Assembly: GCF_024220175.1 (NCBI RefSeq)
Contig: NZ_CP098502.1
Location: 930,001 to 994,000, forward strand
Length of the DNA stretch: 64,000 bases
Reading direction: 5' to 3'
DNA from: Paraconexibacter antarcticus
Lineage (GTDB): Bacteria > Actinomycetota > Thermoleophilia > Solirubrobacterales > Solirubrobacteraceae
Shown: positions 1 through 64,000 of the stretch, piece after piece
Numbering within the stretch: the stretch's first letter is position 1
How the letters are laid out: every line of letters starts with the position of its first letter
Position numbers and translations under genes: made by a program
The notes under the pieces: generated by a model
What the model was told of the DNA's origin: nothing
Databases searched by the model: none
What the model saw: only the letters and a program-made list of their open reading frames with translations

Positions 1-1040
1 GCCAGCTCGGGATCTTCAGCCAGGTGGGTCAGCTCTACTCGCCGGAGGACTCCGAGCAGCTCATGTTCTACCGGGAGGACAAGCACGGCCAGATCCTCCA
101 GGAGGGCATCAACGAGCCCGGCGCGATGTCCTCGTGGATCGCCGCCGCGACCTCGTACGCGAACCACGGCGTCGCGATGATCCCCTTCTACATCTACTAC
201 TCGATGTTCGGGTTCCAGCGGGTCGGGGACCTCGCCTACGCGGCGGGCGACTCGCGGGCCCGCGGCTTCCTCATCGGCGGGACGGCGGGACGCACGACGC
301 TAAACGGCGAGGGCCTGCAGCACGAGGACGGCCACTCGCACCTGCTCGCCTCGACGATCCCCAACTGCGTGGCGTACGACCCGACCTACGGCTACGAGGT
401 CGCCGTCATCGTCCAGGACGGGCTGCGGCGGATGGTCGCCGAGCACGAGGACGTCTTCTTCTACCTCACGGTCATGAACGAGAACTACGTCCAGCCCCCG
501 ATGCCCGAGGGCGCGGAGGCGGACATCCTCAAGGGCCTGCACCGGATCGCCGGGGACGGGAACGGGGCGATCCGGCTGCTCGGCTCGGGCACGATCCTCC
601 GCGAGGTCGAGGCGGCCGCCGCCGTGCTGAAGGAGGACCACGGCATCGACGCGGACGTCTTCAGCGCCACGTCCTTCAACGAGCTGCGCCGCGACGGGAT
701 GGCGACCGAGCGCTGGAACCGGCTGCACCCGACCGAGCCGCCGCGCGTCTCGCACGTCGGGACGACGCTGCCCGGGGACGCCCCCGTCGTCGCCGCGAGC
801 GACTACATGCGGGCGTTCGCCGATCAGATCCGGCCGTACGTCGACGCGCCCTACACCGTGCTCGGCACGGACGGCTTCGGTCGCAGCGACTACCGCAGGG
901 CCCTGCGCTCCTTCTTCGAGGTCGACCGGCGCCACGTGGTGGTCGCGGCGCTCCACGCGCTCGGCCGCCGCGAGGACGCCGCCCAGGCGATCTCCGCATA
1001 CGACATCGATCCCGAGGCGGTGGCACCGTGGCGCAGGTGA
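1..1040 (+). CDS. aceE: Pyruvate dehydrogenase E1 component, homodimeric type (5' truncated)
   Basis: C-terminal ~345 residues of the thiamine-diphosphate E1 subunit that decarboxylates pyruvate and acetylates the lipoyl group of E2. The window opens inside the gene; the frame is open from base 3. Recognisable AceE blocks are YYSMFGFQRVGDL, GGTAGRTTLNGEGLQHEDGH, MNENYVQPPMPEGAE and the C-terminal VLGTDGFGRSDYR. This is the single-chain (alpha2) E1 family, not the alpha2beta2 form. The stop overlaps the aceF start by 13 bp, so the two are translationally coupled. The TPP-binding half lies upstream of the window. Confidence 0.96.
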   Translation, partial: QLGIFSQVGQLYSPEDSEQLMFYREDKHGQILQEGINEPGAMSSWIAAATSYANHGVAMIPFYIYYSMFGFQRVGDLAYAAGDSRARGFLIGGTAGRTTLNGEGLQHEDGHSHLLASTIPNCVAYDPTYGYEVAVIVQDGLRRMVAEHEDVFFYLTVMNENYVQPPMPEGAEADILKGLHRIAGDGNGAIRLLGSGTILREVEAAAAVLKEDHGIDADVFSATSFNELRRDGMATERWNRLHPTEPPRVSHVGTTLPGDAPVVAASDYMRAFADQIRPYVDAPYTVLGTDGFGRSDYRRALRSFFEVDRRHVVVAALHALGRREDAAQAISAYDIDPEAVAPWRR

Positions 1041-2356
1041 CGAAGGTCGAGGTGCCGGACATCGGCGACTTCGACGACATCCCCGTCATCGAGATCCTCG
1101 TCGAGATCGGCGACACCGTCTCGATCGAGGACCCGCTCGTGACGCTCGAGTCCGACAAGGCGACGATGGACGTGCCCTCGCCGGTCGCGGGCCGGGTCGC
1201 GTCCATCGACGTGAAGATCGGCGACACGGTGAAGGAGGGGTCGCTCATCCTCACCGTCGAGGAGGGGGAGGCCGCGCCGTCGAACACGGAGGACGACCTC
1301 GGTGTCGCCCCGGCGCAGGAGCTGCCCGACCACGTCGAGGTGCCGGACGCGCCGCCCGCGGACCTCGGCGGGGCGCCCGCGCCTCCGGCCGCGTCACCCG
1401 CGCCCGCCGCCCCCGCCGCCCCTCCCGGCGCGCCGGTCTACGCCTCGCCGATGGTGCGCCGCCGCGCCCGCGAGCTCGGCATCGACCTCACGTCCGTCAC
1501 CGGCACGGGCCGCGGCGGGCGCATCCAGGCGAGCGACCTGCGGGCCGCCGCCGACACCGCGAAGCCGATCGTGCCCGGGGGCGTGCCGGCCGGCGACGCC
1601 ACCTCGATCCTCGGCTTCCCGCTCGCGCCGTGGCCGACGCCGGACTTCGCCAAGCAGGGGCCGGTCGAGCGGGTCGAGCTGACGCGGATCCAGAAGCTGT
1701 CGGCGGCCAACCTGCACCGCAACTGGGTCGCGATCCCGCACGTCACGCACAACGACGAGGCGGACATCACCGACCTCGAGGCGTTCCGCAAGGAGATCAA
1801 CGCCGAGCAGGCGAAGCAGGGGGAGGCGGGCGCGAAGGTGACGATGGTCGCCCTGCTGCTGAAGGCCTGCGTCGCCTCGCTGAAGGCCTACCCGCGGCTG
1901 AACTCGTCGCTCGACGGCGACGGGCTGATCCTCAAGCGCTACTACCACCTCGGGTTCGCGGCGGACACGCCGAACGGGCTCGTCGTCCCGGTCATCCGCG
2001 ACGTCGACCAGAAGGGGATCCTCAACGTCGCGCGGGAGCTCACCGAGCTCTCGGGCAAGGCCCGGGCGGGCAAGCTCGGCCCGAAGGAGATGACGGGCTC
2101 GACCTTTACGATCTCGTCGCTCGGCGGCATCGGCGGCACGTCGTTCTCGCCGATCGTCAACGCCCCCGAGGTCGCGATCCTCGGCGTCACCCGCAGCGCC
2201 ATGAAACCGGTCTGGGACGGCAGCGCCTTCCAGCCGCGGCTCATGGTCCCGCTGTCGCTCTCGTACGACCACCGCGTCATCGACGGCGCCCTCGCCGCGC
2301 GGTTCGTCGTCCACCTCTGCCAGACCCTCACCGACCTGCGGCGGGTGCTCCTCTAG
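1028..2356 (+). CDS. aceF: Dihydrolipoamide acetyltransferase, E2 of pyruvate dehydrogenase
   Basis: 442-residue E2 that passes the acetyl group to CoA and forms the core of the complex. One N-terminal lipoyl domain (about residues 4-78; lipoyl lysine in ESDKATMDVP), a Pro/Ala-rich linker, a peripheral-subunit-binding domain (VRRRARELGIDLTSVTGTG) and a C-terminal catalytic domain with the DHRVIDG active-site motif. A single lipoyl domain is at the short end for this family. I chose GTG 1028, which gives MAQVTKVEVPDIG; GTG 1037 is an alternative. The next gene starts at the base after the stop. Confidence 0.96.
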   Translation: MAQVTKVEVPDIGDFDDIPVIEILVEIGDTVSIEDPLVTLESDKATMDVPSPVAGRVASIDVKIGDTVKEGSLILTVEEGEAAPSNTEDDLGVAPAQELPDHVEVPDAPPADLGGAPAPPAASPAPAAPAAPPGAPVYASPMVRRRARELGIDLTSVTGTGRGGRIQASDLRAAADTAKPIVPGGVPAGDATSILGFPLAPWPTPDFAKQGPVERVELTRIQKLSAANLHRNWVAIPHVTHNDEADITDLEAFRKEINAEQAKQGEAGAKVTMVALLLKACVASLKAYPRLNSSLDGDGLILKRYYHLGFAADTPNGLVVPVIRDVDQKGILNVARELTELSGKARAGKLGPKEMTGSTFTISSLGGIGGTSFSPIVNAPEVAILGVTRSAMKPVWDGSAFQPRLMVPLSLSYDHRVIDGALAARFVVHLCQTLTDLRRVLL

Positions 2357-4177
2357 ATGGCCACGACCACGATCACGGTCCCCGTCCCCGACATCGGGGA
2401 CTTCGACGACGTCCCGATCGTCGAGATCCTCGTCGCGCCCGGCGACGTCGTCGCCCCGGAGGACTCGCTCGTCGTCCTCGAGTCCGAGAAGGCGACGATG
2501 GAGGTCCCGTCGCCCGCGGCGGGCAAGGTCGTCGAGATCCTCGTGAAGGTGGGGGACGGCGTGAAGGAGGGGGTGGCGCTGCTGACGCTGGAGGTCGAGG
2601 CGGGGGACGGCGAAGACTCCGACGCCGCCGGCTCCGCGTCCGCGCCGGTGACGTCCTCCTCCGCTCCGACTCGCTCGGGCGGGCGGGTTCCGGTCACGGG
2701 AGCCGCTCCGGAGGGGGTGCCGAACGCTCCCGCTCCGTCCCCGGCCCCCGCCGACCTCCCCGACTCCGACCACACGGCGCAGCTCGTGGTGCTGGGCTCG
2801 GGGCCCGGCGGCTACACGGCGGCGTTCCGCGCGGCGGATCTCGGGCTCGACGTGCTGATGATCGAGCGCTACGAGAAGCTCGGCGGCGTCTGCCTGAACG
2901 TCGGGTGCATCCCGTCCAAGGCGCTCCTGCACGTGGCGAAGCTCATCACCGACGCCGAGGACTCCGGCGCCCACGGCGTCGCCTTCGCGGCGCCCGAGAT
3001 CGACCTCGACGCGCTGCGCGAGTTCAAGGACGGTGTCGTCGGCAAGCTCGTCGGCGGCCTGTCCGGCATGGCGAAGCAGCGCAAGGTCCGCACGCTCCAG
3101 GGCCGCGCGACGTTCGCCGGGCCGCACCAGCTCGAGGTCGTCACCGACGACGGCGTGCAGACCGTCGCCTTCCAGCAGTGCATCGTCGCGGCGGGGTCCG
3201 AGGCCGTCGCGCTCCCCGACCTCCCGGACGACGAGCGCATCATGGACTCGACCGGGGCGCTCGAGCTCCGCGACATCCCGGCGAGGCTGCTCATCGTCGG
3301 CGGTGGCATCATCGGCCTGGAGATGGCCTGCGTCTACGACGCGCTCGGCTCGTCCGTCACCGTCGTGGAGCTCGCCGACGCGCTCCTCCCCGGCGCCGAC
3401 CCCGACCTCGTCCGCCCGCTGCAGAAGCGGGTCAAGGAGCGCTACGCGGGCATCCACCTCGGCACCCGCGTCGAGGCGATCGCGGCCGAGGAGGACGGCC
3501 TGCACGTCCGCTTCGCCGGCCAGGAGACCCCGGACACGACGACCTTCGACCGCGTCATCGTCGCGGTCGGCCGGCGCCCCAACGGCGGGCGGCTGAACGC
3601 CGACGCCGCCGGCATCGAGGTGGACGCCCGCGGCTTCATCCCGGTCGACGCGCGACTGCGGACGAACGTCCCCCACATCTCCGCGATCGGCGACCTCGTG
3701 CCCGGCCCGATGCTCGCCCACAAGGCGATCCACGAGGGCAAGGTCGCGGCCGAGGTCATCGCGGGGGAGGACGTCGTCTTCGACGCGAGGACGATCCCGT
3801 CCGTCGCGTACACGGACCCCGAGGTCGCCTGGACCGGCCTCACCGAGACCGAGGCGAAGGCCCAGGGCATCGCCTACGAGGTGGCGTCGTTCCCGTGGGC
3901 CGCGTCCGGGCGTGCGCTGTCGCTCGGGCGCAGCGAGGGGACGACGAAGCTCCTCGTCGAGCCGGAGACCCACCGCATCCTCGGCGCGGGCGCCGTCGGC
4001 GTGCACGCGGGCGACCTCATCGCCGAGGCCGTCCTCGCGCTCGAGATGGGCGCCGTCGCCGGCGATCTCGCCCTCACCGTCCACCCGCACCCGACCCTCT
4101 CGGAGACGATGGGCCTCGCCGCCGACCTCATCGAGGGGACGATCACGGACCTCCCGCAGCCGCGGAAGCGCAGCTGA
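2357..4177 (+). CDS. lpd: Dihydrolipoamide dehydrogenase (E3) with N-terminal lipoyl domain
   Basis: 606-residue flavoprotein that reoxidises dihydrolipoamide with NAD+. Residues about 4-78 are a lipoyl domain (ESEKATMEVPSP) closely resembling that of the preceding E2; a Ser/Pro/Ala linker of about 55 residues follows; then a complete E3 with FAD motif GSGPGGYTAAFRA, redox disulfide GGVCLNVGCIPSK, NAD motif VGGGIIGLEM and active-site histidine in HPHPTLSE. E3 proteins are usually ~470 residues; the extra length is the lipoyl arm, as known in some proteobacterial and neisserial PDH complexes. The ATG abuts the aceF stop, so it is part of the aceEF-lpd operon. Confidence 0.96.
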   Translation: MATTTITVPVPDIGDFDDVPIVEILVAPGDVVAPEDSLVVLESEKATMEVPSPAAGKVVEILVKVGDGVKEGVALLTLEVEAGDGEDSDAAGSASAPVTSSSAPTRSGGRVPVTGAAPEGVPNAPAPSPAPADLPDSDHTAQLVVLGSGPGGYTAAFRAADLGLDVLMIERYEKLGGVCLNVGCIPSKALLHVAKLITDAEDSGAHGVAFAAPEIDLDALREFKDGVVGKLVGGLSGMAKQRKVRTLQGRATFAGPHQLEVVTDDGVQTVAFQQCIVAAGSEAVALPDLPDDERIMDSTGALELRDIPARLLIVGGGIIGLEMACVYDALGSSVTVVELADALLPGADPDLVRPLQKRVKERYAGIHLGTRVEAIAAEEDGLHVRFAGQETPDTTTFDRVIVAVGRRPNGGRLNADAAGIEVDARGFIPVDARLRTNVPHISAIGDLVPGPMLAHKAIHEGKVAAEVIAGEDVVFDARTIPSVAYTDPEVAWTGLTETEAKAQGIAYEVASFPWAASGRALSLGRSEGTTKLLVEPETHRILGAGAVGVHAGDLIAEAVLALEMGAVAGDLALTVHPHPTLSETMGLAADLIEGTITDLPQPRKRS

Positions 4178-4184
4178 GGCGCCT

Positions 4185-4216
4185 GCGCGGCCGCCGGCCC
4201 GCGCGGCCGCCGGCCC
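4185..4216. repeat. Tandem duplication, 16 bp x 2
   Basis: Two exact head-to-tail copies of GCGCGGCCGCCGGCCC, eight bases after the lpd stop. Each copy is itself rich in GGCCGCC symmetry, so the stretch can fold and may serve as the end of the pdh transcript, but there is no T-tract. Confidence 0.7.
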
Positions 4217-4274
4217 GCCGCGCAGAATCGGCACACCTCGCGGGTAGATCCGTCGCAGCGGGGTGCGGCACCCT

Positions 4275-4329
4275 GGCGGGGTGTGTCCTCCCAGGTCGAC
4301 TCAGCCGGGCTCAGCGGACACACCTCGCC
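4275..4329. repeat. Class A hairpin repeat, left flank of DUF559 gene
   Basis: Inverted repeat with 14-bp arms (GGCGGGGTGTGTCC at 4275-4288, GGACACACCTCGCC at 4316-4329, one mismatch) around a 27-nt centre. By hand alignment about 44 of 55 positions match the element at 5242-5295, including 17 identical bases (GCGGACACACCTCGCCG). The preferred start codon of the following gene lies within the left arm. Confidence 0.75.
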
Positions 4330-5252
4330 GGCGGGCGGTCACGGCTTGCACGAAGGCCGCCGCGACGGCCGGGCGTCAGGGTGGGGCCATCGGCGTCTCG
4401 CAGCTGCGCTGCGCCGGGCTGACACCGTCCATGGTCGAGACCCGCGTGGCCCGCGGCGACCTCCATCGCCGCCACCGCGCCGTCTACGCCCTCGGCCCGC
4501 ACCGCCGGCTCGCGCCGTACGGCGAGTCCTGGCTTGCCGCCCTCGCGGTGGGGGACCGTGGCGGCCTCGGCGGCTGGTCCGCCGCCGCGGTCGTCGGAGC
4601 CGCCGCGTGGCCGGCGCGCCCGCAGGTGCTCGTCCGCGGTGGTCCGCTCACCCTCGACGGCGTCGACGTCCTCCGCACCCGAGCGCTCGACCCGGCGGAC
4701 ATCTACACCGACGCCGCCGGCCTGCGCTTCGCCTGGTGGCCGCGGACGCTCACGGACCTCGCCGCGCGAGCGTCGGTCGCCGAGCTGCAGTCCGTCCTCG
4801 ACGGGCTCGAGCGCCGCGGCCTCCTCGACCTCCCGCGGCTCGACGCGGCGCTGCGCGCGGCCCGCGGCCGCGACGGCATCGCGAAGCTCCGCCGCGCGCT
4901 CGTCCCCTACGACACGATCCCGGAGGCGGAGTACCTCAGCCTGCTCGAGCGCTTCAGCGCGCTGCTCGGCGGGCAGGCGGACCTCCCGCCACACGAGGTC
5001 AACGGCCCCGTCACCCTCGGTAGCGGCCGCATGATCCGCGTGGACGTCGTGTTCCGTGGGCCTCGCGTCGCGATGGAGCTCGACGGCCGCGACAGCCACG
5101 ACCGCTCGCTCCGGTTCGCGACCGACCGCGAGCGTGACCGCGAACTGCAGAAGCTCGGCTTCGCGACGCCGCGGTTCACGTGGCAGGACGTGATGCACCA
5201 CCCGCAGCGGGTGCTGCGCGACCTCCGCGTGCTGCTCGCCCGGCGGGTGTGA
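4281..5252 (+). CDS. DUF559-type restriction-endonuclease-like protein with N-terminal AbiEi-like HTH
   Basis: About 323 residues. The N-terminal part (IGVSQLRCAGLTPSMVETRV, then HRAVYALG) resembles the AbiEi-type winged-helix antitoxin domain. The C-terminal ~110 residues look like the Vsr-like DUF559 nuclease fold: acidic IPEAEYLSLLERF, VDVVF, AMELDGRDSH, RDRELQKLGF and FTWQDVMHHP. The same layout occurs in the gene at 30250-31155. No ATG/GTG/TTG exists in frame between GTG 4281 and ATG 4432, and the latter would remove the HTH, so the start must be GTG 4281 or GTG 4263; 4281 lies inside the repeat arm. The stop is inside the right-hand repeat. Cellular role unknown. Confidence 0.7.
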   Translation: MCPPRSTQPGSADTPRRRAVTACTKAAATAGRQGGAIGVSQLRCAGLTPSMVETRVARGDLHRRHRAVYALGPHRRLAPYGESWLAALAVGDRGGLGGWSAAAVVGAAAWPARPQVLVRGGPLTLDGVDVLRTRALDPADIYTDAAGLRFAWWPRTLTDLAARASVAELQSVLDGLERRGLLDLPRLDAALRAARGRDGIAKLRRALVPYDTIPEAEYLSLLERFSALLGGQADLPPHEVNGPVTLGSGRMIRVDVVFRGPRVAMELDGRDSHDRSLRFATDRERDRELQKLGFATPRFTWQDVMHHPQRVLRDLRVLLARRV

Positions 5253-5295
5253 CCGCCCACGTCGCCGGAGGCGCGCTGCGCGGACACACCTCGCC
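5242..5295. repeat. Class A hairpin repeat, right flank of DUF559 gene
   Basis: Second copy of the 4275-4329 element in the same orientation: GGCGGGTGTG at the left, GGACACACCTCGCC (5282-5295) at the right, the latter identical to the first copy. The TGA stop of the DUF559 gene (5250-5252) is inside the left arm, so gene and repeat are physically interlocked. Confidence 0.72.
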
Positions 5296-5336
5296 GCGGC
5301 GCCCCTCGGCCCGGCCCGGCCGCGACCAGCGACCGG

Positions 5337-5528
5337 CTACGGCTGGGGCACGCGGCGCGCGCGCCCGAGCGCGTCGCGGCCCGGGGCCGGCCACAGCTGC
5401 ACGACCCTGCCGCGCGCCCGCGACCGCCGCTCGTTGCGGCGGACGGTGACGTAGAGCCCGGTGACGAGCACGGCGTCGATGAGGCAGATGACGGCGACGA
5501 CGAGGGGGATGACCTCGAACCACGGCAT
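5337..5528 (-). CDS. Small single-pass membrane protein
   Basis: 63 residues: a hydrophobic helix at about residues 5-27 (VIPLVVAVICLIDAVLVTGL) followed by an Arg-rich cytoplasmic tail (RRNERRSRARGR). Codons are strongly GC-ending on this strand, which supports real coding. It is divergent from the SDR gene at 5599, sharing a 70-bp intergenic region. I do not recognise a family; tail-anchored regulators or small transporter subunits look like this, but no function can be assigned. Confidence 0.62.
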   Translation of the reverse strand: MPWFEVIPLVVAVICLIDAVLVTGLYVTVRRNERRSRARGRVVQLWPAPGRDALGRARRVPQP

Positions 5529-5585
5529 GAGAACCACTGTTCCCCTGACGGCGGACGGTCGAAACACGGGTGAGCTACGGAGGCG

Positions 5586-5591
5586 TAACAT
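5586..5591 (+). promoter_or_regulatory. -10 hexamer TAACAT, leaderless start of SDR gene
   Basis: TAACAT ends 7 nt before ATG 5599. That distance places the transcription start at or next to the A of the start codon. Confidence 0.5.
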
Positions 5592-5598
5592 CTGGCGC

Positions 5599-6519
5599 AT
5601 GGCCTCCTCGTCCCGTGCCCTGCAGCGCCTTGCGGCCGACTCCGCCGGGCTCGCCAACCGCCTCGTCATGCGCCCCGTCGGCACCGGCGGCCGCACCCTC
5701 GGGAGCTGGCCGCTCGACAGGGCGATCACCGGCCGCGTGACGCTCGTCACCGGCGCCTCGTCCGGCATCGGCGAGGCGACCGCCCGCGCCATCGGCGCCG
5801 CCGGGGGGACCGTCGCCCTCGCCGCCCGCACGCAGTCCAAGCTCGAGGACGTCGCCGCCGCGGTCGAGGCCGCCGGCGGCCACGCGAGCGTGCACCCGGT
5901 CGACCTCGCGGACCTCGAGGCGATCGACGCGCTCGCCTCAGACGCGCTCGCCCGCCACGGCCACATCGACATCCTCGTCAACAACGCGGGCCGGTCGATC
6001 CGCCGGTCCGTCGCGAACTCGACGACCCGCTTCCACGACTACGAGCGGACGATGCAGCTGAACTACTTCGCCGCCGTCCGCCTGACCCTCGGGCTGCTCC
6101 CGGCGATGCAGGAGCGCCGCCACGGGCACATCATCAACGTCTCGACCCTCGGCGTCCTGACGCGCGTCCCGCGGTTCAGCGCCTACGTCGCCTCCAAGGC
6201 GGCGCTCGACGCGTTCGGCGACAGCCTCCAGGCCGAGGTCCTCGGCGAGGACATCCGCGTGACGACGATCCACATGCCGCTCGTCCGGACCCCGATGATC
6301 GCCCCGACCGGCGCCTACCGCGGCGTGCCCGCCATCAGCGCCGACGAGGCCGCCGGCTACCTCACCCGCGCGATCGTCGAGCGCCCGCGCCGCCTCACGC
6401 CGCCGGTCGGCCAGGCGATGAACGTCGCGGACGTCTTCGCGCCGGGCGTCACCGACTGGCTGCGCCACCGCGGCTTCGCCTCCTCGCGCGACTCCCGCGC
6501 GGCCCGCGGCGACGACTGA
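5599..6519 (+). CDS. Short-chain dehydrogenase/reductase (SDR)
   Basis: 306-residue NAD(P)-dependent oxidoreductase of unknown substrate. Cofactor motif TGASSGIGEATARA near residue 50, NNAG motif, and catalytic Tyr/Lys in YVASKAALD. It carries an N-terminal extension of about 45 residues and a C-terminal extension of about 50 beyond the Rossmann core, as in the ER-type/DHRS7-like oxidoreductases seen in actinobacteria. The start is set by the -10 hexamer 7 nt upstream. It stands alone; the next gene (6604) has its own promoter. Confidence 0.88.
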   Translation: MASSSRALQRLAADSAGLANRLVMRPVGTGGRTLGSWPLDRAITGRVTLVTGASSGIGEATARAIGAAGGTVALAARTQSKLEDVAAAVEAAGGHASVHPVDLADLEAIDALASDALARHGHIDILVNNAGRSIRRSVANSTTRFHDYERTMQLNYFAAVRLTLGLLPAMQERRHGHIINVSTLGVLTRVPRFSAYVASKAALDAFGDSLQAEVLGEDIRVTTIHMPLVRTPMIAPTGAYRGVPAISADEAAGYLTRAIVERPRRLTPPVGQAMNVADVFAPGVTDWLRHRGFASSRDSRAARGDD

Positions 6520-6590
6520 CCGCCGGTCCACCGCGACGGCCCGGGCGCGCCCCGGCCGCGCCCCGCGATGGCCCGGGCGCGCCCCGCCGC

Positions 6591-6596
6591 TAGGTT
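6591..6596 (+). promoter_or_regulatory. -10 hexamer TAGGTT, leaderless start of MFS gene
   Basis: TAGGTT ends 7 nt before GTG 6604, with no Shine-Dalgarno between; this decides the start codon over the in-frame ATG 6568. Confidence 0.55.
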
Positions 6597-6603
6597 GGGC
6601 CCG

Positions 6604-8381
<1,778 letters not shown>

Positions 8382-8382
8382 C

Positions 8383-8388
8383 TACGCT
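8383..8388 (+). promoter_or_regulatory. -10 hexamer TACGCT, leaderless start of TVP38-like gene
   Basis: TACGCT ends 8 nt before GTG 8397. No Shine-Dalgarno sequence is present. Confidence 0.5.
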
Positions 8389-8396
8389 CGCAGGCG

Positions 8397-9206
8397 GTGC
8401 CCGACCCCGTCGCCGATCCGCGTCCCGAGCCCGCGGCCGCACCCGGCGGCGCCGCGCCCGCGCCCGCGGTCGTCCCCGGCCGCTCGGGCGACGCCGGCTG
8501 GCTCGGCCTCGGCCTGACCGTCGCCGCCCTCGTGCTCGCGGCGCTCGTCATCCTCGCGATCCCGGCCCTGCGCGAGGCGGCGAGCCACGCCCTGCACGGC
8601 GACGGCGAGCTGCTGCGGCGCCAGCTCCGCGACCTCGGCGCCGTCGGCGTCCTCGTGCTCGTCGCCGTCATGCTCGTCCACGCCGTCGTCTTCTTCCCGG
8701 CCGAGCTCGTCAGCGGGACCGCCGGCTACGTCTACGGCTTCCTGCCCGCGATCCCGATCGTCCTCGGCGGCTGGCTGCTGTCCGGCGTCGCGAGCTACTG
8801 GATCGGGCAGCACGCCGGCCGCCCGCTACTGCGCAGCCTTGCGGGGGGTCACCGGCTCGAGCGCGCCGAGGCCGCCGTCGCGCGGGGCGGGGCCGGTGCC
8901 CTCCTCGCCGCCCGCCTCATCCCGGTCGTCCCCTACAGCCTCGTCGGCTACGTCGCCGGTGCGGCGCGGGTCCCGTTCCTCACATTCGCGTGGACGTCGC
9001 TCGTCGGCAACATCCCGATCTCGCTCGTCGTGATCGCCGTCGGCACGCGCCTACGCTCGTTCTCGCTGAGCGACCCCGTCGTGTGGCTCGCGGTCGTCCC
9101 CGTCCTCATCGCGGCGGTCGTCGTCCACCGCATCTCACGGGTCAGCCGCCGCGGTGGGGACGACGCGCGGGACGCGGGCGCGCCCGGCGCGGGCACGACG
9201 CGGTGA
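8397..9206 (+). CDS. TVP38/TMEM64-family (VTT domain) membrane protein
   Basis: 269 residues. A Pro/Ala-rich cytoplasmic start (about 35 residues) precedes TM1 (LTVAALVLAALVILAIPAL); the VTT/DedA-like core follows with VVFFPAELVSGTAGYVYGF and AARLIPVVPYSLVGYVAGA, the two re-entrant-loop motifs of the family; a last TM and an Arg/Asp/Gly tail complete it. DedA/VTT proteins are linked to lipid scrambling or transport and envelope homeostasis; the exact substrate here is unknown. The last 65 bp overlap the 3' end of the convergent lipase gene. Confidence 0.85.
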   Translation: MPDPVADPRPEPAAAPGGAAPAPAVVPGRSGDAGWLGLGLTVAALVLAALVILAIPALREAASHALHGDGELLRRQLRDLGAVGVLVLVAVMLVHAVVFFPAELVSGTAGYVYGFLPAIPIVLGGWLLSGVASYWIGQHAGRPLLRSLAGGHRLERAEAAVARGGAGALLAARLIPVVPYSLVGYVAGAARVPFLTFAWTSLVGNIPISLVVIAVGTRLRSFSLSDPVVWLAVVPVLIAAVVVHRISRVSRRGGDDARDAGAPGAGTTR

Positions 9207-10203
9207 CGTAACAGGCGAGCGCGGGCTCGGCGCGGACGCCGTGCTCACCCGCGATCGCCGCCCCGAGCGCGGCGGCCGCCGAGCCGTAGTCCGCGAGGAA
9301 GGACGCGCGGTCGACGCCGGGCATGAGCGGATCCGCGCAGACCGCCGTCCGGTTCAGGCGGGCCGGGTCGGCCGGCCCGTCGTGGGTCAGCGCGTCGAGC
9401 GCGAGCGCCCACGCCGTGTTGTCGTAGGTGCCGATGGCGAGGTGCTCCGCGAGGTCGCCCGGGCAGACGTCCTGGATCCGCGTGTTCGCGATCCGGCCGG
9501 GCCCGGTGAGCCGCGCGCCGGTGTTCGGGACGACGATCTCGTCGTACGCGGAGTAGTTCACGGTGTAGTCGATCCCCGCGAACGTCTCCTGGCGCGAGTT
9601 CAGCGCCTTGATGAAGGCCGCGGTGTCGCGCTGCTGCAGGATCGCCGCTGAGCAGCCGACCGTCGCGCACTCCACCCCGAAGGCCTGCGCGTCGATCGTG
9701 CCGTGGTTCGACGGGGCGTTGCCGATGAGGTCGGCGACCATCGGCCGGGTGTCGGGCCACCAGCGCAGCGCCCAGCGGCCGATCATGCCGCCCTGGCTGT
9801 GCCCGATGATCCCGATGCGGCGGCCGCTGCGCGCGTGCAGCCGGCGGATGCCGTTCACGACGTACTCGCCCGCGACCTGGATGTCGCCGAGCGAGCTGTG
9901 CGGCAGCGTCACCGCGCACCACGGGATCCCCGCCGCGGTGAGCGCCGGCTCGTAGTTCCAGCCGAAGTCGGTGCGCGGCGTCGTCGCCGTCCCGGGGAGG
10001 AGGAGCACCGGCTCGCGCGTCGCGTGGTCGACCGCTCCGCCGCACGTGAGCGACGCGGCGAGCAGCGCCTTCGGGACCCTCAGCGCCGGGCCCGGCCGGC
10101 TCACCGGCGCGTAGGTGACGGCCGACGCCGGGGCGGCGGTGAGGACGCACGCCACGAGGAAGGCGGCGGCGGTGAGCAGGACGGCGGCGGCGCGGCGGGA
10201 CAT
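9142..10203 (-). CDS. Secreted lipase/esterase, alpha/beta-hydrolase
   Basis: 353 residues. Signal peptide MSRRAAAVLLTAAAFLVACV..PASA with cleavage near residue 28, so an exported enzyme. Oxyanion region PVLLLPGTATTPRTDFGWNY, nucleophile elbow IIGHSQGGMIGRW, catalytic Asp region SAYDEIVVPNTGA and paired cysteines (CATVGC, CYVTASC) match the actinobacterial triacylglycerol lipase/EstA family. After CYVTASC the protein runs on for about 16 Arg/Pro-rich residues encoded opposite the end of the TVP38-like gene, which looks like an acquired extension. The start is supported by TAGGCT 7 nt upstream. Confidence 0.86.
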   Translation of the reverse strand: MSRRAAAVLLTAAAFLVACVLTAAPASAVTYAPVSRPGPALRVPKALLAASLTCGGAVDHATREPVLLLPGTATTPRTDFGWNYEPALTAAGIPWCAVTLPHSSLGDIQVAGEYVVNGIRRLHARSGRRIGIIGHSQGGMIGRWALRWWPDTRPMVADLIGNAPSNHGTIDAQAFGVECATVGCSAAILQQRDTAAFIKALNSRQETFAGIDYTVNYSAYDEIVVPNTGARLTGPGRIANTRIQDVCPGDLAEHLAIGTYDNTAWALALDALTHDGPADPARLNRTAVCADPLMPGVDRASFLADYGSAAAALGAAIAGEHGVRAEPALACYVTASCPRRARPRPARRPHRGG

Positions 10204-10237
10204 GGGCACGAGCCTATCCGCGGCTACCCTCGGCACC
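10204..10237. promoter_or_regulatory. Divergent leaderless promoter pair
   Basis: 34-bp gap between divergent start codons. Minus strand: TAGGCT (complement of 10211-10216) ends 7 nt before ATG 10203. Plus strand: TACCCT (10225-10230) ends 7 nt before ATG 10238. The two hexamers are 8 bp apart, so both polymerases cannot bind at once. Confidence 0.6.
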
Positions 10238-10750
10238 ATGGCCCCGTCTGCGCGCGCCGACGTCCGCATCGAGCCCTGGGGCGAGGGCGACCTCCCGCTG
10301 CTCCACGGCCTGATGGGCGACCCGGCGATGATGGAGCACCTCGGCGGCCCCGACACCGTCGAGCAGATCGAGGCCCGCCACGCCCGCTACCTCGCGTCGG
10401 GCGACCCGGTCATGCGCGTCGTCGACGTCGCCTCCGGTGCGGGTATCGGCTGGGTCGGCTACTGGGAGCGCGAGTGGCAGGGCGCCCACGTGTTCGAGAC
10501 GGGGTGGTCGGTGCTGCCCGCGCATTGGGGCCGCGGCGTGGCGCGCGCGGCGACCGCGCAGGTGCTCGACCTCGCGCGGGCCGAGCGGCGCCTGCGCTGG
10601 GTCCACGCCTACCCCGGCGTGGACAACGCCGGCTCCAACGGCGTGTGCCGGAGCCTCGGCTTCGAGCTGCGCGGCGCGGTCGACCTCCCCCTGACCGCGA
10701 CGGACCTCACGCTGCGGTGCCACGACTGGCGCTACGACCTGCAGGCCTGA
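10238..10750 (+). CDS. GNAT-family N-acetyltransferase (RimJ/RimL-like)
   Basis: 170 residues. Acetyl-CoA-dependent N-acetyltransferase fold: IEPWGEGDLPLLHGLM at the start, GIGWVGYWER beta-strand, FETGWSVLPAHWGRGVARAA containing the acetyl-CoA pyrophosphate loop, and NAGSNGVCRSLGFELRG at the end. The acceptor is unknown. It is divergent from the lipase gene. The stop lies 4 nt before the -10 box of the following ABC operon. Confidence 0.85.
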   Translation: MAPSARADVRIEPWGEGDLPLLHGLMGDPAMMEHLGGPDTVEQIEARHARYLASGDPVMRVVDVASGAGIGWVGYWEREWQGAHVFETGWSVLPAHWGRGVARAATAQVLDLARAERRLRWVHAYPGVDNAGSNGVCRSLGFELRGAVDLPLTATDLTLRCHDWRYDLQA

Positions 10751-10754
10751 GCGC

Positions 10755-10760
10755 TAGGGT
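10755..10760 (+). promoter_or_regulatory. -10 hexamer TAGGGT of ABC operon
   Basis: TAGGGT ends 9 nt before ATG 10770, consistent with a leaderless or near-leaderless transcript. Confidence 0.48.
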
Positions 10761-10769
10761 CGAGCGCCG

Positions 10770-11492
10770 ATGAGCGCGACGACGACGGCAGAGACGGTGC
10801 TGCGCGCACGCGGCATCGCCCACAGCTACGGCCGCCTGGAGGCGCTCGCCGGCCTGACCCTCGACGTGCGCCCGGGCGAGTGCGTCGCGCTCATCGGCGC
10901 GAACGGCTCGGGCAAGTCGACGGCGGTGCGCATCATCGCCGGCATGCTCGCGCCGACGAGCGGCACGGTCGAGATCGCCGGCGCCGACCCGCACGTCGAG
11001 CCGGACGGCGAGCAGGCCCGCGCCGCGCTCGCGCTCGTCCCCGACAACCCGCTCCTCTACGACGACCTGACGATCGCCGAGCACCTCGAGCTCGTCGGCC
11101 TCGCGCACGGCGTCCCGGACGACGAGCTCGTCGTCCGCATCCCGGAGCTGCTCGACCGCCTCGGCCTCGAGCCGCGCCGCGACTTCCTCCCGCGCGAGCT
11201 CTCCCGCGGCATGCGCCAGAAGACCGCCCTCGCCTGCGCCCTCGTGCGCCCCGCGAAGCTGCTCGTCCTCGACGAACCGGTCGTCGGCCTGGACCCGCCG
11301 TCCCAACAGCTGCTCGTCGAGCTGCTGCAGGAGGCGAAGGAGGCCGGCGTCGCCGTCCTCTTCACGACCCATCAGCTCGCGTTCGCCGACGGCCTCGCCG
11401 ATCGCGCCGTCGTCCTCCAGGAGGGCGTCGTCCTCGACACCGGTGCGTGGGCGAAGGTCCGCCAGCGGGCGCGGGAGCGCGGATGGCAGTGA
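10770..11492 (+). CDS. ABC transporter ATPase (ABC-2/CcmA type)
   Basis: 240-residue nucleotide-binding subunit. Walker A GANGSGKST, signature LSRGMRQK, Walker B LLVLDEPVVGLDP and H-loop FTTHQ are all intact. The following gene, overlapping by 10 bp, encodes a multi-pass protein that is presumably its membrane partner; together they resemble ABC-2 exporters. Cargo unknown. Confidence 0.9.
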   Translation: MSATTTAETVLRARGIAHSYGRLEALAGLTLDVRPGECVALIGANGSGKSTAVRIIAGMLAPTSGTVEIAGADPHVEPDGEQARAALALVPDNPLLYDDLTIAEHLELVGLAHGVPDDELVVRIPELLDRLGLEPRRDFLPRELSRGMRQKTALACALVRPAKLLVLDEPVVGLDPPSQQLLVELLQEAKEAGVAVLFTTHQLAFADGLADRAVVLQEGVVLDTGAWAKVRQRARERGWQ

Positions 11493-13048
11493 CGACCCGC
11501 GAGCAGCGGCTGAAGGACGTCCGCGCCTGGATCGACGCGACGGTCGCCGGCCCCTCGCTCGGCCAGCGCGCCGAGAAGGTCTACACCTTCGTCCTCGTCT
11601 GCGCGATCTTCGGGTCGGGCCTCTTCGACGCGGTCCACACCGCGCTCGCGCAGGTCATGTCGGCGGACGGGACCGCGACGTGGGGAACGGGGATCGTCCT
11701 GCTCGGCGTCGTCATCACCGCCCGCTGGGGCGCCTACCAGGGGCCGGTCGTCTTCGCGGTCGCCGACGTCGCGCACCTCCTCGCGGCCCCGCTCAGCCGG
11801 CGCGGGCTCGCCGCCCGCCGCCTTGCGGTGTCGATGGCGGAAGGTGCGCTGGCGGGCGCGCTCATCGGGGGCGTCGCCGTCGTCGGCCTCGCCGGCCACA
11901 GCCACGGGTTCTCCGCCGCGCGCGGGGCCGGGCTCGTCGCCGCGATCGCCGCCGTCGGCGTCATCGGCGTCGCGGCGGCCTGGGGCGTCCAGGCCTCCGC
12001 CCGCCTCGAGCGCACGCTTGGTCCGCTGACGTGGCTCGCGCTCGCGGCGGCGATCGCGCTCGGGCTCGCGGGCCGCCACGACGACGCCGTCGTCCGGGTC
12101 GCACGCTGGTCGGGGCCCTGGGGCTGGGCGGTGGCGCCGGTCCGCGGCGGCGGGTGGCCGCTCGCGCTCGGCCTGCTCGTCCTCACCGCGGCCGCCGCCG
12201 CGACCGTCGCGCTGCGCGCGTGCGGCACCTGCCCGGTCGAGCGCCACCTGCGCCGCGCCGAGGCCCGCGCGGGGGCGGCCGCGTCGCTCGTCGCCTTCGA
12301 CACCCGCTCGATGCGCCAGGCGCTGCAGACCGCCTCGAACGGCAAGCAGGCGCGCGGCACGGCGAACCTCCGCTGGGTCCGCCGCCGTTCGCTGCCCGGG
12401 CAGCTCGCCTGGCGCAGCGCGAGCGCGCTGCGCAGGACGCCGGCGCGCGTCGCCGAGGCGCTCGTCCTCGGCGCGGGGGCGACGACCCTCCTGCTCGTCA
12501 CGCCCGACCGCGTGACCGCCGCCCTCGTCGGCGGCCTGCTCCTGTTCATCGCGGCCACCCGCGTCCTGGAGCCGCTGCGCGAGGAGATCGACAAGCCCGG
12601 CCGCGCCCGCATCCTCCTGCGCGCCTCGTGGGGCCACATCCTGCTCGCGCACGTGACGCTCCCGCTCGTCCTCGTCGTCCTGAGCGTCGCGGTGGGGGCC
12701 GGCGGCTGTGCGGCCGCCGGGGGCATCCTGCACCCGGGCGGGGCCCTCGTCGTCGCCGCGCTGGCGGGCGCCGTCCCGGCGACGCTCGCCGCCGCGCTGA
12801 GCGCCCGCCGCGGTGGCCGCCTGCCGATGAGCGTCCTCTCGATGGCGACCGCGGACCCCACCGGAGCGAGCGGGTTCATGGTCATCGGGTACCTGCTGCT
12901 GTGGCCGCTCGTCGGCGCGCTCACCGCCGGCCTCCCCGCGGCGCTCGTCGCCCACGGCGGCGTGCGGGGCCTGCAGCCCGCGCTCATGCTCGCGCTCGTC
13001 GCGGCGACGCTCCTCGGCGCGATCCTCCGGGCCACGCGGGACAAGTGA
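11483..13048 (+). CDS. Polytopic membrane protein, ABC partner
   Basis: 521 residues with roughly 10-12 hydrophobic segments, Arg-rich loops (for example RRAEARAGAAASLVAFDTRS) and no soluble domain. It starts inside the ATPase gene, so it is probably the permease of that transporter. Its size and TM number resemble the large ABC-2 permeases of actinobacteria, but I cannot name a family. The GNAT gene that follows overlaps by 4 bp (GTGA). Confidence 0.75.
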   Translation: MAVTTREQRLKDVRAWIDATVAGPSLGQRAEKVYTFVLVCAIFGSGLFDAVHTALAQVMSADGTATWGTGIVLLGVVITARWGAYQGPVVFAVADVAHLLAAPLSRRGLAARRLAVSMAEGALAGALIGGVAVVGLAGHSHGFSAARGAGLVAAIAAVGVIGVAAAWGVQASARLERTLGPLTWLALAAAIALGLAGRHDDAVVRVARWSGPWGWAVAPVRGGGWPLALGLLVLTAAAAATVALRACGTCPVERHLRRAEARAGAAASLVAFDTRSMRQALQTASNGKQARGTANLRWVRRRSLPGQLAWRSASALRRTPARVAEALVLGAGATTLLLVTPDRVTAALVGGLLLFIAATRVLEPLREEIDKPGRARILLRASWGHILLAHVTLPLVLVVLSVAVGAGGCAAAGGILHPGGALVVAALAGAVPATLAAALSARRGGRLPMSVLSMATADPTGASGFMVIGYLLLWPLVGALTAGLPAALVAHGGVRGLQPALMLALVAATLLGAILRATRDK

Positions 13049-13542
13049 GGCACCCCGCCGGGCCCGTCCCGTTCGCGGACACGCGTGACCTGCGCCGCGC
13101 GATCCTCCGCCCGCACCAGTCGCCGGCCGAGCTCGCGGCCGCGGAGCCGGACGACCCGCTGGCCCTCGCCGCCGGGGTCCGCGGCGACGACGGCGCGCTC
13201 GTCGCCGTCGGCTTCGTCCACCCCGACCCCGACGCGGCGCCCGGCGACGCCGCGTGGCGGGTGCGGGGGATGGCGACGGCCCCGGAGGCCCGCGGCCGCG
13301 GGGCGGGCAGCGCGGTGCTCGCGGTCCTCCTCGACCACGCGGCCGCCCACGGCGCCGTGCGCGTCTGGTGCAACGCCCGCACCCCGGCGCTGAGCCTCTA
13401 CGAGCGCGCCGGATTCACCGCGACCTCCGGCGTCTTCGACCTGCCGCCCATGGGGCCGCACGTCGTGATGGAGCGAACCACCCCGCCACCCGACACCCCG
13501 CCACCCCGCTCCCCCACCCCACCGCGCGGCGGGGACAGGTAG
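13045..13542 (+). CDS. GNAT-family N-acetyltransferase
   Basis: 165 residues. Core motif VRGMATAPEARGRGAGSAVLAVLL is a clear acetyl-CoA binding loop (only part quoted: RGRGAG), and NARTPALSLYERAGFTATSG is the C-terminal GNAT signature. A Pro/Thr-rich tail of about 20 residues ends the protein. GTG 13045 overlaps the upstream stop (GTGA), so it belongs to the ABC operon. It may modify the transported compound; this is inference from position only. Confidence 0.82.
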   Translation: MRHPAGPVPFADTRDLRRAILRPHQSPAELAAAEPDDPLALAAGVRGDDGALVAVGFVHPDPDAAPGDAAWRVRGMATAPEARGRGAGSAVLAVLLDHAAAHGAVRVWCNARTPALSLYERAGFTATSGVFDLPPMGPHVVMERTTPPPDTPPPRSPTPPRGGDR

Positions 13543-13565
13543 CCGGGAGCGGCAGCGGGAGCGCC

Positions 13566-13640
13566 GGGGGACACACCCCCGCAGCGGCTCCCGCACAAGG
13601 CGAGGGACGAGCCGTGCGGAGCGGAGGGGGTGTGTCCCCC
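13566..13640. repeat. Solitary class A-like hairpin between convergent genes
   Basis: Perfect 15-bp arms GGGGGACACACCCCC (13566-13580) and GGGGGTGTGTCCCCC (13626-13640); the stem continues imperfectly inward through GCAGCGGCTCCCGCAC and GTGCGGAGCGGA. It shares the GGACACACC/GGTGTGTCC core of the elements at 4275 and 5242. Lying between two convergent genes it could terminate both. Confidence 0.72.
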
Positions 13641-13703
13641 GCGCGGACGCGGACGCGGACGCGGCGCCGGACGCCCCGCCGACCCGCCGCTCGCGCCCAA
13701 CCC

Positions 13704-14945
13704 CTACTTCAGCTGCGCGCTCGTCCGCCCGAGCAGCTGCCGGGCGATGATGAGCAGCTGGATCTGCTGGGTGCCCTCGAAGATGTCGAGGATCTTCACA
13801 TCGCGGGCCCACTTCTCGAGCAGCTCGGTCTCGGTGACGCCGAGGGCGCCGCAGAGCTCGATGCACCCGAACGCGATGTCCGTGCCGGTGCGGCCGGCCT
13901 TCGCCTTGGCGATCGACGCCTGGACGGAGTTCGGCTTCTTGTTGTCGGCCATCCACGCCGCCTGCATCGTCAACAGGCGCGCAGCGTCGTACTCGGCCTC
14001 CATGGCGAGGAACTTCGCCGCGGCGGCCGACTGCGACAGCAGCGGCTTGTCGTAGTCGACGGCGACGCCGGCCTCCTCGAGCGCCTCACGGGTGAAGTCC
14101 AGGCACGCCTTCGCGCAGCCGACGGCCATCGCGGCGACGAGCGGGCGGGTGTTGTCGAACGTCTGCATGACGCCGCCGAAGCCCTTCTTCACGTCGACCT
14201 CGGGGGAGCCGAGGAGCGCGCTCGCGGGGACGCGGCAGTCCTGGAGGATGAACGCGGCGGTGTCGCTCGCCCGGATCCCGAGCTTGTGCTCGAGGCGGTC
14301 GAGCTTCATGCCCGGGTTCGAGCGCTCGACGATGAACGACTTGATCGCGGCGCGGCCGACGGAGCGGTCGAGCGATGCCCACACGACGACGAGCTCGGCC
14401 CGCTCACCGGCGGTGACGTAGATCTTCTCGCCGTTGAGGACGTACTCGTCGGTCGCCTCGTCGTACTCGGCGGTCGTGCGGATCGAGGCGGAGTCCGAGC
14501 CGGCCTCGGGCTCGGTGATCGCCATCGCGGCCCAGCGCCCGCCGAACTCCTTCAGCTGCTCGGGCGTGGCGACGGCGGCGATCGCCGAGTTGCCGAGCCC
14601 CTGGCCGGGGATGGACAGCAGGAGGCCGACGTCGCCCCAGCACATCTCCATGATCGACAGGGCGGTCGAGAGGTTCGACCCGTTGCGGGTCCCCTCGGCG
14701 TGTCCGTTGCCGTTGCCGCTCGCGGGCTTGTCCTCGCCCTTGCCGGCACCCGCGGCGCCCGCGCCGCTCGTGGCGCCGGAGTCGCTCATGCCGTTGAGGA
14801 TCGCCGCGAGGAAGTCGAGCTCCTTGGGGCGCTCGTGCTCGGCGACGTCGTACTTGCGGGCGATCGGGCGCAGGACCTCCTGCGCGACTGTGTGGGCCTG
14901 CCCGATGAGGGGCTGGAACTTCTTGGGGGTCTCGAGATTGATCAT
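13704..14945 (-). CDS. Acyl-CoA dehydrogenase (second of the operon)
   Basis: 413 residues; FAD enzyme making trans-2-enoyl-CoA. Motifs MAITEPEAGSD, YVTAGERAELVVVWA, FDNTRPLVAAMAVG and the catalytic-Glu motif FEGTQQIQLLIIARQLL are complete. Odd feature: residues about 54-88 form a Gly/Ala/Ser/Asn-rich stretch (SGATSGAGAAGAGKGEDKPA and on) inserted in the N-terminal helical domain. Starts 38 nt after the stop of the first dehydrogenase. Last gene of the TetR-led fatty-acid operon. Confidence 0.9.
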   Translation of the reverse strand: MINLETPKKFQPLIGQAHTVAQEVLRPIARKYDVAEHERPKELDFLAAILNGMSDSGATSGAGAAGAGKGEDKPASGNGNGHAEGTRNGSNLSTALSIMEMCWGDVGLLLSIPGQGLGNSAIAAVATPEQLKEFGGRWAAMAITEPEAGSDSASIRTTAEYDEATDEYVLNGEKIYVTAGERAELVVVWASLDRSVGRAAIKSFIVERSNPGMKLDRLEHKLGIRASDTAAFILQDCRVPASALLGSPEVDVKKGFGGVMQTFDNTRPLVAAMAVGCAKACLDFTREALEEAGVAVDYDKPLLSQSAAAAKFLAMEAEYDAARLLTMQAAWMADNKKPNSVQASIAKAKAGRTGTDIAFGCIELCGALGVTETELLEKWARDVKILDIFEGTQQIQLLIIARQLLGRTSAQLK

Positions 14946-14983
14946 GTGTCTCTCAGCTTTCGAAGTCGATGGGAGCGGCGGCC

Positions 14984-16306
14984 CTAGACGAGCAGGGCGC
15001 CCTCGTAGACGCCGGCGGTGCGGAGGTCCCGGTACCAGCGCTCGACCGGGTACTCCTTCGTGTAGCCGTGCCCGCCCAGGAGCTGGACGGCGGAGGACCC
15101 GATCTCCGCGCCGTGCTTCACGCACAGCTGGCGGGCGACGGCCGCCTCGCGGAAGAAGTCCTTGCCCGCGTCGGCCCGCGACGCGGCGCGCCACGTCGCC
15201 AGGCGCATGCCGGCGGTCTCGATCGCGATGTCGGACACCGTGAAGGCGACGGCCTGCCGGTTGGCGATCGGCTCGCCGAAGGCGACCCGCTCGTTGACGT
15301 ACGGGACGAGGTAGTCGAGGGCGGCCTGCGAGGCGCCGACGGCCACCGCGCACCAGGCGAGGCGCGCGCGGTGGATGCACTCCGCGTAGACGTCCTGGTC
15401 AGCGCCGCCGAGCAGCGCGGCCTCCGGGAGGACGACACCGTCGAACGCGACCGTCGCGGTCGCCGCGGCACGGACGCCCATCGCGGGCTCGGCCGTGACG
15501 CTCACCCCGCCGCCGCTCGTCGGGACGAGGAACAGCGCCGGGCCGCGGTCCTGCAGCTCGGCGGCGACGAGGAAGAGCTCGGCGTCGGCCGCGCGGGCCA
15601 CGAGCGACTTGACGCCGTCGAGGACGTACCCGCCGCCGTCGGCCGGGCGCGCCTTCGTCTCCAGGACGAAGGGGTCGAAGAGCGGCCGCGGCTCGAGGAT
15701 CGCCAGCGCGCTCACCGCGACCTCGTCACCCGTGAAGGCCGGGAGGTACGTCGCCTGCTGGTCGGCGTCGCCCCACAGCCCGAGGGCGGTCGGGACGGCG
15801 CTCGTCGCGAGCGTCGCGACGGCGAGGCCGAGGTCGCCGTGCGCGAGCGCCTCGGCGACGAGGACGCCGGTGACGGCCGAGCGCTCCGCGGCCGAGCCGC
15901 CGAGCTCCTCGGGGACGCCGAGCGTCGCGAGGCCGAGCTCGCTCGCGGAGGCGAGCAGCTCCGCCGGGGCGGCGCAGGCGGTGTCGGCCGCGAGCGCGAC
16001 GGGGCGCAGCTCGGCGGCGGCGAACTCCTTCATCGCCTCGACGATCATCTGCTGGTCCTCGTCGGGCGTGAGGTCGAAGACCCCCTTCGGCGAGGCCGGG
16101 CGCGCGCGCTCGGGCTTGCCGCTGCCGCGGACGATCGTGAACGTGCGGCCGGCGGACGCCGCGGCGCCCATGCCGTTCTTCGTGACGGAGTAGAGGGCGC
16201 GCTCGGCGGGACCGCGGAGGCCGACGCGGTCGATGACCTCGAGGGCGGCGATCTGGCGGAGGGCCTTCAGCCCGATGCCCATGCTGCGTTCGGCGACGGT
16301 GGTCAT
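14984..16306 (-). CDS. Acyl-CoA dehydrogenase (first of the operon)
   Basis: 440 residues. About 75 N-terminal residues (MTTVAERSMGIGLKALRQIA..) precede the usual dehydrogenase core (FDLTPDEDQQMIVEAMKEFA, ALAHGDLGLAVATLATSAVP, VNERVAFGEPIANRQAVAF, LLGGHGYTKEYPVERWYRD). It ends in VYEGALLV, so the Glu of the YEG motif is kept but the family's usual last 10-15 residues are missing. ATGA overlap with the upstream MaoC gene. Paired with the gene at 13704, it might form a heteromeric enzyme like mycobacterial FadE pairs; that is inference. Confidence 0.88.
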   Translation of the reverse strand: MTTVAERSMGIGLKALRQIAALEVIDRVGLRGPAERALYSVTKNGMGAAASAGRTFTIVRGSGKPERARPASPKGVFDLTPDEDQQMIVEAMKEFAAAELRPVALAADTACAAPAELLASASELGLATLGVPEELGGSAAERSAVTGVLVAEALAHGDLGLAVATLATSAVPTALGLWGDADQQATYLPAFTGDEVAVSALAILEPRPLFDPFVLETKARPADGGGYVLDGVKSLVARAADAELFLVAAELQDRGPALFLVPTSGGGVSVTAEPAMGVRAAATATVAFDGVVLPEAALLGGADQDVYAECIHRARLAWCAVAVGASQAALDYLVPYVNERVAFGEPIANRQAVAFTVSDIAIETAGMRLATWRAASRADAGKDFFREAAVARQLCVKHGAEIGSSAVQLLGGHGYTKEYPVERWYRDLRTAGVYEGALLV

Positions 16307-17262
16307 GACGTTGCTCCTGACTTCTTGGTGGTCTTGGGCGCCCGGCGCGCGGTGGCGCGCGGCTTCTTGACGGGCTTGAGGGGCGTGACGGACCCGACGA
16401 GGTGCGCCGAGCCCTTCCTGCGGTCCTTGACGGCGAACGACGTCACGCCGGTCTTCGCGTCCGTGACCGACCCGAACGTCACGGTCGTCGGCAGCAGGAC
16501 GGGCTTGCGGAACTCCACGTCCACCGTGAACGCGTCGGGCAGCTGGGCCTCGAGCGCGGCGACGGCGCGGGCCTTCGTCCACAGCCCGTGGGCGATCGCC
16601 CGCGGGAAGCCGAAGGCCTTCGCCGTGAGGCCGTACAGGTGGATCGGGTTGCGGTCGCCGGAGACGGCGGCGTAGCGGCGACCCTGGTCGCCCGGGACCC
16701 TCCACGTCACCGACGCGGGGACCTCGGGGTCGGGGCCGCGCTCGGCCCGGGGCCCGCTCGGCGCGCCGGTCCGCAGCATCGTCGACGCCGCGGTCCACAC
16801 GACCTCGCCGGCCGCGTCCGACACCTCGGTGTGGAGCGTGACCGTCCGGCCCTTCGGGTGCAGGTCCAGGCCGGTCGCCCAGACGCGGAGCGCGAGCTCC
16901 TCGCGCACGCCGACCGGGCGGCGGTGCTCGATCGTGTTCGTCAGGTGCACGAGGCCGACGGGGCCGAACGGGAAGGAACCGTCGGTCATCAGCGCGATGT
17001 GGACCGGGAAGGCCCGGACGTTGAGGTACGTCGCCGGCAGCGTGTCGCGCAGCGTGAAGCCGCAGACCTTCGCGTAGGCCGCGAGGTGGTTCAGGTCGGT
17101 GGTCAGCGGGGCGCGCAGCTCGAGGTCGGGGAGGTCCCCGCCGCCGCCGGGCAGCCCGATCGGCAGGGGGAGGGACCCGACCACCGGCAGGGCCGACGCG
17201 AACGCCTTCCCGTAGCCGGCGAGGATGGACGGCTCGCCGCTGAGCTCCTTGATCGTCGTCAT
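16303..17262 (-). CDS. MaoC-like (R)-enoyl-CoA/acyl thioester hydratase
   Basis: 319 residues, double-hotdog protein. The C-terminal half has the hydratase-2 motif YAAVSGDRNPIHLYGLTAKA with the Asp and His of the active site, followed by PRAIAHGLW. It resembles mycobacterial HtdX/HtdY, which sit next to fabG4 in the same order as here. It hydrates trans-2-enoyl thioesters. It lies 4 nt after the fabG4-like stop and overlaps the next gene by 4 bp. Confidence 0.88.
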   Translation of the reverse strand: MTTIKELSGEPSILAGYGKAFASALPVVGSLPLPIGLPGGGGDLPDLELRAPLTTDLNHLAAYAKVCGFTLRDTLPATYLNVRAFPVHIALMTDGSFPFGPVGLVHLTNTIEHRRPVGVREELALRVWATGLDLHPKGRTVTLHTEVSDAAGEVVWTAASTMLRTGAPSGPRAERGPDPEVPASVTWRVPGDQGRRYAAVSGDRNPIHLYGLTAKAFGFPRAIAHGLWTKARAVAALEAQLPDAFTVDVEFRKPVLLPTTVTFGSVTDAKTGVTSFAVKDRRKGSAHLVGSVTPLKPVKKPRATARRAPKTTKKSGATS

Positions 17263-17266
17263 GCGC

Positions 17267-18673
17267 TCACGCCCCCAGCAGCGACTGGCCGCAGACGCGG
17301 ACGACGTTGCCGTTCAGGCCGCCGGAGTCGGGCGCGGCGAGCCACGCGATCGCCTCGGCGACGTCGACGGGCAGGCCGCCCTGCGACATCGAGTTCATGC
17401 GGCGCCCGGCCTCGCGGATCGCGATCGGGACCGCGGCGGTCATCTGGGTCTCGATGAACCCGGGGGCGACGGCGTTGATCGTGATCCGCTGCTTCGCGAG
17501 GACCGGCGCGAGCGCCTGGACCATCCCGGCGACGCCGGCCTTCGAGGTGCCGTAGTTCGTCTGCCCGTTGTTGCCGGCGATGCCGGCGATCGAGGAGACG
17601 CACACGATGCGCGAGCCGGCGGCGAGGACGCCCTCCTCGAGCAGCACGTCGTCGATCCGCTCCTCGGCCGAGAGGTTGATGTCGAGCACCCGGTCCCAGC
17701 GCTCGGGCTTCATCCGCGCGAGCGTCCGGTCCTGGGTGATGCCCGCGTTGTGGACGACGATGTCGACCGTCCCGTGGGCCTCCTTCAGGAACGCGGCGAT
17801 CGTCTGCGGCGCGTCCGCGGCGGTGATGTCGCAGGTGAGCGACGAGCCGCCGAGGGCGCCGGTGACCGCGGCGAGGTCGTCGGCGAGCGGCGGGATGTCG
17901 AGGCCGACGATGTGCGCGCCGTCGCGGGCGAGGACCGACGCGATCGCCGCGCCGATGCCGCGCGAGGCGCCGGTGACGAGCGCGACCTTCCCGTCGAGCG
18001 GGCGGTGCAGGTCGACGGCCGGGACCTTGCCCGCGGCCTTCCCGACGCGGACGACCTGGCCGGACACGTAGGCGCTGCGGGCCGACAGGAGGAAGCGGAG
18101 CGTCGAGGCGAGGTTCGCCTCCGCGCCGGGGGCGACGTAGACGAGCTGCACCGTCGAACCGCCGCCGATCTCCTTGCCGAGCGACCGCGTGAAGCCCTCG
18201 AGCGCGCGCTGCGCCGTCGCCTCGCGCGGGGAGCCCGTGTCCTCCGGCGCCGTGCCGAGGACGACGACGCGCGAGCAGGGCTGCGTGCGCCGCACGACCG
18301 GGTGAAAGAAGGCGTGCAGCTCGCGCAGCTGCGTGGAGTCGGTGATGCCGGTGGCGTCGAAGACGAGCGCCTTGAAGCGCGCGTCGCCGGGGACCTCGGC
18401 GTTCCAGACGGCGGCGTCGAGGCCCGCGGCGGCCGCGGCGGTCCGCAGGTCGTCGCGCAGCTCGGTGGACGCCGTCGCCCCGAAGGACGCGATGACGGTC
18501 GCGACGTCGCCGGCGAGGCGCCCGCCGGGCGCGGCGCCGAGCAGCACGCGGCCGCCGATCGTCGCGTCCCCAGGCGACCAGCGCTCGAGGATCGTCGGCC
18601 GGGGGAGGCCGACCTGGTTCGTGATGAGCTTGCCGATCGGGGAGTTGGCGAGCTTCGTGTAGGTGTCGGTCAT
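17267..18673 (-). CDS. fabG4: 3-oxoacyl-ACP/CoA reductase, FabG4 type
   Basis: 468 residues, nearly twice the length of ordinary FabG. The N-terminal ~210 residues (start MTDTYTKLANSPIGKLITNQ) form a degenerate Rossmann-like domain; the C-terminal SDR domain has TGASRGIGAAIASVLARDGA, NAG, and the catalytic Tyr/Lys in NYGTSKAGVAGM. This two-domain layout is that of mycobacterial high-molecular-weight FabG4 (Rv0242c), also adjacent to a MaoC hydratase and FadA2. It interconverts 3-oxo- and 3-hydroxyacyl thioesters. Confidence 0.88.
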   Translation of the reverse strand: MTDTYTKLANSPIGKLITNQVGLPRPTILERWSPGDATIGGRVLLGAAPGGRLAGDVATVIASFGATASTELRDDLRTAAAAAGLDAAVWNAEVPGDARFKALVFDATGITDSTQLRELHAFFHPVVRRTQPCSRVVVLGTAPEDTGSPREATAQRALEGFTRSLGKEIGGGSTVQLVYVAPGAEANLASTLRFLLSARSAYVSGQVVRVGKAAGKVPAVDLHRPLDGKVALVTGASRGIGAAIASVLARDGAHIVGLDIPPLADDLAAVTGALGGSSLTCDITAADAPQTIAAFLKEAHGTVDIVVHNAGITQDRTLARMKPERWDRVLDINLSAEERIDDVLLEEGVLAAGSRIVCVSSIAGIAGNNGQTNYGTSKAGVAGMVQALAPVLAKQRITINAVAPGFIETQMTAAVPIAIREAGRRMNSMSQGGLPVDVAEAIAWLAAPDSGGLNGNVVRVCGQSLLGA

Positions 18674-18691
18674 GAAGAGGTCCTTTCCGGG

Positions 18692-19969
18692 CTACTTCTC
18701 GAGGATCGCGACGACGCCTTGGCCGCCGGCGGCGCAGATGGAGATGAGGGCGCGGCCGCCGCCGCGCTCGTGCAGCTCCTTCGCGGCGGCGGCGACGATG
18801 CGCCCGCCGGTCGCGGCGAAGGGGTGGCCGGCCGCGAGCGACGAGCCGTTGACGTTGAGCTTCGAGCGATCGATGGCGCCGAGCGGTTCGGAGCGGCCGA
18901 GGCGCTCGGAGCAGAAGACCGCGTCCTCCCACGCCTTGAGCGTCGAGAGGACCTGCGAGGCGAACGCCTCGTGGATCTCGTAGATGTCGAAGTCCTGCAG
19001 CGTCAGGCCGACGCGGTCGAGCATCCGCGGGACGGCGTAGGCCGGCGCCATGAGCAGGCCCTCGTCGCCGCCGACGTAGTCGACCGCGGCCGTCTCGCCC
19101 GTGACGAGGTGGGCGAGCACGGGCAGCCCGCGCTCCTGCGCCCACTCGTCGCTCGCGAGCAGCACCGCCGCGGCGCCGTCGCTTAGCGGCGTCGAGTTGC
19201 CCGCGGTCATCGTGCCGTCCGGCCCGCCGAAGACGGGCTTCAGCTTTGCGAGCTTCTCCACCGACGAGTTGGGGCGGAGGTTCTGGTCGCGCTCGAGGCC
19301 GAGGTACGGCGTGACGAGGTCGTCCTGGAAGCCGCGGTCGTAGGCGGCGGCGAGGTTCGCGTGGGAGCGGGCGGTCAGCTCGTCCTGCTCCTCGCGGGTG
19401 ACGCCCCAGCGCGCGCCGGTGCGGGCCTGGTGCTCGCCCATCGAGAGGCCGGTGCGCGGCTCCTCGTTGCGCGGGATCGCCGGGACGATCATCCCGGGCC
19501 GCACGCCGGCGAGGACCTTCAGGCGGTCGGTGTTCGAGCGCGCGTTGTTGAGCTTGATGAGCAGGTGGCGCAGGTCGTCGCCGACGGCCAGCGGGGCGTC
19601 GCTCGTCGTGTCCACGCCGCCGGCGATCCCGGCGTCGATCTGCCCGAGCGCGATCTTGTTCGCGACGAGGATCGCGGCCTGCAGGCCGGTGCCGCACGCC
19701 TGCTGGACGTCGTAGGCGGGGGTGTCGGCCGACAGGCGCGTGCCCATGACGGACTCGCGCGTGAGGTTGAAGTCGCGGCTGTGCTTCAGCACGGCGCCGG
19801 CGACGACCTCGCCGAGGCGCTCGCCCTCGAGGCCGTGACGGGCGACGAGGCCGTCGAGCGCGGCGGTGAGCATGTCCTGGTTGGACGCGGAGGCGTAGGC
19901 GCTGTTGGAGCGCGCGAAGGGGATGCGGTTGCCGCCGACGACGGCGACCTTGCGCAGGTTCGTGATCAT
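18692..19969 (-). CDS. Acetyl-CoA acyltransferase (thiolase), FadA2/FadI-like
   Basis: 425 residues. Thiolase catalytic residues are all present: nucleophilic Cys in DVQQACGTGLQAAI, His in SLAAGHPFAATGGRIV and Cys in ISICAAGGQGVVAIL. Cleaves 3-oxoacyl-CoA with CoA in beta-oxidation. The ATG overlaps the TetR stop by 4 bp (ATGA), so regulator and enzymes are on one message. The neighbourhood order (fadA2, fabG4, htdX, fadE) matches the mycobacterial Rv0241c-Rv0244c locus. Confidence 0.92.
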   Translation of the reverse strand: MITNLRKVAVVGGNRIPFARSNSAYASASNQDMLTAALDGLVARHGLEGERLGEVVAGAVLKHSRDFNLTRESVMGTRLSADTPAYDVQQACGTGLQAAILVANKIALGQIDAGIAGGVDTTSDAPLAVGDDLRHLLIKLNNARSNTDRLKVLAGVRPGMIVPAIPRNEEPRTGLSMGEHQARTGARWGVTREEQDELTARSHANLAAAYDRGFQDDLVTPYLGLERDQNLRPNSSVEKLAKLKPVFGGPDGTMTAGNSTPLSDGAAAVLLASDEWAQERGLPVLAHLVTGETAAVDYVGGDEGLLMAPAYAVPRMLDRVGLTLQDFDIYEIHEAFASQVLSTLKAWEDAVFCSERLGRSEPLGAIDRSKLNVNGSSLAAGHPFAATGGRIVAAAAKELHERGGGRALISICAAGGQGVVAILEK

Positions 19970-20628
19970 GTTCGGGCAGGTCCTGGGTTCGGGGACGGGG
20001 AGAAGGTCGGAGCGCCCTCGCGCACGCCACGGGCGAGGCCCGGGCGGACGAGGGCGATGAAGGCGTCGGCGGTGGCCGCGGCGCTCAGGTCGCCGGCGCC
20101 GTCGCGGATCCACCAGCGGCAGAGGGCCTCGACGGCGCCGAGCAGCGCGTGCGCCATGCCGGGCAGGAGGGCCGGGCCGGGCGCGGGATCGAGGTGGCGC
20201 AGGGCGCTGCCGACGAGGTCGGTCGCCTGCCCGCGGTAGGCGTCGATGTGGTCGGCGATCTCGCCGCCGGTCGGCAGGGTCTCGTCGTAGAGGACCTGCC
20301 ACGAGGCGCGGTCGGAGTCGACGAAGGCGAAGAAGGCGCGCAGCGCCTCGCGCAGGCCCTCGCCGGGGTCGGACGCCTCGGCGAACGCGGTCGTCAGGCG
20401 GGCGATGAGCGCGTCGGCGGTACGGCCGAGGCACGCGAGGTAGAGCCGCTCCTTGTTGCCGAAGTAGTTGTAGAGCAGCGGCTTCGTGACGCCGACGGCC
20501 GCGGCGACCTCGTCCATCGTCACCGCGGCGTACCCGTGCTGCGCGAAGAGCGCCTGGGCGACGTCGAGCGTCTGCTGCTCGCGCTCGGCGCGCGGCAGGC
20601 GGCGGGGGGAGGTGTCTCGAGCGGCCAC
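19966..20628 (-). CDS. TetR-family repressor of the fatty-acid operon
   Basis: 220 residues. N-terminal helix-turn-helix: AREQQ..DVAQALFAQHGYAAVTMDEVAAAVGVTKPLLYNYFGNKE; C-terminal ligand domain follows. GTG start at 20628; TAATAT ends 8 nt upstream, suggesting a leaderless message. It leads the operon and is translationally coupled to the thiolase gene, so it very likely autoregulates and responds to acyl-CoA. Confidence 0.9.
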   Translation of the reverse strand: MAARDTSPRRLPRAEREQQTLDVAQALFAQHGYAAVTMDEVAAAVGVTKPLLYNYFGNKERLYLACLGRTADALIARLTTAFAEASDPGEGLREALRAFFAFVDSDRASWQVLYDETLPTGGEIADHIDAYRGQATDLVGSALRHLDPAPGPALLPGMAHALLGAVEALCRWWIRDGAGDLSAAATADAFIALVRPGLARGVREGAPTFSPSPNPGPART

Positions 20629-20680
20629 GACCGTTCATATTACTCACATATAAATTTGTACGCCGGTAACCCCTCCCGTG
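20629..20680. promoter_or_regulatory. AT-rich promoter/operator region of the tetR operon
   Basis: A conspicuous AT-rich island in an otherwise ~73% GC background. It holds the minus-strand -10 TAATAT (complement of 20637-20642) and a loose inverted TTAC..GTAA pair (20640-20643 and 20666-20669) spanning ATATAAATTTGTA. Candidate TetR binding site; the symmetry is weak. Confidence 0.45.
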
Positions 20681-20772
20681 AAGCTGAATGAAGGTTCACG
20701 GTGCCCACAGCACCCGGAACCTGCATTCACCTTCCGCGGGGCGCGATCTGCCTGTCCGCTGCGGGGTCGCAC

Positions 20773-20778
20773 TACGCT
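20773..20778 (+). promoter_or_regulatory. -10 hexamer TACGCT of HD gene
   Basis: TACGCT ends 10 nt before ATG 20789; no Shine-Dalgarno. Confidence 0.42.
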
Positions 20779-20788
20779 CGGTCAGCGC

Positions 20789-21478
20789 ATGGCCGAGTCG
20801 TTCACCGACACCCCGCTGCTCACCGCGCGCTTCGACGCGGCGCTCCACTACGGCCTCGACCACCACCGTAGGCAGCTCCGCAAGGGGACGCCGGTGCCGT
20901 ACGCCGCCCACCTGCTCGCCGTCGCCTCGCTCGTCCTCGAGATGCACGGGGACGAGGACGAGGCGATCGGCGCGCTGCTCCACGACGTCGTCGAGGACGG
21001 CGGGGGCGCCGCCGCGCTCGCTCACATCGAGCGCGAGTTCGGCGCGGAGGTCGCCGCGATCGTCCTCGCCAACAGCGACGTCGTCGACGACGGGGACCGG
21101 CCACACGGCGCGGCCCGCGGGGAGCGCCGCCACGCCTGGTTCGAGCGCAAGCGCGCCTACGTCGACGCCTTCCCGCACAAGACCCCGGCGGCGCTGCGCG
21201 TGTCCCTCGCCGACAAGCTCCACAACGCCCGCTCGATCCTCATCGACTACCGCACGCACGGCGACGCGGTGTGGGCGCGCTTCAAGCAGGGCCAGGGCCT
21301 CGCGACCCGGATCTACTACCGCGAGCTGGCCGCCGCGTTCGAGCGCGAGCGCGGCCGGATGGGCGAGCACGCGCAGCCCGCGGTCGACGAGCTGCGCCGC
21401 ACGGTCGACGCCATCACGGCCCTCGCGGTCGAGCACCAGGGCCCCGACACGCGGATGCTCTTCTCCGAGCCCGGGTAG
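20789..21478 (+). CDS. HD-domain phosphohydrolase, RelA/SpoT-hydrolase-like
   Basis: 229 residues. Resembles the hydrolase half of RelA/SpoT and small alarmone hydrolases: YAAHLLAVASLVLEMHGDED, the HD pair in GALLHDVVEDGGG, and LRVSLADKLHNARSILIDY. No synthetase, TGS or ACT domain is present. It may degrade (p)ppGpp or a related nucleotide; the family also contains other HD hydrolases, so the substrate is open. The start is chosen by the promoter 10 nt upstream. Confidence 0.78.
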   Translation: MAESFTDTPLLTARFDAALHYGLDHHRRQLRKGTPVPYAAHLLAVASLVLEMHGDEDEAIGALLHDVVEDGGGAAALAHIEREFGAEVAAIVLANSDVVDDGDRPHGAARGERRHAWFERKRAYVDAFPHKTPAALRVSLADKLHNARSILIDYRTHGDAVWARFKQGQGLATRIYYRELAAAFERERGRMGEHAQPAVDELRRTVDAITALAVEHQGPDTRMLFSEPG

Positions 21479-21488
21479 AACTCATGGC

Positions 21489-21638
21489 ATGGAAGACGAA
21501 GAAGGCACGCCCAACCGGGACCACCAGGACGCCGAGTCCCTCGAGCGCGACCAGGATCAGACCGTCTCCGACCAGTCCGGCGAGACCGCTCCGGCGGGTG
21601 CCGACAAGCCGGAGAAGGGCGACGACGCAGGCGCCTGA
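21489..21638 (+). CDS. Short acidic hypothetical protein
   Basis: 49 residues, almost entirely Asp/Glu/Gln/Ser/Thr/Pro/Ala, no hydrophobic core (starts MEDEEGTPNRDHQDAESLER). Predicted disordered. A TAGAAC hexamer at 21476 lies 7 nt before ATG 21489, like the leaderless genes elsewhere in this window. A competing ATG at 21484 reads a basic frame that looks non-coding. Codon use is less GC-biased than its neighbours, so coding status is uncertain. Confidence 0.42.
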   Translation: MEDEEGTPNRDHQDAESLERDQDQTVSDQSGETAPAGADKPEKGDDAGA

Positions 21639-21663
21639 GCGACGCCGCGGGGGGCGCGCCGGT

Positions 21664-21697
21664 GGGCCACCGCAGCTTGGGGGTTCTGCGGTGGCCC
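21664..21697. terminator. Strong hairpin, putative terminator
   Basis: Perfect 12-bp stem GGGCCACCGCAG / CTGCGGTGGCCC with a 10-nt loop, 25 nt after the small acidic ORF. No T-tract follows; a smaller perfect hairpin CGGCAC-TG-GTGCCG is next to it (21701-21714). Confidence 0.55.
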
Positions 21698-21947
21698 GAC
21701 CCGGCACTGGTGCCGTCCATGGCTTCTTGGGGATGCTGGCCGCGTGGTCTCGCGGATCGGGGGGGAACACGAGACCGGTATGGGGCGGCTCAGCGATTGG
21801 GGCGTTCCCGCTCGTGATACGTCCCAAACCCTGAAACCGATCACCGTCAGCCGGCTGACCGGATCCGCGGGGCGGCGGGCCGGCCGCGCCCCCAAACGGG
21901 CGACGAGAACTGCGACAGATGCGCAGAAAAGGTCTATCGTCCGCCCG
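21698..21947. other. Gene-free stretch with several symmetric elements
   Basis: No convincing gene. It contains an inverted GGTCTCG..CGAGACC pair (about 21753-21782), a perfect 14-bp palindrome GTCAGCCGGCTGAC (21846-21859), and a -35-like GCGACA (21912-21917) placed 17 bp before the -10 of the next gene. The palindrome is a candidate operator for the SnoaL-like gene. Confidence 0.45.
21935..21940 (+). promoter_or_regulatory. -10 hexamer TATCGT of SnoaL-like gene
   Basis: TATCGT ends 7 nt before GTG 21948, with GCGACA 17 bp upstream as a possible -35 box. Confidence 0.52.
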
Positions 21948-22370
21948 GTGATCGAGGGGGAGCACGAGGGGATCGTCCGCGGCTTCCTTACCGCCTCCCG
22001 CGCCCGCGACCTCGACGCCTGCGCCGCGCTCCTCGCGCCGGACGTCGACTGGCACGTCCCGAGCGGATTCCCGTTCGGCGGCCACCACACCGGCGTGGAC
22101 GCGGTCCGCGGCTACCTCACCGACCTCTGGGTCTTCTTCGACGACGTCGACCTCGGGGCGCCCGAGCTCCACGTGGCGGGGGCGTCGGTCATGGCCATCG
22201 GGACCGTGACGGTCGTGACGCTCAACGGGAAGCGCCACGAGCTCGAGTACGCGCAGCTCTTCGCCATCGAGGACGGGCTCATCGCGACCTACCGCGAGCG
22301 CGGCGACGCCGGTCGCATGGTCAAGGTCGTCAGCGCCGAGATGGCGTTCGACGGCGACGCGCGCCGCTGA
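21948..22370 (+). CDS. SnoaL-like/NTF2-fold protein
   Basis: 140 residues. NTF2-like cone fold typical of SnoaL and ketosteroid-isomerase relatives: GIVRGFLTASRARDLDACAA, LLAPDVDWHVPSGFPFGGHH, GVDAVRGYLTDLWVFFDDVD and YAQLFAIEDGLIATYRERGD. Substrate unknown; such proteins bind small hydrophobic ligands. GTG 21948 is chosen from the promoter geometry. Tail-to-tail with the hydrolase gene at 22383. Confidence 0.8.
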   Translation: MIEGEHEGIVRGFLTASRARDLDACAALLAPDVDWHVPSGFPFGGHHTGVDAVRGYLTDLWVFFDDVDLGAPELHVAGASVMAIGTVTVVTLNGKRHELEYAQLFAIEDGLIATYRERGDAGRMVKVVSAEMAFDGDARR

Positions 22371-22382
22371 GACGCCGGCGCC

Positions 22383-23663
22383 TCAGGCGAACGGGACGCA
22401 GCGCCCGATGCGCCGCATGAGCGCGAGCAGGTCCGGCAGCTCCGGGTAGACGATCGGCTTGCCGCTCGTGACGAGGGCCGCCGCCAGCGCCCGCTGCGGG
22501 TCCGCCCACCCGATCGTGTTCGTGTAGCCGAGGTGCCCGAAGGCCTGCTCGGTGTTCGGCCCGAAGAGGCTGAGCAGCTCGGCGCCGAGCATGAAGCCGA
22601 GGCCGTACCGCGTCGGGAACCCGAGGGTGAAGTCGATCTCGCGGTAGGACTGCTCCGAGCGCGCGCGGGTGATCGTGCGCGGCTCGAAGATCCGGACCCC
22701 GTCGAGCTCGCCGCCCGCGCGGAGCAGCTCGAAGAACCGCGACAGCTCGGTCGCGCTTGCCACGGCGTTGCCCGCCGGGATGACGCCCGTGAGGAACCGC
22801 GGGTCGTTCGACGCCTCCACCACGTCGTCGGGCTTCTTGCCGAGCGCGCGCTCGAGGACGTTCGAGATCGGCGGGAGCACCGGTGCGCCGGTCGCGTAGC
22901 AGCGGCCGACGAGTTCGAGGTCCTCCGCCGCGACGCCGTAGTTCATGAAGCGGAAGTCGAGCGGTGCGAGGATCTCGCGGTCGAGCACGGTCCGGATGTC
23001 GTCCCCGGTCGCGCGGCGGACGACCTCACCGAGGATGAAGCCGCCGGAGATCGCGTGGTAGGCAAGCGTCTTGCCCGCCCGGGAGGCGGGCCTGGCGTCG
23101 CAGAGCACCTCCACGAGCAGGTCGCGGTCGGCGAGGTTGTCGACGTCCATGACGTGGCCGGGGAGGTTCGGCACGCCCGCGCGGTGGCTCAGGACGTGGG
23201 CGATCGTGATCGCCTCCTTGCCGTGCCGCGCGTACTCCGGGACGTAGTCCGCGACGCGGTCGCCGACGTGGAGGACGCCGCGCTGGTCGAGGAGGTGGAC
23301 GACCATCGCGGTGATCGCCTTCGAGGCCGAGAAGATGACGAACGGCGTGTCCGTCGTCACCGGCACCCGCGGGACGTCCGCGTCGTCGTGCGGGCCGTTG
23401 CCGCTCGCGTGGCCGATCGCCCGGTCGAGCACGACGTGCCCGTCGCGGCGGACGCAGAGCTGCAGGGCGGGGTGGACGCCCGAGCGGTACAGGCGCCGGG
23501 CCGAGCGCCACATCGCCTCGACCTGGTCCCGGGTCATCCCCGCGTCGCGCGGGTCGGCCTCGGGCCCGAAGGCGGTGATGCTGTCGAGGTCGCGAGGGAC
23601 GCGGATGCGACGCAGCGGGTCGCTGACGAGCGGCAGTCGCGGCAGCGGCGGGAGCGGGGCCAT
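22383..23663 (-). CDS. Serine hydrolase, class C beta-lactamase/esterase family
   Basis: 426 residues. Active-site SxxK in FVIFSASKAITAMVVHLLDQ; downstream TIAHVLSHRAGVPNLPG; a later YxN-like tyrosine in the KTLAYHAISGGFILGEV block; and GHLGYTNTIGWADPQ near the end, all as in EstB-type esterases and penicillin-binding-protein-like lactamases. No signal peptide is visible, so probably cytoplasmic. It starts one base after the stop of the lipoprotein gene and is transcribed with it. Confidence 0.85.
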   Translation of the reverse strand: MAPLPPLPRLPLVSDPLRRIRVPRDLDSITAFGPEADPRDAGMTRDQVEAMWRSARRLYRSGVHPALQLCVRRDGHVVLDRAIGHASGNGPHDDADVPRVPVTTDTPFVIFSASKAITAMVVHLLDQRGVLHVGDRVADYVPEYARHGKEAITIAHVLSHRAGVPNLPGHVMDVDNLADRDLLVEVLCDARPASRAGKTLAYHAISGGFILGEVVRRATGDDIRTVLDREILAPLDFRFMNYGVAAEDLELVGRCYATGAPVLPPISNVLERALGKKPDDVVEASNDPRFLTGVIPAGNAVASATELSRFFELLRAGGELDGVRIFEPRTITRARSEQSYREIDFTLGFPTRYGLGFMLGAELLSLFGPNTEQAFGHLGYTNTIGWADPQRALAAALVTSGKPIVYPELPDLLALMRRIGRCVPFA

Positions 23664-23664
23664 G

Positions 23665-24393
23665 TCAGCCGCCGGTGCCCGGCCGCAGGGTGCCGCGAAC
23701 GTGGCCCTGGCCGTCGAGCTGACGGACTTCGACCGTCCGGGCCCCGGAGCGGGCGCCGGTGGCCTGGCAGCGGAACCGGCCGCCGGCCTGCGGCGGCACG
23801 ATCTCCGGGCACGAGACGGTCGCCTTCCCCCCGAGCTCCGCCGCGAACTGCCGCGCGAGGCGCCGCTCGATGTCGCCAATGTGGAGGAAGGGCGCGCTCA
23901 CGGTGATCTGCCCGCTCTCGTCGGTCTCGTTGACGATCGCGTCGCCGGCGGTCCCGTCGGCCCCCGTGACGCGGCAGGTGAAGCTGTCGCCGGCCTTGGC
24001 GACCCGGCCGGGCGGGCAGCTGACCCGCTTCACGCGCGCGCCGACCTGCTGGACGACCGCGCTGCGGATGAGCGCGGCCGCGCGGGTGGCGTCGATGCGC
24101 GCGGCCTGCGGGACGACGGTGATGTCCACGTCCCCCTTGTCGTCCTTCTCGGTGAGCGTCGCGGTCGCGGTGGACCCGTCGGTCGCGACGATCCGGCAGG
24201 TGAGCACGTCCCCCTTGCGGGCCTTGTGGCCTCCGGGGCAGTCGACGCTGCGCACGTCGATCCGGAACTTCTCCTCGGTGAGCTCCTTCACGCGCTTCTC
24301 GGCCTTCCCGGCGTCGATCGTCGTCGCGCAGCCGCCGAGCCCGACGGCGCCGCCGCAGGCGAGCACGGCGAGGGAGGCGGCGCGGACGCTCAT
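23665..24393 (-). CDS. Lipoprotein with repeated DUF4333-like domains
   Basis: 242 residues. Signal sequence with lipobox VGLGGC (Cys near residue 22), so anchored to the membrane outer face. Three similar units follow, each with a VxCP..A..GD.F.CR pattern (VDCPGGHKARKGDVLTCRIV, VSCPPGRVAKAGDSFTCRVT, VSCPEIVPPQAGGRFRCQAT). Such units occur in actinobacterial DUF4333 proteins of unknown role. The paired cysteines in each unit may form disulfides. TAGCCT lies 8 nt before the ATG. Confidence 0.82.
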   Translation of the reverse strand: MSVRAASLAVLACGGAVGLGGCATTIDAGKAEKRVKELTEEKFRIDVRSVDCPGGHKARKGDVLTCRIVATDGSTATATLTEKDDKGDVDITVVPQAARIDATRAAALIRSAVVQQVGARVKRVSCPPGRVAKAGDSFTCRVTGADGTAGDAIVNETDESGQITVSAPFLHIGDIERRLARQFAAELGGKATVSCPEIVPPQAGGRFRCQATGARSGARTVEVRQLDGQGHVRGTLRPGTGG

Positions 24394-24401
24394 CGGGGCC
24401 G

Positions 24402-24407
24402 AGGCTA
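24402..24407 (-). promoter_or_regulatory. -10 hexamer TAGCCT (minus strand), leaderless lipoprotein gene
   Basis: Complement reads TAGCCT and ends 8 nt before ATG 24393. Confidence 0.5.
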
Positions 24408-24440
24408 CCGGACGTCCGCGGCGCCGCTCACGCCTCCGGC

Positions 24441-25091
24441 TCACGCCTCGACGGGCGTCCCCTTCGCCTCGATGGCCGCGGCACTCGGCCGGGCGCGGAG
24501 CGCGTCCATCCACGCCGCCACGCGCGGCCGCTCCGCCGGGTCGGGTGCGAGCTGTGGCGCCCACTGCGGGATGCGGACCGCGGCGGCCATGCCGGCGACG
24601 TCCGCGTAGGTGAACTGCTCACCGCAGAGCCACGGCCCGTCGTGGACGCCGAGGGCGTCCTCGAGCCGCGGATACTGGCGCGGCACGATCACGTGGAGGC
24701 GCTCGGTGATGTCCTCGGGGTCGTCCGCGTCCCGGCCGAAGGCGAGCTTGCGCATCCCGAGGAAGAAGTTCACGGCGATGCCGTCGTCCACGTACTTCGC
24801 CCAGGCGCGGGCCCACGCGCGCGCCGCCGGGTCGGCAGGCCACAGGGCCGGCTCGGGGCAGGTCTCCTCGAGGTAGTCGCAGATCACGGAGGACTCGCGC
24901 ATCGGGAGCGCGCCCTCGACCTCCAGCACCGGGACGCGCCCGAGCGGGTTGAGCTCCTTCAGGCGCGGCGGGCGCTTGGCCGGGTGCACCTCCAGCAGCT
25001 CGTACTCGATGCCCTTCTCGGCGAAGGCGACGCGCGCCTTCCCGGCGAACGGCGAGGCGGCGAAGGACCACAGGCGGGGCAGGTCGGACAC
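24441..25091 (-). CDS. Glutathione S-transferase-like protein
   Basis: 216 residues. N-terminal thioredoxin-like domain (LWSFAASPFAGKARVAFAEK, NPLGRVPVLEVEGALPMRES with the cis-Pro and ESS glutathione-binding turn) and C-terminal helical domain (LCGEQFTYADVAGMAAAVRI). In actinobacteria the thiol is often not glutathione, so the true co-substrate is open. GTG 25091 is chosen because AGGAG lies 4 nt upstream; a TAGGTT -10 candidate (complement of 25126-25131) makes this one a leadered gene. Confidence 0.85.
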   Translation of the reverse strand: MSDLPRLWSFAASPFAGKARVAFAEKGIEYELLEVHPAKRPPRLKELNPLGRVPVLEVEGALPMRESSVICDYLEETCPEPALWPADPAARAWARAWAKYVDDGIAVNFFLGMRKLAFGRDADDPEDITERLHVIVPRQYPRLEDALGVHDGPWLCGEQFTYADVAGMAAAVRIPQWAPQLAPDPAERPRVAAWMDALRARPSAAAIEAKGTPVEA

Positions 25092-25224
25092 GGGGCTCCT
25101 GGACGGGAAGGGGACGGAAGGGCCGAACCTACCCTCCTCCGACCGGCCAGACGTGGTCATACGAACGGCCACATTGCGGGGAACCCCCCTTCAAGATCGG
25201 ACGCGACGCGTCGTTGGGAAGGGC

Positions 25225-26574
25225 ATGGGACCCTCGCCGATCGCGCTGCGCCGCCGCCTCGTGCGCCTCGCGGTCGCGTCCACGCTGCTCGGCGCCGCGG
25301 CGCTACCCGCCGCCGCCGGCGCCGCGACCGGCCGCCCGGTGATCCCCTCCGACCCGCTCTACGCCGACCAGGCCCAGCTCCAGGACGGCGCGTCGATCGG
25401 CGCTCCCGAGGCCTGGGAGGTGACGCAGGGGGCCGGCGTCGTCGTCGCCGTCCTCGACACCGGCGTCGACGAGAGCCATCCCGATCTTCGGGGCGCGCTG
25501 TGGACGAACCCGGGGGAGATCCCCGGCAACGGCATCGACGACGACCACGACGGCTACGTCGACGACGTCCACGGCGTCGACCTCGTGAACCACGACGGCG
25601 ACCCCGCCGACGACAACGGGCACGGCACCCACGTCGCCGGGATCATCGGGGCGCGGGCGAACGGCGAGGGCTCGGTCGGGCTCGCCCCGAAGGCGCAGCT
25701 CATGGCCGTGAAGGTGCTGGACGCCAACCGCGCCGGGTCCGCGGACACCGTGGCCGCCGGCATCCGGTACGCCCTCGCGCACGGCGCCGACGTCATCAAC
25801 GTGTCGGTCAACGGCTCCGGCGAGTCCGACGTCCTGCGCTCCGCGGTCCAGGCGGCGGGCGCCGCGGGCGTCTCCATCGTCGCCTCGGCGGGCAACGACG
25901 GCGCCGACCTCGGCCTCACGCCGTCCTACCCGGCCTCGTACCCGGACCCCGCGATGCTCGCCGTCGCGGCGACCGACGGCGACAGCCTGCTCGCGGACTT
26001 CTCGAACTTCGGCCGCGGCGTCCAGATCGCCGCCGACGGCGTGGGGATCCTCTCGACCTCGAGCACCGGCGGCTACGAGCTGCGCTCCGGCACGTCGATG
26101 GCCGCGCCCGAGGTCGCCGCCGCGCTCGCCCTCCTGCACAGCGCCCGGCCCGACATGGCGGACAGCGACCTGCGCGCCGCGCTGCTCGCGACCGCGCGCC
26201 GCCCGGCCGGCCTCCTCGGACGCGTCGCGGCCGGCTCGCTCGACGTCGCCGCCGCGCTGCACCAGGTCGTCTCCGCCGCGCAGTGGCCGTCGGCGGCCGT
26301 CGCGGCGGCGCCGGTGCTCCGGGCTCGTGTGAAGCGGCGGTCGGGTGCGAGCGCCGCCCGCGCCCGCGCCCGCGTCCTCGTCACCTGGACCGTGACCGGC
26401 GACGCGTCGCGCGTGGCCGGGTTCCGGCTGCGCCGGGCCGGCCACACGGTCGCCAGGCGCTCCGGCGCCGCCGCCCGCGGCGCCTGGATCACCCGGCGCC
26501 GCGGCCGCGTGACGGTCCTCGCGATCGACGCGGCGGGCCGGTCGGTCGCCCGCGCGTCCGTCACCGTGAAGTAG
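25225..26574 (+). CDS. Secreted subtilisin-like serine protease (S8)
   Basis: 449 residues. Signal peptide with Arg-rich start (LRRRLVRLAVASTLLGAAAL) and AGA/AAT cleavage region. Catalytic triad: Asp in VVVAVLDTGVDESHPDL, His in NGHGTHVAGIIGA, Ser in SGTSMAAPEVAAAL. A calcium-loop-like insert NGIDDDHDGYVDD lies between Asp and His. The last ~100 residues form a basic beta-rich domain (Fn3-like). No long propeptide is visible. The ATG is preceded by GGGAAGGG. Confidence 0.92.
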   Translation: MGPSPIALRRRLVRLAVASTLLGAAALPAAAGAATGRPVIPSDPLYADQAQLQDGASIGAPEAWEVTQGAGVVVAVLDTGVDESHPDLRGALWTNPGEIPGNGIDDDHDGYVDDVHGVDLVNHDGDPADDNGHGTHVAGIIGARANGEGSVGLAPKAQLMAVKVLDANRAGSADTVAAGIRYALAHGADVINVSVNGSGESDVLRSAVQAAGAAGVSIVASAGNDGADLGLTPSYPASYPDPAMLAVAATDGDSLLADFSNFGRGVQIAADGVGILSTSSTGGYELRSGTSMAAPEVAAALALLHSARPDMADSDLRAALLATARRPAGLLGRVAAGSLDVAAALHQVVSAAQWPSAAVAAAPVLRARVKRRSGASAARARARVLVTWTVTGDASRVAGFRLRRAGHTVARRSGAAARGAWITRRRGRVTVLAIDAAGRSVARASVTVK

Positions 26575-26677
26575 CCCGGCCGACGGGCGCTCGACCCGGT
26601 GGACAACGGCCGCGCGCAAACTTCCTCCCGTGGTCAGGGGGTTGACAGCCCACGGGCGTGGGAAGATCGACAGGCGC

Positions 26678-28339
26678 ATGCCCGAACCCATCATCATCCG
26701 CGAGCCGACCGTGTACCGGCCCTCGCCGGAGTTCTTCGACGAGGTCTTCGCGCACGGGGGCATGCCGCGCGACTACGCCTCGCCGCTCGTCGCCGAGCTG
26801 CACCGCCTCGGGCCCGAGCAGCTCGCGTCCGCCGGCCGCCGCCGCGACGCGATCTTCATGCAGCAGGGCATCACCTTCGACGCGACCGGGGAGGACGGCC
26901 CGGTGAAGGACCGCCCGTTCCCCCTCGACCTCGTGCCGCGCATCCTCCCGGCCGAGGAGTGGACCCACATCAAGCGCGGCCTCGCCCAGCGCATCCGGGC
27001 CCTGAACCACTTCGTCGACGACGTCTACCACGCGCGGGAGATCGTCCGCGCGGGCATCGTCCCGTGGAAGCTCATCGTCTCCCGCAGCCACTTCGCCCGC
27101 GCGGTCCACGGCATCCGCCCGCCCGGCGGCGTCTACTGCCACGTCGCCGGCTGCGACCTCGTCCGCGACGCGGACGGCTCGTGGAAGGTCCTCGAGGACA
27201 ACGTCCGCACGCCCTCGGGCATCTCCTACGTGCTCGAGAACCGGGTCGCCATGACGCGCCTCGTGCCGCAGCTCTTCCAGCACTACCGCGTGCGGCCCGT
27301 CGACCACTACCCGCAGCTCCTGCTCGCCGCGCTGCGCGCCGTCGCCCCGTCGACGGACGAGGAGGCGACCGTCGTCGTCTGGACGCCGGGCTCGCTGAAC
27401 TCCGCCTACTTCGAGCACGCCTTCCTCGCCCGCCAGATGGGCGTCGAGCTCGTCGAGGCCTCCGACCTCGTCGTCCGCGACGACGTCCTGTACATGCGCA
27501 CGACGAGCGGGCTCGAGCGCGTGCACTCGGTCTACCGCCGCCTCGACGACGACTTCGTCGACCCGCTGGAGTTCCGTCCCGACTCGCTGCTGGGCGTCCC
27601 CGGCCTCGTGCGCGCCTACCGCGCCGGCACCGTCGCGATCGCGAACGCCTTCGGGACCGGCGTCGCCGACGACAAGGCGATCTACCACTACGTCCCCGAG
27701 ATGATCGAGTACTACCTCGGGGAGAAGCCGATCCTCGACAACGTCAAGACGTACCTGCTCAGCGACCCCGAGCAGCTGGCGGCCGTCCTCCCGCGCCTGG
27801 ACCAGCTCGTCGTCAAGCCGACGAGCGAGTCGGGCGGCAAGGGGGTCTTCATCGGCCCGGCGACGCCGGCCGAGGAGCTCGAGGCGCTCGCGGACGTCCT
27901 CCGCGCCCAGCCGGAGAAGTGGATCGCCCAGGAGGTCGTGAAGCTCTCGACCGTCCCGACCGCGGGTGTCGACGGCGGCCTCTCCGCGCGGCACGTCGAC
28001 CTGCGTCCGTTCGCGGTCTTCGGGGAGACGATCAAGATCGTCCCGGGTGGCCTGACCCGGGTGGCGATGGTCCCGGGCTCGATGATCGTCAACTCCTCCC
28101 GCGGCGGGGGCTCCAAGGACACGTGGGTGCTCGAGGACGGCATGGACAACGACCGCGCCGAGCCGACAATGGCCGCCACGCTGCCGCCGGCGCTGCCGGA
28201 CCTGCAGTACGGCAGCGAGTGGAGCGGCCAGCAGCAACAGCAGCAGCAGAGCGCCGAGGATCCCGACATCGGCCGCGATGTTCGAGCGCCCTGCGCGAGA
28301 ACTCGCTCAGCTAAACCGAGCCCCCTGGGCGAGGTTTAG
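26678..28339 (+). CDS. Circularly permuted ATP-grasp amidoligase-like protein
   Basis: 553 residues. Matches the DUF404/DUF407 (CP-ATPgrasp) family: GGVYCHVAGCDLVRD, VLEDNVRTPSGISYVLENR, FGTGVADDKAIYHYVPEMI, LDQLVVKPTSESGGKGVFIG. Such proteins are predicted to form peptide-like bonds in an unidentified product and are typically encoded with alpha-E and transglutaminase-like proteins, as here. A run of seven Gln near residue 520 and an Arg-rich tail end the protein; the tail codons also form half of a hairpin (28310-28340). TTGACA at 26642 is a -35 candidate and TGGGAAGAT lies about 10 nt before ATG. Confidence 0.88.
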   Translation: MPEPIIIREPTVYRPSPEFFDEVFAHGGMPRDYASPLVAELHRLGPEQLASAGRRRDAIFMQQGITFDATGEDGPVKDRPFPLDLVPRILPAEEWTHIKRGLAQRIRALNHFVDDVYHAREIVRAGIVPWKLIVSRSHFARAVHGIRPPGGVYCHVAGCDLVRDADGSWKVLEDNVRTPSGISYVLENRVAMTRLVPQLFQHYRVRPVDHYPQLLLAALRAVAPSTDEEATVVVWTPGSLNSAYFEHAFLARQMGVELVEASDLVVRDDVLYMRTTSGLERVHSVYRRLDDDFVDPLEFRPDSLLGVPGLVRAYRAGTVAIANAFGTGVADDKAIYHYVPEMIEYYLGEKPILDNVKTYLLSDPEQLAAVLPRLDQLVVKPTSESGGKGVFIGPATPAEELEALADVLRAQPEKWIAQEVVKLSTVPTAGVDGGLSARHVDLRPFAVFGETIKIVPGGLTRVAMVPGSMIVNSSRGGGSKDTWVLEDGMDNDRAEPTMAATLPPALPDLQYGSEWSGQQQQQQQSAEDPDIGRDVRAPCARTRSAKPSPLGEV

Positions 28340-28340
28340 C
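28310..28340 (+). promoter_or_regulatory. Intercistronic hairpin before the alpha-E start codon
   Basis: GCTAAACC (28310-28317) pairs perfectly with GGTTTAGC (28333-28340); two tandem G-A mismatches and a GCCC/GGGC inner stem close on a 3-nt loop. It includes the stop of the ATP-grasp gene (28337-28339) and ends one base before ATG 28342, hiding the GAGG that could act as ribosome-binding site. Confidence 0.6.
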
Positions 28341-28341
28341 C

Positions 28342-29307
28342 ATGCTCGCCCGCATCGCCCACGAGCTCTTCTGGCTCGGGCGCAACCTCGTCCGCGCCGA
28401 GCACACCGCGCGCATGCTCGACGGCGTGTTCTCGGCCGACCTCCAGGGGCGCCCCGACGACCCCAACCGCGTCACGCTCGGCTGGGGCTCGATCCTCGCG
28501 ATCATGGGCGGCGAGGTCGACGACGTCGCCCGTGTGCGCCGCGACGACGTCCTCTCCTCGCTGACGCTCGACCCGGACAACCCGACCTCCGTCGTCTCCT
28601 GCATCGGCCGGGCCCGCGAGGGCGCCCGCACGGTCCGCGACGTCATCTCCACCGAGATGTGGGAGGCGATCAACACGACGAACCTCACCCTGCTCGAGGG
28701 CGACCTCTCCGCGCGGCTGCGGACCGGACCCTACTCGGTCTACCAGTACGTGAAGGAGCGCTCGGCCCTCATCTGGGGGACGACGTCCCGCACGATGCTG
28801 CGCGACGAGGCGTCCGCGTTCCTCGCCGCCGGCGGCCGGATCGAGTCCGCGGACATGGTCCTCCGGATGCTGCGGGTCGCCCTGCCGATCCAGGCCGACG
28901 TCGAGGACGTCGGTGCGGTCCGCGACGGACAGGCGATCGCGCTGCTCGCGGCCGTCGGCGGCGTGCAGGCCTTCCGCCGCGCCGTCCCCGGGCAGCCGAA
29001 CGCCCTCCCGGTGGCGAACTTCCTCCTCTACGAGCGCGCCTACCCCGACTCGGTCGCCGCGTCGGTCGAGTCGACGCTGAACGTCCTGCAGCGCGCCGAC
29101 TCCTCGCCGCGGGCGTCCGAGCCGATCCTCCGCCTCAGCCGCCTGGGGGCCGACCTCGAGTTCCAGGCCCGGGCCGAGGGCGGCAGCCGCGACCTCGCCG
29201 CCACCTGCGAGGCCGTCCAGCAGGAGCTCGCCCGCGTGGACCAGGACATCGCCGACCGCTACTTCGCCGGCGCGGCCAGCCCCGGCGTCGTCACCTCGAG
29301 CTCCTAG
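28342..29307 (+). CDS. Alpha-E domain protein
   Basis: 321 residues, all-helical alpha-E (DUF403) family: MLARIAHELFWLGRNLVRAE, ARMLDGVF, REGARTVRDVISTEMWEAIN, LRLSRLGADLEF. The biochemical role is unknown; the family always accompanies CP-ATP-grasp and transglutaminase-like genes. Starts 2 nt after the ATP-grasp stop, so translation is likely coupled; the transglutaminase gene follows after 12 nt. Confidence 0.88.
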   Translation: MLARIAHELFWLGRNLVRAEHTARMLDGVFSADLQGRPDDPNRVTLGWGSILAIMGGEVDDVARVRRDDVLSSLTLDPDNPTSVVSCIGRAREGARTVRDVISTEMWEAINTTNLTLLEGDLSARLRTGPYSVYQYVKERSALIWGTTSRTMLRDEASAFLAAGGRIESADMVLRMLRVALPIQADVEDVGAVRDGQAIALLAAVGGVQAFRRAVPGQPNALPVANFLLYERAYPDSVAASVESTLNVLQRADSSPRASEPILRLSRLGADLEFQARAEGGSRDLAATCEAVQQELARVDQDIADRYFAGAASPGVVTSSS

Positions 29308-29319
29308 GGCCCCGATCAC

Positions 29320-30195
29320 ATGCACTTCTCAATCCGCTACCTCACCGAGTACCGGTACGACTCACCGGTCACCGACAACCTCAACGCGCTCCGCGTGCGG
29401 CCGGCGACGACGTCGACGCAGCGCACCGACGACTTCCACATCCGGACCGACCCGGAGGCGCGCATCAGCCGCCACTCGGACTACTTCGGCACCGAGGTCA
29501 TCGAGTTCGGCATCCCCAAGCCGCACGACCACCTGACGATCGACGTCCGCGCGCGCGTCGTCACCTCGCCGCCGCCGGAGCCGCCCGAGGCGTCGTGGAA
29601 CGCGATCGGTTCCCCCGCCTACGACGAGGCCGGGGGCGAGTTCCTCCTGCCGACCGGGGACGAGCCGCCCGCCGCGATGCTCACCGAGCTCACCGACGTC
29701 GTACGCGCCTCCTCGCCGCTCGGGACGCTGCGCCTGCTCTGCGAGATCATCCCCGACCGCTTCCGCTACGACCCGGAGGCGACGTACGTCGGCTCGACCG
29801 TCGAGGACCTGCTCGTCGGGGGCGGCGGCGTCTGCCAGGACTTCGTCCACCTCGGGCTCGTCCTCCTGCGCAACCAGGGGATCGCCGCCCGCTACGTCTC
29901 CGGCTACCTCTGGGCGGCCCCGGAGGACGGCGGCAGCGACTCGATGGAGGTCCACACCCACGCGTGGCTCGAGGCCCTCCTGCCCGGCACCGGCGGCCGC
30001 GGCGAGCCCGTCTGGGTCGGCGCGGACCCGACGAACCGGCGCCTCGCGGGGGAGACCCACGTGAAGGTCGGCCACGGCCGCCGCTACGCCGACGTCCCGC
30101 CGATCAAGGGCGTCTACCGCGGCTCCGCCCGCACCGAGCTGTCGGCGGCGGTGCAGATGACGCGCCTGGACCCGGCGGCGTCCGCCCGGGCGTAG
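29320..30195 (+). CDS. Transglutaminase-like cysteine peptidase
   Basis: 291 residues. N-terminal beta domain (HFSIRYLTEYRYDSPVTDNL) and C-terminal transglutaminase core with catalytic Cys in GGGGVCQDFVHLGLVLLRNQ, His in HTHAWLEALLPG and Asp in WVGADPTNRR. No signal peptide, so cytoplasmic. Predicted to act on the amide or peptide product of the neighbouring ATP-grasp enzyme. Third gene of the operon; the downstream hairpin at 30208 may end it. Confidence 0.9.
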   Translation: MHFSIRYLTEYRYDSPVTDNLNALRVRPATTSTQRTDDFHIRTDPEARISRHSDYFGTEVIEFGIPKPHDHLTIDVRARVVTSPPPEPPEASWNAIGSPAYDEAGGEFLLPTGDEPPAAMLTELTDVVRASSPLGTLRLLCEIIPDRFRYDPEATYVGSTVEDLLVGGGGVCQDFVHLGLVLLRNQGIAARYVSGYLWAAPEDGGSDSMEVHTHAWLEALLPGTGGRGEPVWVGADPTNRRLAGETHVKVGHGRRYADVPPIKGVYRGSARTELSAAVQMTRLDPAASARA

Positions 30196-30207
30196 GGCGC
30201 CGTCCCA

Positions 30208-30262
30208 GCGGTGAGTGACAGCTCACCGCCGTATGGCGCGGGTCAGCTGTCACCCATCGGCC
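30208..30262. repeat. Class B hairpin repeat, left flank of second DUF559 gene
   Basis: Two nested symmetric elements: GCGGTGAG-TGACAG-CTCACCGC (30208-30229) and GTGACAGCT (30215-30223) paired with AGCTGTCAC (30245-30253). By hand alignment about 36 of 50 positions of 30213-30262 match 31252-31301; the outer arms are conserved and the centre varies. It contains the stop codon of the DUF559 gene. Confidence 0.72.
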
Positions 30263-31155
30263 TGCGCGGCCAAGGCGGAGGCGACGCGTGCCGCTGCGGC
30301 CTCGGGGCGGGAGGTCACGTCCTGCCACGTGAGCCGCAGGACGACGTAGCCGCGGGCCCGGAGCCACGCGTCCTTGTCCGCGTCACGCCGGCGGCGCTCC
30401 GCGGTGCGGTGATACCTCCAGCCGTCGGTCTCCACGATGACCCAGGCGTCCGGCCAGAGGAAGTCGGGCACCCACGGTCCCAGGCTCTGGTTGACGACGG
30501 GACGTGCGATCCCGTGCGCGGCGCAGAGCTTCAGGAACCGCAGCTCGAGGATGCTCGCGACGGCAGCGGGGTCGACGGCGTCCTCCAGGATCGCACGCAG
30601 CGCCGGGGCGCCGCGGCAGCCGCGGCGGCAGACGACCTCGGCGGCGAGGTCGGCGGGATCCAGGTGATGGCGCACCTGAGCCTGCTCGAACATGCGGGCC
30701 AGCGCGGGTGGGCGCAGGACCCCGGCGAGGTCGAGGTGGGTCCGCACGAGCGTCGTCACGCGCAGACCGTCACGCACCGTCACGTGCTCGGCGGGCAGGT
30801 CGGCCCGATGGACGATGATCCTCCGGCGGTGACCGCGACCGGAGCGGCGCGGGACGGTCACCTCGGTCGGGACGGCACCGCGCAGGAGCTCCCAGTGCGC
30901 GCCGGCCGCGCGGAAGCTGAGAGCCGCGTCATCGCCCATCGTCAAGAGCGCCGAGGCGAACGTGCCCATGCGGCTCGACGGTCTGGCCCCGACGACGTAG
31001 ACCCGATGGTGCTCGCGGACGAGCCAGCCCTTCTGCGTCCACCGCCGGACGCGATGCTCGTCGGCGCCGGCGACCACGAGCTGCTCCCAGGTGATGCGCC
31101 CGTGCTGGCGCTCCGCGGTACGGCGGATGCGGTGGATGACGGCGTCGGCGTCCAT
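30250..31155 (-). CDS. DUF559-type endonuclease-like protein with AbiEi-like N-terminus
   Basis: 301 residues. N-terminal HTH-like block (IRRTAERQHGRITWEQLVVA, then HHRVYVVG) resembles AbiEi antitoxin domains; the C-terminal Vsr-like domain has SILELRFLKLC, VPDFLWPDAWVIVETDGWRYH and YVVLRLTWQDVTSRP, with acidic residues placed as in PD-(D/E)XK nucleases. Same architecture as 4281-5252 but clearly diverged in sequence. ATG 31155 has GGGGG 1-5 nt upstream. The stop (30250-30252) is inside the left repeat. Role unknown. Confidence 0.75.
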   Translation of the reverse strand: MDADAVIHRIRRTAERQHGRITWEQLVVAGADEHRVRRWTQKGWLVREHHRVYVVGARPSSRMGTFASALLTMGDDAALSFRAAGAHWELLRGAVPTEVTVPRRSGRGHRRRIIVHRADLPAEHVTVRDGLRVTTLVRTHLDLAGVLRPPALARMFEQAQVRHHLDPADLAAEVVCRRGCRGAPALRAILEDAVDPAAVASILELRFLKLCAAHGIARPVVNQSLGPWVPDFLWPDAWVIVETDGWRYHRTAERRRRDADKDAWLRARGYVVLRLTWQDVTSRPEAAAARVASALAAQADG

Positions 31156-31251
31156 ACCCCCAATAGGTCGCGGGCGCCCCGGGTCCGCCCCCGCCGGCCG
31201 GCTCCCTGGCGCGTCGGCGCTCGTCGCGGCGCCCCGGGTCCGAGATCCGGC

Positions 31252-31301
31252 GAGTGACGGCTCACCCGCGCGGTGGGGCGCTCAGCTGTCATCCGCCGGC
31301 C
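31252..31301. repeat. Class B hairpin repeat, right flank of second DUF559 gene
   Basis: GTGACGGCT (31254-31262) and AGCTGTCAT (31284-31292) flank a variable centre; TCAGCTGTCA (31282-31291) is identical to the left copy. It lies about 100 nt upstream of the start codon of the DUF559 gene and about 60 nt before the rpmG promoter. Confidence 0.7.
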
Positions 31302-31359
31302 GTAGGGTGGCCGTACGGAGCGGCTTACCACCCCCGCCGGTCGCCAAACCCCGCCCTGC

Positions 31360-31410
31360 GCTATCCTCATCCGGTGACTCGCTCCGGGGCGGGTCTTTTC
31401 TTTGCCCCGG
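31360..31410 (+). promoter_or_regulatory. rpmG operon promoter and leader hairpin
   Basis: GCTATCCT (-10 TATCCT at 31362-31367) followed by CCGGT and CTCCGGGGC. The same order of motifs occurs before tuf (58431-58460). A 7-bp hairpin CCGGGGC/GCCCCGG with a pyrimidine-rich loop (31384-31410) falls in the predicted leader. Confidence 0.5.
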
Positions 31411-31455
31411 CTGCTGCCAGTCGCCGTCCACCACCTTAAGCATCGGGAGCCCGTA

Positions 31456-31620
31456 ATGGCCCGCGGAGACGTGCGTATCGCTGTGACCCTCGCCTGCGAG
31501 GACTGCAAGCGTCGCAACTACCAGACGAACAAGAGCAAGCGGAACAATCCGGACCGCATCTCCATGAGCAAGTACTGCAAGTGGTGCCGCTCGCACACCA
31601 GCCACAAGGAGACCCGCTAA
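31456..31620 (+). CDS. rpmG: Ribosomal protein bL33
   Basis: 54 residues of the large subunit. Zinc-ribbon (C+) form with cysteine pairs in CEDCKRRNY and [10 protein letters not shown], both intact. The ATG is preceded by GGGAG. Position directly before secE-nusG is the common bacterial order. Confidence 0.95.
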
Positions 31621-31626
31621 TCCCGG

Positions 31627-31950
31627 GTGTGCTCTGACGTGGCCGAAGCACCCGAAGACGAGCAGGACCTGGCGGCCGCCCCCGGCGACGCCGAGCTCGA
31701 GCGCGCTGCGCTCGCGGGCGCCCCTGCCCGTGGCGCCGCCGCCGTCCCGGGCGCGCCGACCACCCGGGGCATCGGTCGCTTCACCGCGTTCCTCCGTGCC
31801 TCGTGGGCCGAGCTGCAGCGGGTGCAGTGGCCGGACCGCAGCCAGGTCGGACAGGCCACCGCCGTCGTCATCGGCTTCGTGATCGTCGCGGGGGCCTACC
31901 TCGGCCTCGCCGACGCGCTCGCGAAGAAGATCGTCGACTACATCCTCTAG
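31627..31950 (+). CDS. secE: Preprotein translocase subunit SecE
   Basis: About 107 residues. One C-terminal transmembrane helix ([20 protein letters not shown]) preceded by the amphipathic [20 protein letters not shown] that contacts SecY. The N-terminal ~45 residues are an acidic/Ala-rich tail usual for actinobacterial SecE. GTG 31627 is taken; GTG 31639 (giving [10 protein letters not shown]) is equally possible because neither has a clear Shine-Dalgarno. Confidence 0.9.
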
Positions 31951-31982
31951 GCCGACCCGAGAAGAGAACGAGACTTCACAAC

Positions 31983-32504
31983 ATGTTCCGCTGGTACGTC
32001 GTCAACACCTACTCCGGCCACGAGAAGAAGGTCAAGCAGAACATCGAGCACCGGGCGGAGACGCTCGGGCAGAAGCGGTTCCTGCGCCAGGTCGTCATCC
32101 CCACCGAGACCGTCTCGGAGATGAAGGAGGGGGTGAAGGAGACGAAGGAGAAGCGCACGATGCCCGGCTACGTGCTCATCAACCTCGATCTCAACGAGAA
32201 CTCCTGGCAGCTCGTGAAGGGCACCCCCGGCGTCACCGGGTTCGTCGGCTCCGCCAACGAGCCGGTCCCGCTGACCCAGCCCGAGGTCGACCGCCTGCTG
32301 CACCGCGAGGTCGCGCAGAAGGTCGCCACGAAGGCGCAGTTCACCATCGGCGAGTCGGTCAAGGTCGTCCATGGCCCCCTGTCGGACTTCTCGGGAGAGA
32401 TCTCGGAGGTCAATCAGGAGCAGGCCAAGCTGAAGGTGCTTGTGTCAATCTTCGGGCGTGAGACCCCGGTCGAAGTCGGCTTCGACCAGGTCAAGAAGAT
32501 CTAG
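31983..32504 (+). CDS. nusG: Transcription termination/antitermination factor NusG
   Basis: 173 residues: NGN domain ([36 protein letters not shown]) and C-terminal KOW domain ([20 protein letters not shown]). Binds the RNA polymerase clamp and couples it to Rho or the ribosome. Unlike many actinobacterial NusG it lacks a long acidic N-terminal extension. Confidence 0.96.
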
Positions 32505-32617
32505 TTTCACAGTCCGCAACGAATCGCGGACACTGACGTTCCGCAGCACCGCAGCACGACGAACATCCGCGACGACCACTTCCCCCGGACAGGCCGGGGC
32601 CGTGGCAGGAGATAGCA
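32505..32617 (+). other. Leader between nusG and rplK
   Basis: 113 nt without a gene. Contains hairpins GTCCGC/GCGGAC (32512-32531) and CCCCGG-ACAGG-CCGGGG just before AGGAG of rplK. Ribosomal protein L1 feedback sites lie in this position in other bacteria, but I could not match a known L1 site. Confidence 0.35.
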
Positions 32618-33043
32618 ATGGCTAAGAAGGTCCTCACCACCATCAAGCTGCAGGCCGCAGGCGGCCAGGCCAGCCCGGCGCCGCCGGTCGGCCCCGCGCT
32701 GGGTCAGCACGGCATCAACATCATGGAGTTCTGCAAGGCGTTCAACGCGCAGACCCAGGGTGACCAGGGCACGACGATCCCCGTCGTCATCACCGTGTAC
32801 GAGGACCGCTCGTTCACGTTCGTCACCAAGACGCCCCCGGCCGCCGTGCTCATCCGCCAGGCGCTGTCGATCGACAAGGGCTCGGCCGAGCCGCAGAAGA
32901 CGAAGGTCGGCAAGCTCTCCCAGGCCCAGATCGTGGGCATCGCGGAGAAGAAGCTGCCGGACCTCAACGCGAACGACATCGACGCCGCGGTGAAGATCAT
33001 CGCCGGCACCGCCCGCTCGATGGGCGTGGAGGTGGAGGCCTGA
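32618..33043 (+). CDS. rplK: Ribosomal protein uL11
   Basis: 141 residues. N-terminal Pro-rich hinge [20 protein letters not shown] and C-terminal rRNA-binding domain ([12 protein letters not shown]). Forms the GTPase-associated stalk base with 23S rRNA. AGGAG lies 6-10 nt upstream. Its stop overlaps the rplA start (TGATG). Confidence 0.97.
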
Positions 33044-33768
33044 TGCCCAAGCACGGCAAGTCCTACAACGAGGTCAAGGCCAAGGTCGACCGCACGGTCG
33101 AGGTCTCCCCGGCCGCCGCGGTGAAGCTCGTCAAGGAGCTCAAGCGCGCGAAGTTCACCGAGTCGATCGAGATCCACGTCCGCACGGGCCTGAACGTCCG
33201 CCACGCGGACGAGCAGCTGCGCGGCACGATCGCGCTGCCCCACGGCCTCGGTAAGGAGGTCAAGATCGCGGTCTTCGCCCGTGGCGACAAGGCCGCCGAG
33301 GCGACCGCCGCCGGCGCCGACGTCGTCGGTGACGAGGATCTGGCCAAGCGCGTCGAGGAGGGCTTCACCGACTTCGACGTGGCGATCGCGACCCCCGACA
33401 TGATGCCCGTCGTCGGCCGCCTCGGCCGCGTCCTCGGCCCGTCGGGCAAGATGCCCAACCCGAAGGTCGGCACCGTGACGATGGACGTCGCGAAGGCCGT
33501 CACGGAGGCGAAGGCCGGCAAGGTCGAGTACCGCACCGACCGCACCGCGATCGTCCACCTGACGATCGGCAAGGTCGATTTCCCCGACTCCCAGCTGCTC
33601 GAGAACTACGCCGCCGTCATCGACGAGCTGATGCGTGCCAAGCCGTCCGCGGCCAAGGGCAAGTACATCAAGTCGATCACCATGGCCTCGACCATGGGCC
33701 CCGGCGTCAAGGTCGACCCCACCCGCATCAAGGACATCCTCGAGGAGGCCACGCCCACCGCGGCGTAG
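33043..33768 (+). CDS. rplA: Ribosomal protein uL1
   Basis: 241 residues. Conserved FTESIEIHVRTGLNVRHADE, LPHGLGKEVKIAVFA, MPNPKVGTVTMDVAKAV and a C-terminal KSITMASTMGPGVKVDPTR. Stalk protein near the E site and, in many bacteria, translational repressor of its own operon. Start overlaps the rplK stop by one base. Confidence 0.97.
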   Translation: MPKHGKSYNEVKAKVDRTVEVSPAAAVKLVKELKRAKFTESIEIHVRTGLNVRHADEQLRGTIALPHGLGKEVKIAVFARGDKAAEATAAGADVVGDEDLAKRVEEGFTDFDVAIATPDMMPVVGRLGRVLGPSGKMPNPKVGTVTMDVAKAVTEAKAGKVEYRTDRTAIVHLTIGKVDFPDSQLLENYAAVIDELMRAKPSAAKGKYIKSITMASTMGPGVKVDPTRIKDILEEATPTAA

Positions 33769-33851
33769 TCACCACCCTCGAGGCCACCACAGACCCGCGG
33801 CAGGCCGGCGCACACCCGTGCTCCGGCTGCTAAGCCCGCGATAGGAGGCTC

Positions 33852-34544
33852 ATGAACAGAGAGCAGAAAGCCACGGCGATCGCAGAGATCGCCGGCCAGA
33901 TCCAGGAGTCCGAGGCGATCTTCGCCGTGGACTACCGCGGGATCACCGTCGCCCAGGTCGCCGACCTGCGGACGAAGCTTGCCGAGTCGGACGCCTCGCT
34001 GCGTGTCGTCAAGAACACGCTGACCGAGCGTGCGGCCGATCAGACCGAGACCGAGGCGCTGAAGGCGCTGCTGTCCGGCCCGACCGCGCTGGCGTTCGTG
34101 CGCGGCGACGTCGCGGGGGCCGCCAAGGCCCTCGCGGACGCCCAGAGGTCGACGACGTTCCTCGCCTTCAAGGGCGGCGTGCTGAACGGGGAGGCGCTCG
34201 ACGCCGCCCAGATCACCGCGCTGTCGAAGCTCCCGAGCCGCGACGTGCTGTACCAGCAGCTCGTCGGCCTCGTGGCCTCGCCGCTCACCGGCCTGGCCCG
34301 GAGCCTCAACGGGCTCATCGGAGGCCTCGCGATCGCCCTCGACGGCGTGCGCGAGAAGAAGGAGTCGGGCGAGATCCCCTCGGGCGACGCGCCGGCAGCT
34401 GCCGCCGCTCCCGCCGAGGAGGCGCCCGCCGAGGAGGCCCCGGCCGCCGAGGCCGACACGACCGACGCTGTAGCAACGGAGGACGAAGCGGCCCCGCCCG
34501 CCGCGCCTGCCGACACCACTGACCAGACCCCCCAGGAGGACTGA
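33852..34544 (+). CDS. rplJ: Ribosomal protein uL10 with long acidic tail
   Basis: 230 residues against the usual 165-180. The core ([59 protein letters not shown]) is normal. The last ~55 residues are a Glu/Ala/Pro/Thr tail beyond the helix that binds L7/L12 dimers. AGGAGG sits 4-9 nt upstream; the 83-nt leader is where L10 feedback control normally acts. Confidence 0.95.
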
Positions 34545-34549
34545 CACAC

Positions 34550-34930
34550 ATGAGCACCACCGCTGAATGGATCGAAGAGCTGAAGAGCATCTCCGTGCTG
34601 GAGCTGTCTGAGCGCATCAAGGCGCTCGAGGAGGAGTTCGGCGTGTCCGCGACGGCCGTCGCCGCTGCGGCGCCCGCGGGCGGCGGCGGCGACGCCGGCG
34701 GCGCGGCCGAGGAGGAGTCCACCACGAGGGACGTCATCCTCACCGCGGCCGGCGACAAGAAGATCCAGGTCATCAAGGTCGTCCGCGCGGCGACCGGCCT
34801 GGGCCTGAAGGAGGCCAAGGCGCTCGTCGACGAGGCCCCCAAGCCCATCAAGGAGGGCCTGGAGAAGGACGAGGCCGAGAAGCTCAAGGCCGAGCTCGAG
34901 GAGGCCGGCGGCTCCGTCGAGCTCAAGTAG
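34550..34930 (+). CDS. rplL: Ribosomal protein bL12 (L7/L12)
   Basis: 126 residues: N-terminal dimerisation helices ([20 protein letters not shown]), Ala/Gly hinge, and C-terminal factor-binding domain ([32 protein letters not shown]). Recruits translational GTPases. Starts 5 nt after rplJ. A strong terminator follows, so rpoB is not a simple read-through product. Confidence 0.97.
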
Positions 34931-34955
34931 CTCGGAGCCCCGCTCCACGTCGTAT

Positions 34956-34990
34956 CCGAGGGCGCCCACCGGGCGCCCTCGGTCGTTCCG
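34956..34990 (+). terminator. Terminator after rplL
   Basis: Perfect 12-bp stem CCGAGGGCGCCC / GGGCGCCCTCGG with a 3-nt loop, followed by TCGTTCCGG instead of a T-tract. The tail matches that after rpoC. Confidence 0.75.
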
Positions 34991-35069
34991 GCGCGTTCCC
35001 GCCGCGACCCCCGCGAGCGCAACATTCGTCGAGCCGCCGGGTCCCAGCCACAATCTGGTGGATCGGAAC

Positions 35070-35075
35070 TACGAT
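35070..35075 (+). promoter_or_regulatory. -10 hexamer TACGAT of the sensor-kinase operon
   Basis: TACGAT ends 6 nt before GTG 35082, which is therefore preferred over the upstream in-frame GTG 35058. Confidence 0.45.
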
Positions 35076-35081
35076 GCGAGG

Positions 35082-36574
35082 GTGAAGACCGGTCTGCAGC
35101 TGGGCCTCGCCGAGCATCAGGCACTCCTCGAGAACGCACCCGACGCGATGGTCATCGTCGACCCCGAGGGCCTGATCGTGCTCGTGAACGCCCAGACCGA
35201 GCGGCTGCTGGGCTACTCGCGCGACGAGCTCATCGGCCGTCCGGTCGAGACGCTCGTGCCGGCGCGCCTGGCCGACCGCCACGGCGGCCATCGCGCGGTC
35301 TTCGCGGCGGACGCCCGCCCGCGGGCCATGGGCGGGCAGCTGGAGCTCTCGGCGCTGCGTAGCGACGGCGTCGAGGTCCCCGTCGAGATCTCGCTCAGCC
35401 CGCTCCGCCACGATGGGCTGCCGCTCGTCTCCGCCGCCATCCGCGACGTGACCGAGCGACGCCGCCTTCACGGCCTCTTCCGCGGCGTGCTCGAGTCCGC
35501 GCCGGACGCCATGGTCATCGTCGACGCCGAGGGCGTCATCCAGCTCATCAACCGGCAGACCGAGAAGCTCTTCGGCTACCCCCGGCACGAGCTCGTCGGC
35601 CGCCCGGTGGAGATGCTCGTCCCCGAGCGCCTGCGCGCCCGTCATCCGCGTCACCGCGAGGCGTTCGCCGCGAGCCCGCGCCCGCGCCCGATGGGGGCGG
35701 GCCTCGAGCTGTGGGCGCGCCGCGCCGACGGCAGCGAGTTCCCGGTCGAGATCTCCCTCAGCCCGCTGACCGGGACCGAGCAGCCGATGTCCTGTGCGGC
35801 GATCCGCGACGTCACCGACCGGCGCGCCGTCGAGGCGGAGCTCCGCGACCACCGCGAGCGGCTCGAGGAGCTCGTGAGCGAGCGGACGAACGCGCTCGCC
35901 GCGACGAACCGGGAGCTCGAGGCGTTCTCCTACACCGTCTCCCACGACCTGCGCGCGCCGCTGCGGAGCATCGACGGCTTCGGCCAGGCGCTCATCGAGG
36001 ACCATGCCGGGCAGCTCGACGAGGTCGGCCTCGACCACCTGCACCGGATCAGACGGGCGAGCCAGCGGATGGCGACCCTGCTCGACGGCCTGCTGTCGCT
36101 CTCGCGCCTGACCCGCACCGACCTCAGGCGCGAGCCGGTCGACCTCTCGGCGGTCGCCCGGGAGATCGCGGACGAGCTGGCCCCCGACCCGGCCGAGCGG
36201 GCCGTCACCGTCGACATCACGCCCGGGATCGTCGTCGACGCCGTCCCCCCGCCAGGTCGGTGTCGCGATGGAGAACCTCCTCGGCAACGCCTTCAAGTTC
36301 ACGGCGACCACCGAGGACGCCCGCATCGTCGTCGAGCCGGGGACCCTCGCCGGTGAGCCGGCGGTCGTCGTCCGCGACAACGGACAGATTCGACATGGCC
36401 TACGCCGACAAGCTCTTCGGCGCCTTCCAGCGTCTCCACGCCGAGCGCGAGTTCCCGGGCAGCGGCCTCGGGCTCGCCACGGTCCAGCGCATCATCACGC
36501 GCCACGGCGGCCGCATCGAGGCCGAGGGCCACGTCGGGCAGGGCGCCCGCTTCACCTTCCGGTTCGCCCCGTGA
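35082..36574 (+). pseudogene. PAS-PAS sensor histidine kinase, frameshifted twice
   Basis: Intact frames joined would give about 497 residues: two similar PAS domains ([40 protein letters not shown]), a HisKA domain ([20 protein letters not shown] with phospho-His) and a HATPase ([12 protein letters not shown], then [20 protein letters not shown]). The first frame leaves homology after VVDA at a C6 run (36245-36250); removing one C gives [16 protein letters not shown] second shift at about 36383-36389 follows VVVRDNG, where two bases appear missing before [17 protein letters not shown]. It resembles phytochrome-type kinases paired with Rcp1-like regulators. Real decay or sequencing error cannot be told apart here. 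Confidence 0.75.
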
Positions 36575-37008
36575 GCCGCGACCGCGACACCCCGCTCATC
36601 CTCCTCGTCGAGGACAGCGCCGACGACGAGGCGCTGACCCTTCGCGCCCTCTCGCGCAGCGGCGTCGCGAGCGACGTCGAGGTCGTCCGGGACGGCGCCG
36701 AGGCGCTCGACTACCTCATCGGCGAGGGCTGCGAGGAGCGCCGGCTCCCGGCCCTCGTCCTGCTCGACCTGAAGCTCCCGCGCATCGACGGCCTCGAGGT
36801 CCTCCGCCGCCTGCGCGAGCACGAGCGCACGACGCTCATGCCGATCGTCATCCTCACGACCTCCCACGAGGACCGCGACCGCCTCGACGGCTACCGCCTA
36901 CGGGTCAACAGCTACATCCGCAAGCCCGTCGACTTCTCGCAGTTCGCCGAGGCCATCCGGCAGCTCGGCCTCTACTGGCTGGTCATCAACGAGCCGCCAC
37001 CGTCGTGA
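36571..37008 (+). CDS. Single-domain response regulator (CheY/Rcp1-like)
   Basis: 145 residues, receiver domain only. Acidic pocket [15 protein letters not shown], phosphoacceptor Asp in [17 protein letters not shown], Thr in VILTTSHED and Lys in [11 protein letters not shown]. No output domain. The Rcp1 subgroup works with bacteriophytochrome-like kinases such as the preceding gene. GTGA overlaps at both ends (with kinase and GGDEF-EAL genes) indicate one transcript with coupled translation. Confidence 0.9.
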
Positions 37009-39058
37009 CCGCCCCCGGCCGCCCGCTCCGTGTCCTGCTCGTCGAGGACGACGAGGACGACGAGCAGCTCATCCTCCGGGCGCTGCGCCGTGCCGGCTGG
37101 GACGTGGAGAGCGCCCGCGTCGTCGACGAGCCCGCGCTCCGCGCCGCGCTGGCCGACCGCTACGACGCGATCATCTCCGACCACGGCCTGCCGGGCTTCG
37201 ACTCCCGCTCGGCCCTGCGGATCGTCCGCGAGCACGACCCCGACATCCCGTTCATCATCGTCTCCGGCACGATCGGCGAGGAGTCCGCCGTCGACGCGAT
37301 GGCCGCGGGGGCGAGCGACTACGTCATGAAGGGCAGCCTCTCGCGCCTCGCGCCCGCGCTGGACCGCGAGCTCGAGGAGGCGGCGGCGAACGCCCGCCGC
37401 CGCGAGGCGGACGCCAAGGCCGCGCACCTCGCCGCGATCGTCGAGTCCTCCTTCGACGCGATCATGGCCGTCGACCGCCAGCGCCGCCTGACCTGCTGGA
37501 ACCCGGGGGCCGAGCGGATGTACGGGTGGCCGGCGGAGGAGATGCTCGGCCGCGACATCGGCTCGGTACTCACCCCGGAGGCCCGCGAGGAGCTCGACGC
37601 GCTCCTCGGCGCCGCGCTCGCCGGGGCCCGCACCGCCGAGGTCGAGACCTCGCGGCGCACGCGCGACGGCCGCCCCGTCGAGGTCGCGCTCGCCCTCACC
37701 CCGATCCGGGACGCGGCGGGGGAGGTCGTCGCCGTCTCGCTCGTCGAGCGCGACATCGCGGAGCGCCGGCGCCTGCTCGCCCAGCTCGAGCACCTCGCCT
37801 CGCACGACGCCCTCACCGGCCTGCTGAACCGGCGCGGGCTCGAGGACGAGCTCGGCGGCGCCCTCGCCCGCGCCGACCGCTACGCGGAGCCCGTCGCCCT
37901 CGTCATCCTCGACCTCGACAACTTCAAGGACACGAACGACACGCTCGGCCACAGCGCGGGGACGCCCTCATCTGCGACGTCGCCGACCGCCTCGAGCGCA
38001 GCGCCCGCGCCGCCGACGTCGTCGCGCGGCTCGGCGGCGACGAGTTCGCGATCGTCCTCCCGCGGGCGGATGCGGAGACCGCGGAGCTCGCGGCCGAGCG
38101 GTTCCGGGCCGCGATCGCCGACGCGACGGGCCGCTCGCTCACCACGACGGCGAGCGTCGGGGTCGCCGTCCACGAGCACGGCGCGAGCGTCGACGACCTC
38201 CTGGTCCGCGCGGACCTCGCGATGTACACGGCGAAGGCCGAGGGCCGCAACACCGTGCGCCGGGCGTCCACCGCGGAGCAGACGCGCCTGACCGCACTCG
38301 TGTCGACGGAGGCGCGCATCCGCGCCGCGCTGCAGGAGGGCGGCTTCCGGCTCGCGCTGCAGCCGATCGTCCCGCTCCACGGCGGGCTGCCGCTCAAGGG
38401 CGAGCTGCTGCTCCGCATGCGCGACGCCGGCCGCCTCCTGCTGCCGGCCGAGTTCCTCGACGTCGCCGACCGCCGCGGCCTCATGGTCGGCGTGGACCGC
38501 TGGGTCATCGACGAGGCGCGCGCCCTCGTCGCGGAGGGCGCGCTGGGGGAGACGGGGTGCGTCGGCATCAACCTCTCCGGTCACTCGTTGAACGACCCCG
38601 GCCTCGCGGGATTCCTCGACGCCGCGCTCGCCAGGCACGGCGTGGACCCGTCGATCCTCGTCTTCGGGATCACGGAGACGACCGCGATCGCGAACGTCGC
38701 CCGGGCCGCCGCCCTGGCCGAGCGGCTGCGCGGCTCCGGGTGCCGGGTCGCGCTCGACGACTTCGGGGCGGGCTTCGCGTCCTTCGCCTACCTCCGCCAC
38801 CTCCCGCTCGACTTCCTGAAGATCGACGGCCAGTTCATCCGCGACCTCCGGGCGAGCCGCACCGACCAGGTGCTCGTGCAGGGCATGGTGTCGGTCGCGC
38901 ACGGGCTCGGGCTGCAGACCGTCGCCGAGTGCGTCGAGGACGCCGGGCTGCTGCGCGGCTACGGGGTGGACTACGCCCAGGGCTTCCACACCGGGCGGCC
39001 GCGGCTCGTGGAGCGAGGGGTGGCGACCCCGGACCCGGACAGCTACACTCGGACGTGA
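37005..39058 (+). pseudogene. REC-PAS-GGDEF-EAL c-di-GMP protein, frameshifted once
   Basis: Joined frames give about 684 residues: receiver domain (VEDDEDDEQLILRALRRAGW, IISDHGLPGF, YVMKGSL), PAS (AIVESSFDAIMAVDRQRRLT), GGDEF with intact RLGGDEFAIVL, and EAL with LPLKGELLLRM (EAL reads ELL), INLSGHSLND, ALDDFGAGFASFAYL, KIDGQFI and TVAECVED. The break is in a G4 run at 37958-37961: adding one G restores LGHSAGDALICDVADRLE. Both catalytic sites look usable if the frame were restored. Third gene of the signalling cassette. Confidence 0.78.
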
Positions 39059-39170
39059 TCGACCGATAGCCGTAGCCGCCCGAAGGACGTGTCCCCGCCA
39101 CATACGGGGAGCACACGAAGCGGGGTCCGTGAGCGTCGATCCGCCCTCCCTGGGGGCAGCAGCTTGCTGT

Positions 39171-39185
39171 GCTATCTTGGACAGT
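39171..39185 (+). promoter_or_regulatory. rpoBC promoter candidate
   Basis: TGCTATCTTGG with -10 TATCTT at 39173-39178, the same GCTATCNT core as before rpmG and tuf. Predicted start is about 65-70 nt before GTG 39254. The stretch 39059-39253 holds no gene. Confidence 0.48.
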
Positions 39186-39253
39186 CGCGCTCGCCCTCGC
39201 CGGTGAGCCCGCCCTCGTCTCGTCCTTCCCGACCCCTTGAGGAGTCGCCCGTC

Positions 39254-42868
<3,615 letters not shown>

Positions 42869-42874
42869 CACAGC

Positions 42875-47164
<4,290 letters not shown>

Positions 47165-47194
47165 CCGCTCGCTGATCGACCGCAGTCGTCGTAC

Positions 47195-47230
47195 CGGAGG
47201 GCCCGCCACGGCGGGCCCTCCGTCGTTCCG
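47195..47230 (+). terminator. Terminator after rpoC
   Basis: Perfect 12-bp stem CGGAGGGCCCGC / GCGGGCCCTCCG, 4-nt loop, followed by TCGTTCCGG as after rplL. No T-tract. Confidence 0.75.
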
Positions 47231-47327
47231 GCCCCGCCGCGAGAGGGCGCGGTGGGTGGCGCGGCGCCGGCTCGGTGCCGGCGCCCGCGCCCATGGCGTG
47301 GTTCGGCCGCACCCCGGTGCCTGCGCG

Positions 47328-47333
47328 TAGGCT
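47328..47333 (+). promoter_or_regulatory. -10 hexamer TAGGCT, leaderless aldolase gene
   Basis: TAGGCT ends 7 nt before ATG 47341. Confidence 0.52.
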
Positions 47334-47340
47334 CCCGTCG

Positions 47341-48342
47341 ATGCCGCCACCGACGCCCGTCCTCGTCGCCGACGCGGCGGCCCTCGACGCGAACGTCGCG
47401 GCCATGCAGGCCCTCGCGGACGCCCACGGCGTGTCGCTGCGCCCGCACGCCAAGGGCCATCGCGCCCCGTGGGTGGCGGCACGCCAGCTCGCGGCGGGGG
47501 CGACCGGCGTCGCGGTCGCGACCGCGGCCGAGGCCCGGATCCTCCTCGAGGCCGGCGTGGGGGACGTGCTGCTGACGACGATCCCGGCGCCGGGACGCGC
47601 GGCGGAGCTCGCGGCGCTCGGCCCGCCCGGCGCGCTGACGCTCGTCGCCCACACCCCGGCGCTCGTCGCCGTCCTCGCGGCGGCCGCGGCGGACGCCGGA
47701 CGCACGCTGCGCGTGCTCGTCGACGTCGACGTCGGGCAGCGCCGTGGCGGCGCCCCGACCCCGGAGGCCGCGCTCGCGACCGCCGCCGCGGTGGCCGCCG
47801 CGCCGACCCTCGAGCTTCGCGGTGTCCAGGGCTACGACGGCCACCTGCAGGGGATTCCGGGCGCGGCCGCGCGCGCCGCGGGGCACGCAGAGGCGATGGC
47901 GCGGCTCGACGCGGTGGTCGTGGCGCTCTCCGGCGCGGGACTCGCCGCGCCGCTCGTGACCACCGCCGGCACCGCGACGGCCGCGCTCGCGGCCGCCCAC
48001 CCGTCGGTCACCGAGATCCAGCCCGGGTCGTACGCGCTCATGGACCACCGATACGCCGCGATCGACGGTGTCGCCTTCACGCAGGCCGCCTTCGTGCTCA
48101 CGTCCGTCACGGCGCTCATCGCGCCCGGCGAGGTCATCGTCGACGCGGGCACCCGCGCCGTGTCGACCGACCTCGGCGCGCCGCTCGTCGCCGGCCGCGA
48201 CGCGACCTGGGTCAGCGCGGGCGACGAGCACGGGCGCGTCCCCGGGGACGTCGGCGACCTGCGCCCGGGCGACGTCCTGCGGCTCGTCCCGTCGCACACC
48301 GACACGACCGTCGTGCTGCACGGCGCCGTCGTCCCCGCCTGA
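47341..48342 (+). CDS. D-threonine aldolase/D-serine dehydratase-like PLP enzyme
   Basis: 333 residues, fold-type III (alanine-racemase-like) PLP enzyme. PLP lysine is K38 in SLRPHAKGHRAPW; EIQPGSYALMDHRYA and VSAGDEHG are family motifs. Near the C-terminus PSHTDTTVV gives the metal pair H319/D321. In this family His-x-Asp is found in D-threonine aldolases and His-x-Cys in zinc D-serine dehydratases, so an aldolase is favoured. Substrate not proven. Confidence 0.82.
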   Translation: MPPPTPVLVADAAALDANVAAMQALADAHGVSLRPHAKGHRAPWVAARQLAAGATGVAVATAAEARILLEAGVGDVLLTTIPAPGRAAELAALGPPGALTLVAHTPALVAVLAAAAADAGRTLRVLVDVDVGQRRGGAPTPEAALATAAAVAAAPTLELRGVQGYDGHLQGIPGAAARAAGHAEAMARLDAVVVALSGAGLAAPLVTTAGTATAALAAAHPSVTEIQPGSYALMDHRYAAIDGVAFTQAAFVLTSVTALIAPGEVIVDAGTRAVSTDLGAPLVAGRDATWVSAGDEHGRVPGDVGDLRPGDVLRLVPSHTDTTVVLHGAVVPA

Positions 48343-48359
48343 CCCGGAGCGGTCCGGGC

Positions 48360-48851
48360 TCAGAGTGCGGCCGCCCAGGCGCGCAGGCGCGCCGCCTCGA
48401 CCGCCGTGAAGCCCGCCGCGGGCTGCGTGGGCACGAGCAGCGTCGGCCCGGGGCGGGCCGCGGCCCACCGCGCGCACGGCTCGTCGAGGACGTCGTCGAT
48501 CCACGCCGCGGGGCGGTCCGGACCGAGGTGGGCGTCGATCGCGGCGAGCTTCCAGTGGCCCGCGAGGCTCGTCCCGGCGCGGGCGTCCCCCTTGTCGAAG
48601 TGCAGCACCGGCCAGGGCCCGAGCCCGAGCAGCCCGGGCAGGTGCTCGTTCGCCCGCTCCTCCCAGCCGGTGCACCAGACCGGCTCGAAGTCGGCCATCA
48701 GGTCGAGCAGGTGCGTGGCGGCGGTCGGCGAAAGCAGATGGGGCGAGCCGTCGACCTGCGCCCAGACGCCATCTGGACGTTCGTCCGGTGCGAATCCGAA
48801 CAGGCTTATGACGCCATCGACGTCGACGAGAAGGGCCGGTTTGCTGCGCAT
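48360..48851 (-). CDS. HAD-like hydrolase
   Basis: 163 residues. HAD motif I LLVDVDGVISLFG near the N-terminus, a later WCTGWEERANEHL (motif II-like) and AAWIDDVLDEPCARW (acidic motif IV). Short, with no cap domain. Substrate unknown. Start ATG 48851 puts motif I at residues 6-18, as normal; upstream in-frame codons look non-coding. Tail-to-tail with the aldolase gene, 17 bp apart. Confidence 0.75.
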   Translation of the reverse strand: MRSKPALLVDVDGVISLFGFAPDERPDGVWAQVDGSPHLLSPTAATHLLDLMADFEPVWCTGWEERANEHLPGLLGLGPWPVLHFDKGDARAGTSLAGHWKLAAIDAHLGPDRPAAWIDDVLDEPCARWAAARPGPTLLVPTQPAAGFTAVEAARLRAWAAAL

Positions 48852-48960
48852 TCCTGAGAGAACACTGACAATCGAGCCCGATCGGCGCGGTCCGGCCGGA
48901 TCCTCGCTACCGTGAAAACGGGACGTGACCTTCAAGCCCACGGCGGGTATCTCCGATAAC

Positions 48961-48972
48961 AGGGGTACCCCT
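48961..48972. promoter_or_regulatory. Perfect palindrome upstream of DMT gene
   Basis: AGGGGTACCCCT, 12-bp perfect palindrome, just after a GATAAC -10-like hexamer (48955-48960) and 54 nt before ATG 49026. Candidate operator. Confidence 0.4.
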
Positions 48973-49025
48973 CCGCCGTGAGTTCTGGCTTCGGCCACGC
49001 GGTTGCGACCCCCTCACCCCCCTTT

Positions 49026-49922
49026 ATGAGCACTCAAATCGGAATCGCCCTCGCCTTCCTCTGCGCCATCGCCGCGAACCTCGGCTTCTTCTACAAGCAC
49101 CGCGGCTGCAACGAGGTCCCGACGATCGACGTGAAGCATCCCCTCGCGTCGGCCAAGGCCCTCTGGGGCAGCAAGTGGTTCGCCGCCGGCATGGGCCTCG
49201 GCTTCGTCGGCTGGGCCCTGCACGTCGGCGCGATCGCGATGGCGCCGCTGTCGACGGTCCAGGTCGTGCTCTCCGGTGGGGTCGTGCTCATCGCCGTCAT
49301 GGCGGACAAGCTCTTCGGGTTCTCGGTCGACCGCCGTCAGTGGTGGGGCCTCGGCCTCATGGCGTGCGGGCTCGCCCTCCTCGCCTTCACGATGCCCGGC
49401 GGCCACGGTCCCGGCGGCTACTCGCTCGAGGCGATGGTCGCGTTCGAGGGCGTCCTCCTCGGCCTCGGCGGCCTCCTGCTCCTCGGGCCGCGCACCGGCG
49501 CCCCGGCCGAGCACCACGGCATCATGCTCGCCGCCGCGACCGGCATCCTCTTCGGGGTCTGCAACGTCGCCGTGAAGGCCCTCACCGAGGTCATCGGCAT
49601 GCACGGCATCGTCGGCATCCTCAGCCCCTGGGTCGTCGTCGCGGTCCTCGCGTCCGCCACCGCCTTCTACGCCTCGGCGATGTCGCTGCAGGACGGCGAC
49701 GCGGTCTCCGTCATCGCCGTCACCGGCACGACGGCGAACATCGCCTGCATCGCCGGCGGCATCATCGTCTTCGGTGACCCGATGCCCCAGGACCTGCTCG
49801 GCATCGCCGGCACCGCCCTCGCCTTCATCATGGTCGTCGTCGCCAGCGCGCTGACCCCCGCGCCGATCCGCTCCACCGCGGCGGCCAAGGCCGGCGTCGC
49901 CCTCGGCGGCGCGGCCGCCTAA
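49026..49922 (+). CDS. DMT-superfamily (EamA/NIPA-like) transporter
   Basis: 298 residues, about nine to ten hydrophobic segments. Two related halves (GWALHVGAIAMAPLSTVQVV.. and ..AVTGTTANIACIAGGIIVFG) as in drug/metabolite transporters; the sequence resembles the actinobacterial EamA/NIPA-type subgroup. Substrate unknown. ATG 49026 starts just before TM1 (IGIALAFLCAIAANLGFFY). Its stop overlaps by 4 bp the stop of the convergent hydrolase. Confidence 0.82.
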   Translation: MSTQIGIALAFLCAIAANLGFFYKHRGCNEVPTIDVKHPLASAKALWGSKWFAAGMGLGFVGWALHVGAIAMAPLSTVQVVLSGGVVLIAVMADKLFGFSVDRRQWWGLGLMACGLALLAFTMPGGHGPGGYSLEAMVAFEGVLLGLGGLLLLGPRTGAPAEHHGIMLAAATGILFGVCNVAVKALTEVIGMHGIVGILSPWVVVAVLASATAFYASAMSLQDGDAVSVIAVTGTTANIACIAGGIIVFGDPMPQDLLGIAGTALAFIMVVVASALTPAPIRSTAAAKAGVALGGAAA

Positions 49923-50716
49923 GCCGCCGTCGCCGGCTCCGCCCGCGCGCCCGCCCGCATCACGTCGGCGAGCAGCGCGGGGTCGTCCGAGAAGGGCGCG
50001 TGGCCGCAGCCGGGCAGCGCGATGTGGCGCGCCCAGGGCAGCACGTGCCGCGCCCGGTCGCGCTGACGGGTGAGCAGCAGGTAGTCGTGGTCGCCCCAGG
50101 CGATCGTGACGGGGACGCCCCGCAGCTCGTCGGCGTCGTGGAAGGTGTAGCCCGCGAAGGCGTCGCAGCAGGCGTCGAACGCCGGGGCCTTCGTCAGCAG
50201 GTCGAGGTGGTCGATCGCGGCCTCCGCGTCCATGAGCTGCGGCCGTGCGACGAGCTGCTTCATGAGGGCGACGCGGCCGACCGGGCTGCGCAGGAGCGTC
50301 GGCACGACCGGGGCGAGTACCCCCAGCAGGCGGCGCGCGTTCTGCAGCGACTGCTGGCAGAAGACCCGCTCGCGGCCCGTCCAGAAGCCGGCCGGGGAGA
50401 TGGCGGTGGCGCTCCGGACGGCGCCCATGCGCGCGAGCTCGAGCGCGATCGCGCCGCCCATCGAGTTGCCTGCGACGTGCGGCACCTCGACCCGGGCCTC
50501 CTCGAAGAACTCGGCGACGCGAATGGCCTGCGCCTTGACGCTCGGCCCGGTGCCGTCGTGCGGCGAGTGGCCGAAGCCCGGCAGGTCGATCGCGATGACG
50601 TCGAAGTCCTCGGCGAGGCGGTCGAGGACGGGCTCGAAGATCCGCCACTGGCTGCCGATGCCGTGGACGAGGACGAGGGGCTCACCGGCGCCGCGGCGGA
50701 CATGGTTCAGGGACAC
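49919..50716 (-). CDS. Alpha/beta-fold hydrolase
   Basis: 265 residues. HG motif VLVHGIGSQWRIF, nucleophile elbow VAGNSMGGAIALEL, Asp in IAWGDHDYLL and His in LPGCGHAPFSDDP complete the triad. Similar to small esterases and C-C hydrolases; substrate unknown. GTG 50716 is supported by TAGGCT 7 nt upstream. Confidence 0.87.
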   Translation of the reverse strand: MSLNHVRRGAGEPLVLVHGIGSQWRIFEPVLDRLAEDFDVIAIDLPGFGHSPHDGTGPSVKAQAIRVAEFFEEARVEVPHVAGNSMGGAIALELARMGAVRSATAISPAGFWTGRERVFCQQSLQNARRLLGVLAPVVPTLLRSPVGRVALMKQLVARPQLMDAEAAIDHLDLLTKAPAFDACCDAFAGYTFHDADELRGVPVTIAWGDHDYLLLTRQRDRARHVLPWARHIALPGCGHAPFSDDPALLADVMRAGARAEPATAA

Positions 50717-50723
50717 GCGGCCG

Positions 50724-50729
50724 AGCCTA
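50724..50729 (-). promoter_or_regulatory. -10 hexamer TAGGCT (minus strand), leaderless hydrolase gene
   Basis: Complement reads TAGGCT and ends 7 nt before GTG 50716. Confidence 0.52.
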
Positions 50730-50905
50730 AACCACGCCCCGCCCCGACCGCTGCGGTCCGACCTGGACACCCGGGCGGCCGGGCGTTGTCCACAAGTGCC
50801 AATGCCCCTGCGGGGCCACGGGGGTAGCCTCGGCTGGTCGGCTCCGTTGTCCAAGATGGCTGAAGGCGCCGACAGAACGGACAAAGACCTCGAGAGGACC
50901 GCCCG

Positions 50906-52288
50906 ATGGCGACGACCGAGCCGCGCACGAGCAGCGAGCTGCAGACCCTGGCGAAGCGGCATCTGTGGATGCACTTCAGCCGGATGGGGGCCTACGCCGA
51001 CGGCGCGGAGATCCCGATCATCGTCAAGGGCCAGGGCTGCCACGTCTGGGACGAGCACGGGAACAAGTACTTCGACGGCCTCAGCGCCCTCTTCTGCGTG
51101 AACATCGGACACGGCCGCCACGACGTCGCCCAGGCCGGCGCCGACCAGGCGAAGGAGCTCGGCTTCTTCACGACCTGGAGCTACGCGCATCCCCGGGCGA
51201 TCGAGCTCGCCGCCCGGATCGCCCACCTCGCGCCGGGCGACCTGAACCGCGTCTTCTTCACGAGCGGCGGCGGCGAGTCCGTCGAGAGCGCGATCAAGCT
51301 CGTCCGGCAGTTCCACAAGCTCACCGGCAAGCCGAACAAGACGAAGCTCATCGCCCGGCAGACGGCCTACCACGGCACGACCCTCGGGGCGCTCGCCGCG
51401 ACCGGCATCACGAACCTCCGCCAGCCGTTCGAGCCGTTCATGCCCGGCGGCTGCCACGTCCCGAACACGAACCTCTACCGCCTGCCCGCGGGGCAGGGCG
51501 TCGAGACGCTCGCCGAGTCGATCCGCGAGCGCATCGAGTTCGAGGGCCCCGACACCGTCGCCGCCGTCATCCTCGAGCCGGTCCAGAACGCCGGCGGGTG
51601 CTTCACGCCGCCGCACGGGTACTTCCAGCGCGTGCGCGAGATCTGCGACGAGCACGACGTCCTGCTCATCTCCGACGAGGTCATCTGCTCGTGGGGGCGC
51701 CTCGGCGAGTACTTCGGGGCCCAGCGCTACGATTACCAGCCGGACATCATCACGACGGCGAAGGGCCTGACCTCCTCGTACGCCCCGATGGGCGCGGTCA
51801 TCGCGTCGGACCGGCTCATGGAGCCGTTCCTGGAGGGGACGAACTCCTTCGCCCACGGCTTCACGTGGGGCGGGCACCCGATGTGCGCCGCCGTCGCGAT
51901 GGCGAACCTCGACGTCATGGAGGAGGAGCACATCCTCGAGAACGTCCGCACGCACGAGCACGACTTCCGCTCGATGCTCGAGTCCCTCCGCGACATCCCG
52001 ATCGTCGGCGACGTCCGCGGCGCGGGCTACTTCCAGGCGATCGAGCTCGTGAAGGACCGCGAGACGAAGGAGCACTTCTCGAAGGCCGAGTCGGAGTCGC
52101 TGCTGCGCGGCTTCCTCTCCGGCGAGCTCTACCGCCGCGGCCTCATCTGCCGCGCCGACGACCGCGGCGACCCGGTCATCCAGCTCTCCCCGCCGCTCAT
52201 CGCCGGCCCGGAGGAGTTCGCCGAGATCGAATCCGTGCTCCGGCCGGTGCTCGAGGAGGCATCCCGGCGGATGCAAGTAGCATGCTGA
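50906..52288 (+). CDS. Class III PLP aminotransferase
   Basis: 460 residues. PLP lysine in TTAKGLTSSYAPMGAV, cofactor loop FTSGGGESVESAIKLVR, Asp in LLISDEVICSWGRLG. Resembles omega-amine:pyruvate (putrescine, beta-alanine or taurine type) aminotransferases. Alanine dehydrogenase three genes downstream would recycle alanine to pyruvate, which supports pyruvate as amino acceptor. AGAGGA precedes the ATG. First gene of a four-gene operon; overlaps the PucR gene by 7 bp. Confidence 0.9.
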   Translation: MATTEPRTSSELQTLAKRHLWMHFSRMGAYADGAEIPIIVKGQGCHVWDEHGNKYFDGLSALFCVNIGHGRHDVAQAGADQAKELGFFTTWSYAHPRAIELAARIAHLAPGDLNRVFFTSGGGESVESAIKLVRQFHKLTGKPNKTKLIARQTAYHGTTLGALAATGITNLRQPFEPFMPGGCHVPNTNLYRLPAGQGVETLAESIRERIEFEGPDTVAAVILEPVQNAGGCFTPPHGYFQRVREICDEHDVLLISDEVICSWGRLGEYFGAQRYDYQPDIITTAKGLTSSYAPMGAVIASDRLMEPFLEGTNSFAHGFTWGGHPMCAAVAMANLDVMEEEHILENVRTHEHDFRSMLESLRDIPIVGDVRGAGYFQAIELVKDRETKEHFSKAESESLLRGFLSGELYRRGLICRADDRGDPVIQLSPPLIAGPEEFAEIESVLRPVLEEASRRMQVAC

Positions 52289-53964
52289 CCCTCCGCGATC
52301 TCGCCCGCGAGCTCGACGTCCCCGTCCGCAGCGGGGAGGAGCAACTCGACGTCCCCGTCCGCTGGGTCCACATCTCCGAGCTCGAGGACCCGACCCCCTG
52401 GCTCTCCGGCGGCGAGCTGCTCCTGACGACCGGACTCGGCCTGTCGACCGACGAGGGCCAGCGCGCCTTCGTCGAGGCGGTCGCCGACCACGGCCTCGCC
52501 GGGCTCGGCTTCGGCGTCGGCTTCGCCCACGAGCGGGTCCCGGACGCGATGCTCGAGGCGGCCCGTGAGCGCGGCTTCCCGATCCTCGAGATCCCGTACG
52601 AGCTGCCGTTCATCGCGGTGACCGAGAAGGCCTTCACGCGCCTGGTCAACGAGCAGTACGCCGTCCTGCAGCGCTCGATCGCCGCGCAGGAGCGCCTGCA
52701 GCGGATCGTCCTCTCCGAGCGCGGCCTGGATGCGATCGTCGCCGCCATCGCCGCGCTCGTCGGGGGGACGACGTTCGTCTTCGACGGCCGCGGCGAGCTG
52801 CAGTCGTCCCACACCTTCCGCCGCGCGATCGAGGAGCCCGTCCGCCGGCAGATCGGGCAGGAGCTCGCCGACCGCGCCCGCCGCGGCGAGCGGCGCGTCT
52901 TCGTCCCGAGCGACCCGGACCTCGGCCCGCGCGCCCTCGCGCTGCCGATCCTCGCCGCCGACACCTCCGAGCGCGGCGGCGTGCCCCAGGCCTGGCTCGT
53001 CGCGGTGAAGGACACCGGCGGGCTCTCGGAGCTCGACCGCCTCGTCCTGCACCAGGCGGTGACGGTGGTCGCGCTCGAGCTGCTGCGCCACCGGGTCGCC
53101 GACACGACCGAGCGCCGCCTCGCCGGCGACGTCCTGAAGGCGCTCGTGGCGGGGGAGACCGACGGCGCGGAGCTCACCCGCCGGCTGCAGCCGTTCGGGC
53201 TCGGCGGCGAGGTCACCGCGCTCGTCGTGCAGACCACCGCGCCGGGCGGGACGAGCGTCGCCGCCTGCGAGGCCGCCGTGAGCGCCGCGCTCCGCGACGA
53301 GGCGGTCAGCGGACTCGTCGCCCGGGCCGACCGGCTCGTCGTCGCGCTCATGCCGGGCGCCGAGGACGAGGAGCTCTTCGACCTCGCGCAGCGGATCGTC
53401 GCCCGCGTCACCGCGCAGTCCGCCAGCCCGCCGAACGCGGGCGTCGGCCGCGCCGTGGCCGCCGGTCTCGCCCGCGAGGCCTACCACGAGGCGCGCTGCG
53501 CGATGGAGGCCCGGTTGCTCGGCGGCGAGCTCCCCGCGTCCGCTCCGGCGGTCGCCACCTACCGCGACCTCGGCTCCTTCCAGCTCCTCCTCTCGCTGCA
53601 GGACTCCGACGCCCTGCGCCTGTACTGCGACTCGCTGCTCTCCCCGATCGAGCAGGGGGAGGGCCACTACGGCGGCGAGCTCATGCGCTCGCTCGAGGCG
53701 TTCATCGAGTGCAACGGCCAGTGGGAGGCGGCGGCGCGCCGCCTGTACTGCCACCGGCACACGCTCCGCTACCGCATCCGGAAGATCGAGGAGCTCACCG
53801 GCCGGGACCTCGGGTCGGCCCGGGACCGGATCGAGTTCTGGCTGGCGCTGCGCGGGCGGGAGATCGCGGTCCGCCGCCCGACGCGCGCCGACCCGGCCGC
53901 GCCCGCCCTCGCCGCGGTCGCCCCGTTCGAGGACGCGGCGGCCGCCGGGGGGCGCCGGGCGTGA
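52282..53964 (+). CDS. PucR-family transcriptional regulator
   Basis: 560 residues. N-terminal PucR domain (MLTLRDLARELDVPVRSGEE, PTPWLSGGELLLTTGLGL), GGDEF-like middle, and C-terminal helix-turn-helix (CNGQWEAAARRLYCHRHTLRYRIRKIEELTGRDL region). PucR regulators control purine, amine and gamma-aminobutyrate catabolism, usually activated by substrate. Being inside the operon it probably controls it. Confidence 0.9.
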   Translation: MLTLRDLARELDVPVRSGEEQLDVPVRWVHISELEDPTPWLSGGELLLTTGLGLSTDEGQRAFVEAVADHGLAGLGFGVGFAHERVPDAMLEAARERGFPILEIPYELPFIAVTEKAFTRLVNEQYAVLQRSIAAQERLQRIVLSERGLDAIVAAIAALVGGTTFVFDGRGELQSSHTFRRAIEEPVRRQIGQELADRARRGERRVFVPSDPDLGPRALALPILAADTSERGGVPQAWLVAVKDTGGLSELDRLVLHQAVTVVALELLRHRVADTTERRLAGDVLKALVAGETDGAELTRRLQPFGLGGEVTALVVQTTAPGGTSVAACEAAVSAALRDEAVSGLVARADRLVVALMPGAEDEELFDLAQRIVARVTAQSASPPNAGVGRAVAAGLAREAYHEARCAMEARLLGGELPASAPAVATYRDLGSFQLLLSLQDSDALRLYCDSLLSPIEQGEGHYGGELMRSLEAFIECNGQWEAAARRLYCHRHTLRYRIRKIEELTGRDLGSARDRIEFWLALRGREIAVRRPTRADPAAPALAAVAPFEDAAAAGGRRA

Positions 53965-55079
53965 GGATCGCCGTCCTCGGGGCGGGCGGCATCATCGCCC
54001 CGGCGATCGTCCGGGACCTCGCCGGCACGCCCGAGGTCGACGGCCTGACGCTGCTCGACCTCGACGGCGACGCGGCCCGCCGCGTCGCGACCGAGCACGG
54101 GGGCGACAACGCCACGGGCGCCGCGGTCGACGGCACCGACCGGCAGGCGCTGATGCTCGCGATCGAGGGCCACGGCCTGCTCGTCAACGCGGCGAGCTAC
54201 CGGACGAACCTCGCCGCGATGGACGCCGCGCTCGTCGCCGGCGTGAACTACCTCGACCTCGGGGGCCTCTATCACGTCACCCGCCACCAGCTGACGCTCG
54301 GGCCGGCGTTCGCGGCGGCCGGGCTGCTCGCCGTCCTCGGCTGCGGGGCGGGGCCCGGGAAGACGAACGTGCTCGCGGTCCAGGCCGCCCGGCTCCTCTC
54401 GCGCGTCGACGAGGTGCGCTGCGCCTCGGCCGGCCACGACGAGACGCCGCCGGCGACGGGGCTCGCCGTCCCCTACGCGCTGCAGACGCTGCTCGACGAG
54501 CTCACGGAGCCGCCGATGGTCGTCCGGGACGGCGTCGCCGGGCCCGTCGCGCCGATGAGCGCCGGCGGCCTCGTCCGGTTCCCCGACCCGATCGGCCTGC
54601 GGCCGACGCTGCTGACGCTGCACTCCGAGGTCGCGACGCTCCCGGCGTCGCTCGGCGCGCCGGCGGCCGACTTCCGCCTCGCGCTCGCCCCGCACGTCGA
54701 GGCGGCGCTCCGCGCGGTCGTCGCGTCGGGCGTGCGCGCGGCCGACATCGAGACCGTCCCGTCCTCGCCGCGGACGTGGTCGGCCCAGCACGTCGCGCTG
54801 CGCGGCCTCGGCCTCGACGGCGCCACGCCGCAGACCGTCGTCGCCACCGCGCTCACCCCGCCGCACGAGGCATGGGGGCTCGGCGGCGGCATCGTCTCCA
54901 CCGGATCGGTCGCCGCGGCGACCGCCCGGCTGCTCGCCCGCGGCGCCGTCGGTGCTCTCGCTGGCGTGCTGCCGGTCGAGCAGGTCCTCACCCCGGAGCT
55001 GCTCCTCCCCGAGCTCGAGGCCCGCGGCACCGTGTTCACCCTGCACATCGACTCCCACGACGAGGTCTCCACACCATGA
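53961..55079 (+). CDS. Saccharopine dehydrogenase-like protein
   Basis: 372 residues. N-terminal NAD(P) motif AVLGAGGIIAPAIVRDL, middle VNAASYRTNLAAMDAALVAG and GVNYLDLGGLYHVT, GCGAGPGKTN. Family members reduce or oxidise imine-linked amino acids (saccharopine, carboxyspermidine). In this operon a role on an amine/alpha-keto acid adduct is plausible but unproven. GTGA overlap with pucR, ATGA overlap with ald. Confidence 0.85.
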   Translation: MRIAVLGAGGIIAPAIVRDLAGTPEVDGLTLLDLDGDAARRVATEHGGDNATGAAVDGTDRQALMLAIEGHGLLVNAASYRTNLAAMDAALVAGVNYLDLGGLYHVTRHQLTLGPAFAAAGLLAVLGCGAGPGKTNVLAVQAARLLSRVDEVRCASAGHDETPPATGLAVPYALQTLLDELTEPPMVVRDGVAGPVAPMSAGGLVRFPDPIGLRPTLLTLHSEVATLPASLGAPAADFRLALAPHVEAALRAVVASGVRAADIETVPSSPRTWSAQHVALRGLGLDGATPQTVVATALTPPHEAWGLGGGIVSTGSVAAATARLLARGAVGALAGVLPVEQVLTPELLLPELEARGTVFTLHIDSHDEVSTP

Positions 55080-56209
55080 AGGTCGGCGTCCCCACCGAGA
55101 TCAAGACGGACGAGTACCGCGTCGCGCTCACGCCCTCCGGGGTGCGGGAGCTGAAGGACGCCGGGCACACGGTCTACGTGCAGACGGGGGCGGGGGAGGG
55201 GTCGGCGATCGCCGACTCGGACTACGTCGCCCAGGGCGCCGAGATCCTGCCGGACGCCGAGGCCGTCTTCGGCGCGAGCGAGATGATCGTGAAGGTCAAG
55301 GAGCCCCAGCCGGTCGAGGTCGCGCGCCTGCGGCCCGGCCAGACGCTCTTCACCTACCTCCACCTCGCGCCGGACCCGGAGCTCACCGCGAGCCTCGTCG
55401 CCTCCGGTGCGACCTGCATCGCCTACGAGACGGTGGAGGACGCCCGCGGGCGCCTACCGCTCCTGGCGCCGATGAGCGAGGTGGCGGGGAAGATCGCCAC
55501 CCAGGCGGGCGCCTTCATGCTCGAGAAGCCGCTCGGCGGCCGCGGGCTGCTGCTCGGCGGCGTCCCCGGCGTCGCGGCCGGGAAGGTCCTCGTCATCGGC
55601 GGCGGGGTCGTCGGCATGAACGCCGCGTTCATCGCGATCGGCATGGAGGCGGACGTGTACGTCTATGACCGCTCGATCGACCGCCTGCGCGAGCTCGACA
55701 TCGCCTTCGGCGGCCGCTGCTCGACGTGCTTCGCCTCGACGCTCGACATCGAGCAGCGCCTGCCCGAGGCCGACCTCGTCATCGGGGCCGTCCTCGTCCA
55801 CGGGGCCAAGGCGCCGCACGTCGTCACGCGGGAGCAGCTGAAGCTCATGAAGCCGGGCGCGGTGCTCGTCGACGTCTCGATCGACCAGGGCGGCTGCTTC
55901 GAGACCTCGCGTCCGACGACGCACAGCGACCCGACCTACGAGGTCGAGGGCGTCACGCACTACTGCGTCGCGAACATGCCCGGCGCCGTCCCGATCACCT
56001 CGACCTACGCGCTGACGAACGCGACGATGCCGTATGTGGTGCGTCTCGCGAACCAGGGCGTCCACGCCGCCCTCGGCGCCGACCCGGGCTTCATGGCCGG
56101 CCTCAACGTCGCCGCCGGCCGCCTGACCTACGAGCCGGTCGCGCGCGACCAGGGCCTCGACCACACCCCGCCGGAGGCCGCGCTCGCTGAGGTGCCGGCG
56201 GCGGCGTAG
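55076..56209 (+). CDS. ald: Alanine dehydrogenase
   Basis: 377 residues. [20 protein letters not shown], catalytic Lys in IVKVKEPQ and His in [15 protein letters not shown] motif [18 protein letters not shown], and [18 protein letters not shown] are all present. Oxidatively deaminates L-alanine to pyruvate and ammonium. With the class III aminotransferase it closes a cycle that moves amine nitrogen to ammonium while regenerating pyruvate. Confidence 0.95.
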
Positions 56210-56296
56210 GGCAGGTCTGCGACGAATCTGCGACGGCGGTGTGTGGATTCGCCCGCACGACGTCGAGACGCGGCCGGCGGGTGGTGTGCTGGATCC

Positions 56297-56938
56297 ATGT
56301 GGTTCGGCATCCTCACCCCCGGCGCCCATCCGTCGCGCCCCGTCCCGACCGTCGACGACGCGACGGTGTTCTGCTGGACGCCGCGCGAGCGCGCCCGCAT
56401 CGACGGGCCGGCGTTCGCGGTCCACGGTGGCCTGCGGACGCTCCGGCGCTCCCATCAGGAGGCCGCGGCCGGGCTCCCGCCCCGGTGCTTCGCGTGCCGC
56501 GAGCCGTGTCTCGTCCCCGACGCCGACGCGCTCCGCGCCGACGGGGCCGTTCCGACGTACGCGGGGAGGCCGGGCGATCCCGGTGGCCCCCGCGAGGAGC
56601 ACGAGGCGATCGCCGCGCTCGCCGACGCGATGGACCGCGGCCCGGCGGCGCCGCGCCGGGCGGTGCTGGCGTTCGTCCACCTGGAGGACCTCGCGGGGAC
56701 CGCGGATCCGCCCGTGGACGAGGAGGCGCTCGTCGTCATCCCGGAGCGGCGGGTGGCGCTCTTCGTCCCGCTGTTCGCGGTCCCGGAACTGCTCACGCTC
56801 GCCGCGCGGGTCCCGCCGACGGGTCCGCCCGGCCCGGAGTGCGAGCGCTGCGGGCGGCTGCTCCCCGGCAGCGTCCACGAGAGCGAGGCGCCGGTGCGCG
56901 CACGGTCGTCACGCCGTCGCGGGCGGCGCGCCGCATGA
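56297..56938 (+). CDS. Hypothetical protein with two Cys pairs
   Basis: 213 residues. Begins [20 protein letters not shown]. Cys-rich spots CFACREPC (about residues 64-71) and [10 protein letters not shown] (about residues 181-190) could bind one zinc. Middle part is Ala/Glu/Arg-rich with a [20 protein letters not shown] hydrophobic stretch. I do not recognise the family. Ends in an Arg-rich tail. ATG 56297 is the first in-frame start that keeps a normal N-terminus. Confidence 0.6.
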
Positions 56939-56989
56939 CCGGCGCGGGCCGGCCCGTCCACCGCACCGCCTCCCAGAGCCCTCCGTTGC

Positions 56990-56995
56990 TACAGT
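56990..56995 (+). promoter_or_regulatory. -10 hexamer TACAGT of rpsL
   Basis: TTGCTACAGT with the hexamer ending 10 nt before ATG 57006 and no Shine-Dalgarno in between. Confidence 0.45.
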
Positions 56996-57005
56996 CCACC
57001 GTCGC

Positions 57006-57401
57006 ATGCCCACGACCTCCCAGTTGATCCGCAAGGGCCGTAAGCCCAAGGCCAAGAAGCTCGCGACCCCCGGTCTGAAGTCCGGCAAGGGCCGCAAGAC
57101 CAAGGTTGCCGCGCCCCAGCGCCGTGGCGTGTGCACCCGCGTGTACACCACGACGCCGAAGAAGCCGAACTCCGCGCTGCGCAAGGTCGCGCGTGTCCGG
57201 ATCTCGGGCGGCATCGAGGTCACGGCCTACATCCCCGGCGAGGGTCACAACCTCCAGGAGCACTCCGTCGTGCTCGTGCGTGGCGGCCGCGTCAAGGATC
57301 TCCCGGGTGTGCGCTACAAGGTCGTCCGTGGCACGCTCGACGCCTCCGGCGTCAACGACCGTAAGAAGGCGCGCTCGCAGTACGGCGTCAAGAAGAAGTA
57401 G
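57006..57401 (+). CDS. rpsL: Ribosomal protein uS12
   Basis: 131 residues, about seven longer than usual through a basic insert ([20 protein letters not shown]) before [20 protein letters not shown]. Lys in [11 protein letters not shown] is the streptomycin-sensitive residue; the second loop is [15 protein letters not shown]. Decoding-centre protein. Confidence 0.97.
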
Positions 57402-57422
57402 TTCGGAAAGAGACCCTCAGAC

Positions 57423-57893
57423 ATGCCCCGTCGCGCAGCCGCCCATATCCGGACGATCGAGCCGGACGCCGTCCACCGCTCTCGTCTCGTCCAGCAGGTC
57501 ATCAACAAGGTGATGCTGGACGGCAAGAAGTCCACCGCCGAGCGGATCGTCTACGACGCCCTCGCGATCATCGGTGAGAAGACCGGCAAGGATCCGATCG
57601 AGCAGCTCGAAGCCGCGCTCAAGGTCCTCACGCCGCAGCTCGAGGTCCGGTCCCGTCGTGTCGGTGGCGCCACCTACCAGGTCCCGGTCGAGGTCCCCGC
57701 GCGCCGCGCGAAGACGCTCGCCGTCCGCTGGCTCGTCGAGTTCGCCCGTCAGCGCCGTGAGAAGACGATGGCCCAGCGCCTCGCCAATGAGCTCATGGAT
57801 GCCATCAACAGCCAGGGCGGCGCCTTCAAGCGCAAGGACGACATCTTCCGCATGGCGCAGGCCAACAAGGCCTTCGCGCACTACCGCTGGTAG
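57423..57893 (+). CDS. rpsG: Ribosomal protein uS7
   Basis: 156 residues. [34 protein letters not shown] block ([20 protein letters not shown]) and [20 protein letters not shown]. Organises the 30S head. In most bacteria fusA follows; here a bidirectional terminator and a reverse-strand gene follow instead. Confidence 0.97.
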
Positions 57894-57920
57894 CGCCACC
57901 CGCCATCACCGCTTCGGCCG

Positions 57921-57950
57921 AACGCCGCCCTCCGGGGCGGCGTTCGTCGT
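57921..57950. terminator. Terminator after rpsG (bidirectional)
   Basis: Perfect 10-bp stem AACGCCGCCC / GGGCGGCGTT with TCCG loop, followed by CGTCGTTC. It lies between convergent stops at 57893 and 57951. Confidence 0.7.
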
Positions 57951-58469
57951 TCAGGGGACGTCGAGGAGGAGCAGGCCGCCGCCGGCGATGAGCAGCAGCG
58001 CGCCCCCGAGGCTCTCGAGGTAGAACCCCGCGCCGGCGTTCGAGCGGGCCTCGTCGTAGAGCTGCGAGACGATGCCGGTGTCGTGAAGGTGGGGGCCGTC
58101 GCCGAGAACGGCGAGCGCGAGGACGACGAGGCCCGTCGCGGCGAGCCCGGCCATCGCCGGGCGCACGCCGCGCAGCCCGCCCGCGAGCAGGAGGAGCCCG
58201 AGCAGGGCGAACATGACCAGCAACGGACCGTGGCGGTCCGACCCGCTGACCGACGTGTCGATGCCGGCGGCTCGGCCCGATGTCCCCTCGATCGAGATCC
58301 GGATGACGGTCGCGCTCGTCGCGAGGACCAGCAGCAGCACCCCGGCCAGCCCGGAGAACGTCAGAAAACCCCGCAGGAGCAGGGTCAAACGGACGAGCTG
58401 GGCCGGGCCCGGGGCCGCGCGGCGCCCTCTGCTATCGTTGCCGGTCGCTTCCGGGGCAGGCGTGGTCAT
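57951..58469 (-). CDS. Four-helix membrane protein
   Basis: 172 residues. Four hydrophobic segments: LVRLTLLLRGFLTFSGLAGV and on, LLVMFALLGLLLLAGGL, AMAGLAATGLVVLALAV and GGALLLIAGGGLLLLDV, with a polar loop after the first. No family recognised. It occupies the place of fusA between rpsG and tuf, on the opposite strand. Its N-terminal codons overlap the plus-strand promoter at 58431. ATG 58469 is chosen; longer in-frame starts exist upstream. Confidence 0.68.
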   Translation of the reverse strand: MTTPAPEATGNDSRGRRAAPGPAQLVRLTLLLRGFLTFSGLAGVLLLVLATSATVIRISIEGTSGRAAGIDTSVSGSDRHGPLLVMFALLGLLLLAGGLRGVRPAMAGLAATGLVVLALAVLGDGPHLHDTGIVSQLYDEARSNAGAGFYLESLGGALLLIAGGGLLLLDVP

Positions 58470-58557
58470 CCACGCCCACACGCCGGTAGCGGCTCTCGCA
58501 CCCATGCAGACCAAGGGCACATAGCGCGGCGCACAGGATCGGTTCCTGATGTGCGCG
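58431..58557 (+). promoter_or_regulatory. Upstream tuf promoter and leader with mini-ORF
   Basis: GCTATCGT (-10 TATCGT, 58433-58438) followed by CCGGT and TTCCGGGGC, like the rpmG leader. The predicted leader holds a six-codon ORF (MQTKGT, 58504-58524) and a hairpin GCGCACA..TGTGCGC (58529-58556) before the terminator. Confidence 0.5.
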
Positions 58558-58580
58558 CGGGCCCCTCGGGCCCGTTTTTT
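58558..58580 (+). terminator. Intrinsic terminator in the tuf leader
   Basis: CGGGCCC-CTC-GGGCCCG stem followed by TTTTTT. It is the only hairpin with a clean T-tract that I found in this window and lies 117 nt before tuf. Confidence 0.75.
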
Positions 58581-58637
58581 CTGCCTGAGGACATGGCGAG
58601 ACCCTAGCCGGACCGCAGCAAAACCCCGTTTAGAGAT

Positions 58638-58643
58638 AGCCTT
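58638..58643 (+). promoter_or_regulatory. Downstream tuf promoter candidate
   Basis: GATAGCCT with -10 TAGCCT, after the leader terminator; would give a leader of about 45 nt for tuf, with AGAGGAG as Shine-Dalgarno. Confidence 0.38.
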
Positions 58644-58696
58644 CACTGGTTCGCCCACCGCGGACCGAGACGTCGAATCCCAGAGGAGCAACTGAA

Positions 58697-59881
<1,185 letters not shown>

Positions 59882-59903
59882 CGAGCAGCACCACGCAGCC
59901 AGG

Positions 59904-59936
59904 GGCGGGCCCTGAAGTTCTGAAAGGGCCCGCCTT
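59904..59936 (+). terminator. Hairpin between tuf and rpsJ
   Basis: GGCGGGCCCT / AGGGCCCGCC, 10-bp stem, 11-nt loop, followed by TTCGGC. The 158-nt gap 59882-60039 holds this hairpin and the S10 leader; no gene. Confidence 0.6.
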
Positions 59937-60039
59937 CGGCGCGTAAAAGGAGCACCGGCAGGGCCGCAGCACCGCAGGAGCCGCGCAGAAGTCCAGCGCA
60001 CAGCCAACACCAGACGGCAGACGGAAAGAACCTGAAGAC

Positions 60040-60366
60040 ATGGCAACCGCCACCCAGAACAAGATCCGCATCCGGCTCAAGGCCTACGACACGTCGGCCA
60101 TCGAGTCCGCGGCCAAGGAGATCGTCGAGACGGCGACGCGCACCGGCGCGACCGTCTCCGGTCCCGTGCCGCTCCCGACGGAGAAGAACATCTACTGCGT
60201 GATCCGCTCGCCGTTCAAGGACAAGGACTCGCGCGAGCACTTCGAGATCCGCACCCACAAGCGGCTCATCGACATCCATCAGCCGACGCCGAAGACCGTG
60301 GACTCGCTCCAGCGCCTGGATCACCTCCCGGCCGGCGTCGACATCGAGATCAAGTTGGTCGGCTGA
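60040..60366 (+). CDS. rpsJ: Ribosomal protein uS10
   Basis: 108 residues. Conserved [40 protein letters not shown] and [20 protein letters not shown]. Small-subunit head protein, also the NusE antitermination factor. First gene of the S10 operon. Confidence 0.97.
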
Positions 60367-60369
60367 GCC

Positions 60370-60987
60370 ATGCCCGCGATTCTCGCCAAGAAACTGGGCA
60401 TGACCCAGCTCTTCATGGAGGACGGCCGCATCGAGCGGGTCACCGTCCTGGAGGCCGGCCCGTGTCCGGTCACCGCGATCCGCTCGGAGGAGAAGGACGG
60501 CTACAACGCCGTCCAGCTCGCCTTCGGCGCCACCAAGGAGAAGCACCTCAGCAAGGCCGAGCTCGGCCACCTGAAGAAGGCCGACGCGCCGCCCATGCGG
60601 CATGTCGTCGAGTTCCGCGACCACGCGGACGAGCTCATGGTCGGCGAGACGGTCACCGTCGAGGCGTTCGAGGTCGGCCAGAAGGTCAAGGTCGCCGGCA
60701 CCTCCAAGGGCAAGGGCTTCCAGGGCACGATCAAGCGCCACAACTTCGCCAGCGGCCCGAAGTCGCACGGCTCGCACAACGTGCGCGCCCCCGGCTCCAT
60801 CGGCGCGTCCGCCTGGCCGGCCCGCGTGATGAAGGGCATCCGCGGTCCCGGCCAGATGGGCAACAAGCGCGTCACCCAGAAGGGCCTGACCATCGTGCAG
60901 GTCGATCCGTCGCAGAACCTGCTGCTGGTGCGTGGCTCCGTCCCGGGGTCCCGCAACGGCGTCGTGGAGGTCCGTACCGATGCCTAG
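60370..60987 (+). CDS. rplC: Ribosomal protein uL3
   Basis: 205 residues. [40 protein letters not shown] and [17 protein letters not shown]. Lies near the peptidyl transferase centre; the Gln targeted by PrmB in other bacteria is in GQMGNK. Three nt after rpsJ. Confidence 0.97.
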
Positions 60988-61621
60988 CGCCAAGAACCTG
61001 AGCGGCGGCTCCGCGGTCTCGCTCGACGAGAAGGCGTTCGGCGCCTCCTTCAACGGCCCGCTCGTCCACGAGTCGGTCCGCGCGGAGCTCAACGCCCGTC
61101 GCGCCGGCACGCACGCCACCAAGACCCGCGGCAACGTCCGCGGCGGTGGCGCGAAGCCGTGGCGCCAGAAGGGCACCGGCCGCGCCCGTGCCGGCTCGAG
61201 CCGCTCCCCGATCTGGACCGGCGGCGGCACCGTCTTCGGCCCGCAGCCGCGCAGCTACACCTTCAAGGTGAACCGCAAGGAGAAGCGCGCCGCGCTGCGC
61301 TCGATCCTCTCCGTCCACGCGGAGCGCGAGACGCTGGCCGTCTTCGACCCGAAGGCGTTCGACACGCCGTCGACGAAGGCCGCGACGAAGCTCATCGCCG
61401 ACTGGGGCGCGACCGGCTCGCTCCTCGTCGTCCTCACGGAGGACCAGGCGCAGGCCGCGCTCTCCTTCCGCAACCTCGCGCAGGTCCGCGCCGTGCTGCC
61501 CGTCGAGGGCGTCGGCGTCGTGGATCTCGTGGGTGCGGCGAACGTGCTCGTCTCGCAGGAGGCGCTCGATTCGCTGGCCGCCCGCGCGAACGGCGACAAG
61601 ACCGCAACGGTGGAGGGCTAG
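60980..61621 (+). CDS. rplD: Ribosomal protein uL4
   Basis: 213 residues. [39 protein letters not shown] (tunnel loop) and C-terminal [20 protein letters not shown]. Lines the exit tunnel with L22. Overlaps rplC by 8 bp. Confidence 0.96.
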
Positions 61622-61625
61622 TCCC

Positions 61626-61925
61626 ATGGACGCGACCCAAGTCATCATCCGTCCGGTCGTCAGCGAGAAGAGCTACGTGCTCGCCGCTGCCGACAAGTAC
61701 ACGTTCCGCGTGCACCCGGACGCCCACAAGACCGAGATCCGCCAGGCGATCGAGGAGCTCTTCGAGGTCCACGTGGTCTCGGTCCGCACCTCGTCCGTCA
61801 AGTCCAAGCCCAAGCGCCGCGGCATCACGCGCGGCCGCACCCGGGCCTGGAAGAAGGCGATCGTCCAGGTCAAGCCGGGCGAGTCCATCCCGATCTTCCA
61901 GGGCCTGCAGGGCCTCGAGGGGTAG
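61626..61925 (+). CDS. rplW: Ribosomal protein uL23
   Basis: 99 residues. IIRPVVSEKSYVLAAADKYT, VEVNTVK-like region (VHVVSVRTSSVKSKPKRRG) and KKAIVQVKPGESIPIFQGL. Docking site for signal recognition particle and trigger factor at the tunnel exit. Confidence 0.96.
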   Translation: MDATQVIIRPVVSEKSYVLAAADKYTFRVHPDAHKTEIRQAIEELFEVHVVSVRTSSVKSKPKRRGITRGRTRAWKKAIVQVKPGESIPIFQGLQGLEG

Positions 61926-61935
61926 TTGATTTTCG

Positions 61936-62778
61936 ATGGCCATCCGTAAGCCCAAGCCGACGAGCCCGGGACGCCGCTTCGCGACGTACCCCGACTTCGC
62001 CGAGATCACCAAGACGACCCCCGAGCGCACGCTCGTCGAGGGCCTGAAGAAGTCCGGTGGTCGTAACTCGAACGGTCGCAAGACCGCGCGTCACCGCGGC
62101 GGCGGCGCCAAGCGCCTGTACCGCAAGGTCGACTTCAAGCGGACGCGCGACGCGATCCCCGCGAAGGTCGCCGCGATCGAGTACGACCCCAACCGGACCG
62201 CGTACATCGCGCTGCTGCACTACGCGGACGGCGTGAAGTCCTACATCCTCGCTCCGGCGCGCCTGACCGTCGGCATGACGGTCATGTCCGGCCCGACGGC
62301 GGAGATCAGCGTGGGCAACTGCCTCCCGCTGGCCAACCTCCCCATCGGTACGGTCATCCACAACGTGGAGCTGCAGCCGGGCCGTGGCGGTCAGATGGGC
62401 CGGTCCGCCGGCACGTCGATCCAGCTCATGGCGAAGGACGGCGACATGGCGACCCTCCGCCTGCCGTCCGGCGAGATGCGCCTGGTCCGTGCGGAGTGCC
62501 GCGGGACCGTCGGCGCGATCGGCAACGCCGATCACCAGAACGTGACGATCGGCACCGCCGGTCGCAAGCGCCACATGGGCGTCCGCCCGCAGACGCGTGG
62601 CACCGCCATGAACCCGGTGGACCACCCGCACGGCGGCGGCGAGGGCTCGACGACCCCGGGTCGTCACCCGGTCACCCCCTGGGGTGTCCCGACGCTCGGG
62701 TACCGCACCCGCAAGAAGAACAAGGCGTCCGACAAGCACATCGTCCGCGGCCGTCGCCGTGGCAAGGGCAAGCGTTAG
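61936..62778 (+). CDS. rplB: Ribosomal protein uL2
   Basis: 280 residues. [40 protein letters not shown], catalytic-centre His in [17 protein letters not shown] and basic tail [20 protein letters not shown]. Needed for subunit association and peptidyl transfer. Confidence 0.98.
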
Positions 62779-62783
62779 GAATC

Positions 62784-63056
62784 ATGTCCCGCTCGAGTAA
62801 GAAGGGCCCCTGGGTCGAGGAGCGTCTGATGACGCGCATCGAAGCCCAGAACAAGGCCAACACGAAGACCATGGTCAAGACCTGGTCCCGCGCCTCCACC
62901 ATCTTCCCGGAGATGGTCGGCCACACCATCGCCGTCCACGACGGTCGCAAGCACGTGCCCGTGTTCGTGAGCGAGTCGATGGTCGGCCACAAGCTCGGCG
63001 AGTTCGCGCCGACCCGCACCTACCGCGGCCACGCCGACACGGGGAAGCGCCGATGA
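62784..63056 (+). CDS. rpsS: Ribosomal protein uS19
   Basis: 90 residues. [40 protein letters not shown] and [19 protein letters not shown]. Small-subunit head. Ends in an ATGA overlap with rplV. Confidence 0.97.
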
Positions 63057-63622
63057 CCGAAGAACCCAAGGACACCGAGCCCGAGGTCGTCGAGACCCCG
63101 GTCGAGGAGACGCCGGCAGCGGAGTCACCGACCGAGACGGAGGCTCCTGCCGAGGAGCCCGCCGTGGTCGAGGAACCGGTCGCCGAAGCGCCGCAGCCCG
63201 CACCCACCACCCCGAAGCCCGCGAAGGAGCCCGCCGCCAAGGCGAAGGGCGCTCGCCAGGCCAAGGGTGAGCCCGCGGCTGCGCCCACCATCGTGCGCGC
63301 CCAGGCGAAGTACGTGAGGACGTCCGCCCGCAAGGCGCGCCTGGTCTGCGACCAGATCCGCGGCAAGGGCGTCGACGAGGCATACGCCATCCTCGCCCAC
63401 ACCCCGCGTGCCGTGGCGGAGGACTGGGAGAAGCTCCTGAAGTCCGCCGTCGCCAACGCGGAGAACAACCACGAGCTGATCGGCGACGACCTGAAGATCG
63501 TCGCCGTGTTCGCCGACGAGGGACCGACGCTGAAGCGTTTCCGCCCGCGGGCCATGGGCCGCGCGACGCCGATCCGCAAGCGGACCTCGCACCTGACCAT
63601 CCAGCTCACCCCGAAGGACTGA
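63053..63622 (+). CDS. rplV: Ribosomal protein uL22 with N-terminal extension
   Basis: 189 residues against ~110-120 usual. The core starts at [20 protein letters not shown] and has the tunnel hairpin [19 protein letters not shown]. Before it lie ~80 residues: Glu/Pro/Thr/Val-rich ([20 protein letters not shown]) then Lys/Ala-rich ([20 protein letters not shown]). The ATG overlaps the rpsS stop and no strong internal start precedes the core, so the extension is probably translated. Confidence 0.94.
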
Positions 63623-63624
63623 CC

Positions 63625-64000
63625 ATGGGACAGAAAGTCCATCCCGAGTCCATGCGCGTGGGGTACATCCACGACTGGAAGTCGAACTGGTTCAACGAGA
63701 AGCACTTCGCTGACTACCTCGCCGAGGACGTCGCCATCCGGCGGCACATCGTCGGCAAGCTCAGTCACGCGGGTCTCTCGCAGATCACGATCCGCAAGGA
63801 CACGAACGACGTGGAGATCAACATCCACACCGCGCGTCCGGGCATCGTGATCGGCAAGTCCGGCTCCGAGGTCGATGCCCTGCGCCGCGACCTGCACAAG
63901 ATCACCAGCAAGTCCGTCAAGGTGAACATCCTCGAGATCAAGCGTCCCGAGCTCGATGCGAACCTCGTCGCCCAGTCGATCGCGGAGCAGCTGCGCAACC
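63625..64000 (+). CDS. rpsC: Ribosomal protein uS3 (3' truncated by window end)
   Basis: First 125 residues: MGQKVHPESMRVGYIHDWKS, WFNEKHFADYLAEDVAIRRH, KH-domain loop RPGIVIGKSGSEVDALRRDL. mRNA-entry helicase protein of the 30S subunit. Begins 2 nt after rplV. The rest of the gene lies beyond the window. Confidence 0.97.
   Translation, partial: MGQKVHPESMRVGYIHDWKSNWFNEKHFADYLAEDVAIRRHIVGKLSHAGLSQITIRKDTNDVEINIHTARPGIVIGKSGSEVDALRRDLHKITSKSVKVNILEIKRPELDANLVAQSIAEQLRN

Follow-up and report, generated by a model that had tools for sequence, protein, structure and literature searches.

A DUF559 nuclease-family gene bracketed by dispersed palindromes in Paraconexibacter antarcticus: a candidate REP/RAYT-like unit

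In the genome of Paraconexibacter antarcticus, a gene encoding a DUF559 protein is flanked on both sides by a short palindrome, further copies of which stand alone elsewhere in the genome. Other DUF559 genes are bracketed by other repeats, and three such units and one solo copy are absent from the corresponding places in sister genomes. From these sequence comparisons, we suggest a one-gene unit whose palindromes of about 55 bp are scattered as solo copies and whose protein probably binds and cuts them and so spreads them, in a manner similar to RAYT. The data are best read as a REP/RAYT-like system with an enzyme unrelated to RAYT, a reading that we favor with reservation; binding, cutting, and mobilization are what we infer.

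RESULTS

The unit and its two palindromes

The window, i.e., the whole stretch of 64,000 nucleotides that was analyzed (contig NZ_CP098502.1, genome G000), contains the following features at and around the unit.

2357..4177, plus strand: left neighbor, a dihydrolipoamide dehydrogenase-like gene; in the sister genome G005, the gene end is followed by about 20 unmatched nt and then by the region of the short-chain dehydrogenase (SDR)
4275..4329, no strand: left palindromic repeat with half-sites GGTGTGTCC / GGACACACC (4280-4324, an outer span of 45 nt); holds the likely start codon
4281..5252, plus strand: DUF559 gene, with a predicted AbiEi-like DNA-binding part and a Vsr/homing-endonuclease-like nuclease; start GTG 4281 proposed, 4263 possible
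5242..5295, no strand: right palindromic repeat with GGTGTGACC / GGACACACC (5246-5290); holds the stop codon TGA 5250-5252
5340..5528, minus strand: open frame of 63 aa without a Pfam match; missing along with the unit in G005
5461..6519, plus strand: right neighbor, a short-chain dehydrogenase; the longest open frame is given and the true start lies further in; homology to G005 resumes at about 5576

The original prediction, which was made from the letters of the window, described two repeats bracketing the DUF559 gene, and they are real and lie at the positions given for them. Both are imperfect palindromes with the outer half-sites GGTGTG(T/A)CC and GGACACACC, at 4280-4288 and 4316-4324 in the left repeat and at 5246-5254 and 5282-5290 in the right one. 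They are 75% identical over 68 nt and 80% identical over 51 nt, and share the identical 17-mer GCGGACACACCTCGCCG (4314-4330 and 5280-5296). When up to three mismatches are allowed, the 17-mer is unexceptional in the window, with five matches, a number equaled or exceeded in 4 of 100 shuffles. The single-strand folding of both repeats is better than that of shuffled sequences on both strands (z of -2.45 to -3.68). In the region 4000-5700, no Rfam family matched at its gathering score; the sole match, to the guanidine-II RNA, lies upstream (4024-4064, E = 0.33) and below that score, and a known RNA element was rejected.

The gene was also described as having both of its ends inside the repeats, which holds for the stop and is likely for the start. 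The stop codon TGA (5250-5252) sits within GGTGTGACC of the right repeat. The start candidate GTG 4281 lies within GGTGTGTCC of the left repeat, and another in-frame GTG, at 4263, is just outside this repeat. We favor GTG 4281 because three homologues (P0012, P0013, and P0015, 56 to 57% identical) share CP...DTP at a codon spacing matching that of the window gene. CP...DTP is absent from six homologues with an N-terminus (P0005, P0006, P0007, P0009, P0010, and P0011), which are 57 to 60% identical.

The encoded protein

The protein matches the DUF559 profile (PF04480) with 26.1 bits, compared with a curated cut-off of 20.6 bits. DUF559 is described in Pfam as a protein of unknown function, and NCBIfam has no family for the window protein. 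In the predicted structure model, the first 182 residues match AbiEi and Rv2827c and are assigned to the AbiEi fold, and the nuclease part has a Vsr-like fold and belongs to a homing family. The predicted architecture is a DNA-binding part of the AbiEi type joined to a nuclease that resembles Vsr and homing endonucleases. The sole gene of the unit has these matches to DUF559 and to the Vsr-like fold, and no DDE or HUH transposase was found in the unit. The Y1_Tnp profile (PF01797) gave 0 matches in the genome of P. antarcticus, and a control search gave matches in 6 of 14 genomes. There is no adjacent gene for an AbiEii nucleotidyltransferase toxin, the neighbors being the lpd-like gene, the SDR gene, and the 63-aa frame without a Pfam match.

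Other copies of the window's palindrome

A search of the 5.14-Mb genome G000 with a pattern of the paired arms gave 11 sites, of which ten measure 45 nt and the other 44 nt, and the reversed pattern used as a control matched 0. Two of these sites flank the gene and nine are solo, by a count of the exact pattern that leaves further imperfect copies uncounted. The exact pattern is absent from seven genomes of the same genus (G001-G007, 68 to 97% complete) and is present in 6 of the 61 genomes searched, G000 included. G014, a genome of another genus, has five sites, two of them bracketing a DUF559 gene (L067) whose stop codon is again in GGTGTGACC and whose sole start candidate is inside the other copy, and the proteins of L067 and the window are just 31% identical. 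The outer half-sites and the length of 45 nt are common to G000, G014, G016, G018, and G036 (one copy in G016 has 46 nt), and the inner sequence varies by genome. A single 42-nt match in G023 may be due to chance. It had been suggested to test whether copies of the 55-bp element cluster at DUF559 genes, which they do not in P. antarcticus: the other DUF559 genes of this genome have different repeats or none found, and the window's palindrome was rejected as a mark of all DUF559 genes.

Flanking repeats at other DUF559 genes

The genome of P. antarcticus has 10 DUF559 matches, all above the cut-off and all with open frames. A second unit in the window and a solo palindrome are listed here.

30250..31155, minus strand: L032, a second DUF559 gene in the window, whose two ends carry a repeat unlike that of the first unit; its stop codon is inside the right repeat
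31248..31301, no strand: repeat upstream of the L032 gene (GGCCGGCGGATGACAGCTGAG...)
30209..30262, no strand: repeat at the 3' end of the L032 gene, overlapping the stop codon and 76% identical to the upstream copy
20680..20734, no strand: solo copy of the kind of palindrome that brackets the DUF559 gene L039 (G000:93760-94629)

We analyzed 99 DUF559 loci from 34 genomes, 97 of them picked by homology alone, for the best repeat common to the regions [-450,+60] around the homology start and [-80,+300] around the stop, with a threshold score of 19. A shared flanking repeat was found at 40 of the 99 loci, in 18 of the 34 genomes, and 59 were without one; 8 of 11 loci from P. antarcticus passed the threshold. 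In sampled stretches of G000, G014, and G003, the same score was reached by 5 of 348 ORFs (≥250 aa) and by 29 of 1200 random windows, and the difference between the DUF559 loci and the ordinary ORFs gives a Fisher p of about 2e-24, the control ORFs being drawn from these three genomes only and beginning at the preceding stop codon, not at the homology start. At a score of ≥25, the numbers are 27 of 99 DUF559 loci and 0 of 348 control ORFs. In an earlier control with mismatched flanks (217 pairs), the 95th percentile was 15.5, and one pair reached 42.0. In a draw of 198 genomes over the phylum, a homologue was present in 92; outside the order, 15 of 25 loci scored ≥19, a value that has no matched control there, and of these positives, L242 and L251 resemble simple or tandem repeats.

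The association of DUF559 genes with shared flanking repeats is, in our opinion, near certain. It had been considered that the element could be a common terminator found equally beside unrelated genes; the solo copies do adjoin unrelated genes, as REPs do, but the proportions of 40 of 99 and 5 of 348 speak against this. It had also been considered that DUF559 genes elsewhere could be without flanking repeats, and here the result is divided, since 40 loci have them, usually of their own kind, and 59 do not. We also observed that a DUF559 gene at G000:1907333 (L037) has a palindrome close to each end and, downstream, three hairpins at a spacing of 76 nt.

Shape and specificity of the flanking repeats

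The median length of the shared repeats is 51 nt (33 repeats of ≤75 nt), and a sequence motif common to all was rejected, no k-mer in these 33 unit repeats rising above the chance maximum. Under a strict palindrome test (p ≤ 0.01), 18 of the 40 shared repeats were positive, compared with 1 of the 59 sub-threshold loci; the window's own repeat gave p = 0.014. The stop codon is inside the right copy at 22 of the 40 positive loci and at 7 of the 59 sub-threshold loci, with about 23% expected from random placement. At 24 of the 40, there is no start codon after the left copy, and both ends are interlocked with the repeats at 13 of the 40, the window included. Some positives are arrays or long repeats, notably the four from G025, as well as L184; the G025 genes L176, L088, L179, and L185 adjoin long repeats or arrays, not single palindromes.

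The repeats usually differ from gene to gene among DUF559 loci. Even paralogues that are 53 to 73% identical within one genome have mostly unrelated repeats, and over all pairs the similarity of the repeats does not rise with that of the proteins (Spearman -0.21). The exceptions are L036 and L038 (74% identical), which have the same repeat, and, weakly, L031 and L032. Since repeat similarity does not follow protein similarity, specificity would have to change fast.

Dispersal within genomes

We compared 23 unit repeats with grid samples of 400 kb from G000 and 200 kb each from G014, G003, G041, and G028. Thirteen of the 23 had at least one match at E ≤ 0.001 in their own genome. The genome of origin accounted for 33 matches, compared with 6 for the other four genomes combined. 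A single weak repeat, L164, contributes 3 and 5 of these, respectively, and four places are counted twice, once for L036 and once for L038. In searches with whole loci, at least 33 places besides the two at its unit were found for the L031 repeat and at least 36 for the repeat of L036/L038, the latter number counting the place of the query itself but not the two flanks of the L038 gene; both numbers are of distinct places. Among the matches listed, none from G001-G007 covers either repeat. An exact-arm pattern of the L031 repeat matched 8 sites, two of them at its unit, and its control matched 0.

In the L036/L038 family (24 copies), similarity stops at the edges of the palindrome, 21 of the 24 copies are intergenic by a rough codon-composition test, and many lie ≤75 nt from a stop codon or between convergent genes. 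There is little variation in the arms, and the variable pair Y13/R39 is Watson-Crick in 13 of 24 copies, which is near independence. Selection for an RNA hairpin was rejected on this absence of compensatory change, which, within this family, fits two conserved DNA half-sites better. Ordinary hairpins, namely bidirectional terminators standing by chance at both ends of one gene, are scarcely credible as an explanation. Stable hairpins do occur beside stop codons, but this reading is already contradicted by the enrichment at one gene family compared with ordinary ORFs, and the pair Y13/R39 in this one family, the lineage-specific presence of the repeats, and the lack of an Rfam match at the gathering score in 4000-5700 all point the other way.

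Several further repeats were noted. At L042, L049, L050, and L051 (around 1501), several palindromes of unrelated sequence form stacks within the same intergenic regions and are enclosed by longer inverted arms (CGCTGACGCGAGCGGGCCGTACGG... / ...GTAACCAGCCCGCTGTTC), as though repeats inserted at sites already occupied by others. Another repeat, at L043:430-540, has many matches, mostly in G003.

We inspected two homologues of L038 in G007, one of which is a counterexample to the RAYT/REP-like layout at one of its ends. At 69% identity, the match in G007:C281 extends from the gene across the position of the L038 repeat, where the repeat of P. antarcticus is missing, with a best score of 9.0 compared with 25.5 to 44 at five loci of G000. 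The G007 gene starts at a different palindrome (L321:1743-1781) that has the same CATAT center as the G000 repeat, both arms being changed, and a second copy was not found at the other gene end (second-best score 8.5).

This homologue, for which a palindrome was found at the start but not at the end, is what would be expected of an autoregulated solitary nuclease, for which the left palindrome would be an AbiEi-type operator and the other copies a regulon or binding sites spread otherwise, with nothing mobilized. AbiEi and Rv2827c, which the first 182 residues of the model match, bind 23-bp inverted repeats in their own promoters, according to the sections cited of PMC7319586, and the left copy of the window unit stands at the gene start. 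However, from this explanation one would not expect a second copy over the stop codon, as seen at 22 of 40 loci, nor dispersal just behind unrelated genes, nor dozens of copies that, among the matches listed, occur only in the gene-bearing genome, and we regard it as unlikely.

Empty sites in sister genomes

G005 belongs to the same genus, is 68% complete, and is 80 to 95% identical in the matched flanks. A comparison of empty sites had been proposed, and in G005 the unit is absent in three of the three cases tested, between otherwise joined neighbors: the window unit is replaced by 20 nt instead of 1405, the L031 unit by 100 nt instead of 1382, and the L038 unit by 50 nt instead of 1126. The stretch missing at the window unit also includes the 63-aa frame and intergenic DNA. 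The empty sites hold 20 to 100 nt of non-matching sequence, and their exact ends are blurred by divergence. For the full units, loss in G005 instead of gain may be the explanation.

A solo copy (G000:820436-820480) lies between convergent genes, and its counterpart in G006 consists of 12 nt between two stop codons. In G007, the counterpart (L279, G007:C165) carries about 200 nt of inserted sequence that includes two repeats of another kind, similar to each other and each about 35 nt long.

The palindromes might be independent elements, either terminator-like or MITEs moved by another enzyme, with DUF559 genes as passengers that insert into or between them. The position of solo copies behind stop codons and between convergent genes would agree with this, as would the different repeat in G007 at the site of a G000 solo palindrome. 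Yet there is mostly one repeat family per gene, found mainly in the genome with that gene, two such copies rarely enclose ordinary ORFs (5 of 348), and three homologues keep the same palindrome-coded start, so that we consider this improbable.

The presence and absence of units between species, together with their terminal repeats, could also point to a classical insertion sequence, in which the repeats would be terminal inverted repeats and DUF559 the transposase; in five G014 units, the two copies are indeed in inverted relation. However, the nuclease fold is Vsr-like, and no target duplication was seen at the empty sites, where divergence would hide one. Carriage by mobile replicons was rejected, there being no match in 72,556 plasmid records (E ≤ 1e-8) or in 50,697 phage records (E ≤ 1e-4). 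Among the flanked genes compared, the highest pairwise protein identity is 74%, and neither near-identical copies nor a multicopy element was seen. An insertion sequence is thus very unlikely. The lack of near-identical pairs among these genes suggests that the gene would be kept like that of RAYT, unlike a multicopy insertion sequence.

DISCUSSION

The original prediction likened the unit to RAYT/REP or minimal-transposon layouts. The architecture supports this likeness, with repeats at 40 of 99 loci and empty sites for three of three units, and we infer the action of the enzyme. In the REP/RAYT-like reading that we prefer, the two half-sites would be occupied by two protein molecules, each by way of its winged-helix part of the AbiEi type, in the way that the AbiEi antitoxin binds its repeats, and the Vsr-like nuclease tethered to this part would introduce a nick in or close to the palindrome. 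The palindrome might then be copied to a new extragenic place during repair or replication, usually just behind the stop codon of a gene, and the whole unit would be copied more rarely than single palindromes.

In REP/RAYT systems too, the gene of the enzyme has a short palindrome on either side, which also occurs in many solo copies, often near the 3' ends of genes. The cited parts of earlier reports describe REPs as mostly close to gene 3' ends (PMC3733652) and an overlap of repeats and gene ends in RAYT systems as well (PMC2817692, PMC3733652). However, the RAYT enzyme is a Y1 HUH transposase, whereas the present one is predicted to be an AbiEi part with a Vsr-like nuclease, and the present repeats are of about 50 bp, with no GTAG/GTGG head on those of the window. 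The CGTC REPs, which the passages cited report without a dedicated transposase, are similar in being scattered palindromes near stop codons, with no RAYT (PMC3733652).

The type IV antitoxins AbiEi and Rv2827c resemble the window protein in the fold of residues 1-182. According to the sections cited, the site bound by AbiEi consists of two inverted repeats of 23 bp separated by 3 bp (PMC7319586), which is about the size of the present palindromes. They differ from the present protein, which is fused to a nuclease and has no toxin gene among the scanned neighbors. Free-standing EDxHD homing endonuclease genes (I-Bth0305I) differ from the present units, which have terminal palindromes and many solo copies. 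VsrA of Caulobacter is a DUF559 protein of the PD-(D/E)XK type that, in the part of the report cited, is named as the cause of the SOS response in mutants affected in methylation (PMC12907096), which suggests that a DUF559 protein is able to act on the DNA of the living cell. Unlike the units described here, VsrA is tied to mismatch repair and methylation, and repeats are unmentioned in that part of the report (PMC12907096). In the open-access literature searched, we found no earlier description of a DUF559 protein paired with repeats.

A wider and more tentative proposal, for and against which we see almost equal grounds, is that the enzymes that spread repeats include a second class of independent origin, the AbiEi-Vsr (DUF559) nucleases. 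Each nuclease would bracket itself with its own palindrome of about 50 bp, which it would recognize and copy, and together they would have seeded many families across the phylum, including in genomes without RAYT. The DUF559 proteins are a widespread candidate enzyme family with a concrete pairing of gene and repeat that is open to testing in vitro. If the proposal is true, it would give DUF559 a biological context and could account for some of the short palindromes that these GC-rich genomes contain.
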